From Thermoplasmata archaeon (GTDB taxonomy: Archaea > Thermoplasmatota > Thermoplasmata > Thermoplasmatales > Thermoplasmataceae), in contig JAJZXU010000032.1 of the NCBI GenBank assembly GCA_021806235.1, positions 1 to 39,078 of the forward strand: a DNA stretch of 39,078 nt. The letters run 5' to 3'. Below the pieces are notes generated by a model. That model was not told the DNA's origin and made no database searches. It was given only the letters and a program-made list of their open reading frames with translations. Positions 1 to 39,078 of the stretch are shown piece by piece (the stretch's first letter is position 1; each line of letters opens with the position of its first letter). The translations under genes and the position numbers were made by a program.

Positions 1-1
1 T

Positions 2-100
2 ATAGAATACAACTCCAAGCATGCATTTAAGGTAATGAACGGATATTATAAATCCAGGGATGAGATAAGGGAAATGTTTCAGAAGAGGTATCCTTTATAA
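2..100 (+). CDS. C-terminal end of an unidentified protein (partial)
   Basis: An open frame runs in from the left edge and ends in TAA at 98-100, giving 32 residues rich in Tyr, Lys and Arg and ending KRYPL. The start lies outside the window. I do not recognise the family. It may be a genuine gene end or a remnant, because the DNA after it is non-coding for almost 400 bases and leads into a toxin-antitoxin locus. Confidence 0.35.
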   Translation: MEYNSKHAFKVMNGYYKSRDEIREMFQKRYPL

Positions 101-478
101 ATACACAAAATTATGTACACGATCATACCGGCTCTGTTTTTTCAGGATATTTCAAAGGATCATTAGTTGTATTACCCTATATGTTTATATTATTCACATA
201 GCTCCATTAACTCTCTGTTGATAATAAAATTAAGAGAAATATTTATACAGTGGGATTCTTATATGAAAATGAAAAGATAGCATGAAAACCAGGTGATATG
301 GACAGCAAGGCTAATATGATCATTAAACATCTGGATTTAGGTCTGTTCTTCTACAAGATTGTGGGTAATACATAAAAGTAGAGATAAAAACATCAATAAA
401 AAGCCCTAAAATACTGAATAATCTAAATTCTCTATTTTACCTCCTTGTAAACTTGAGTTAATAGAAAAATTTAGAAAA
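101..478. other. Non-coding stretch upstream of the MntA/HepT locus
   Basis: No convincing complete gene. One 25-codon ORF (298-375, plus) has a good ribosome binding site (AGGTGAT directly before its ATG), but it has no recognisable relatives and may be the head of a lost gene. The bases 422-478 are open in the mntA frame and encode residues that look like the middle of a ribbon-helix-helix protein (see the mntA entry). Otherwise I see only A+T-rich sequence. Confidence 0.4.
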
Positions 479-937
479 ATGTCAATGGAACGCTTTGGCT
501 ATGGCCGGGGATCATTGAGCGAGACTGCAAATGTAGCGATAAGCCAGTGGTTAGAAAAGGAGGCATACATAAGCTTATTTTTAAAGCAAATAATTGAAAA
601 TGCCAGAAAATACAGTAATATTCTGGCAGTTATAATTTTTGGCAGTTACGCCCGCGGGGGAAATAATTACAACGACATAGATGTTGCCATATTGCTGAAT
701 AAGGATAATGTAAGTTCCCCTGAATTTCTTGTACAGTATACTGATGTAAAAGGATTATTTGATGTGTCTATCCTGAACAGACTTTCTATAAATATAAGGA
801 AAAGGGTATTATCGGAGGGTAGAATAATTTATTGTTCCGATAAACCCGGGCTTTATGATTATAATTTTAAATTAATAGAGGAGTTGGCAGAATTTGGCCC
901 CAGGCTTAAAAGAATTTTGGAGAAGGCAGTAGAATGA
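479..937 (+). CDS. mntA: MntA-type nucleotidyltransferase antitoxin with RHH-like N-terminal tail
   Basis: 152 aa. The minimal nucleotidyltransferase signature is clear: GSYARG at residues 55-60 followed by D66-I-D68, the metal-binding aspartate pair. In characterised MntA/HepT systems this enzyme adds AMP to a tyrosine beside the HEPN active site of the toxin and so silences it; that role is inferred here from family and context. The next gene overlaps by 4 bases (ATGA), which supports a pair. Oddity: residues 1-28, and about 19 further codons upstream that lack a start codon, read like the C-terminal helices of an archaeal ribbon-helix-helix antitoxin (FGYGRGSLSE...ISQWLEKE, compare the antitoxin at 36401). 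The gene therefore seems fused to the tail of a decapitated RHH gene. The true start could be the ATG at 479, at 485, or further in. Confidence 0.8.
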   Translation: MSMERFGYGRGSLSETANVAISQWLEKEAYISLFLKQIIENARKYSNILAVIIFGSYARGGNNYNDIDVAILLNKDNVSSPEFLVQYTDVKGLFDVSILNRLSINIRKRVLSEGRIIYCSDKPGLYDYNFKLIEELAEFGPRLKRILEKAVE

Positions 938-1341
938 TAGACAGGGAACGTGTGTTAAATCTTCTGGCATTGCTTGATGATTATTTAAGAGAATTAAAAG
1001 GCAATATGGGCATCACGTTAGAAGAATATAAGAGTAACGTAGGTGTACAGAGAATATCAGAACGGTTGCTTCAGTTAATAAGTGAGGTGGAATTGGATAT
1101 ATCAGAAGAAGTTTACAAAGGACTGAAATTAAAGCTTGTAACAGAAGAAAAACCTCTTCTTCATGCCCTGGATAATGTTTTTGGAAAAAGTGCAGTGGAC
1201 AGAATGGTAGCCCGGCGTAATATGCGCAATCAGCTGATGCATGCGTATGTTTCGTATAATGTTGAAGAAGTATTTTCGCAGGCAAGCGATATTTCAGATG
1301 TGGAGGCTTTTATGAATGCAACAAAAAAACTGATTAAATAA
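934..1341 (+). CDS. hepT: HepT-like HEPN-domain toxin (DUF86 type)
   Basis: 135 aa, mostly helical. It carries the RX4HXY motif of HepT toxins at R98-N-Q-L-M-H103-A-Y105. In this family Arg and His form the RNase centre and the Tyr is the residue that MntA AMPylates. The start codon overlaps the end of mntA (ATGA at 934-937), so the two are surely co-translated. Predicted activity is RNA cleavage, restrained by MntA. HEPN proteins of this size can alternatively act in tRNA or mRNA processing, but the neighbouring nucleotidyltransferase makes a type VII toxin-antitoxin pair the best reading. Confidence 0.82.
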   Translation: MIDRERVLNLLALLDDYLRELKGNMGITLEEYKSNVGVQRISERLLQLISEVELDISEEVYKGLKLKLVTEEKPLLHALDNVFGKSAVDRMVARRNMRNQLMHAYVSYNVEEVFSQASDISDVEAFMNATKKLIK

Positions 1342-1564
1342 CCCATTAAATTTATTGGTTATGCTTTCTCTCACATGGCATTCAGAAATAGATGGTTGAA
1401 TAATGCCTATAACTGTAATGAATATATCAAAAACGATGTAATAATATTTAACCTCCCAGCTGTGGAACAATAGTTCCTTCTATTCATCCACTTTCTGGAT
1501 TAATTCACCCGCCTGGGGCAGAGTATTCCAGTATCATCGCTTCACATATAATAAAATTTATAAA

Positions 1565-2776
1565 TTAATTTCTATTTTTATCTGGTAGTAATGGCAACAG
1601 TATAACAGATACAATAGCAAATATAAGCATAAAAATAAACGATTCGTATAATGATATATTAATGTATAATAATCCTGTAACCAACGCTATTCCAACAGAA
1701 CCGCCAACTATATTGCCAAAACTCCATACCAGTGCATTTGACTGCGTTGAGAATTCTGGGGGAACCACCTGTGCAACATACCCTAATAGAACCGGGAAAC
1801 CACTGAATGCAGCAAGGACATATACTAGATATATAATTGTAACAAGGATTACATTATCCGTCAGTAACAGTACACCAAAGAATACCGTTGAAATTATTGC
1901 TGTCACTGCAATTGTAAATTTACCGCCATATTTTCTTACCAGTGATCCAAAATAGGGTTGCCCGAAAATGGCACCTATGAAACTTATTGTTACAACATCA
2001 CCCATTATTATCTTTGAATGAAATATGCTATCAAAATAATCTGGAATGAATGTTACTGTACCCAGCAGAAATATGGATCTGATAAAAACAATGGCTGTCA
2101 ATATATACAGGAATTTTTTATATTTATTATAATTTAAATTTCTTTCCTTATTCTCTTCTTTTAATTCTTCTTTATTCAATGTTTTTCCCCTTACATATGG
2201 CCTCTTGAAGAAACTTAAACCAGATAATATTATGAATGCCGATATGACGGTATAAATAAATATGATTAATAAACCATTAAAATTACCAAAAAATACTATG
2301 GCATAAACAATTATAGATGGCAGTAAAGCCCTACCGGAACTACCGAATGATCCATTAATGCCCATGGCATATGGAGATTTATTCCTGCCGTACGTAAATG
2401 ATAAAATGGAGGCCCCAATGGGGTGGTAAAACGCCTGTCCTATACCCAGTAATACCGCAGCCATTAGGATTATAAAATTTATCTCTCTTATTAATAAAAA
2501 TGCCAGACCAAAAAATAGAACTGATACTGCCTCTATTATTATGCCGGTGAAGATCAATAAACTATCTCTATTTATTCTGTCCGCATATTTTCCTATAGGC
2601 GAACCCAGCAAACCTGACAGTAAATTATATAGAATAGCCATAACACCCAGAAATTCTATACTAACACCAGGTATAAATTTATAATACGCTATTAATGTAG
2701 GAAATAGCAGGAAATTACCATCATTGGTGAAATGCGCCATTGAAGTAAATATAAGTGATTTTTTATCATCCTTCAT
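1565..2776 (-). CDS. MFS transporter, about 12 membrane segments
   Basis: 403 aa, a chain of hydrophobic helices with short loops and a longer charged loop in the middle (about residues 193-215, rich in K and E), the usual layout of the major facilitator superfamily: six helices, central loop, six helices. The motif GSPIGKYADR at about residues 58-67 corresponds to the conserved MFS loop 2-3 signature (GxxxDRxGR). Substrate unknown; N-terminal ...AHFTNDGNFLLFPTLI is typical of archaeal members often labelled as drug or sugar exporters. A TATA-like stretch about 25 bases before the ATG suggests a leaderless, single-gene transcript. Confidence 0.82.
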   Translation of the reverse strand: MKDDKKSLIFTSMAHFTNDGNFLLFPTLIAYYKFIPGVSIEFLGVMAILYNLLSGLLGSPIGKYADRINRDSLLIFTGIIIEAVSVLFFGLAFLLIREINFIILMAAVLLGIGQAFYHPIGASILSFTYGRNKSPYAMGINGSFGSSGRALLPSIIVYAIVFFGNFNGLLIIFIYTVISAFIILSGLSFFKRPYVRGKTLNKEELKEENKERNLNYNKYKKFLYILTAIVFIRSIFLLGTVTFIPDYFDSIFHSKIIMGDVVTISFIGAIFGQPYFGSLVRKYGGKFTIAVTAIISTVFFGVLLLTDNVILVTIIYLVYVLAAFSGFPVLLGYVAQVVPPEFSTQSNALVWSFGNIVGGSVGIALVTGLLYINISLYESFIFMLIFAIVSVILLPLLPDKNRN

Positions 2777-2834
2777 ACATAAGTAAGTTATCTAAAATAT
2801 ATAAACTATTTGTTATAAACTATTTATTAATAAA

Positions 2835-5195
2835 TTATTTAAAGAAATCATCAAGATTTGTGGTTTCTGATTTCTTTTTGTTTGAATCTTCATTAAACAG
2901 ATCGGTAATTTTTGTCTGCGGATTTTTAACTACTTCTACCTCCTTATCAAGGCTTTCCAGAACACGGTTTAATGTTTCCTGCAATCTCTTTGAATAATAA
3001 ATATAATCCGGCCTATAATTAAATGTTTCCCCGTCTATAAATGGTTCAACTTCCTGCGGGGTTCTGTTTGCATTCGTTACTATCCATGAAACTTTCATTC
3101 CGGGTATAAACATTTCACCCCTCTCAATCATTTTTTTGGCAGCATTGACATTTGCCATTGATGATGCATTTTTATACGTGTCAAAATCCTTCACACTCCT
3201 TGATATAACTAGGTCTTCGTTATCTATATCCCCCGCAGAAACTTTCTTTATTAAATCCTCAGCATACTGTTTTGCACCGTTAACATTCCTGGATAAAATT
3301 AAATCAAATACCTTTTTTAAGGCCTCACTCTGTAAATTAAATGAATCGGTTCTCCTCGTTTCATAACCACGTACCAGTATTTCTCCATTATTTTCCTCTG
3401 GATAAACAATTTTACCGGCATACCTTTTTTTTGCACCGTGTGAAAATAGTGGGTCCATTACTTTCTCAAATTCCAGTACCAAATTTTCCCTCTGTGATAT
3501 TTCGGAGCTTAATTTATTACCAAAGTCTATTGCTTCATCAACCGTTTTTTTCCCGGATTCTATAAATATTGAATCTGTATCGCCATAAATCACCTTATTG
3601 CCATCATTTTCAAGATCTGATATTATTGATGTTATTGTCTGTCTTGCAAATGCAGTTATTGCACTGCTGATTTCACGATTGGTGAATCTGTAAAATGTTG
3701 TTCCCAGCACGCCATAAAAGGTATTCATTAAAACCTTTATTGCATCCTGCAATCCATTGAAGTACTCATAATTTTCCTTATCTGTTTTCATCTGTTTTTT
3801 TACTTCATCACGGTCTTTCATTAACTGTTCCAGAATATCCGGTATAATGCCCTTTTTAACATCAGGGGATAAAAATTTAGCCCCGTTTGGAGCAGTAATT
3901 TCACCATTCTTACTCAGTGTCGTAAAGCATATATTATGTTTTATAATCATTGAGGGATACATACTTTTAAAGTCAAGAACAACAATCATATCGTATAATC
4001 CCGGCTCCATTGTATGTACATAACCACCTTCATATGTTTCGTTGCTTGACCTTCTTGCACTCATGGGAACCCCAATACTTTCCCTGTCCGCCCTTCTTAT
4101 TAATATTGAATCAACATATGTGCTTGTTCCACCGTTTGTTACATCGTCTAATGGCAGCATTGATACCGTTGATAGATATAAATTTCTATCCAGAATCCTT
4201 ATTTTTAAATAAATCATTAGAGCCAGATACGAATCTTTAATACAGTATTTGACCACATCGTCCCTTCTATTTTTCCATTCGTTTTCTATATAAATTCTAT
4301 TGACATTTTCCTTTCCCTCATTTAACAGTAAATTTGATACAAAGTTTAATGATTCGTGTTTCGGATGCAGCACCTTTTTAACTGCCCACCATGCATCGTC
4401 TATTACCCTGCCATGCAATCTCCAGAACTGGTCCATTATTCTTCTTGGTGGCAAAAAATCCCTTCCTGTATTAAAATGAATTCTATTTGCTCTCATTCTT
4501 TCTTCCAGTAATGGCAAATCGTAGCCATCTATGTTATACCCTGTTATAATATCCGGGTCTTCTTCTGTTATCAGGTCATTAAATCCATTCAATATGGATT
4601 TTTCATCAGAGGTTTCATTTGAGGATAATTCTCCCTGCTGTATTTTGCCTTTGAAATAAATGGAATAGCCAATAACAAATATTTCCCTTGTGCTTATTGA
4701 ATTCTCTATATCAAACGACAGTATTTTTAAGTCGGGATTAAATGATTCTGCGGTTTCTATTTTATTAATTTTAATTACAATATCCGTTGTGTAATTTTTT
4801 TTCTCATCTTCTAATAACTCCCCCTCTATATTAACGCTTGACCCCAGATCATAATCATAAATAAACCTGTGATGGAATGGTATATCTGCAGCCAGAGCCT
4901 CACAGTTACATATTTTCCTCAGTTCCGGAACTTTCCATGGTGATTTTACATAAAACCTTTTTACATCTACATTTTCACCATTTAAAAATAAATTTTTATC
5001 CTCCATATCTATAAATTCCGGATTATTTTTCATTTTGCTTATACAGTCTTCAGAGGGGTCTACATAATCAAAATATGGTTTAAATCCAAAAAATAATGCA
5101 GTTACAGATTTTCCATCTGAACTTCTACCAAAGAGTTCAACCGTAACATCATTTTGCCTGTATGATGCTGTAATAATTCTCATTTTTATTTTCAT
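2835..5195 (-). CDS. polB: Family B DNA polymerase with 3'-5' exonuclease
   Basis: 786 aa, normal length for archaeal PolB. Exonuclease motifs are intact: Exo I D162-I-E164, Exo II N221...Y225-D226, Exo III Y317-xxx-D321. Polymerase motifs are intact: A (D408-FKSMYPS), B (K487...N491-xxYG) and C (Y537-GDTD541), followed by KKRYAG at 589-594. It should be a proofreading replicative or repair polymerase. The tail carries two candidate PCNA-binding peptides: QTKITDLF (760-767) and NLDDFF (780-785) at the very end. Start choice: ATG at 5195 is the longest. A TATA-like box at about 5200-5217 (minus) lies 25 bases before a second ATG at 5183, which would be the leaderless start (782 aa). nadM ends upstream on the same strand. 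Confidence 0.97.
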   Translation of the reverse strand: MKIKMRIITASYRQNDVTVELFGRSSDGKSVTALFFGFKPYFDYVDPSEDCISKMKNNPEFIDMEDKNLFLNGENVDVKRFYVKSPWKVPELRKICNCEALAADIPFHHRFIYDYDLGSSVNIEGELLEDEKKNYTTDIVIKINKIETAESFNPDLKILSFDIENSISTREIFVIGYSIYFKGKIQQGELSSNETSDEKSILNGFNDLITEEDPDIITGYNIDGYDLPLLEERMRANRIHFNTGRDFLPPRRIMDQFWRLHGRVIDDAWWAVKKVLHPKHESLNFVSNLLLNEGKENVNRIYIENEWKNRRDDVVKYCIKDSYLALMIYLKIRILDRNLYLSTVSMLPLDDVTNGGTSTYVDSILIRRADRESIGVPMSARRSSNETYEGGYVHTMEPGLYDMIVVLDFKSMYPSMIIKHNICFTTLSKNGEITAPNGAKFLSPDVKKGIIPDILEQLMKDRDEVKKQMKTDKENYEYFNGLQDAIKVLMNTFYGVLGTTFYRFTNREISSAITAFARQTITSIISDLENDGNKVIYGDTDSIFIESGKKTVDEAIDFGNKLSSEISQRENLVLEFEKVMDPLFSHGAKKRYAGKIVYPEENNGEILVRGYETRRTDSFNLQSEALKKVFDLILSRNVNGAKQYAEDLIKKVSAGDIDNEDLVISRSVKDFDTYKNASSMANVNAAKKMIERGEMFIPGMKVSWIVTNANRTPQEVEPFIDGETFNYRPDYIYYSKRLQETLNRVLESLDKEVEVVKNPQTKITDLFNEDSNKKKSETTNLDDFFK

Positions 5196-5230
5196 TTAAT
5201 TTTTTATATTTATACAATATATATATTTTG

Positions 5231-5749
5231 TTATATAGGATCTTCATCGGTTTTTGATAAATCCCTTAATCTGTTAACGCCATCAAGGTCTCTTATTATA
5301 TTATACACTGTTTCCGGAACCGTATCTTCCCAGTTCTGGTTATTTATCATTTTATTCCTTATTTTTGTACCTGTCCATTCATTTCTATTGAACATCGGTG
5401 ATGACAGGACTTCATAGTTCTTTTCGTAAAATAGCCTTTTTACTAATGGATTATTTGTATAAACCCTTCTAAATGGGGGTGTTAATGATTCGACATGTGC
5501 AACCCACATTGGATTAGAGTTCACATCTTCTATAGGAACGATATAATAATTTGATATCTCACTTTGTTCCAGTGTATTTAAAATCATTAAATACCTTTCA
5601 CCTGCTGTGAATGGGTTCATAAGTGTATGTGATAACTGTGCACTGCCTATTCCAATAACAACATACTCATTTTCGCTCAGAATTTTTTTAATTATTTCTA
5701 CATGCCCCTTGTGGAACGGTTGAAACCTACCTATTATAAATGCTCTCAT
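5231..5749 (-). CDS. nadM: Nicotinamide-nucleotide adenylyltransferase, archaeal type
   Basis: 172 aa, the usual size. It joins NMN and ATP to give NAD+. The N-terminal nucleotidylyltransferase signature is GRFQPFHKGH (residues 7-16) and the C-terminal ISxTxxR-like motif is present as TGTKIR (about 124-129), together typical of archaeal NadM. The gene lies 35 bases upstream of polB on the same strand, although polB has its own TATA-like box. A small palindrome sits just before its start (separate entry). It works with pncA and pncB elsewhere in this window. Confidence 0.94.
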   Translation of the reverse strand: MRAFIIGRFQPFHKGHVEIIKKILSENEYVVIGIGSAQLSHTLMNPFTAGERYLMILNTLEQSEISNYYIVPIEDVNSNPMWVAHVESLTPPFRRVYTNNPLVKRLFYEKNYEVLSSPMFNRNEWTGTKIRNKMINNQNWEDTVPETVYNIIRDLDGVNRLRDLSKTDEDPI

Positions 5750-5760
5750 TTAGAGTTAAT

Positions 5761-5775
5761 ATTTACAATGTAAAT
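5761..5775 (-). promoter_or_regulatory. Palindrome ATTTAC-AAT-GTAAAT upstream of nadM
   Basis: Perfect 6-bp arms with a 3-bp spacer, 12-26 bases before the nadM start and just downstream of a TATA-like A/T tract, i.e. near the likely transcription start. This is a good place for a repressor operator. The regulator is unknown; the half-site resembles that of the palindrome at 36346-36370. Confidence 0.4.
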
Positions 5776-5899
5776 AAATTTTTACGCTAATAAAATAATT
5801 TTTTAAAATGTTACTTCAATAAACTTAAAAACTTATTATTTGTCCTGCAGGATTGTGTATCTTTTTAAATTTTTGTCTATAGCCGGGGAATAAACACTT

Positions 5900-6016
5900 T
5901 TACCTGGTGTTCTTTTGATGTTTCACATATTTTGCATTATGCCATGAAAACACTGTGTAAACGGATATTATCACCAAAGTTAAGGCTTCATAGAGTTTAT
6001 GTAAATATCTATTCAA
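5900..6016 (-). CDS. Possible 38-aa membrane peptide after the dUTPase-like gene
   Basis: A TTG-started frame overlaps the last codons of the dUTPase-like gene and runs 38 codons to TAA. It encodes one hydrophobic helix (ALTLVIISVYTVFSWHN, about residues 11-27) flanked by basic residues (N-terminal MNRYLHK, C-terminal KHQKNTR), the plan of a single-pass small membrane protein. No ribosome binding site is visible and there is no family match by eye, so it could be chance. The rest of 5750-6008 shows nothing else. Confidence 0.25.
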   Translation of the reverse strand: MNRYLHKLYEALTLVIISVYTVFSWHNAKYVKHQKNTR

Positions 6017-6440
6017 GATTTATTCCGTTGCTGTTGTGATAATGCCCGGACCTTTTTTCATAATTTTTTTCCGGCATATTTATTTCATAAAAAACTATCT
6101 GAACAAATTTACATCCATTTTTTAATGCAATATTATCGCCGAAATTATAAAATGTCATGGTTAAATTTCCCTTAAAGCCAGCATCAACAAATCCAAATGA
6201 TGAGAATATACCTCTTCTCGAGTATTTTGATTTTATATACAGGGACGCAACAACATTATCGGGTAAATTCAATTTCTCCAGACTCGATATGAAAAATAAC
6301 TGGTTCTTGTTTATGTTTTCATCACTGATTTCCCCTATTCTCAGATCATAACCATTGGGAGTCAGGCAACGTTCATCATAATTCTCTGAAATTAATAAAT
6401 GATTTTTTATATAATTTTTTATTTTAATGTCATTTAACAT
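6009..6440 (-). CDS. dCTP deaminase / dUTPase family protein
   Basis: 143 aa with the jelly-roll family layout: LTPNGYDLRIG (26-36), SKYSRRGIFS (71-80), GFVDAGFKGN (83-92) and the C-terminal SGHYHNSNG (131-139). D86 matches the catalytic aspartate region shared with bifunctional archaeal DCD-DUT enzymes (WIDAGFKG). The glutamate of dCTP deaminases, expected in the following strand (TLE), is replaced: the strand reads LTMTFYN, with T96 at that place. I therefore favour dUTP diphosphatase, or an inactive homologue, over deaminase. Its start overlaps the end of the permease by 11 bases, so the two are one operon. It is shorter than typical Dcd (about 170-200 aa). Confidence 0.75.
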   Translation of the reverse strand: MLNDIKIKNYIKNHLLISENYDERCLTPNGYDLRIGEISDENINKNQLFFISSLEKLNLPDNVVASLYIKSKYSRRGIFSSFGFVDAGFKGNLTMTFYNFGDNIALKNGCKFVQIVFYEINMPEKNYEKRSGHYHNSNGINLE

Positions 6441-7785
6441 TATTAGTTATAGTTCTTTTATTAATTATCTTTTTTATCAGTGGATATAACACTAATGCAA
6501 TTATAAATGATACATAATAACTTATATCCACGCCACCAAGGTATAGCTTTGATATAATACCCTCATAGATTACACCTGGATCCATAAATGGTATGGATAT
6601 CAGTAATGCAATAAAATATGAGAATATTCCGGATTTATTGAACCCTGAAATTTTTTTAGTATCAAATTCCCGGTGTCTATTGATAATAAAGAAATCGGCA
6701 ATCATGATGCCTATCCAGGGGGTTATCCAGTAATCCAGAATAAATAGGAAATCCTCATAAAATGAATAAAATTTTGAATATGTTATTATTGCCAGTATAA
6801 TCGAAACTACTATTCCTATCATAACCGTATTAAACCTCTTCATTTTTATTCCTGTTGTTTTCAATGAAACAGAGTTGGAATATAGATTAATGGCATTTGC
6901 AGCTATTCCACCAAGGAATATTGCGAATAATCCAACAATACCGTACGGACCGAGAACCGATTTTAAATCTATAGCAGGATTTCCAGATGGGTTAAACGAT
7001 AATATTGCAATAAAAACACCAGCTATTTCAGCCCATAATGATGCTATGAGTCCACCTGAAAATGTATAGATAAATGCGTTCTTTTCCTTATTATACCTTG
7101 AATAATCTGCTGCATATGGCCCCCATGACATGATGTATGAAAATGATGTTGCCAGGGTTATGCCGAATGCCGCACCGAAGCCATAATATACAGGTTTATA
7201 GGCGTATATATATGATATTTTAAACAGTGACGATATAATGATAAATGAGAACATGATACCCAGAACTACTGACATTATTTTTTCAAAATATGATATTAAT
7301 TTCCTCCCTGAAAATGATATCATAAATATTATAATGGCAAGAAGAATAATGGAAACCTCATAATACGGTATATGAAATGCCAGTGTAAAGGCAAAGGCAG
7401 CCAGGACTAAATTAACGGTTAACCAGCCGAGTGTGTTTAACCACTGTAAACCGGACATAAAAATCCCAAACCGGTTACCAAATGCCCTCCTTCCTGCAAT
7501 CATCTGGGGTAAACCCGTAAATGGGCCTGTCTTTGACATATACGCTAACAGGATAGCCCCGAAAACATTGCCTGTAATAAGTGCTAGAACTGTCATTTCC
7601 AGACTCAGGTTTAAAAGTATAGGTATGAATCCTATTGCAAAATCACCTATTGTTAAATTTGTTGCAAACCACAGTGTAAATAATTCGGAAGATTTGTGGT
7701 TTCTTTCGCTTTCAGGAATTGCTATATTTTCGTATTCTTTAAAGGTATGATCAGAACTATTTACGAACGAGTGTTCGGTTTTCAT
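6430..7785 (-). CDS. NCS1-family nucleobase permease (cytosine/purine type)
   Basis: 451 aa, about 12 membrane helices. The N-terminal segment (LFTLWFATNLTIGDFAIGF, about 37-55) and the GLPQMIAGRRAFG loop (about 95-107) are typical of NCS1 cytosine, uracil, allantoin or purine permeases. It imports nucleobases across the cell membrane; the exact base cannot be read from sequence. It is followed by an overlapping dUTPase-like gene, consistent with pyrimidine use. It is divergent from scpB, and the shared 184-base gap holds both promoters. Confidence 0.85.
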   Translation of the reverse strand: MKTEHSFVNSSDHTFKEYENIAIPESERNHKSSELFTLWFATNLTIGDFAIGFIPILLNLSLEMTVLALITGNVFGAILLAYMSKTGPFTGLPQMIAGRRAFGNRFGIFMSGLQWLNTLGWLTVNLVLAAFAFTLAFHIPYYEVSIILLAIIIFMISFSGRKLISYFEKIMSVVLGIMFSFIIISSLFKISYIYAYKPVYYGFGAAFGITLATSFSYIMSWGPYAADYSRYNKEKNAFIYTFSGGLIASLWAEIAGVFIAILSFNPSGNPAIDLKSVLGPYGIVGLFAIFLGGIAANAINLYSNSVSLKTTGIKMKRFNTVMIGIVVSIILAIITYSKFYSFYEDFLFILDYWITPWIGIMIADFFIINRHREFDTKKISGFNKSGIFSYFIALLISIPFMDPGVIYEGIISKLYLGGVDISYYVSFIIALVLYPLIKKIINKRTITNNVK

Positions 7786-7969
7786 ATTACCCTAATTTAG
7801 AATTGCTATAAATATATTGCTTAATAAATGCATTTAAATTATATTATGATTTTATATAGACCATGTATTCCATTGTTAACATTATTATTTAGATAATGTG
7901 TTATAACTGTATTTATTATAGAGAAGGTAATTTCATAAAATTTAAATTATACTATATCAATACCATATA

Positions 7970-8449
7970 ATGGAAGAACTTACCAGGAAGGTGGAGGCAA
8001 TTTTATATTCGTCCAGAGAACCGTTAAAGGTTTCTGATATAGCTGAATATTTAAATTCAGATAATAGTAAAATTTTAAAATGTATCAGGGATATAGAGAG
8101 AAATTATTCAGAGATAGATAGTTCACTGGCGGTGGGCCAGTTTGGAAATAAATACAAAATAAAATTAAATGATAACTTCAATGAACTGGTATCTCCCTTT
8201 ATAGACAGGGAATTTACAGATAAGGAATTGTCAATGTTATCATATATTTATAAAAATCCTGGAGTTATCAATGGAGACCTGAGGGAAAAGTTTGGTTATG
8301 ATTATCGGGAATCCACAGAAAGTTTAAAAAAATTAAAGATGATCTCATCAAAAAAATACAGGAATACAAATAAATATAACGTTACAAAAAATTTTTATCT
8401 TAAATTTAATATCAACAAAAGAACCCTAAAAAAAGAGGATGAAAAATGA
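7970..8449 (+). CDS. scpB: ScpB-like chromosome segregation/condensation protein
   Basis: 159 aa. The opening (MEELTRKVEAILYSSREPLKVSDIAEYL) is the classic ScpB start, and two winged-helix domains follow (about residues 5-75 and 85-140). ScpB is the kite subunit that with ScpA binds SMC; neither partner is in the window. A TATA-like tract at about 7937-7952 is followed by the ATG at about the distance expected for a leaderless transcript. The stop overlaps the purD start by 4 bases, so the two are coupled. Confidence 0.85.
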   Translation: MEELTRKVEAILYSSREPLKVSDIAEYLNSDNSKILKCIRDIERNYSEIDSSLAVGQFGNKYKIKLNDNFNELVSPFIDREFTDKELSMLSYIYKNPGVINGDLREKFGYDYRESTESLKKLKMISSKKYRNTNKYNVTKNFYLKFNINKRTLKKEDEK

Positions 8450-9726
8450 ATATTTTACTTATAGGTAGCGGTGGAAGGGAGGATGCGGTTGCAAGGAAGA
8501 TCGTTGAAAAGGATAATTTATATTCTGTGATAACAAATGAAAACCCCTCAGTAATAAATTTATCGCAGAGATATATGAAATACAATGAGGAAAATTATAA
8601 TGAAATTATAAAGTTTTCAAATGAGTATAAAATTGATATCGCATTTGTAAGCCCTGATGAAATCTTAAATACGGAACTTGTAAATGTATTAGGGGAAAAT
8701 CATATACCGGTAGCATCACCAACAAAAAATGCTGCCATGATAGAAACATCAAAGGAGTATATGAGATACATAATGGATAAATACAGAATAAGGGGCAATA
8801 TTGAAAATGAAGTAATAGACAATTATGATGACCTGAAGAAATTTTTTAATGGCAACGACAGGGAATATGCAATAAAACCCCTGGGGTTAACTGGAGGCAA
8901 GGGCGTTAAGGTTATGGGCCTGCAGTTGAAAAATAAGAATGAGGCAATAGAATATGCAGGGAAAATAATAAACCGGGATAAAAAGGTATTAATTGAAAGG
9001 AGGGAAATTGGAGAGGAGTTTTCCATACAGGCATTTTCTGATGGGAAGAGAATTGTATGTATGCCTGTTGCACAGGATTATAAAAGATTATACGAGGGTG
9101 ATTATGGTCCAAATACCGGCGGAATGGGTTCAATCACAGATAAAAATTTTTCATTGCCATTTTTAAATGATAAAACCGTGGAGGATGCAAAAAATATTTT
9201 AAATGAAATAATAATATCAATGAGAAAAGAAGATAATGAATTTAAGGGCATAATTTACGGCCAGTTCATGGCTACCGAAAACGGTGTTAAGGTAATAGAA
9301 GTAAATTCAAGATTTGCCGATCCTGAGGGAATTAATGTATTAACATTGCTGAAATCAAACATAGTTGATATTTTCCTTGATATTTACAGCGGCACATTGA
9401 AAGATAATATAAAATTTGATAATAGGGCGACTGTTTTAAAATATGTAGTTCCTCCGGGCTATGGTGTAAAACCAGTAGAAACAGAACTGGCAATTAAAGA
9501 TAATATAGAAACCAATAGTTTTAAACTGTATTATTCATCTGTTTCCGGTGAATTGACCAGAGTTAAAACAACCGGATCAAGGGCCCTGGCACTTGTGGGA
9601 ATAGCCGATTCAATATATGAGGCATCGGATATAGTCGAATACAATTTAAAGAATATAACTGGCAATTATTATATGAGGCACGATATTGGAACAAGAGATA
9701 TGGTGGGGAAGAAAATTAAACTTTAA
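8446..9726 (+). CDS. purD: Phosphoribosylamine-glycine ligase (GARS)
   Basis: 426 aa, normal length. It makes glycinamide ribonucleotide from phosphoribosylamine, glycine and ATP in de novo purine synthesis. The N-terminal MNILLIGSGGREDA motif, the ATP-grasp lysine region (IKPLGLTGGKGVKVM, about 144-158), the GPNTGGMGS motif (about 221-229) and the metal-binding EVNSRFADPE (about 284-293) are all present. It overlaps scpB upstream (ATGA), and its end overlaps by 11 bases the convergent gene ending at 9716. Confidence 0.96.
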   Translation: MNILLIGSGGREDAVARKIVEKDNLYSVITNENPSVINLSQRYMKYNEENYNEIIKFSNEYKIDIAFVSPDEILNTELVNVLGENHIPVASPTKNAAMIETSKEYMRYIMDKYRIRGNIENEVIDNYDDLKKFFNGNDREYAIKPLGLTGGKGVKVMGLQLKNKNEAIEYAGKIINRDKKVLIERREIGEEFSIQAFSDGKRIVCMPVAQDYKRLYEGDYGPNTGGMGSITDKNFSLPFLNDKTVEDAKNILNEIIISMRKEDNEFKGIIYGQFMATENGVKVIEVNSRFADPEGINVLTLLKSNIVDIFLDIYSGTLKDNIKFDNRATVLKYVVPPGYGVKPVETELAIKDNIETNSFKLYYSSVSGELTRVKTTGSRALALVGIADSIYEASDIVEYNLKNITGNYYMRHDIGTRDMVGKKIKL

Positions 9727-10615
9727 TTTTACCAAATATTCTCGGTGTAACGTTATTATTTGATAATATTATATTATCCCTGATCACCGGTAATTTCTTT
9801 TCAAATATTATCCTATCATTTTCAAATTTTCCCCTCTGGTATCTCATCATATCCGATAAAAATACCTCAAAGTTATCAGTCAATTCTATTTTTAAACTGT
9901 TTTGAACTGTTATTTTACCCTTTATTACATCCCTGTATTCAAATGGCTTATCAGAGATAAACATGCCACGTGACATATCCGTAGGCTCTATGTTTTTCAG
10001 TGCTAACCCCACTCTTGAACCGGCATTTGCGGTATCTACATCAACATCGTTCATCTGAATGGATTTTACTTCTATTTCCCTGTCTATATCGGATAAAATC
10101 ATTTTATCATGCTTTTTAACCGTACCGGATATCACAAAACCCAGGGCAACAGTGCCAACACCCCTTACCTTAAAAAAATGGTCTATTACCGTTAAATTTC
10201 TACTGTTATCACGGTTTATTTTTACATTTTTTATTTCGTCCACAAGCTCCATGGGTTTTCCATCAAAGAATCTGTAATTTTTTAAATTTGTATTCCCTAT
10301 TATTTTCCTTATTAACTCCTTCCTATCATCATCCGCAATAATAAAACCATGCTCCTTCTGCATTAAATCCAGTGTTACAATAACCTCACCGAGATTTTTA
10401 TCTATGTTTCTGGCATTGATTACCGCAATATCTGCAGGAAATATTGAATCGGTTAATGATGATACCTTCTCCGGATACTTTACCGCTTCTATAAATGTGA
10501 AAATATTATCCTCATCCTTTCTGTGGTATAACTGTATATCACTATTTGTTCCTATTTTGGCTATTTCTTTAACATATTCTGATGAATTGTATGCAAAAAC
10601 ATTATATGATTCCAT
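9716..10615 (-). CDS. EF-Tu/SelB-like protein with degenerate GTPase domain
   Basis: 299 aa. Residues about 146-226 form a clear EF-Tu domain 2: HFFKVRGVGTVALGFVISG...AGSRVGLALKNI...RGMFIS, followed by a domain-3-like strand region. Residues 1-130 look like a collapsed G domain: the order of strands and helices remains (DIAVINARNI...GEVIVTLDLM), but the P-loop GxxxxGK[ST], DxxG and NKxD motifs are all missing. It should not bind GTP conventionally. Homologues are often labelled EF-Tu domain 2 or SelB-like in archaea; the role is unknown, possibly binding a tRNA or ribosomal partner. It lies 32 bases after hemH on the same strand, with A/T-rich sequence between that could hold its own promoter. 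Confidence 0.75.
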   Translation of the reverse strand: MESYNVFAYNSSEYVKEIAKIGTNSDIQLYHRKDEDNIFTFIEAVKYPEKVSSLTDSIFPADIAVINARNIDKNLGEVIVTLDLMQKEHGFIIADDDRKELIRKIIGNTNLKNYRFFDGKPMELVDEIKNVKINRDNSRNLTVIDHFFKVRGVGTVALGFVISGTVKKHDKMILSDIDREIEVKSIQMNDVDVDTANAGSRVGLALKNIEPTDMSRGMFISDKPFEYRDVIKGKITVQNSLKIELTDNFEVFLSDMMRYQRGKFENDRIIFEKKLPVIRDNIILSNNNVTPRIFGKIKV

Positions 10616-10647
10616 TATACTGTATTTTATAAAAATATATATAATTT

Positions 10648-11508
10648 TTATAGATTTTTTAATATTACATTTTTCAACAGTATTATTAATTCATCCGATG
10701 CCGATGGTGTTACTGCCCTTCCGTATCTGATACTGTTTTCTTCAATAAAGTCCCTGTATTTTCTGTCAAGGTCGTATAATATTTCTAGATGTTCATACAG
10801 GAATCCTACAGGTATTACCAGTAAATTATCTATTCTGTCCCTTTTGAAATTATCCATTAATGAATATATTGATGGCTCTATCCATCTACCGTGTTTTCCC
10901 TGGGAATAAAAGGCAGTATAGTAATTTTTTAATCCCATTATCCCGGATATTTCACTGGCTTTACTGTACAGGCTATTAATATAACTAGTTTCATCATCAA
11001 TTAAGGGTAAACTGTGTGCAGTAAATAAAAAGTTATCATAATCATATACATATTTGCTTATTTCCTTAACCCAGAGATAATTAAACATTTTATCTTCAAG
11101 CCCATTTATAAATTTTATATTTACATTCTTGGTTTTCAGTGCATTGTTAAGCGGTATTTCATATGATTTACTCACGTTGTTTGATCTGAATGCGAATAAT
11201 GGCAGTGCTATTACCTTATCATTACTGTTAATCCCTGAAACGGCATCTTCAATTGATGGTTTCCAGTGCTTGTATGCCTCTATTATTTCAAAATCACCAT
11301 ATTTATTCAATAATTTACCCAGTTTATCCATTATATTTTTAATGATGTTATTTGATGGGGATTCCCCATTTACCATTTCATATTTTTTAATATTTTCTTT
11401 CATAACATCATCAGGTACAGATTTACCGTTGAATATGCCGCCTAAATATTCAGGCACATCCCCTGTTCTCTCTGGACTGCCATAACTCAGTAAAATTACC
11501 TTATACAT
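10648..11508 (-). CDS. hemH: Ferrochelatase (proto- or coproporphyrin type)
   Basis: 286 aa. It inserts Fe2+ into a porphyrin. The catalytic His is in FTAHSLP (H165) and the partner Glu in EHLEILYD (E242); ALPLFAFRSNN (101-111) is the expected active-site strand. There is no Cys-rich tail for a [2Fe-2S] cluster, as in short microbial enzymes, and no membrane segment. Sequence alone does not say whether coproporphyrin III or protoporphyrin IX is the substrate. It follows hemE by 42 bases on the same strand. Confidence 0.94.
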   Translation of the reverse strand: MYKVILLSYGSPERTGDVPEYLGGIFNGKSVPDDVMKENIKKYEMVNGESPSNNIIKNIMDKLGKLLNKYGDFEIIEAYKHWKPSIEDAVSGINSNDKVIALPLFAFRSNNVSKSYEIPLNNALKTKNVNIKFINGLEDKMFNYLWVKEISKYVYDYDNFLFTAHSLPLIDDETSYINSLYSKASEISGIMGLKNYYTAFYSQGKHGRWIEPSIYSLMDNFKRDRIDNLLVIPVGFLYEHLEILYDLDRKYRDFIEENSIRYGRAVTPSASDELIILLKNVILKNL

Positions 11509-11550
11509 ATGAGGTTATTGATTAAAAAGATTTATAATTTTATAAAAAAT

Positions 11551-12561
11551 TTATTTATTAAAATTATGAACTGCATTAACTATAGATTTTAATGTGCCTG
11601 CCTGTGTATCCGGTAAAACGCCATGGCCCAGATTAAATATATAATTATCCTTATCAAAATTTTGATTTAAAATATACCGGGATTCACTTATTGCATAATT
11701 TTCGCTGTACTGGACAGTATATGGATCCAGATTGCCCTGTAAACCTATTTCATTATTCAAAATTTTTCTTGCATCATTCAGGCTTATCTTCCAGTCAACG
11801 CTTAAGAAATCTGGATTTATCTCATTAAAAACGTTTATCATACCGGAATTGCCTGTTGCAAAGTATATTACCGGTATTTTTCCCTTAAATTCATTTACTA
11901 TTTCTATAATGTCATTCTTTACATAATTATTAAATGTATACGGTGATAATGCACCCAGCCACGAATCAAAAATTTGAATTGCATCAACGCCTGCACTTAC
12001 CTGCATCCTTAGATAATCTATAATCATGTTTTTTATTATTTTTTTATAATCTCTGAATTTATCATCCGTTAACATTATTTTCCTTGTATAATTTAAATTG
12101 TTGTCCGGTGTCCCGGATAAGATATATGATAAAATTGTGATTATCCCACCTGAAAAACCTATTAACGGTGTATCGTGGTGTTTTTCCCTGAATAATTTGA
12201 TGGCATCATATGTTGCGTATTTTAAATTGGATTTATCAAATTCATATATATCCTTTAAATCCCTGTTAGTTCTGTAACCATTGTATATAACCGGCCCGGA
12301 TGAATTGAAATCTATTTTATAACCCATTGCTTCCAAGGGCAATATAATATCGGCAAATATTATTGCCGCATCAACGTTTAATAGTTTTACAGGTTCATAT
12401 GTTATTTTTTCGGTAATTTCAGGATTCATGCATATTTCCCTTATACTGTATTTTTTTCTGATCTCCTTATATGCATCCATATACCTTCCGGCCTGCCGCA
12501 TGAACCATACAGGAATTTTTTCTGAATTTTTATTCCTAACTGTTTCTAAAAAATTATTCAT
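11551..12561 (-). CDS. hemE: Uroporphyrinogen III decarboxylase
   Basis: 336 aa from the ATG at 12561, which overlaps the asnS stop as ATGA and gives the standard N-terminus; an upstream ATG at 12630 adds 23 residues of asnS-shadow sequence and is unlikely. It removes four carboxyls from uroporphyrinogen III to give coproporphyrinogen III. Signatures: [12 protein letters not shown] near the start (17-28), the FADIILP segment with the catalytic Asp, DSWLGALSP and, near the C-terminus, [10 protein letters not shown]. It is part of asnS-hemE-hemH. Confidence 0.95.
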
Positions 12562-13850
12562 GGCTTTACCCTTCTGATTGTTCTGGGATATGGTATGGAC
12601 TCCTTTATGTTGCTTAAACCACAGATCCATGTTACAAGCCTGTCCATGCCAAGACCAAAGCCACTATGTGGTATGCTCCCATATTTCCTTAAATCCACAT
12701 ACCAGTAATAATCCTCGGGATTTAAGTTACTGTTTTTAATTCTTTCCAGTAATTCATTTAAATCGTATATCCTTTCACCGCCGCCTACAACCTCACCATA
12801 ACCCTCCGGGGCAAGCATATCGTGGCATAAAATTTCTCCTGGGTTATCCGGATCCGGCCTGTGATAGAATGTTTTCAACGATTCGGGATAACCGGTAACA
12901 AATATGGGGTTATCATAGTGAACCATTATATTATACTCCTCATCAGCACCAAGGTCATCGCCATATTTTAAATTTAATCCAAAATCCTTTTTTGATTTCT
13001 CAATTAAATCCCTGTATTTTATTCTCTGAAATGGAGTTTTTATTTTCCTTAAAATGTTTATATCCCTGCCTATTATTTTTAAATCATTTTCATTGTTTTT
13101 TATAACTTCATCTATGATGTATTTTATTAGGTTTTCCTCATCCTCCATCATATCCTCATTATTATACCATGCCACTTCCGCCTCGGCATGCCAGTATTCA
13201 GATAGATGCCTTCTTGTTCTTGACTTTTCGGCCCTAAAACTTGGGGATACTGTAAATACCTTTTCCAGACTGTATATCAATGTTTCTAGATAAAACTGTG
13301 AGCTCTGTGTCAGATTTACCTTCTCCCCAAAGTAATCAACATTAAATAGGGATGCCCCACCTTCAGTGGCTGTTGAAACAAACATCGGCGCCTGGACCTG
13401 GTAATAATCATTTTTATAAAAAAAATCATTAAATGCCCTGAACACGGTTGACCTGACTTTCAATATGGATGTAAATTCCCTGCTCCTTAGCCATAAATGC
13501 CGGTTATCAAGTAAAAATTCTTCTCCCAAATCCTTTGTTATGGGAAAATTTTCATTCCTTTCATATATTTTATAGGATAATATTGATAATTCATAGCCGG
13601 TTACTGCCCTATCCTCTTTTCTTACAGTACCTGACAATTCGATGCTACTTTCTACTGTTAATGATGATAATTCCTTCATTGAGTTTTCATCAAGTTTTTC
13701 TGATGAGGCTATACACTGTATTATATTGGATGAATCCCTCAGCACAATAAACGTTATTTTTCCTGAACTCCTGATCCTGTATACCCAGCCCCTTATGCTC
13801 ACTTCTCTGCCTGTAAACTTATCCGATAGTATATAATTTATTTTTTCCAT
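12558..13850 (-). CDS. asnS: Asparaginyl-tRNA synthetase
   Basis: 430 aa, class II. An N-terminal OB fold (about 1-100) binds the anticodon. Motif 2 appears as [22 protein letters not shown] (about 205-226); the [11 protein letters not shown] form, with Glu-rich acceptor residues, is that of AsnRS rather than AspRS. Motif 3 is GFGLGMDRL (about 397-405). It charges tRNA-Asn with asparagine. It is first in a minus-strand cluster with hemE and hemH; coupling a tRNA synthetase to haem genes is probably just operon packing. Archaeal AsnRS and AspRS are close, so confusion is possible but not favoured. Confidence 0.9.
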
Positions 13851-13944
13851 TGTATGCTAATATTAATTTAAGATATATTTTTTTAGAATTTTTAAACCAA
13901 TACATAAATATTTATAACATTATTAAATCAATTATTAACCTTTT

Positions 13945-13951
13945 AAAGGAG
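13945..13951 (+). promoter_or_regulatory. Shine-Dalgarno AAAGGAG that sets the rpo7 start
   Basis: AAAGGAG lies 7 bases before the ATG at 13959 but only 1 base before the in-frame ATG at 13953, so translation should begin at 13959. It stands out because most first genes in the window lack a ribosome binding site. Confidence 0.75.
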
Positions 13952-13958
13952 AATGAAT

Positions 13959-14537
13959 ATGTACATATTACTTGAGGATGAATACGTGATTAGGGTACCG
14001 CCGGAGTTATTGAATGAAAGTTATACTGAAGCAGTTAAAGAAGCTTCCAGGGTAATGCTTGAGGGAAAATTAATAGATATAAAGGATGATGGGGAAAAGG
14101 TTACAGGCAAATCATATGTTGTTTCAATAAACAGCATAGAATTAAAGGGAGAAGGAACAATAGTTCATGGCGATGGCGGGGTTTACCAGACAATAAAATA
14201 TAAAGCACTTGCATATTTACCAAAAATGCAGGAAGTTGTGGACGGCATAGTTGTTTCCATACAGAAGTTTGGTGCCTTTATAAAATTCGGGCCGTTTGAG
14301 GGTTTGTTGCATATAAGTCAGATAATGGAGGATTCAATAAATGTGGATCTTGAAAATCAGAGACTTATTGGAAAAGATACAAAGATGGATCTAAAGGCTG
14401 GAGATAAAATAAGGGTGAGGATAGTTGCACTGAATCTTGCATCTGCCTCATTATCGGATAGCAAAATAGGATTTACTGCAAAACAACCCGGCCTTGGAAA
14501 GGAAGAATGGCTGAAACACGAAAATATAAAAAATTGA
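13959..14537 (+). CDS. rpoE1: RNA polymerase subunit Rpo7 (E')
   Basis: 192 aa from the ATG at 13959. Rpo7 with Rpo4 forms the stalk of archaeal RNA polymerase, helping open-complex formation and RNA binding. The N-terminal tip domain (MYILLEDEYVIRVPPELL) and a C-terminal S1 RNA-binding domain (about residues 88-165: YLPKMQEVVDGIVVSIQKFG...GLLHISQI) are complete. It leads the plus-strand operon with spt4, dephospho-CoA kinase, rps24e and rps27ae, a conserved archaeal arrangement. Confidence 0.96.
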   Translation: MYILLEDEYVIRVPPELLNESYTEAVKEASRVMLEGKLIDIKDDGEKVTGKSYVVSINSIELKGEGTIVHGDGGVYQTIKYKALAYLPKMQEVVDGIVVSIQKFGAFIKFGPFEGLLHISQIMEDSINVDLENQRLIGKDTKMDLKAGDKIRVRIVALNLASASLSDSKIGFTAKQPGLGKEEWLKHENIKN

Positions 14538-14546
14538 GGCATAAAA

Positions 14547-14738
14547 ATGAAAAAAGTATATAAGGCATGTAAAATATGTAAAAGAATAACCACAGACGAT
14601 GTTTGCCCCGTACATGGTGATGAGAAGACGAGGGAGGACTGGTTTGGATTTTTGCAGATAAATGATGTAAATTCTAAAATTGCAAAAAAAGCAGAAATAA
14701 ATGAAAACGGTTTGTATGCAATTAAAGTTAGATCATGA
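14547..14738 (+). CDS. spt4: Transcription elongation factor Spt4 (RpoE'')
   Basis: 63 aa. A zinc site is formed by C8-xx-C11 and, further on, C20-P-V-H23-G, a small variation on the usual four-Cys site with His as a ligand. WFGFLQINDV is the conserved strand that meets Spt5. It forms Spt4/5, a processivity factor clamped on RNA polymerase. It starts 9 bases after rpo7 and overlaps the next gene. Confidence 0.93.
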   Translation: MKKVYKACKICKRITTDDVCPVHGDEKTREDWFGFLQINDVNSKIAKKAEINENGLYAIKVRS

Positions 14739-15219
14739 TATAATTATAAACGAAAAAACAAGGGCATGGATTAAAAATTTTAAATACACGTTATGCACTG
14801 TAAATGATATAAAAAAGTTTGCGGGGAATAATAAAATTATATCTGTGGGGGATGTAACAACGGAAAATCTGGAAAATAACGGTATAAACATATTTCTTGA
14901 AGTCGTAGACCTCAAAACAAAAAGAGAAAATAAAAATTTTAAACATGTGGAAAATTCAATAGAGGTTGATAACCCAAACGGCATTATAACAAAAAAACTG
15001 ATGGATATACTGTATACTTCAATTATTTCCGGGAGAAGCAACAGGATAGAAATAAACGGCGAGGAAGATTTAGCTGTTATACCAATAATCTTTTATGCAG
15101 ATAATAATACAGTAATAGTTTATGGTGTACCTGATACAGGTATGGCATATATAAAAGTTGATAAACAGATAAAGGAAATGGTAAACAATATGTTAATGGA
15201 GATGAATAAAAATGAGTGA
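14716..15219 (+). CDS. GTP-dependent dephospho-CoA kinase (DUF359)
   Basis: About 167 aa. It phosphorylates dephospho-CoA to CoA using GTP, the archaeal last step of CoA synthesis. Family motifs seen: [23 protein letters not shown] and [11 protein letters not shown] followed by [11 protein letters not shown]. This gene sits between spt4 and rps24e in many archaea, which supports the call. Start uncertain: ATG at 14716 (used) or at 14701 (172 aa); both overlap spt4 and neither has a ribosome binding site. The usual N-terminal LPxxLR segment is short or missing. Confidence 0.9.
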
Positions 15220-15529
15220 TGAAACACCAATAAAAAACTTTAAGGTCGATAGTGAAAGGGATAATAAGTTATTATTCAGGAAGGAGATAAAATATACTAT
15301 TGATTTTAAAACTGGAAAAACGGTTAGCAGAGAGGGAATTAAAAATTTATTTGCGGATTATTATAAGGCGGATAAGGAACTTATAATAGTTGATAATAAT
15401 AAACAGGAAACAGGTAAAAACCAGTTAAAGGGCTATGTAAAGATATACGATAATAAGGACCATGCAATGCTTTATGAGCCTGATTACGAGCTTATAAGAA
15501 ACAAATTAAAAGAAAAGGAGAGTAAATAA
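15212..15529 (+). CDS. rps24e: 30S ribosomal protein S24e
   Basis: 105 aa, a normal length. The core [16 protein letters not shown]...[17 protein letters not shown] and [19 protein letters not shown] match the archaeal/eukaryotic S24e family, a small-subunit protein. Its start overlaps the kinase gene by 8 bases and its stop shares a base with the rps27ae start, so translation is coupled. Confidence 0.95.
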
Positions 15530-15684
15530 TGGAAAAAAGAGAATTATATGAAGTAAAGGAATCGAAAATAGTCAGAAACAGAAGATTTTGCCCGAGATGT
15601 GGCCCTGGTGTTTTTCTTGGTGAGCATAAGGATAGATTCTCCTGTGGAAAGTGTGGCTATACAGAATTTAAAAAGAAAAAATAA
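15529..15684 (+). CDS. rps27ae: 30S ribosomal protein S27ae, zinc ribbon
   Basis: 51 aa only. Zinc knuckles CPRCG (residues 21-25) and CGKCGY (39-44) flank [13 protein letters not shown], the standard S27ae ribbon; the tail is KKKK. The ATG at 15529 shares its first A with the rps24e TAA (TAATG). It is the last gene of the rpo7 operon and meets the convergent gene at 15689 after 4 bases. Confidence 0.95.
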
Positions 15685-15688
15685 ATTT

Positions 15689-15988
15689 TTATAAATTATA
15701 AATAAGATTTGTGGTATCTCCACCTTCTTTTTCAATTGCAGTTATCCTGCTTTTTATTAATCTAGATGACTCCTTATCCCCTGTCTTCAGGCTTAATAAT
15801 TCAATTAGGTAGGTCATTTCATAATCCAGAATTAGTGCTAAATTTCTTAAATATTCAACGTTTTCATCGCTTATTTTTTTTCTTTTATCCGATACAAAAC
15901 AATCCAGATGTACGGACCCCTCCTTTGTGAAGGTGAACTTTTCTCCTGTTCTTATAGTTTTATTACATAAATAGCAGATGTATTCCAT
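15689..15988 (-). CDS. DUF2175-like archaeal zinc-binding protein
   Basis: 99 aa. N-terminal zinc-finger-like motif C5-xx-C8 and, later, H27-xx-C30 in the sequence FTFTKEGSVHLDCF, the hallmark of the archaeal DUF2175 family; a helical C-terminal half follows. Function unknown. It is convergent with the ribosomal operon and transcribed alone. The zinc site suggests binding to nucleic acid or protein; that is inference. Confidence 0.7.
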   Translation of the reverse strand: MEYICYLCNKTIRTGEKFTFTKEGSVHLDCFVSDKRKKISDENVEYLRNLALILDYEMTYLIELLSLKTGDKESSRLIKSRITAIEKEGGDTTNLIYNL

Positions 15989-16150
15989 AAATCATGATTA
16001 ATTAAAAGATGTTAAATTTATCGTTAACTAATTCTTTACATTTATATTAATAATTATTATAACATAAAACGAATTTAGTAATAATTTTATTTAATATGTA
16101 TTAATTTATAAAAAGAAAAGTTTTATAAAATATAGTGATATTAAGGGAAA

Positions 16151-17905
16151 ATGGAAACTTCTAATTTAAATGGTTATAAAAAGGATTTGAGTTTTATGAA
16201 TCTTGTGATGCTCAACGCAATGGGCATGATCGGTTCAGGCTGGTTATTTGCAGAACTATACACAAGTTCATATGCAGGTCCATTTGGTTCCATATTTTCA
16301 TGGCTCCTGGGCGGCATAATAGTTTTATTTATGGCATTAACATTCATGGAGGTTTCATCTGCTTTTCCAAAGGCAGGTGGATCTACACCTATAGGTGAGT
16401 TCTCACATGGCAAACTAGTGGGATTCATAGCAGGCTGGGGTGCATGGCTATCAGATGTAATGACACCGCCAATAGAGGCAATAGCCTCGGTGACGTATTT
16501 ATCATTTTTTGTCCCGGGAGTGGTTAATAGCAGCGGTGTTTTACTGCCATTTGGCTATCTGTTTGCTGTAATAATCATGGTGGTTGTTCTTGTAGTTAAC
16601 CTATTTACCGTTAAAACTTTTGGAAATGTTCTGTCCGGGGTTATGATATGGAAATGGGCGATACCATTACTTGTAATACTGACATTCATACCGTTTGTAT
16701 TACATACATCGAATTTTGTGTTATACGGGTCATTTTATCATGGATACTCCGGTGTTTTTTATGCTCTGGTCCTCGGTGGAGTAATATTTTCATTTGAAGG
16801 ATACAGGGCTGCAATAAATATGGCAGGCGAGGCAAAGGATAAAAGTTATATATGGAAATCCGTAATAGTGGCATTATTACTTGTGATGGCATTATATATA
16901 TCATTACAGGTAGCCTTTGTAGGTGCAATAAACTGGTCCACATTTTCTGTCAGTCCCGGCAACTGGGGTGGATTAAGCTCCTCAATAATATCTGGTCCAT
17001 TTGCCCAGGAGGCTGCTGCAGCGGGTTTAGGCTGGCTAATAGTGATTTTGATGATCGATGCTGTCATATCCCCGGGAGGTGCTGGTGTGAGTTATGCAGC
17101 ATATCCCTCAAGAATATTTCAATCAATGTCAGAGTATGGCTATGCACCTGAAAATTTCTCTGAATTAAGCAAAAATCATGTTCCCGCCAGGGCATTAATT
17201 TTAGGTTTTGTTCTCGGGCTGGTTTTCATATACGAATTTCCTGGATGGGATCTATTAATAGGGATACTGACATCCACACTGGTAATAGCATATATTGTGG
17301 GACCTGCATCGGTAAATGTTCTAAGGAAAACGGCTCCTGAAGTTGAGAGACCCTTTACATTAAGATATGCAAAAATAATAGCCCCGGTAGGATTTATTTT
17401 CACATTCCTTGTTGTATACTGGTCCGGCTGGCCATTATCCGGCGAGGTTGTATTTGTTGTACTGGCAGGATTGTATATGTTTTTATATTACTATAAAAAA
17501 TTGTTCGATGTTTCAAAGGAAGAATATACCTACATATTTACATTTATAGTAACTACTGTAATATTTTCCTTTGCTTTAATACTGCTTTTTAATTTCTATA
17601 GCTATTATTCTCTGGGTATCATAATAGATATTATAGTCGGAATTATAATGATATATTCATTCTTAAAAATGAACAGAATAAACAATGACTCAGATATGGT
17701 CCACGGTTCATGGTTTATATTTACATTATTATCAATAGAGGTCCTGTCATTAATGGGCCCTGAACAGTATGGCGGTTTTAATTATATAAAATTTCCATTT
17801 GATTTTATCGTGGCAGGCATAGTGGCACTCATATTTTATTTATGGTCACAGAATAGCGGAAGGAAAACAGAATCACTGGAGAATTATATAGAATCTATGA
17901 AATAA
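16151..17905 (+). CDS. APC-superfamily amino acid permease
   Basis: 584 aa with about 13-14 membrane helices. The first helix carries the APC substrate-binding break (MLNAMGMIGSGWLFAELYTS, about 20-39), and SFEGYRAAINMAGEAKD (about 216-232) is the conserved helix 6 and loop. It takes up amino acids or polyamines, probably with protons, fitting an acidophile that lives on peptides. Upstream are a TATA-like box and a weak AAGGG ribosome binding site about 5 bases before the ATG. It is about 100 residues longer at the C-terminus than typical APC proteins, the extra being two or three helices. Confidence 0.88.
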   Translation: METSNLNGYKKDLSFMNLVMLNAMGMIGSGWLFAELYTSSYAGPFGSIFSWLLGGIIVLFMALTFMEVSSAFPKAGGSTPIGEFSHGKLVGFIAGWGAWLSDVMTPPIEAIASVTYLSFFVPGVVNSSGVLLPFGYLFAVIIMVVVLVVNLFTVKTFGNVLSGVMIWKWAIPLLVILTFIPFVLHTSNFVLYGSFYHGYSGVFYALVLGGVIFSFEGYRAAINMAGEAKDKSYIWKSVIVALLLVMALYISLQVAFVGAINWSTFSVSPGNWGGLSSSIISGPFAQEAAAAGLGWLIVILMIDAVISPGGAGVSYAAYPSRIFQSMSEYGYAPENFSELSKNHVPARALILGFVLGLVFIYEFPGWDLLIGILTSTLVIAYIVGPASVNVLRKTAPEVERPFTLRYAKIIAPVGFIFTFLVVYWSGWPLSGEVVFVVLAGLYMFLYYYKKLFDVSKEEYTYIFTFIVTTVIFSFALILLFNFYSYYSLGIIIDIIVGIIMIYSFLKMNRINNDSDMVHGSWFIFTLLSIEVLSLMGPEQYGGFNYIKFPFDFIVAGIVALIFYLWSQNSGRKTESLENYIESMK

Positions 17906-17996
17906 TTATATATTTTTAATATTTTATCATATAGATACATATTATATTTGCAATAAAATTATATACATTTATGAATTATCATACAGATTATATTAA

Positions 17997-20900
17997 ATGA
18001 TATACAGGGATCAATTTAAAGTAGAAGATACGTTACCGTTTCTTGATGACATAATATCTGAATGGTTCAATAATAAATATGATGATTTAAGCGAACCCCA
18101 GAGAAAGGCATTGCCATTAATACACAACAAAACCAGCGTACTGGTATCATCCCCAACAGGAACCGGGAAAACATTAACCGGTTTTTTATCGATAATAAAT
18201 GAATTGTTTATAAAGGCTAAAAATAATGATCTCGAGGAAAAGATCTACTGCGTTTATATTTCACCATTAAAGGCCCTGGCAAATGATATAAATAAAAATT
18301 TAAAGGAGCCATTAAAAGAGATTTATGAAATAGCTAAAAACGAAGGTTTAAAGCTTCCGGAGATAAGGGTGGGGGTAAGGTCCGGAGATACCGGGCAGTC
18401 TGAAAGGAATAAAATGTTAAGGAAACCACCACATATACTAATAACCACACCAGAATCACTATCCCTGGCACTAACCGCAAATAAATTCAGGGAAAAATTT
18501 TACGGTGTTGAATATGTAATTGTTGATGAAATCCATGAAGTTTCTGCAACAAAAAGGGGTTCATTATTATCGTTGAATTTGGAAAGGTTGAATAATATTG
18601 CAGGCAACTTTGTGAGGATAGGGTTATCGGCTACCCAGGCACCACTGGATTTAATAGCTACATACCTCTGTGGATATGATAATGATAAAAAAAGGAACTT
18701 TGAGATAATAGAGGTAAATACAAACAAATATTTAGATTTAAAAATAATAACTCCTGTTAAGGATTTAACAATGGTAAGTTATGAGGTTGCAAATGAAAAA
18801 ATGTATGATATTTTAGCAGAACTTGTAAATAATCACAAAACAACATTAATATTTACGAATACAAGAAGTTCAACAGAACATGTTGCAATGAGATTAAAGG
18901 CAATGGGTATAGAGAATATAGAGGCACATCATTCCTCACTGGGTAAGCAGACAAGAATAGAGGTGGAGAACAGATTAAAAAACGGTGAACTGAAATGCGT
19001 TATAACCTCAACATCGCTGGAACTGGGAATAGATATTGGCTTTATAGATATGGTTATTCAGATAGGAAGCCCAAAATCAGTTTCAAGGGCATTGCAGAGA
19101 ATAGGGAGATCCGGCCATGGTGTGCGTGATTTATCCATGGGGAGATTTATTGTTTTCGATCTGGATGATTTAATGGAATGTGCTGTTATGACAAGAGCTG
19201 CATATGAGCATGAAATAGATAAGGTTTCTGTACCTATAAATTCATTAGATGTTTTATCCCAGGGCATAATAGGAATGGCTCTGGAAAAAAACTGGGATGT
19301 TGAGGAGGCATATAATTTAATTAAGGGCTCATATTCATTCCATACCTTAGATTATAATGATTATATATCAACATTAAGATATTTATCCGGACGGATAGAG
19401 GAGAATACATTATTTTCAAAAATATGGTATGATGAAAATGAGAAGGTATTCGGTAAAAAAAGAAGTACAAGGATGATTTATTTCATGAATGTTGGTACAA
19501 TACCTGAAGAGGCAAATTACAATGTCGCAAACGAACGAGGAAGGTTGATAGGCCAGTTAAGTGATAAATTTGTTGAGAAGTTAAAACACGGTGATATCTT
19601 TGTTCTTGGTGCAAAAACATACATGTTTTTAAAGGTATCAAGAAATAATATTACCGTAAAGGAAGCAACAGGAATGAAACCTACAGTTCCTTCATGGACG
19701 GGAGAACTGTTACCAAGGTCATATGATCTGGGAATCTTAATAGGTGAATTCAGGGAAGAACTGTATAATAAAATAAAAAACGGTGAAAACCCGGAAAACT
19801 GGCTTATAGAAAACTATAGGGTTGATGCTGCAGGTGCCAGAAGTTTAATATCATATGTAAAATCCCAGGGTAAATTTGATATACCGACTGGAGACCATTT
19901 ATTCATAGAAGGCCATATTGATAAGGATTTATATGATATAATATTCCACATACCCCTTGGAAGGAGAGTTAATGACGCACTGTCAAGGGCATATGGCCTT
20001 GTTATATCAAATAAATACAATGTTAATACAAGAATAAGTGTAAATGATAATGGCTTTATGATAACCTTAAACAGGAAAATAATTATAAAAGATGTATTAA
20101 AACTATTAAATTCAAAGAATTTTGAGGATGTGGTTAAAAGATCTATTATAAATACTGAACTGTTCAAGCAGAGGTTTAGATACTGTGCAACAAGGTCTTT
20201 AATGGTATTGAGAAAATATAAAAGTACAGATATATCCGTTGCAAGACAGCAATTAAGAAGCGATAAATTACTGAGAGTTTTAGAGGCAATCAAAAATTTT
20301 CCAGTAATAAAGGAAACATTCAATGAAATAAAAAATGATGTTATGGATGTTAATAATGCAGAATTGTATGTTGAAAATGTTATAGAGAAAAACAGGTATT
20401 CAGTAAGGGAATATTCTGATGAGAGCAGCCCCTTTTCATACAATTTAATACTGTCAGGTGTTTCCGATATAGTTTTAATGGAAGATCGATCAAAATTATT
20501 AAAGGAATTGCAGAATAAATTACTGGACAGAATATACGGCACAGAGGGGATAGATTTTCTTATAAAGGATTCAAAAATCGTTGAGAACTATTTCAGGAAT
20601 AATATACCTGATGTAATGGATAAATATACATACATAAAATTTTCAGAGCATTTTCTTTACATAGATCCCTTTAAGCCAAGATATGATTCGCCACTGAGCC
20701 ATACATCAGTTAATTTAAACGATATTACACATGAACTGATAAAAGATGATGAAATAATATACTGTTTTATAAGATCGGACCAGTGGGTAAATAAAAATTA
20801 TTATAATATAATATATAGCTTATTTAAAAAGAATTTAAGATTAAGTGATGTTGATGAAAATATCTATGATAACATGGATAACAAAACCTTCAATGAACTA

Positions 20901-23090
20901 AAAAAACTAAACTATAAAGAAGAGGACATAAGGAATGCAATAATTCACCTGGAATCCTCATTTATGATAAGAAAGAAGATAAAAAATAATTTAACATATT
21001 ACATGAAAAATGATATTAAACCGGAATTTGATGATAACAGTTTATACACGGCAATAAAGTTAATTCTGTCCTCATATGGGCCATTAACATATGATGAGCT
21101 GTTAATAAGATTGCCTGTAAATAATGATTTACTTGAAAATGCTTTAAAAGATCTGGTTAATGATGATATATTAATTTATGATTATATTACACCGATTTTT
21201 ATAAAACAGTACATGCTAAAGTCTGATTTTAATAATATAATAAATAATGCTGATGAAAATATACTGGAGAAAAGGATAATAAACTTTTCAATGCCGGTTG
21301 AAACAGTGGATGATTATTTCGACAAATATGGATTCGCCTTTGATTTGTATGATATAAAAATAAGGGTAAAAAATTTTGATCCGGGTAAAATAAATAGTAT
21401 GATTAATAATAATATATTTTATTTAAAAATAATAAAAAATAAGTATGCATATATCTCTAAATGGCTATTGAACCTATTATATTATTTAAGGGAGGAAAAA
21501 ACCAGTGCGAATGAAGAGAAAATAATGAATTATATAAAAAGTGGTTATAACACAGATGATAAATTATTAAAAATAAGCGGTTTTGATCCAATAGTATTGA
21601 AGGCTATTATTAAGGAACTACTATTTAAGGTAAAGATCATTCCTGAAAATGAGATATATGGGATATATGAACCTGATGAAAAACCGGATAACAGTAAAAT
21701 AATAGAGAAATATGGACCTGTAACAATGCATGAATTATCAAGGTTCTTCTGGTTTAACCCTGCAAAGATAGATTATACAAAATTGAGGCCATATTATTAT
21801 AAAAATGGGATTTATTATGGTGGCAATGAAATAGATCTTAATGGCAATTCAATAATTGTAAAAACAAATGACCCGGTGAGCATATACCTGGGTAAATATA
21901 TAAGAAATGATAGTTATAACTCAAGATTTATACATAACGGGAAAGAGGAAGCAATGTTCTATATGGAGGAAAAATCTCCAGGCATATGGCTCGAAAATAT
22001 AGACTTTGAGGATAATAAATTACATGAATTTATATCCTCTATAAATGATATGGCAGCCCAGATGGGAATAGCATCAATAATAATAAAGACAGAAAATAAT
22101 GATTTAATAAATGAAGCAAAGAAAATGAATTATAAGATTTCAAAGGATGTTGTTTATCATGGAAATCTGGATATATTAAATGTAAGTAACCTGGACCTGC
22201 TTGAAATATCAATAAAAAGATTTTCTGAAAATAAAATTACATTAAATTACAACACATTAAATAAAATGTACCTTGGGCTTAGGAATGATATAGAGGCTTC
22301 ATATTCAGGTGTAAAAAACATCGAATTAAATAATTATTACGGTTCGTTATTACTGTATAATTTTAATGGACCGTTTAATTTAAATACATACGGCACAAAA
22401 AACATAATATCATTGTATAAAGCAATTAAAAAGAGGAATTTAACAGATAATGAGGAGGTAATTTTAAAATACCTTATTTCAGAGAGTTCCACAGAAAATG
22501 AATTAATAAAAAGCATAAGGATGAATTCATTTATAATAAAGGATTCAGTAAAAAATCTTTATAAAATAGATGCAATTGCAAAGGATAAAAATAGAAAATA
22601 TATAACGGTAAATGATGAATACAAAAAAGAGGAGGCAATTGAAATATTATTAAACTGCATAGTAACCAAGATAGGATTCTTTGATGATGAGATATACGAA
22701 AAGTTAACGGATGTGCCTGTTGATGATGATTATAGAAGCATTGTAAATAAAATGGTTAAAGATAATGCAATCAGCAAAAAACTTATCCCAGAGGAAAGAA
22801 AAATAATATATATTTCAAACAATATTGATATTAAAAAAATTAAAAATGTAAAGATTACAAGAATTATTGAACCAAAGGGCATATTATCGCTATTCTTCAG
22901 TGATTACATAAAATCAAATTTTAAATCATTAAATACATATTTATTATTTATAAATGATTCAGCAAAATTGTCAATAAGTGTAAAGAAGAGCGGAAAATAC
23001 CTTACAGTAAAATCAATAACAGGAGATAATAAATACAGGGACATATTAAAAAGTGAATTTAACGACCTTGGATATATACTATCTGGTTAA
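17997..23090 (+). CDS. lhr: Very long Lhr-type superfamily 2 helicase
   Basis: 1697 aa. Helicase core: Q motif (PQRKA, 34-38), Walker A SPTGTGKT (52-59), DEIH box (177-180), SAT (211-213), motif V TSTSLELGIDIG (337-348) and motif VI QRIGRSGHG (367-375). The winged-helix and Lhr-specific domain follows to about residue 850. Archaeal Lhr proteins usually end near there (about 850-950 aa). This one continues for about 800 residues of repeated winged-helix-like segments (YGPLTYDELLIRLP; YGPVTMHELSRFFWF), resembling the C-terminal half of long bacterial Lhr (about 1500 aa). Likely ATP-driven 3'-5' DNA or DNA:RNA unwinding in repair. The stop codon lies in a sequence shared with a tnpB end (see findings). 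Confidence 0.9.
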   Translation: MIYRDQFKVEDTLPFLDDIISEWFNNKYDDLSEPQRKALPLIHNKTSVLVSSPTGTGKTLTGFLSIINELFIKAKNNDLEEKIYCVYISPLKALANDINKNLKEPLKEIYEIAKNEGLKLPEIRVGVRSGDTGQSERNKMLRKPPHILITTPESLSLALTANKFREKFYGVEYVIVDEIHEVSATKRGSLLSLNLERLNNIAGNFVRIGLSATQAPLDLIATYLCGYDNDKKRNFEIIEVNTNKYLDLKIITPVKDLTMVSYEVANEKMYDILAELVNNHKTTLIFTNTRSSTEHVAMRLKAMGIENIEAHHSSLGKQTRIEVENRLKNGELKCVITSTSLELGIDIGFIDMVIQIGSPKSVSRALQRIGRSGHGVRDLSMGRFIVFDLDDLMECAVMTRAAYEHEIDKVSVPINSLDVLSQGIIGMALEKNWDVEEAYNLIKGSYSFHTLDYNDYISTLRYLSGRIEENTLFSKIWYDENEKVFGKKRSTRMIYFMNVGTIPEEANYNVANERGRLIGQLSDKFVEKLKHGDIFVLGAKTYMFLKVSRNNITVKEATGMKPTVPSWTGELLPRSYDLGILIGEFREELYNKIKNGENPENWLIENYRVDAAGARSLISYVKSQGKFDIPTGDHLFIEGHIDKDLYDIIFHIPLGRRVNDALSRAYGLVISNKYNVNTRISVNDNGFMITLNRKIIIKDVLKLLNSKNFEDVVKRSIINTELFKQRFRYCATRSLMVLRKYKSTDISVARQQLRSDKLLRVLEAIKNFPVIKETFNEIKNDVMDVNNAELYVENVIEKNRYSVREYSDESSPFSYNLILSGVSDIVLMEDRSKLLKELQNKLLDRIYGTEGIDFLIKDSKIVENYFRNNIPDVMDKYTYIKFSEHFLYIDPFKPRYDSPLSHTSVNLNDITHELIKDDEIIYCFIRSDQWVNKNYYNIIYSLFKKNLRLSDVDENIYDNMDNKTFNELKKLNYKEEDIRNAIIHLESSFMIRKKIKNNLTYYMKNDIKPEFDDNSLYTAIKLILSSYGPLTYDELLIRLPVNNDLLENALKDLVNDDILIYDYITPIFIKQYMLKSDFNNIINNADENILEKRIINFSMPVETVDDYFDKYGFAFDLYDIKIRVKNFDPGKINSMINNNIFYLKIIKNKYAYISKWLLNLLYYLREEKTSANEEKIMNYIKSGYNTDDKLLKISGFDPIVLKAIIKELLFKVKIIPENEIYGIYEPDEKPDNSKIIEKYGPVTMHELSRFFWFNPAKIDYTKLRPYYYKNGIYYGGNEIDLNGNSIIVKTNDPVSIYLGKYIRNDSYNSRFIHNGKEEAMFYMEEKSPGIWLENIDFEDNKLHEFISSINDMAAQMGIASIIIKTENNDLINEAKKMNYKISKDVVYHGNLDILNVSNLDLLEISIKRFSENKITLNYNTLNKMYLGLRNDIEASYSGVKNIELNNYYGSLLLYNFNGPFNLNTYGTKNIISLYKAIKKRNLTDNEEVILKYLISESSTENELIKSIRMNSFIIKDSVKNLYKIDAIAKDKNRKYITVNDEYKKEEAIEILLNCIVTKIGFFDDEIYEKLTDVPVDDDYRSIVNKMVKDNAISKKLIPEERKIIYISNNIDIKKIKNVKITRIIEPKGILSLFFSDYIKSNFKSLNTYLLFINDSAKLSISVKKSGKYLTVKSITGDNKYRDILKSEFNDLGYILSG

Positions 23091-23230
23091 CGTCTATCTC
23101 TGGTAGCTGTCATCCCTGTGACGCTTAAACTCCGTGGGTACAACCAGATACTTTATATTATGCTAGCAAAAGCTTCAGGTGTGGAGTTTTTCAACGGGCG
23201 ATTTACTGCTGGGGAATGAGGGGGTACACC
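23086..23230 (-). mobile_element. Decayed 3' end of an IS605-type tnpB
   Basis: Read on the minus strand from 23230 to 23086, this matches the end of the tnpB at 33133-33912. Best blocks: GGTTGTACCCACGGAGTTTA plus AGC (identical), CCTGA-GCTTTTGCTA just before it, and a final GATGAxA...GTTAAC. In broken frames it still spells AVN-P-K (for the RuvC III DxN region) and PEAFA, but stops interrupt it. The matching tail ends at GTTAAC, which contains the lhr stop codon. It is therefore a residue of a single tnpB-type insertion at the 3' end of lhr; no tnpA or 5' part remains. Confidence 0.75.
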
Positions 23231-23370
23231 TGCAAAGTTAAATTTATACTGTCTTTTAATTCTATTACCATATCCTATCCATATTGATAACAATACTTCA
23301 AAAATCAAAAATGTGGCAGCGGTTAAAAATCTATGTTATAGTGAGCGGAAAAATTGCAACTATATTATTT

Positions 23371-23532
23371 TTATGGCGAGAATTCCTCCTGAAGTTCTAT
23401 TACAACCTCGTTTAAAACGTCTTCTAATGTTAAACCTGTGTATTCACGGAGACCCCCCATATCCGTTCTTAACCTGGCTACATAGCCCTTTTCATCTTTT
23501 TCGAATTCTATATTGCATAATAATTCTTCCAT
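23371..23532 (-). CDS. Small HicB-like protein (53 aa)
   Basis: 53 codons from ATG at 23532 to TAA. The pattern FEKDEKGYVARLRTDMGG...TGLTLEDVLNEVVIELQEEF resembles the short alpha/beta HicB fold (strand, strand, then a helix with L-E-x-V spacing), as found in type II antitoxins or free-standing archaeal relatives. No HicA toxin is adjacent. A perfect 15-bp palindrome lies 9-23 bases upstream of the start, which supports a real, self-regulated gene. The family call is by pattern only. Confidence 0.55.
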   Translation of the reverse strand: MEELLCNIEFEKDEKGYVARLRTDMGGLREYTGLTLEDVLNEVVIELQEEFSP

Positions 23533-23540
23533 AGTAATCA

Positions 23541-23555
23541 CACATAAATTATGTG
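23541..23555 (-). promoter_or_regulatory. Palindrome CACATAA-A-TTATGTG, likely operator
   Basis: Perfect 7-bp arms around one central base, located between a weak TATA-like tract (about 23560) and the start codon of the 53-aa gene. That is where a self-repressor would bind. The remaining sequence from 23556 to 23784 shows no gene. Confidence 0.5.
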
Positions 23556-23784
23556 ATGTATTTAACGTTTTTTAATTTACAGGAGTGTGCCATATCCGGG
23601 TTATGATTTTTAGAATTTATATTCTTATATCAGGCAATAATTACTAAAAAAGTCCCGGTACTGACGCTTTATTATTAAAAACGTTTCACCTGTGCTATAG
23701 GGTTACCAGCGGAAATCTGGCAATATCCCATTTACAATAATACGATCAGTAAGCTGATGTTCCCTGACCGTTGATATGCCACAA

Positions 23785-25056
23785 TTACGGGTTATTTTCT
23801 GCCGAATAAAATCCCATTATTATGTCAGAAACATTATTACCGGTTCTCCCAGTTAATATAACGCCGTGATTATTTAACAGTGCGTTATAGCTATCGTTGT
23901 TATCCAGATAATATTCAATGCCACTGACTTTTGTAGTGTTATCAACTATGCCACCTGCAGCAGGGCTCATACCATCAATACCATCTGTACCTATTGAAAC
24001 AAAAACAAAATGTTCATTGTTTTTCATCTTCTGGAATAATCTTAAAACCAGTTCCTGATTTCTTCCACCTTTACCGTTACCTCTAACATTTACGGTTGTT
24101 TCACCACCACCTACAAAATAGAAACCGGATCCCTTTATATAATAAACGGATCTTAAAATTTTTACCAGCTCGTCCGATATATCACTCACATCGCCATTTA
24201 TATTGCTACCGAGATTTATTGAATCGGTATTCATGTACCCATAAAATTTGTCAACAAAATCATTATTTTTTAAGATGATATTATTTCTTATTTTCTTAAA
24301 ATATTTATTTACTATTTTATATGGCTTATAATTATTTATTACTAGATTTTTAAGTTTATCATCCTTTACATACTTCTCTAATAACTCATCAATATTTAAA
24401 TTCGTATCTGTTTTTTTCAATGGGCCGGATGCAATTATTGAAACATCATCGTGTATAACGTCTGAAATTATATACGATACAACATTTGCAGGATATAGAT
24501 ATTTTGACAATTTGCCATTTTTAACATTTGATAGTACTGACCTTATGTAATTTAATGAATATATATCTCCACCATTTTTCATTACCTCCCTTGATACATT
24601 CATTATATCATTAACTCCTATATTATCAACAGGTATTTCAAATAATGAGGATCCACCACCTGAAATTAGAACTATTACAAGATCATTTTCGCTTAAATCC
24701 CTTAAATTCGATAATAACTTTTCCGACGACTTAACGGATAACTCACTGACATATGGGTGTGTACCCCTTAAAATATTTAACTCATTATATATATTATTAT
24801 CATTTTCATCCTCTGGAACAATAATGCCTGCATATTTAATTTTGTTTATTATTCTATCTCTTATGCCAGAATACATTTTAAATGATGCTTTACCGAAACC
24901 AATAACATATACATTGTTATATTCCGTTAAATCAAGGTCAAATTTTTTACCTATAATTTTTTCTGGCGATAACTCATTAAATACCTTTTCTATGGCATTA
25001 ATAAAAAAAATTCTTTTATCATTTGTTGATATATCTTTCTTGTTTTTAACCTGCAT
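23785..25056 (-). CDS. gck: Glycerate 2-kinase, MOFRL family
   Basis: 423 aa. It phosphorylates D-glycerate at C2 to give 2-phosphoglycerate, the step that feeds the non-phosphorylative Entner-Doudoroff route used by Thermoplasmatales. Signatures: GFGKASFKMYSG (about 53-64), VIVLISGGGSSLFEIP (about 128-143) and the C-terminal MOFRL region GGGETTVNVRGNGKGGRNQELVLR...SIGTDGIDGMSPAAGG. It is transcribed divergently from the permease at 25184. Confidence 0.93.
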   Translation of the reverse strand: MQVKNKKDISTNDKRIFFINAIEKVFNELSPEKIIGKKFDLDLTEYNNVYVIGFGKASFKMYSGIRDRIINKIKYAGIIVPEDENDNNIYNELNILRGTHPYVSELSVKSSEKLLSNLRDLSENDLVIVLISGGGSSLFEIPVDNIGVNDIMNVSREVMKNGGDIYSLNYIRSVLSNVKNGKLSKYLYPANVVSYIISDVIHDDVSIIASGPLKKTDTNLNIDELLEKYVKDDKLKNLVINNYKPYKIVNKYFKKIRNNIILKNNDFVDKFYGYMNTDSINLGSNINGDVSDISDELVKILRSVYYIKGSGFYFVGGGETTVNVRGNGKGGRNQELVLRLFQKMKNNEHFVFVSIGTDGIDGMSPAAGGIVDNTTKVSGIEYYLDNNDSYNALLNNHGVILTGRTGNNVSDIIMGFYSAENNP

Positions 25057-25183
25057 ATATGATAAATAAAAATAACCATTTAATATTATTTATTGGATAT
25101 TAATTATTTTAATATCAATAATGATTAATATTGTTAATACTAAATAAAAAAACTTAAAATATAAATTGCATATTAACTTATAC

Positions 25184-26710
25184 GTGGCAGAAGAAAATAA
25201 ACACGGTTCTGAGGATAATGTGGGCTATAAAGATTACAGGCATTTAAAATACAACCAGTTAACATTGAGGCATGCCGTATCCCAGGCAATCGGACTTAAT
25301 GCCCCGGGAGGAACGATAGTTTTATACGTTGCAGGTACAGCGGCACTGTTAACATTTACATTTTCAAAATATCCCAATGGTGCATTTTCAATACCCCTGA
25401 TTTTATTGCTGGCTTTAATTGTGTATTCAATGATGAGTTATTCGTCGTATGAGTTTTCAAAATATTTATCAAGTGCAGGTGGTTATTACACATTTGTCGC
25501 CAATGGCCTTGGGTCTGGATTTGGTTTAACAACAGCACTGTCATATATAAGTTATCAGATTTTGAGTTTTACAGGATTTGGCATTCTGGGTTTTATAGGT
25601 TTTGCATATGCTATTTTACCGAGTCTTGGAATAGCACTACCGTATGTAAATATATTGTGGATTCCGGTTACAGTTGCATTTATATTATTTGTAAGCTTTT
25701 TAATATATAAGGGCATAAAACCCTCATTAAAATATGTATCATATGCAATTTTAATCGAGGTAATATTCTTCATAGCAACTTCGGTTTATTTAATAGCGGT
25801 AAATCATTCAACATTAACAGTGAAACCCTTCACGGCAATACCTGTAGGTGGCAATTTTATAATTTTAGCAGCAATGATGGTGTATGCAATAGGAACATTT
25901 GTGGGCGTTGGAGGATCAATACCCATAGCTGAAGAGACCAAAAACCCAAAAAGGAACGTTCCATTATCAATAATAGCAAGCATATTTATTTTAGGAATTA
26001 CAATAATACTCGCTGCATATTCTGAAGTTATATCATGGGGATATTCAAACATGCTTAATTTCGGAACTGGCAGTGGTATAGGGGCATATCCGGTTTTATC
26101 AATATATAAAAATAGTTTCGGTATGCTTGGGCTATTGCCCTTTGCAATTCTTTTGATAATAGTCATTAACTCCTTTTTTACAGCAACAGTATCTTTAGGA
26201 ACAAATGCATCCAGGGTCCTGTTTTCATTATCAAGGGAAAATGTAATACCCGAAAAATTATCAAGAACTAACACAAAGGGTGTACCCGTTTATGCTGTAC
26301 TGTTTATAACGGTAATTTCTATGATAATAGTTTTATCAACCGGAATAGCCTTTGAATTGCTATATCCGGGTAGGGTAATAGATGCTCTGCTGTATGCTTC
26401 TGTATTTTTACTGATACTGGAATCACCGATAACGTATATAGTACATATACTGACAAATACATCATTATATCTATTTTTAAAGAAAAATGGTAAAAAAGCA
26501 CATGTTGTAAGGCATATAATAATACCGGGAATATCCAGTGTAACTTTGATTGGTGCTATAATAGCAGCAATTTACTTTGATTTAAGTGCCCCATATATTT
26601 ATGGTGTTTATGGGTCTTTAATATGGGTTGTTGTTATATTTGCTACTGTATTAGTTATGTATACAAAATATAAGAAGCATCTGGAAAATCTGGGAGATTT
26701 TTCATTATAA
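25184..26710 (+). CDS. APC-superfamily amino acid permease
   Basis: About 508 aa, about 12-13 membrane helices. The first helix motif (AIGLNAPGGTIVLY) and the helix 6 region (GVGGSIPIAEETKNPKRNVP) are those of APC transporters. It takes up amino acids or related amines. Start: GTG at 25184 lies about 25 bases after a TATA-like AACTTAAAATATAAA stretch (about 25151-25165), fitting a leaderless GTG start; an in-frame TTG at 25166 would add 6 residues within the promoter. Neighbours give no substrate clue. Confidence 0.86.
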   Translation: MAEENKHGSEDNVGYKDYRHLKYNQLTLRHAVSQAIGLNAPGGTIVLYVAGTAALLTFTFSKYPNGAFSIPLILLLALIVYSMMSYSSYEFSKYLSSAGGYYTFVANGLGSGFGLTTALSYISYQILSFTGFGILGFIGFAYAILPSLGIALPYVNILWIPVTVAFILFVSFLIYKGIKPSLKYVSYAILIEVIFFIATSVYLIAVNHSTLTVKPFTAIPVGGNFIILAAMMVYAIGTFVGVGGSIPIAEETKNPKRNVPLSIIASIFILGITIILAAYSEVISWGYSNMLNFGTGSGIGAYPVLSIYKNSFGMLGLLPFAILLIIVINSFFTATVSLGTNASRVLFSLSRENVIPEKLSRTNTKGVPVYAVLFITVISMIIVLSTGIAFELLYPGRVIDALLYASVFLLILESPITYIVHILTNTSLYLFLKKNGKKAHVVRHIIIPGISSVTLIGAIIAAIYFDLSAPYIYGVYGSLIWVVVIFATVLVMYTKYKKHLENLGDFSL

Positions 26711-27868
26711 ATTTAAAATATTATTTATTTCATTCAGTGATCTTTTTCTTATAGTGCTTAAATTTTCATTTTTAATTACCCTACCATTTTCTATATATTT
26801 TTCCATAATATTTTTCATGGTTCCACCGCAGGTGCATTCTTCCTCATTTATATTTTTTAAAACAGTTTTTACTTTATAACACTGGTTACAGCGCAAAACA
26901 TTTTTTACACCGGAGAATTTACCACGTTTTGTTTTATTTTCACCATTTATATTTACTATATCCATACCGAAATCTACTGGCTTTGCGGATGATATTGATG
27001 TACCAATGCCAAAGGATTCAGCACCGGCACTCACCAGTTCATTTATGTCCTCTATTTTTATACCACCGGAAACCATAATTTTAATGTTTTTATGATTCCT
27101 TATATTTAATTCCCAACGTATTTCCCTTATTATATTTGGAAAATTGCCCCTCCTCGATGATGGTGTGTCAAGCCTTATATAATCTATATCGGGAAATTCC
27201 TCTGCAGCCTTTATTGCGGCAAACTTTTCATCCATGTATGTATCTATTAAGAAAACTCTAAAATCAGAATTATCATATTGAATTTTCCATGCCTGATCAT
27301 CGCCTAAAATTAGTGATAGGGCATGTGGCATTGTTCCCGACGGTTTTATGCCTAAAATTTTTGCACTTAAAACTCCAGATACACCGGAAGCCCCACCTAT
27401 ATATGAGGAACGGTCAATCATTGCAGATATTGCTGGATGCATTCTTCTTATTCCAAAGGAAATAAATGGAATATTATCTAAAATTTTTTTTATTATTGAT
27501 GAATATGATGATACGCCGGAAGCCTGACATATAAATCCAAGTAATGGTGTCTCAAATTCCGCAAAATCAAGATAATTGCCCTCAATTCGTATAAAAGGTA
27601 CCGGCATTCCATCATCATCCCTGGGTTTTATTATAGTTCCTTCTGGAATTGCATATAAATTTATATTTTTATTTTCAAATAGGGAAATTACATCGTTTAA
27701 ACCTGTAAAATTTATATAATCATATGATGAGGAGGAGGTTGTAACTTCCATGGTTACGTGTGGATTTATATTTAATTTTGCCAGATATTCCTTTGTTTTA
27801 TCAAAATAAACATCTGTTGAGCTGCCGTTGATTATATCATTTTCGTTGGCCATTGCAAATTTATTCAT
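26705..27868 (-). CDS. pncB: Nicotinate phosphoribosyltransferase with zinc ribbon
   Basis: 387 aa. It joins nicotinate and PRPP into nicotinate mononucleotide. Family features: FETPLLGFICQASGVSS (about 85-101), FGIRRMHPAISAMIDRSSYIGGASG (about 116-140) and PSGTMPHALSLILG (about 154-167). Near the end CNQC...CTCGG forms a rubredoxin-like zinc site, as in the Thermoplasma enzyme class. Overlaps the pncA stop by 8 bases; ATG codons at 27868 and 27853 are both possible starts. With PncA it salvages nicotinamide. Confidence 0.92.
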   Translation of the reverse strand: MNKFAMANENDIINGSSTDVYFDKTKEYLAKLNINPHVTMEVTTSSSSYDYINFTGLNDVISLFENKNINLYAIPEGTIIKPRDDDGMPVPFIRIEGNYLDFAEFETPLLGFICQASGVSSYSSIIKKILDNIPFISFGIRRMHPAISAMIDRSSYIGGASGVSGVLSAKILGIKPSGTMPHALSLILGDDQAWKIQYDNSDFRVFLIDTYMDEKFAAIKAAEEFPDIDYIRLDTPSSRRGNFPNIIREIRWELNIRNHKNIKIMVSGGIKIEDINELVSAGAESFGIGTSISSAKPVDFGMDIVNINGENKTKRGKFSGVKNVLRCNQCYKVKTVLKNINEEECTCGGTMKNIMEKYIENGRVIKNENLSTIRKRSLNEINNILNL

Positions 27869-28415
27869 TTTTATTTACCTCTTTTATAAGTTCTTCACTA
27901 TCAATAGAGTTATAGCCATAATTTATTTTAATGTTTTTTAATGCCAGTAAATGATTATTCTTATCTATAGAGGAGCATAAATCAGATACAACTGAAACAT
28001 CATAATATCTGTAAAATGCTCCGGAACATGTATGTAAAACACATATATCGGTACTTATTCCAAAAATATATAATTTTTTTATATTTAATGCCCTCAGCAG
28101 TGAGCCTAAATCTGTATCAAAAAATGCGTCGTAATGCCTTTTTTTAATTATAAAGTCCGGAAATTTTTTTAATTCACTTACAATTTCAGATGAATAGGTA
28201 TTATCCATGGCATGTTCACCCCAGACCCTAAATTCCGGATCCTGTTTAATGTGTGCATCCTTTGCAAATATAATAATTATATTTTTATTTAATTTATTTA
28301 ATGTTTTCTCTGCCCTTTTTACGGCCTTTATCGCCTCATCACTGCCAAATTTTCCATTAACAAAATCATTTATTACGTCTACAATTAGTATACCTTTATT
28401 ATTCACCGGGCTCAT
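27861..28415 (-). CDS. pncA: Nicotinamidase, cysteine-hydrolase fold
   Basis: 184 aa. It deaminates nicotinamide to nicotinate. Catalytic triad: D13 (IVDVINDF), K91/K92 region and C125 (STDICVLHT). A metal site typical of true nicotinamidases, rather than isochorismatases, is suggested by D53-A-H55 and H68. The middle member of cysS-pncA-pncB, all on the minus strand; the next gene, pncB, performs the following reaction, which secures the call. Confidence 0.92.
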   Translation of the reverse strand: MSPVNNKGILIVDVINDFVNGKFGSDEAIKAVKRAEKTLNKLNKNIIIIFAKDAHIKQDPEFRVWGEHAMDNTYSSEIVSELKKFPDFIIKKRHYDAFFDTDLGSLLRALNIKKLYIFGISTDICVLHTCSGAFYRYYDVSVVSDLCSSIDKNNHLLALKNIKINYGYNSIDSEELIKEVNKNE

Positions 28416-28437
28416 GTTCGTATATTCATTTTAAATA

Positions 28438-29814
28438 TTAATCCTTTATCCACCATTCTGTTTTGGTGCCGTTGTCCTCAATATATATACTATTTTCTTC
28501 CAGTTTTTTACGTATATAGTCAGATATTTCATACATTTTATTATTCCTCATGTTAGTTCTTATTTCTATCATGGTATCTATCAGCTTCTCATTATTGTAT
28601 TCATTACTTTTATCATATAATATGCATAGAAAATTATTGATATAATTCATAACCTTAATTATTTTTTTTGCCGTTTCCATGGATATATTATCCATATTTT
28701 TATTCACGGATGAGATAAACTCAAATAGATCCCTTATCAGTGATCTTGTATCAAAATTATTTTCCATAGTTTCATTGATTTTTTTTATCATTTCATTTTC
28801 ATTGACATTATAATTGCCTGTTATATTTTCTATTTTTTCCATTTTATTATAAAAATTGTTTATTTTATCAACATTGTCCCTGGAGTTGTTAAGTAATTCA
28901 TCAGAAAACTCTATCGACGTATTATAATTTGCATTTATCATTGCAAATCTTAAATGTTCAGGCTTATAATCCCTTAAAATATCATTTACCTTTATAAAAT
29001 TCTTTAATGATTTTGACATTTTTTCATTATTTATATTTATCATGCCAGTATGAACCCAGTATCTTGCAAGGTATTTTTTACCACTTATGGATCTCATCTG
29101 GGCTATTTCAGCCTCATGATGGGGAAAGATTAAATCGGATCCACCACCATGTATATCATATTCCGGACCGAAATACGTTTCCGTTATGGCCGTGTCCTCA
29201 ATGTGCCATCCGGGTCTTCCCTTTCCCCACGGTGATTCCCAGTATGGTTCACCAGGTTTCGTCTTCTTCCATAATACAAAATCTTCAGGTTCCTTTTTAT
29301 TTTCATTAATTGTTCCCCTTGAATTTTTTATTATTCCATTTAGGTTCTGATTTGATAACCTGCCATAATCCTTAAATTTTTTTACACTAAAATAAACACC
29401 ATCTGATGTTTCATATGCATAGCCCTTATCAATCATTACTTTTATCTGAGCTCTTATTTCCTTTATATACAGTGTTGCCCTTGCATAGTAATTTATACTG
29501 TTTATCTTCAATTTATCCATGGTATTAACATACTCATTAAAATAATAATCTGAAATTTCATAATATTTTTTATTTTCATCTTTCGCTCTGTTTATTATTT
29601 TATCATCTATATCCGTTATATTCTGTAAATAAAAAACAGAATAACCTGTATTTCTCAAAAATTTGGCTATAACATCAAAAAATATATATGTCCTGGCATG
29701 CCCTATATGAAAATCATCATAAACAGTAGGACCGCATACAAATATGTTAATTCTTCCACTATTAATTGGTTTGAATTCTTCATCCTGCTGACCTAAAGTG
29801 TTGTGTATAATCAT
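28438..29814 (-). CDS. cysS: Cysteinyl-tRNA synthetase
   Basis: 458 aa, class I. Zinc Cys C27 in FVCGPTVYDDF, HIGH signature (HIGHARTY, 36-43), the WHIEDTA segment with catalytic contacts, HGGGSDLIFPHHEAEIAQ binding zinc, and KMSKSLKN. It charges tRNA-Cys. It leads the operon, followed after 22 bases by pncA. All signature motifs are intact. Confidence 0.96.
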   Translation of the reverse strand: MIIHNTLGQQDEEFKPINSGRINIFVCGPTVYDDFHIGHARTYIFFDVIAKFLRNTGYSVFYLQNITDIDDKIINRAKDENKKYYEISDYYFNEYVNTMDKLKINSINYYARATLYIKEIRAQIKVMIDKGYAYETSDGVYFSVKKFKDYGRLSNQNLNGIIKNSRGTINENKKEPEDFVLWKKTKPGEPYWESPWGKGRPGWHIEDTAITETYFGPEYDIHGGGSDLIFPHHEAEIAQMRSISGKKYLARYWVHTGMININNEKMSKSLKNFIKVNDILRDYKPEHLRFAMINANYNTSIEFSDELLNNSRDNVDKINNFYNKMEKIENITGNYNVNENEMIKKINETMENNFDTRSLIRDLFEFISSVNKNMDNISMETAKKIIKVMNYINNFLCILYDKSNEYNNEKLIDTMIEIRTNMRNNKMYEISDYIRKKLEENSIYIEDNGTKTEWWIKD

Positions 29815-30012
29815 TGTTTACATATTTATAATAGATAAATAAATTTATTTATTATTTTTTGTGGTTTGCATAGTACTGCTGGCAGAAAGAGATTATTAAT
29901 GCCAGGGCAGTGACTGTATTCTATTATGACCATTTTTGATTTTTTTATACAATTGTTATAAATGTTATATTCATAATTATAAACTTTAATAGTATATGTG
30001 CAATATTTAATT

Positions 30013-30813
30013 ATGGATATAAGAGTTGGCAGTGCAGTTGCATCGTTTGATGAAAAAGGTGCCTATTTAAGGGAATTAAGATCCGGTAATGATATAATAA
30101 TAAAAAAAACCTTTGATGGAACTGAAACACATGGTGGTGCTGTGGTATTTTTCCCGTTTGGCAACAGGGTTAAAAACGCGGAGTATAAATATAAAGATGT
30201 AAAATATAATTTACCAAAAAATGATGGGAATAACAGTATTCATGGATTAATAAGAAATGAAACATTTGATTATAAGAAAACTGAAAATGGTATAGAATTT
30301 TATAAAAACTTTGAAAATAATAGTTATCCTGGAAGGGCATTTATAAAGATAAATTATGAAATGAAGAATAAAAGTTTTAATACATATTTTTATGTTAAAT
30401 CCCTGGATAGAGAAATCCCGGTAGAGATCGGGTTTCATCCCTATTTTTATATAAATGGCAGTTATAGCATAGATTATAATAAAGACCTGAAAATGATGAA
30501 TTATATGGATACATATTTTCCTGATGGAACATATACTGATATGAATTTTAAAAATAAGGATTTATCTAATATTATTCTTGACAATGCCTTTTATTTAGAT
30601 AATGATATTGTATTAAAGGATGAAAAACACACGGTGAAAATAATTAGATATAACATGCCATATACTGTGTTATATAATGGTTTATATGCAAACGGGGATT
30701 CGATAGCAATAGAACCAATGACAGGTGCCCCGGATGCATTCAATAACGGTATAGGCCTGATAAATTTAAAGAAAGATCAGGAATTTAAATGCGGATATTC
30801 TATAGAATTTTAA
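30013..30813 (+). CDS. Aldose 1-epimerase (mutarotase) family protein
   Basis: 266 aa from ATG at 30013; a GTG at 29998 adds 5 residues. The TATA-like TATAAACTTT at 29978-29987 lies about 26 bases before the ATG, favouring a leaderless start at 30013. Numbered from the GTG, catalytic residues of the galactose mutarotase fold are visible: R57 (FGNRV), H82 (SIHGL), H147 (GFHPYF) and E239 (AIEPMTGAPDAF). It interconverts sugar anomers; the sugar is unknown, glucose or galactose being likely given the sugar-oxidising lifestyle implied by glycerate kinase. Confidence 0.85.
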   Translation: MDIRVGSAVASFDEKGAYLRELRSGNDIIIKKTFDGTETHGGAVVFFPFGNRVKNAEYKYKDVKYNLPKNDGNNSIHGLIRNETFDYKKTENGIEFYKNFENNSYPGRAFIKINYEMKNKSFNTYFYVKSLDREIPVEIGFHPYFYINGSYSIDYNKDLKMMNYMDTYFPDGTYTDMNFKNKDLSNIILDNAFYLDNDIVLKDEKHTVKIIRYNMPYTVLYNGLYANGDSIAIEPMTGAPDAFNNGIGLINLKKDQEFKCGYSIEF

Positions 30814-30943
30814 AATTCTTCTGATAATGGTTATCTACTAATTATTTTAGTGATATATTGTTTATAAAGCAAAAAGCTTAATAGTATTAGTTAAATGATA
30901 AATCTAATTTGTAATTGATATTAAATTATCCCGGTGATATGTA

Positions 30944-32386
30944 ATGAATTCTACAGATAACAGTAAAAAAAATTACGTTTTAATCAGTGTTTTAATGGGC
31001 ATGTTAATGTCGGCTATTGATATGACAATAGTTATACTGGCATTGCCAACACTTACTGTTGATTTAAAAGTACCATTTATTGATACCATCTGGGTTATTC
31101 TAATTTATTTACTGGTAATAGCAACATTAACAACACAGTTCGGTAAAATAGGTGATATGTTCGGTCGTGGAAAGATATTTAATATCGGTTTTATAATATT
31201 TATAGTGGGTTCCGCACTGTCTGGTGCCGCTCCGGATATAGATTTTCTAATATCTGCAAGGGCAGTACAGGGTTTTGGTGCAGTTTTATTACAGGCAAAT
31301 GGCAACGCAATAATTGCGGATTATTTTTCACAGGGAGAGCGTGGCAGGGCTTTTGGCATAGCATCCATGGGATGGAGCGTCGGGGCTGTGCTGGGAATAT
31401 TGCTCGGTGGGATAATTACAACGTTCATAGGCTGGAGGTATATATTTTACATAAATATACCTGTTGGAATAATAGGTTCCGTTATGGCAATGAAATACAT
31501 TGGGGATAACAAAAAAACAAATACAAAAATTGATGTGCCGGGAACGATTTTACTTATATTCATTTTATCATTAATATCGTACGGTTCAATAGAAATAGCC
31601 TCTATTGGAGTTACATTTTTGAATGCTGTACATATAATAACAGGTGTATTGCTAATAATACCGTTTGTTTACATTGAAAAAACATCAAACCATCCCCTAA
31701 TGGATATGCACGTGTTTAGGATTAGGAGATTGTCATTATCACTTCTTGCGTCACTCCTTCAGGCAATAGGATATCTATCAGTATTATTTATATTAATAAT
31801 GTATCTGCAGGGTATACGTGGCTTTTCACCATTTGATGCGTCACTATTACTGGTTCCGGGATATCTTATATCCGGCCTTTTATCTCCAAAAATGGGTAAA
31901 CTATCAGATAGGATAGCACCTGGAACCGTTGCCGGTGTAGGCATATTCTTTATGGCAATAGGTCTTGTTGTTTACCTTCTCATGGGGGTTTCAACACCAT
32001 TATATATGGTTATCATTGGCTCTATAATAACTGGTTTCGGGGGTTCCATGTTCTGGCCCTCAAATACGAGTGCGGTCATGTCAAATACACCACCGACATT
32101 ATATGGATCAACTTCTGGTTTATTAAGGACATTATCAAATATAGGTACATTATTAAGTTACGTTATAGCAATTACAGTGGCTGCAACAACTGTACCGAGA
32201 TATGTAACGTTTGAAGTTTTCCTTGGAGTAGCCAAGTTAAACGGCAATGTATCTTCAAAATTTATTGTTGGAATTCATTCTGCACTAATAGTTGCAATGA
32301 TAGTACTTATAGCATCGTCCATCTCATCATTTGCAACATCATTAAAATTCAAGAACGTTGATGCAGAAGTTGTAAAATATAAATGA
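30944..32386 (+). CDS. MFS multidrug-type efflux pump (DHA2 / EmrB-QacA class)
   Basis: 480 aa with about 14 hydrophobic helices. Helix 1 has the motif SAIDMTIVILALPTL, the loop GDMFGRGKIF matches motif A, and helices 4-5 carry ARAVQGFGAVLLQANGNAII and GIASMGWSVGAVLGILLGG, typical of the 14-helix drug:H+ antiporters. It likely exports toxic compounds or metabolites across the membrane. A GGTGAT ribosome binding site stands 5-8 bases before the start. No regulator is adjacent. Confidence 0.87.
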   Translation: MNSTDNSKKNYVLISVLMGMLMSAIDMTIVILALPTLTVDLKVPFIDTIWVILIYLLVIATLTTQFGKIGDMFGRGKIFNIGFIIFIVGSALSGAAPDIDFLISARAVQGFGAVLLQANGNAIIADYFSQGERGRAFGIASMGWSVGAVLGILLGGIITTFIGWRYIFYINIPVGIIGSVMAMKYIGDNKKTNTKIDVPGTILLIFILSLISYGSIEIASIGVTFLNAVHIITGVLLIIPFVYIEKTSNHPLMDMHVFRIRRLSLSLLASLLQAIGYLSVLFILIMYLQGIRGFSPFDASLLLVPGYLISGLLSPKMGKLSDRIAPGTVAGVGIFFMAIGLVVYLLMGVSTPLYMVIIGSIITGFGGSMFWPSNTSAVMSNTPPTLYGSTSGLLRTLSNIGTLLSYVIAITVAATTVPRYVTFEVFLGVAKLNGNVSSKFIVGIHSALIVAMIVLIASSISSFATSLKFKNVDAEVVKYK

Positions 32387-32581
32387 CATGATAGTCTTAC
32401 ACAGTGTAAATGCCAGAATACTGCAGTTTAATTCCAGCACTATGAGATCATATACTGTTGCTTTTTTATGAGAAAATTGATAGAGACCACTAATTTCTAT
32501 ACCTATCCATGATAATTCATATAATGAGTCTTATATAATACACAACTTTTATTCAGAAATGCCATAAATTTAAAAATTTGT

Positions 32582-32590
32582 AAAAAAAAA
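32582..32590 (-). terminator. Oligo-T terminator (9 T on the minus strand)
   Basis: A run of nine T residues on the minus strand, about 33 bases after the stop of the gene ending at 32623. Archaeal RNA polymerase terminates at such T-runs without needing a hairpin. The surrounding 32387-32622 gap otherwise shows no gene. Confidence 0.45.
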
Positions 32591-32622
32591 TTAAAATTCT
32601 AACGGGTGCCTGCCAGTAACCC

Positions 32623-32856
32623 TTATTGACTCTCGGTGGAACTTTGATCTGGGACTCCTGAATTATCATCAGGTTTAGGTTCCGTTAACATTGAATCTGG
32701 TGTGTGGCATATAGGGCATCTTGGTTTTCTTGTCACTGCCCAGTAAATAATACCCGGAATAAAAAAGAAAATGAGCAATAACACTAATGCAACTGTATTA
32801 TACCCGTGTTCAGCATTTACGTTTCTCTTACAGCTTGGACAATATCTAACAACCAT
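32623..32856 (-). CDS. Zinc-ribbon protein with one membrane hairpin or helix
   Basis: 77 aa from ATG at 32856 (a longer frame to 32955 runs through the promoter). Opens with CPSCKR (6-11), then a hydrophobic segment VALVLLLIFFFIPGIIYWAVT (about 22-42), then CPICHT (47-52), and a Ser/Asp/Pro-rich acidic tail. Cysteine pairs on both sides of a membrane-dipping segment resemble LITAF-like or archaeal zinc-ribbon membrane proteins. Function unknown. TATA-like AAATTTATATACG lies about 25 bases upstream on the minus strand, fitting a leaderless start. Confidence 0.6.
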   Translation of the reverse strand: MVVRYCPSCKRNVNAEHGYNTVALVLLLIFFFIPGIIYWAVTRKPRCPICHTPDSMLTEPKPDDNSGVPDQSSTESQ

Positions 32857-33108
32857 AAATAAAGTAACGGTAAAACGTATATAAATTTTTCCATATAAAA
32901 CTATGGCAATTATCCGGCGCGGGAGAACTAACTTTTTGTGTAATGTGGAAACCATAATTTACACTTTTACGGCATAATTTTCCTGTACAGTAATGCAACC
33001 TCTTCGAAAATTTCTTCCATGGCTCATTTTGACCCAAAAAGGAAAAATCTCCATAGTATACATTGATAGGTTTATAATCAATATGTTAATAGCTATACAC
33101 GGGTAAGA

Positions 33109-33157
33109 CCGGTTGGTCAAGCCTACCTTGAGGTGGACGTACAACAGTACCAACCGG
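33109..33157. repeat. Inverted repeat CCGGTTGGT / ACCAACCGG at the tnpB 5' side
   Basis: Perfect 9-bp arms at 33109-33117 and 33149-33157. Inside is a second small hairpin TCAAG-CCTAC-CTTGA (33117-33131). Nested stem-loops at this place resemble the subterminal hairpins of IS200/IS605 left ends, but the truncated tnpB starts within it, so this may instead be a rearrangement scar. Confidence 0.4.
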
Positions 33158-33912
33158 CACTGGTTTATTTTATTGACATCTATAGTTACATTAATGTTTT
33201 AATAAAGCTTGAGAGGATCCTTGGAATAGATATAGGTGTAAGGAATCTTGTAACCATTGGAAACAACATCTCTGAACGGAGGATTGCCGTAAGGGCAGGA
33301 TTGCTGAAGTCTATAAACCAGTTCTATAATAAGGAGAATGGAAGGTTAAGATCTATAAATGACCTGCAGGGAGATAAAAGAAAGATGACAGAAAGATTAA
33401 AACGCCTTACCATGAAAAGAAACAGGAGAATAAAGGACATAATGCATGAGATCAGTAAATCCATAGTGGAATATGCAAAATCAATGAATATTGATACAAT
33501 TGTAATAAACCATAACGATGGGTGGAAGCAATCTACAGGTATGGGAAGGAAAAATAACCAGAACTTTGTAGAGCTTCCATTTAATGTACTGATAAACCAG
33601 ATCAGGTACAAGGCAGAGGAGAATGGAATTAATGTGATCATGCAGGGGGAATCACACACAAGCAAATGTTCTTTCCTTGATAATGAAACAATAGAACACC
33701 ATGATAACTATACTGGTAAAAGAATAAAACGTGGCATCTTCAGATCAGGCAGTGGCACTCTAATACATGCAGATCTAAATGCATCTTACAATATAATAAA
33801 GAAAGCAGTCCCTGACGCTTTTGCTAACGGGATAGAGGGTATAGGGTTGTACCCACGGAGTTTAAGCATCCCACAGTTCTGTGAGATGATAACTTCCAAA
33901 GGTGGATGTTAA
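33133..33912 (+). CDS. tnpB: 5'-truncated TnpB with intact RuvC catalytic residues
   Basis: 259 aa from a GTG, against about 400-450 for full relatives. RuvC I D33 (GIDIGVRNLVT), RuvC II E173 (QGESHTSKC) and RuvC III D214 (HADLNASYN) are all present, as are the subgroup motifs GLLKSINQFYNK and WKQ...GRKNNQNF. The usual zinc-finger cysteines are missing, but this IS1341-like subgroup normally has KRIKRGIF there instead. The N-terminal guide/target-recognition part (about 150-200 residues) is replaced by about 30 unrelated residues, so it is probably a defective copy. No tnpA is nearby. TnpB proteins are RNA-guided nucleases whose guide RNA is made from the element's right end. Confidence 0.8.
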   Translation: MDVQQYQPALVYFIDIYSYINVLIKLERILGIDIGVRNLVTIGNNISERRIAVRAGLLKSINQFYNKENGRLRSINDLQGDKRKMTERLKRLTMKRNRRIKDIMHEISKSIVEYAKSMNIDTIVINHNDGWKQSTGMGRKNNQNFVELPFNVLINQIRYKAEENGINVIMQGESHTSKCSFLDNETIEHHDNYTGKRIKRGIFRSGSGTLIHADLNASYNIIKKAVPDAFANGIEGIGLYPRSLSIPQFCEMITSKGGC

Positions 33913-33922
33913 CATTGTTAAC
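33908..33922. repeat. Palindrome GTTAAC-ATT-GTTAAC at the tnpB stop codon
   Basis: Two identical GTTAAC palindromes flank ATT; the tnpB stop TAA lies in the first. The same GTTAAC closes the tnpB remnant at 23086-23091. It marks the likely right end of the element. Confidence 0.45.
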
Positions 33923-33950
33923 TGAAATCATAACCTGCACACATGTAATC

Positions 33951-34349
33951 TCATTTTATTGCATGGTAGAACTTATCTAATTCTTTATCAAACGTAGCAA
34001 GATTTTCAATATGGTTTGCAGATATTAGTGCAAGTATAGTACAATCGGTGAAGCTAAATCTTGTCGATTCTTGATCCTTGAAAAGCTTCCATGCATTTTC
34101 AAAGATAATGTCGTTGACAGAAATGACACCAATAGATTCCTTTATGAGTTGCCCCGATGTGATTGCACTTCTCAAAGACTTGGTTCTGACCAAAACAACT
34201 GTCACGGTTTCATCGAACACATAATCAGAGGTAACAGCGGATCCGTACCTGCCGGCTATAATGCTATCTACCAACTGAACAGCTTTCCCGTGGTTGCTAT
34301 CCCTATCAACAATATAAGCAACGAGGACGCTTGTGTCTAGAAATATCAA
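33951..34349 (-). CDS. vapC: VapC toxin, PIN-domain RNase
   Basis: 132 aa. The four PIN acidic residues are seen: D5 (FLDTSVLVA), E47 (VFDETVT), D102 (FTDCTILA) and D121 (TFDKEL). VapC toxins cut RNA, often tRNA or rRNA, with Mg2+. The antitoxin gene upstream overlaps by 4 bases (ATGA), as usual in vapBC operons. It is 39 bases from the tnpB stop, on the opposite strand. Confidence 0.93.
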   Translation of the reverse strand: MIFLDTSVLVAYIVDRDSNHGKAVQLVDSIIAGRYGSAVTSDYVFDETVTVVLVRTKSLRSAITSGQLIKESIGVISVNDIIFENAWKLFKDQESTRFSFTDCTILALISANHIENLATFDKELDKFYHAIK

Positions 34350-34621
34350 TAAAGGTCACCGTAAAGTGTCTCATCTACATCCACACTCCAGTTAACCTTA
34401 CCGCCTGTCTTCACCAATCCATTAAGTTTCAACATTTTCTTGATGTCAGGTCCTTTATACTCTCTTTCCTTTGCTAGCCAATAACCCATAGCCTGATTCA
34501 GTGCTTCCCCAACGTTCTTGTTCTCCTCCATTGCTTTCTGCCTGAACTGTTTATAAATTTCCTTGTCTATTTTCCTCACGACAAGCGTATCATTATTGGT
34601 ATTTTTATTCAATTTAACCAT
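34346..34621 (-). CDS. vapB: VapB-type antitoxin with ribbon-helix-helix head
   Basis: 91 aa. N-terminal strand and helix (TLVVRKIDKEIYKQFRQKAMEENKNVGEALNQAMGYWLAKE, about 12-52) fit the RHH DNA-binding fold; the C-terminal part (GGKVNWSVDVDETLYGDLY) is the toxin-binding tail with the typical final acidic/Tyr motif. It should neutralise VapC and repress its own operon. A near-palindrome (34624-34639) lies against the start codon. Confidence 0.85.
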   Translation of the reverse strand: MVKLNKNTNNDTLVVRKIDKEIYKQFRQKAMEENKNVGEALNQAMGYWLAKEREYKGPDIKKMLKLNGLVKTGGKVNWSVDVDETLYGDLY

Positions 34622-34623
34622 AA

Positions 34624-34639
34624 GTATAACATGTAATAC
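34624..34639 (-). promoter_or_regulatory. Near-palindrome before vapB (GTATA ACATGT AATAC)
   Basis: 14 of 16 positions are symmetric around ACATGT. It starts 3 bases upstream of the vapB ATG, between a TATA-like TTTATTAG (about 34643-34650, minus) and the gene, the right place for VapB autorepression. Confidence 0.4.
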
Positions 34640-34907
34640 ATACTAATAAAGATTGAGATTTAAAATTTTGTACCTGTATAGCTTCATTGATATACTCATG
34701 AAAACCAGTATTAGAGATGATTAGAGAGATGTATTAATTTCATTCATTCTCAATAATTTTCAATGTGATTCCAGTACAAATAACCGCAAACCCAGCAATT
34801 CACTAATATACAATGTATCAGCAGGCACTGTGTCCATATTTATAAAAATGCTATTTAATCGTTCATCAGATGCAGTAACAACATTCGGAAAATAGTTACT
34901 TCATGGG
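34640..34907. other. Gene-poor sequence between vapBC and the gene-tail repeat
   Basis: No convincing gene. A 25-codon minus-strand frame (34760-34837, MDTVPADTLYISELLGLRL...) is open from an ATG, but a TATA-like sequence sits right against it and it has no family. It may be a fragment. Confidence 0.35.
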
Positions 34908-35015
34908 ATCCTATTTTACAGCTGAAATTTGATTAATTGATTCATATTTAGGAGATTTGAAGTTATGAATAATCTGTGGAGCTACCTCCATAGCCTTTTC
35001 TTGCGATGTAAAAAG
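34908..35015. repeat. Copy 1 of a 108-bp duplicated gene tail
   Basis: Aligns without gaps to 36150-36257, differing at 10 positions (about 91% identical). In both copies the minus strand is open and ends in TAG, spelling LFTSQEKAMEVAPQIIHN (copy 1) or LFTSQEKAMEIAPQIIHN (copy 2). Confidence 0.85.
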
Positions 35016-35102
35016 TGAAATATTTTTTATCTGGTTTTGCAAAACTATTGTAATAAAATGGATACTATTTTTTTTGAATTCGTAATGTCCATAAAACTCT
35101 AT
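34911..35102 (-). pseudogene. Gene remnant whose tail is duplicated at 36153
   Basis: An open frame of 63 codons plus stop follows an in-frame TGA at 35103-35105 and has no ATG at its head (the first codon is ATA). It reads IEFYGHYEFKKNSIHFITIV, then ...NISLFTSQEKAMEVAPQ. Family not recognised. It begins just 8 bases after the stop of the small gene at 35110, so it may once have been a third gene of that operon, or it may use an unusual start. The last 35 codons equal the repeat copy. Confidence 0.45.
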
Positions 35103-35109
35103 TCAAGAG

Positions 35110-35310
35110 TTATGGTAGAAAGCTCCCCTTTCGAAGTTGAATCTTAATGAGGTATTCAGCATAGTTATCCACATCCATACATTCCAGTGCAATAGCTAAT
35201 TCTATATTTCCCTCACTTATCGCATTGGCCTGTTCTTTCTTCTTCAGATCACCCAAAAGTTTTCTTGTTCCCGGACTGGCGTATATAGTCTCAAAATCAT
35301 CAGTTGGCAA
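35110..35310 (-). CDS. Small island protein, paralogue of its upstream neighbour
   Basis: 66 aa. The stretch AISEGNIELAIALECMDVDNYAEYLIKIQLRKG (about 30-62) lines up with LARKSGNRELEQALNSMGTGAFASYLLFKGIERL of the preceding gene (shared pattern GNxELxxALxxMxxxxxAxYL), so the two are tandem paralogues. The family is unknown. The start overlaps the previous gene by 11 bases, showing translational coupling. It may form a hetero-oligomer with its neighbour. Confidence 0.6.
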   Translation of the reverse strand: MPTDDFETIYASPGTRKLLGDLKKKEQANAISEGNIELAIALECMDVDNYAEYLIKIQLRKGSFLP

Positions 35311-35515
35311 GATTGTTCAATTCCTCTAGTCTTTCAATTCCCTTGAATAAAAGATACGAAGCAAAAGCACCGGTTCCCATTGAATTTAATGCTTGTTCTA
35401 GTTCCCTGTTTCCGGATTTCCTCGCAAGCTCAATTGCCTTGGATCTGGCATTCTCTATTTCCTTTAGGGTACTCTTTCGAATTTTTATGACAGCACTCTC
35501 TTTGTTATCTACCAT
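35300..35515 (-). CDS. Small RHH-like protein behind an 18-bp palindrome
   Basis: 71 aa. The N-terminal SAVIKIRKSTLKEIENARSK could be the DNA-contacting strand and first helix of a ribbon-helix-helix protein, and AFASYLLFKGIERLEEL its second helix, with about 20 extra residues in between. A perfect palindrome next to its TATA box supports a self-repressing DNA-binding role. No known toxin is next to it; the coupled partner is its own paralogue. Not assigned to a named family. Confidence 0.6.
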   Translation of the reverse strand: MVDNKESAVIKIRKSTLKEIENARSKAIELARKSGNRELEQALNSMGTGAFASYLLFKGIERLEELNNLAN

Positions 35516-35542
35516 AAATGGAAATACACTAATATATTATAA

Positions 35543-35560
35543 AGTTACCTATAGGTAACT
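35543..35560 (-). promoter_or_regulatory. 18-bp perfect palindrome AGTTACCTATAGGTAACT
   Basis: Fully symmetric over 18 bases. It lies immediately upstream of the TATA-like TTTATAATATATTAG (about 35529-35543, minus) of the small operon starting at 35515, thus covering the TFB recognition position. Binding there would block or recruit TBP/TFB. It is the clearest operator in the window. Confidence 0.65.
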
Positions 35561-36149
35561 ATTAGAAATCTTAACCCTTACCATCACAATCATTTAATGA
35601 ATGAATTCATTCCAAGCGTCTTATCAAGCTTCTCAACTAATGCAGGTATCACACCTATTATCTCACCCTACCATCATCTATTGTGTATACTCTTGTGTTA
35701 CGGGTCTACTTATATTAAATTAATTGTAGAATTAAAAAATTTCCTATCCAGGGGTATCTCCACTCAACCTATTTTTTATTTGTTCTCCCATCGACCTTAA
35801 GTTTACTGTTAAGAATTGCATTATTTTCTAGATTATATCTACTTTCTCTCTTTATTTCCCTATGAGTTTTATATATTTTTATATAGCTACCACTATCTTT
35901 CCCTTATTTTCCTTTACGAACTTTCTTGTACACTCACATTCATTCAGGAGGTAAACGATCACTGAGCATATACCTATTGGATCCACTACTTGGAAAAAAT
36001 TGCTTATTAGCTATTGTGATCAGGAATGAATTGTGAAAAGTGGACCCAAATCCACAAGGCATCCCTCCGTAGAGTGGACGGCGGACAGTTCACCCCTAGT
36101 TATACCTGAACATCCCCTTCACATAGTAGACCAAAAATAACATCCTGAT
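35561..36149. other. Long gene-poor stretch with gene debris
   Basis: No intact gene. On the minus strand about 35597-35671 an open piece spells GEIIGVIPALVEKLDKTLGM and ends in a normal stop, but it is cut off upstream by a stop: probably the tail of a lost gene. At 36040-36055 there is a short hairpin GTGGA-CCCAAA-TCCAC. The segment 36060-36120 is more G+C-rich than its surroundings and may be the end of an old insertion; I cannot name it. Confidence 0.4.
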
Positions 36150-36257
36150 ATCCTATTTTCCAGTTGAAGTTTGATTAACTGATTCATCGTTATGGGATTT
36201 GAGGTTATGAATAATCTGTGGAGCTATCTCCATAGCCTTTTCTTGCGATGTAAAAAG
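36150..36257. repeat. Copy 2 of the 108-bp duplicated gene tail
   Basis: Matches 34908-35015 (98 of 108 bases). Minus strand open to TAG at 36153-36155; similarity ends abruptly at 36257, just after an upstream in-frame TAA, so only the last 35 codons or so remain. Confidence 0.85.
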
Positions 36258-36345
36258 GCATGGTTATTTTTGAAAGAGAGAGCAATGGTTAGTCCTTTAG
36301 CTCTAACCTGAATATGCCTCCAATCGACATTTAAATATCACCAGA

Positions 36346-36370
36346 ATTTACATTAATGAAAAATGTAAAT
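36346..36370 (+). promoter_or_regulatory. Inverted repeat ATTTACATT-n7-AATGTAAAT before the orphan antitoxin
   Basis: Perfect 9-bp arms, 7-bp spacer, directly upstream of the TATA-like TATTTAATATTTTTC (about 36369-36383). The start codon at 36401 is then at leaderless distance. Likely operator for the RHH protein that follows. Confidence 0.6.
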
Positions 36371-36400
36371 ATTTAATATTTTTCAAGTTATTTGTATTTC

Positions 36401-36634
36401 ATGAGTAAAACAGTAACTGTGAATCTAGACGAAACACTTGAAAAAAGATTCAGGGAAAAGGCCACGTTGAAGTATGGAAATAAGAAAGGAGCTCTTGCGA
36501 TGGCCTTCAACGAAGCACTTGATGAATGGCTGAAGAATGGCGACCGGGCACTTCTTAATGAGAACAAGAGGTTATTGAACGAGGGAATAAAAATGAAAAA
36601 GTGGAGCTTTAAAAGAGAAGATTTATATGAGTGA
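36401..36634 (+). CDS. Orphan VapB-type RHH antitoxin
   Basis: 77 aa from ATG at 36401 (an ATG at 36392 adds MYF in front). RHH head: SKTVTVNLDETLEKRFREKA, then KYGNKKGALAMAFNEALDEWL; C-terminal tail MKKWSFKREDLYE is the toxin-grasping end seen in VapB proteins. No vapC follows: the next plus-strand ATG, overlapping the stop, gives only 7 codons. The partner has been lost or acts in trans. Its RHH part resembles the stub fused to mntA at 479. Confidence 0.8.
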   Translation: MSKTVTVNLDETLEKRFREKATLKYGNKKGALAMAFNEALDEWLKNGDRALLNENKRLLNEGIKMKKWSFKREDLYE

Positions 36635-36694
36635 TAAACTATTTTCCTAAATTCCCGCATCATTAGGCATTAGTTGTTAATTTTATCTGCATTT

Positions 36695-37009
36695 TTATGG
36701 GTATGAGAATTTATATATTAGTGTGTAATTTTTGAGTATGCTTTTATAAACTTCATCATGCTGGTCTACATTTATAATTATAATATAGCAATTATCCTCA
36801 TCTGTTTGATAAAGAATTACAAGTCTCTGGCTATTAACTTTTACTGCCCCACATCCTGCAATGCCATAACTTTTTGTTTCTCCTATGTAGGGGTCTTTCT
36901 CAATTTTCTTTATTTCCTTTTTTATCTGCTCTTTAGTATCTTTATTTTTTATTTTTTTTATATAATTTTCTACTTCCGAAGTTTCAAGGAAATATTCTTT
37001 ACACGCCAT
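36695..37009 (-). CDS. RelE/ParE-superfamily toxin
   Basis: 104 aa. Long N-terminal helices (VENYIKKIKNKDTKEQIKKEIKKI, 13-36), then DPYIGETKSYGIAGCGAVKV and the conserved strand pair NSQRLVILYQTD...CYIIIINVDQHDEVYKS, with R62 in the place of a catalytic/ribosome-contacting Arg and the closing H-x-x-VY motif. RelE toxins cut mRNA on the ribosome. The gene follows, after only 5 bases, a Panacea-domain gene, its probable antitoxin. Confidence 0.78.
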   Translation of the reverse strand: MACKEYFLETSEVENYIKKIKNKDTKEQIKKEIKKIEKDPYIGETKSYGIAGCGAVKVNSQRLVILYQTDEDNCYIIIINVDQHDEVYKSILKNYTLIYKFSYP

Positions 37010-37014
37010 GAATA

Positions 37015-37560
37015 TCAGGAAAATAATTCATCAAGCTCTGCATCACTTTTTATTATATGTTTGTGATATGCACCTTTTTTAATATTCTCATTATGGATTT
37101 TTTCAGCTTCCTCCCAGAATTCCCTGGAATTAATTAACCTGTAATACCAGGCAAAATCATCCATCTTTATAGGATTGTTGAATTCTTCCGCATCAATATA
37201 TGGCTGTGTTTCATCCGCAAGTTTTTCCAGTTCTGATCCGTTTCTATTTATATAAGGCAGTAGCAAACTATCTATTTCTGCTGCAAGCTTATTGTCTATA
37301 TCGACCTTCTCATTTACAAGTTCTGATAGTTTGGTGGGGTATCCATTATCCTGCTCTTTAATTATTACATTTTCCTCAATACCCTCTGAATAAGGTCCAT
37401 AGTAATATCTTTTAAATGATAGATCTGATAGCCTTTCACCGTATTTTTTTATATATCCATATTCTGCAAAATAGGCAAGTTTCTGCAATTTCTTCTGTGG
37501 CAATGGACCATATTTGCTCAATAAATATTTAACAAGGTCTACTCCACTTATCTTTACCAT
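37015..37560 (-). CDS. Panacea-domain (SocA/GepA-like, DUF4065) antitoxin
   Basis: 181 aa. The hallmark is at residues 10-60: VKYLLSKYGPLPQKKLQKL, then AYFAEYGYIKKYGERLSDLSFKRYYYGPYSEGI. This domain is the promiscuous antitoxin module of the PanAT systems and of SocA. The rest is helical with a tail of charged residues. Paired downstream with a RelE-like toxin, so the module is antitoxin-first and co-transcribed. Upstream lie TATA-like DNA and a GAGCGAAG sequence close to the ATG. Confidence 0.8.
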   Translation of the reverse strand: MVKISGVDLVKYLLSKYGPLPQKKLQKLAYFAEYGYIKKYGERLSDLSFKRYYYGPYSEGIEENVIIKEQDNGYPTKLSELVNEKVDIDNKLAAEIDSLLLPYINRNGSELEKLADETQPYIDAEEFNNPIKMDDFAWYYRLINSREFWEEAEKIHNENIKKGAYHKHIIKSDAELDELFS

Positions 37561-37795
37561 ATCTTCGCTCTCCGCAGAAAACTATTTTTAAAAATTATAT
37601 AAAACTTTGTATCACGTTTATTTTATATGCTATAATAATTATAAAATCCAAAAACAGAAGGACTTATATAATCCATTTTCATATTTTATCTATCACAGTG
37701 CCTTAATGATTATATATTATCCTTAATATAATTAATTATATAGTATTATTTTTATATTATAAAAAGTGGTTCGTGAGTATATAAAGAAAACTTCT

Positions 37796-37814
37796 AAAAA
37801 AAGAGACAAAAAAA
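37796..37814 (-). terminator. Oligo-T terminator of the tRNA-Pro gene
   Basis: On the minus strand two T7 runs (37808-37814 and 37796-37802) follow the tRNA 3' end by about 22 and 34 bases. T-runs are the archaeal terminators. The remaining sequence 37561-37795 is A/T-rich without a gene. Confidence 0.55.
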
Positions 37815-37835
37815 TAACTCATACTCTATTATAAA

Positions 37836-37908
37836 TGGGTCTGTCCGGATTTGGACCGGAGTTTCCAACTCCCGAAGCTGGAAGGATACCAGGCTACCCC
37901 ACAAACCC
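37836..37908 (-). tRNA. tRNA-Pro, anticodon CGG
   Basis: 73 nt, folded by eye. Acceptor GGGTTTG/CAGACCC, D-loop AGCCTGGTA, anticodon stem CCAGC/GTTGG around TTCGGGA (anticodon CGG at 37872-37874, G37 after it), variable loop AAAC, T-stem TCCGG/CCGGA, discriminator A. CCA is not encoded; no intron. It reads CCG proline codons. T-loop is TCCAAAT: position 55 is C in place of the near-universal T, an oddity that should be checked. Confidence 0.92.
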
Positions 37909-37930
37909 ATAATACGCTAATTATTTATGA

Positions 37931-37939
37931 ATATAAAAG
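37931..37939 (-). promoter_or_regulatory. TATA box of tRNA-Pro
   Basis: CTTTTATAT on the minus strand, 23-31 bases upstream of the first base of the tRNA, the normal archaeal spacing. It lies against the 3' end of the paiB-like gene, so the tRNA is transcribed separately. Confidence 0.6.
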
Positions 37940-38551
37940 TTATTCGGAAGAGAGTATTTCATTTATATAGGCGGATATCAGTTTTGAATTTTCGTCATTT
38001 AATTTTGATAGATTCATGGATACACTTCTCATATCATCTATCCCCTTATTCTGGTTGAGTTTATATTTTGCTTTTACACTGGTGGCATTTATTTTAAAAG
38101 CCACTATTTCATTCACCATTTTTTTGTAATAATCCATTCTGTAATTCTTTTCCTTAAACCATTCCATATCAAAATATTTTGACAAATCCATCAGAAATAA
38201 TTCAGTTTCCTCTTTATCTAACATTTCCATTACACCATCTACCCTTGCCGTAACATAGTCCCATGTAGGCACAGATTCCTTATCATTATAGTACAGCGGT
38301 GATATGTAATGATGTGGACCCGGAAACAGAACAGTAACTCTATTATTTTTGGCATATATCCACTGTTTATTTTTCCTTGCCATATGTCCTTTTAATATAA
38401 TCTTATTATTTTCAGATGATAGTAGTAAAGGTATCTGTGTATTGTATATTTCATCATCGTGGATGCTCAAAAGCAATCCAAAATTATTATCATTTATAAA
38501 ACTTATGATCTTTTTTAAATCCTTTACATTAAACTCATCCGGTATATACAT
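37940..38551 (-). CDS. PaiB-like FMN-binding protein
   Basis: 203 aa. The N-terminal MYIPDEFNVKDLKKIISFINDNNFGLLLS and the middle IYAKNNRVTVLFPGPHHYISPLYYNDKESVPTWDYVTARVDG (written here in parts: GPHHYISP and VPTWDY are the diagnostic pieces, about 78-103) match the PaiB/FMN-split-barrel family. Described members are negative regulators of sporulation or degradative enzymes; many archaeal relatives are simply flavin proteins. Regulatory function here is unproven. It stands alone on the minus strand, 31 bases upstream of the tRNA. Confidence 0.8.
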   Translation of the reverse strand: MYIPDEFNVKDLKKIISFINDNNFGLLLSIHDDEIYNTQIPLLLSSENNKIILKGHMARKNKQWIYAKNNRVTVLFPGPHHYISPLYYNDKESVPTWDYVTARVDGVMEMLDKEETELFLMDLSKYFDMEWFKEKNYRMDYYKKMVNEIVAFKINATSVKAKYKLNQNKGIDDMRSVSMNLSKLNDENSKLISAYINEILSSE

Positions 38552-38589
38552 CGTATATTATCGTAATTATTTATAAAAATATTATCAAT

Positions 38590-38942
38590 TTATTTCTTTA
38601 AATGCTCGAAAATTGCAAGCATGGATGAATAGAATGCTTCAGAAAAATCAGAGTCCTTCAGGTTCAAATGATTAAAATCCTCATGCACACCGGAAACTTT
38701 GACGGCTATTTTATTCTTCTTAGTAATGGAGTTTGATGGCATACACAGTGATCCGTGGGGTGCAATATATGTGGTATTCATTTTTACGACCTCCCTGGCA
38801 ACAGATGGCCTCTTCTCTTTTGATGCCAGTGCAGGGTTATTCTTTTCTCAACAATATTATAATTATCGTTCAGAATTAACAGAAATCTGGCCCTGGATGC
38901 TATTTCAGTTTTATTGTTTTCATCAACCGGAACCATTATCAT
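38590..38942 (-). pseudogene. NifX-like (Fe-Mo cofactor-binding fold) gene with a frameshift
   Basis: Two frames join into one protein of about 117 aa. Frame 1, from ATG 38942: MIMVPVDENNKTEIASRARF, then LLILNDNYNIVEK. Frame 2, after an A4 run (38843-38846): NNPALASKEKRPSVAREVVK, then MNTTYIAPHGSLCMPSNSI and on to EHLKK. If the run were A5, the frames would fuse into one continuous reading, with the layout of the small dinitrogenase-cofactor-binding fold (VPVDEN start, RARFLLI strand, central GS-C-PS loop). Either a real one-base deletion or a sequencing error. Without this view only a 63-codon piece at 38590-38781 seems coding. Function otherwise unknown. Confidence 0.55.
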
Positions 38943-39078
38943 AATAACATAATCGTGACTTTACATCCATTTTCCTTTAATCTCTCTGAAACCCTTCAAT
39001 TAAACTAAATTTCTACTGTTTAATTGTGGGTACACAGATAATTTATTATTTGATGTATATGGAATTATTTATTTTACT

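Follow-up and report, generated by a model that had tools for sequence, protein, structure and literature searches.

A tRNA-linked Panacea–RelE-type gene pair in the Ferroplasma/Acidiplasma group resembles a PanAT toxin–antitoxin module

Introduction

The Panacea domain is studied because a single fold neutralizes unrelated toxins. Kurata et al. 2022 (PMC8832971) reported at least 88 toxin–Panacea combinations across bacteria, archaea, and phages; three archaeal phyla contain Panacea, and one of the toxin domains is ParE. Thermoplasmatota are counted among the archaeal carriers of toxin–antitoxin (TA) systems, for which RelE/ParE is one of the commonest folds (Kurata et al. 2023, PMC10440598). 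Here, we analyze a gene pair from one member of this phylum, found in a 39,078-nt stretch of DNA that we refer to as the window and that is contig 29 of a 1.93-Mb genome.

The pair can be set against four kinds of described system. It shares with PanAT a Panacea gene placed first, a short gap, and a small toxin gene, and archaeal cases and ParE-type partners of PanAT are known (PMC8832971); it differs in that its toxin keeps mRNase-type residues and is part of a RelE-like clade for which our searches gave members in Thermoplasmata(ota) alone. With RelBE, including the archaeal systems of Pyrococcus and Methanocaldococcus, it shares the toxin fold (both are among the fold matches) and several active-site-like residues, but its antitoxin is a 181-aa Panacea protein and not RelB. 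The type VI system SocAB of Caulobacter also has a Panacea-domain antitoxin, SocA; however, SocA promotes proteolysis of SocB (PMC8832971), and the window Panacea protein reaches 15 bits against the NCBIfam SocA equivalog, far below its cut-off of 190. Lastly, islands near tRNAs that carry TA systems have already been reported from acidophilic archaea (PMC12302457), so only the specific AT-rich block described below and the Panacea cargo would be additions; neither Panacea nor SocA occurs in the main text of that report, and no shared tRNA-adjacent block was seen in its passages. Article listings and main-text passages, including those of PMC8832971, showed no archaeal example of this pair and no description of the block.

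The Gene Pair and Its Conservation

A putative antitoxin gene of the Panacea (SocA/DUF4065) family, encoding 181 aa, occupies positions 37015..37560 of the minus strand (PF13274, 29.1 bits, cut-off 25.7) and is followed on the same strand by a 104-aa putative toxin gene of the RelE/ParE superfamily at 36695..37009 (PF15781 ParE-like_toxin, 42.9 bits, cut-off 28). The TGA of the Panacea gene and the ATG of the RelE-like gene are 5 nt apart, and a sequence-only reading of this DNA, which had described a Panacea gene and a RelE-like gene separated by 5 bases, was accurate on both open reading frames (ORFs) and their spacing. No second domain was found in the Panacea protein with Pfam. A candidate TATA-like box, recognized by sequence inspection only, lies upstream of the Panacea ATG at 37594..37604 (minus strand), and 274 nt ahead of the Panacea start is a tRNA-Pro (CGG) gene on the same strand at 37835..37909 (ARAGORN; Rfam RF00005, 47.9 bits). 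Judged by domains and arrangement, the module looks like a type II TA system of the PanAT kind.

Several other features of the window were noted by eye: a TnpB-like ORF at 33133-33912, a VapBC-like pair at 33951-34621, and an orphan ribbon-helix-helix-like ORF at 36392-36634, which together suggest that a mobile or TA-rich stretch (33133-36634) adjoins the module, and, at 479-1341, a gene pair resembling MNT nucleotidyltransferase–HEPN. A sequence of ~50 bp at 36640-36690 recurs on contigs C13, C14, and C17 of the same genome and is probably a dispersed repeat.

The sequence-only reading had proposed a survey of Panacea genes in Thermoplasmatales, and this was carried out on 117 genomes of the order. 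Panacea matches at E<=0.001 were obtained in 26 genomes (23 above the cut-off), at 29 places. By tblastn, 13 of these places show homology to the window gene, and all 13 belong to the window's own archaeal family. The same RelE-like toxin gene immediately follows Panacea at 11 of the 13, the exceptions being a truncated solitary copy on contig C10 of the window's own genome (L001) and locus L009. Five of the 11 pairs (the window, L004, L007, L008, and L010) are fully open, with ATG, GTG, or TTG starts and gaps of 5-8 nt. One gene is broken by a stop or frameshift in four others: at L003 Panacea contains a stop and the toxin is short; at L005 the stop is inside the toxin; L011/L062 combines a frameshifted Panacea with an open toxin frame in which ATA replaces the start ATG; and at L028 it is the toxin that is frameshifted. 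One pair is interrupted by a contig end (L006), and one is open with CTG at the expected toxin start (L013/L065). ORF listings of the module loci viewed gave no conserved third gene on the same strand. Two Panacea matches from family f1 (L026 and L029) were left outside the 13, since tblastn shows no homology to the window gene, and the short Panacea proteins of family f3 (14 matches) were set aside as well; the seven of these that were viewed have MinD-like Fe-S ATPase neighbors, identified by eye, and no toxins.

An alignment of 10 Panacea proteins has 25 invariant columns. Both genes show purifying selection in Nei-Gojobori comparisons with homologs, in which dN/dS was 0.11-0.18 for Panacea (five of seven comparisons finite) and 0.16-0.25 for the toxin (three of five finite); these values are approximate and reflect past selection, and they are rough because synonymous change was saturated in the four other comparisons and several of the finite dS values exceed 1. 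A pattern-based scan of genome contigs recovered 11 related Panacea loci, all in Thermoplasmata(ota) records: one in Acidiplasma aeolicum, one in a Ferroplasmaceae metagenome-assembled genome (MAG), and nine in Thermoplasmata or Thermoplasmatota MAGs.

It could be argued from the two toxinless loci that the genes are neighbors by descent only, with Panacea regulating something else and the RelE-like protein having another antitoxin. We consider this very improbable: the pairing is kept behind a range of tRNAs and across species, with gaps of 5-8 nt, and in a sample of 389 genomes from the phylum each of the five best toxin matches (>125 bits) is a module toxin adjoining Panacea; the match after these scores 48 bits. 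The archaeal Panacea–RelE pair put forward by the sequence-only reading stands as a conserved, type II TA-like pair of the Ferroplasma/Acidiplasma group, but its novelty is smaller than that reading assumed, as three archaeal phyla with Panacea and ParE-type partners are in print (PMC8832971).

Ten more Panacea loci were viewed in other Thermoplasmatota families (L101-L108 and L110 among them), and the next gene was scanned at seven. It matched PemK/MazF above the cut-off at L105, at the cut-off at L102, and below it at L107 and L104; a weak ParE-like match was obtained at L110 (14 bits, cut-off 28), a weak Gp49-like match at L106, and no family match at L108. Because some Panacea genes there have PemK/MazF-like neighbors, partner exchange could be compared inside a single archaeal phylum.

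The Predicted Toxin and Antitoxin

The RelE-like assignment made in the sequence-only reading was borne out by profile searches, in which the toxin family returned E. coli RelE chains first in the Protein Data Bank (PDB) at E ~1e-6 and the window toxin matched PHROG 1213 "RelE-like toxin" at 1.3e-7. An AlphaFold2 model built from 8 sequences (pLDDT 72, pTM 0.63) has the RelE/ParE order of elements, helices and then a beta sheet, and all six Foldseek matches with E<=0.001 are E. coli RelE. On this model the toxin has the RelE/ParE-superfamily fold. The fold alone decides no choice between RelE and ParE, since VIA-align gives Z ~10 to RelE, ParE, and YoeB alike, over 76-90 residues.

In an alignment of eight toxins, every sequence has K46 and Y67 and carries either Arg or Lys at position 62, and K57 is present in seven; His84, Asp85, and Tyr88 are found in all seven that reach that far. 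Cleavage of mRNA by RelE depends on Arg61, Arg81, and Tyr87, and the RelE relative RNase Sa2 has His at the position of Arg81 (PMC2807027). In our reading of the HMM alignment to RelE, Tyr88 corresponds to the RelE Tyr, Arg62 lies two columns from R61, and the His falls near Arg81. ParE toxins are described as being without the RNase catalytic residues, and archaea are nearly absent from three of the four ParE subclusters, although one holds 138 archaeal proteins among 734 members (PMC11980606). Because RelE-like basic residues, His84, and Tyr88 are kept here, and ParE lacks the catalytic residues and has few or no archaeal members in most subclusters, an mRNA-cutting RelE is favored over a gyrase-poisoning ParE, though not strongly. 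The opposite view, that Panacea neutralizes a ParE-type inhibitor of DNA gyrase, can draw on the best Pfam family being PF15781 and on the equal VIA-align scores of the ParE chains; with E. coli RelE returned first by both the PDB profile search and Foldseek, and with basic residues at 57 and 62 conserved together with H84 and Y88, we regard it as unlikely.

The Panacea protein gave less to work with. Because its structure model is poor (pLDDT 60) and a PDB fold search with this weak model returned no usable match, no contact interface can be proposed. A sub-cut-off match was obtained to positions 182-295 of the 338-position DarG antitoxin model (E 3e-4, 20 bits, cut-off 250). No relative of Panacea emerged when its profile was run against IMG/VR, searches of phage and plasmid collections gave weak Panacea matches to one phage and four plasmid records, all below 60% identity, and none of the plasmid records matched the toxin. 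On these IMG/VR, phage, and plasmid results for Panacea, and on the plasmid result for the toxin, a viral origin of the module was rejected as improbable.

A Conserved Block between tRNA and Panacea

Panacea lies directly behind a tRNA at five loci, and the tRNA is different each time: Pro in the window, Val-CAC at a second copy in the same genome, Leu-CAA in sister genome G064, Leu-TAA in Acidiplasma aeolicum, and Leu-TAG in UBA567. A sixth Panacea locus begins at a contig end, apparently just within the tail of a tRNA. Between tRNA and Panacea is an AT-rich block of ~65 nt, TTTATATACTC..GA.CC..TTTT.TAATATAAAAATAA..ATTATATAAT, which is conserved at six Panacea loci. Its core in the window spans 37724..37790 of the minus strand and carries TTTATATACTCACGAACC at 37768-37785; the pattern occurs once in the window with <=1 mismatch, against 0.03 occurrences expected. 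Seven of the 13 Panacea loci, from two other genera (g4 and g5), have neither the block nor an adjoining tRNA.

Searching 77 genomes of the family with the block gave at least 66 places, at least 24 of them with E<1e-6. We examined 27 copies, namely the 24 with E<1e-6 and three more (G062:C43, G000:C10:158857, and G093:C80). A same-strand tRNA lies 35-81 nt upstream of the aligned block at 23 of the 27 copies (20 of the 24 with E<1e-6), and the four copies without one comprise a contig-cut locus and a single non-tRNA site common to three genomes. At that site (L144, L145, and L146, in G062:C86, G061:C1, and G060:C1) the block copy is downstream of a gene that by eye is radical-SAM-like and is followed by several hundred nearly identical bases with no clear gene. 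Beyond the 27 tabulated copies, L194 and L196 are weak copies without a tRNA, and none of three weaker places in the window's own genome is beside a tRNA.

Two further ORFs of that genome were noted in stretches with weak block copies. Behind the copy at tRNA-Arg(GCG), a 137-aa ORF with a YGPYS motif (L193, G000:C10:158200-161500, positions 752-1165) may encode a diverged relative of Panacea (48% hhalign probability across 33 columns). A 72-aa ORF in L194 (G000:C20:12200-15500, positions 1788-2006) resembles the start of Panacea (65% hhalign probability across 43 columns), and the L194 stretch contains no tRNA.

As a control, we took the 3′ flanks of all 45 Rfam tRNAs in the window's own genome. 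The block is found at E<1e-6 in six of them (Pro, Val, Arg-CCG, Asp, Arg-GCG, and one on contig C8); three more match weakly (E 8e-5), two of which are tandem C10 tRNAs sharing one copy, and at least 36 are without it. The block is no general feature of tRNA flanks, since only six of 45 in this genome clearly carry it. Conversely, among the matches listed in the family search, all four from this genome with E<1e-6 are behind a tRNA, and a random place in the genome falls within 100 nt behind one of the 45 tRNAs with p ~0.0012, about 1/860. The tRNA on C8 (G000:C8:72014-72086, minus strand; 3′ flank in L224) has a good copy, with E 2e-12, which, like the copy at G062:C43, was not among the places listed in the family search.

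These data also bear on the proposal that certain tRNA 3′ flanks carry the block as a promoter-like feature, that it marks no mobile-element end, and that the module simply landed there. The spacing between tRNA and block is indeed similar for many tRNAs from several species, and the block contains TTTATATA, which we take to resemble an archaeal TATA box. The control in 45 flanks makes this proposal less likely, and the tRNA-Pro flank of G063, from the same genus, diverges immediately past the tRNA; the block moreover occurs at one non-tRNA site and opens an integrase-bearing element in G064 that is described next. Taken with these observations, the promoter-like proposal seems to us improbable.

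A Possible Integrative-Element Context

Behind the 27 block copies, Panacea in any state, relics included, is present at seven and the RelE-like gene at five. A small convergent gene, which we call gene A, is found behind the block at eight copies: at two of these (G065:C65 and G041:C250) the module sits between the block and gene A, and at the other six gene A follows the block directly with no module. One Panacea-like tblastn match, at G063:C14:1775, was excluded from these counts as spurious (opposite strand, 28% identity, E 5e-4).

On contig C3 of G064, the block behind tRNA-Leu(AAG) opens an element that carries gene A and a tyrosine recombinase gene (PF00589, 81.7 bits, cut-off 27.1). 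A same-strand repeat resembling the tRNA end (14 of 18 matches) lies ~4.1 kb on; as the single match of this kind in 20 kb, it is suggestive of the end of the element and not proof of it. Eleven loci were tested in this way, and the other ten had no same-strand tRNA-end repeat of that quality. This element and the tRNA-Arg locus of the window's own genome have in common a pair of small neighboring genes (L201, 2202-2764; L204, 1788-2368), the latter gene of the pair looking membrane-like by eye; for the L201 pair, Pfam offers no convincing family.

At L064, the toxin stop codon is 7 nt from a 457-aa integrase-like ORF beside tRNA-Pro. This ORF matches a PHROG integrase at 2e-5 and has no Pfam match and no useful PDB match, and its homolog at L066 (37% identity) has no match in PHROG or Pfam. 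We did not uphold it as a proven integrase given the single weak PHROG match and the lack of a Pfam match. There is no integrase gene in the window, and the genome has a single PF00589 match, on another contig; the PF00589 model also misses the integrase-like ORF of L064. A duplicated tRNA end was not found around the window module on either strand with <=4 mismatches in 18 nt. Having neither an integrase nor a second tRNA end, the window copy is not itself classed as a tRNA-site integrative element.

The simplest reading of these comparisons is that integrative elements of one family would have the block as their tRNA-facing end, with the module as optional cargo there, and we infer that the window copy, too, may be element cargo. 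A more detailed scheme, in which tRNA-seeking elements of Ferroplasmaceae would use the block to dock behind many different tRNAs while a Panacea–RelE cassette of ~0.9 kb plugs in and is lost again through short repeats, is offered tentatively, as something that could well be wrong.

Apparent Loss and Decay

Sister genome G064 is without the module at tRNA-Pro (G064:C26), where its flanks are 94.9% and 97.8% identical to the window. The flanks are joined at a single copy of TGAGTAT, the 7-bp direct repeat that, when this junction is read against the window sequence, bounds the window module on the left (36733..36739) and right (37774..37780). G064 retains the first ~60 nt past the tRNA, which are homologous to stretches behind tRNA-Val and tRNA-Arg in the window's own genome. 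Because this DNA is kept and is common to the Val and Arg sites, we rejected the idea that G064 represents a pristine preinsertion site and regard the junction as module loss; it reads as a deletion scar between the 7-bp repeats. The final 14 codons and stop of the window toxin (36695..36739, minus strand) are also present at this module-less site, with a 100% tblastn match of residues 91-104 in the G064:C26 flank. The junction and the matching flank DNA show that these residues of the toxin are encoded by the flank.

Frequent decay is expected of TA cargo. In the window's own genome, a truncated Panacea lies behind tRNA-Val and a block without module genes behind tRNA-Arg, and, as set out above, six of the 11 pairs carry a stop or frameshift, a contig end, or a CTG start. 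These remnants, together with a window toxin whose tail came from the flank, are what would be seen if the window module were a passenger that has decayed into an inactive relic and now serves no function. Both window frames are open, however, with the conserved residues kept, and the approximate dN/dS is well below 1 for both genes, though this speaks to past selection. A relic is, in our estimate, quite unlikely.

Proposed Function

We consider it probable that the pair is a PanAT-type module with a RelE-type toxin, carried as optional cargo at the tRNA-facing end of an element and used in addiction or defence. The Panacea-domain protein would be the antitoxin, binding and silencing the toxin, and the RelE-type toxin would most likely cut mRNA on the ribosome. 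In Ferroplasma and Acidiplasma, the module would travel with integrative elements, at the tRNA-facing end that the AT-rich block marks, and there, before decaying, it may penalize loss of the element or serve in abortive defence.

The known PanAT kind thereby gains a member, and the block merits follow-up. The module is well suited to contact-surface mapping, being compact and archaeal and combining a RelE-type toxin and a small Panacea core with ~10 diverged homologs. Its tRNA-linked context was unexpected and did not figure in the sequence-only reading, and it makes the pair a useful, not a revolutionary, example. If the docking scheme is true, the Panacea–RelE pair would be a reusable stabilizer of integration at tRNA sites, and the sequence behind the block could be read to discover new toxins paired with Panacea. 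If the block is the end of an element family, it would give a sequence handle on mobile DNA and its cargo in acidophilic archaea.
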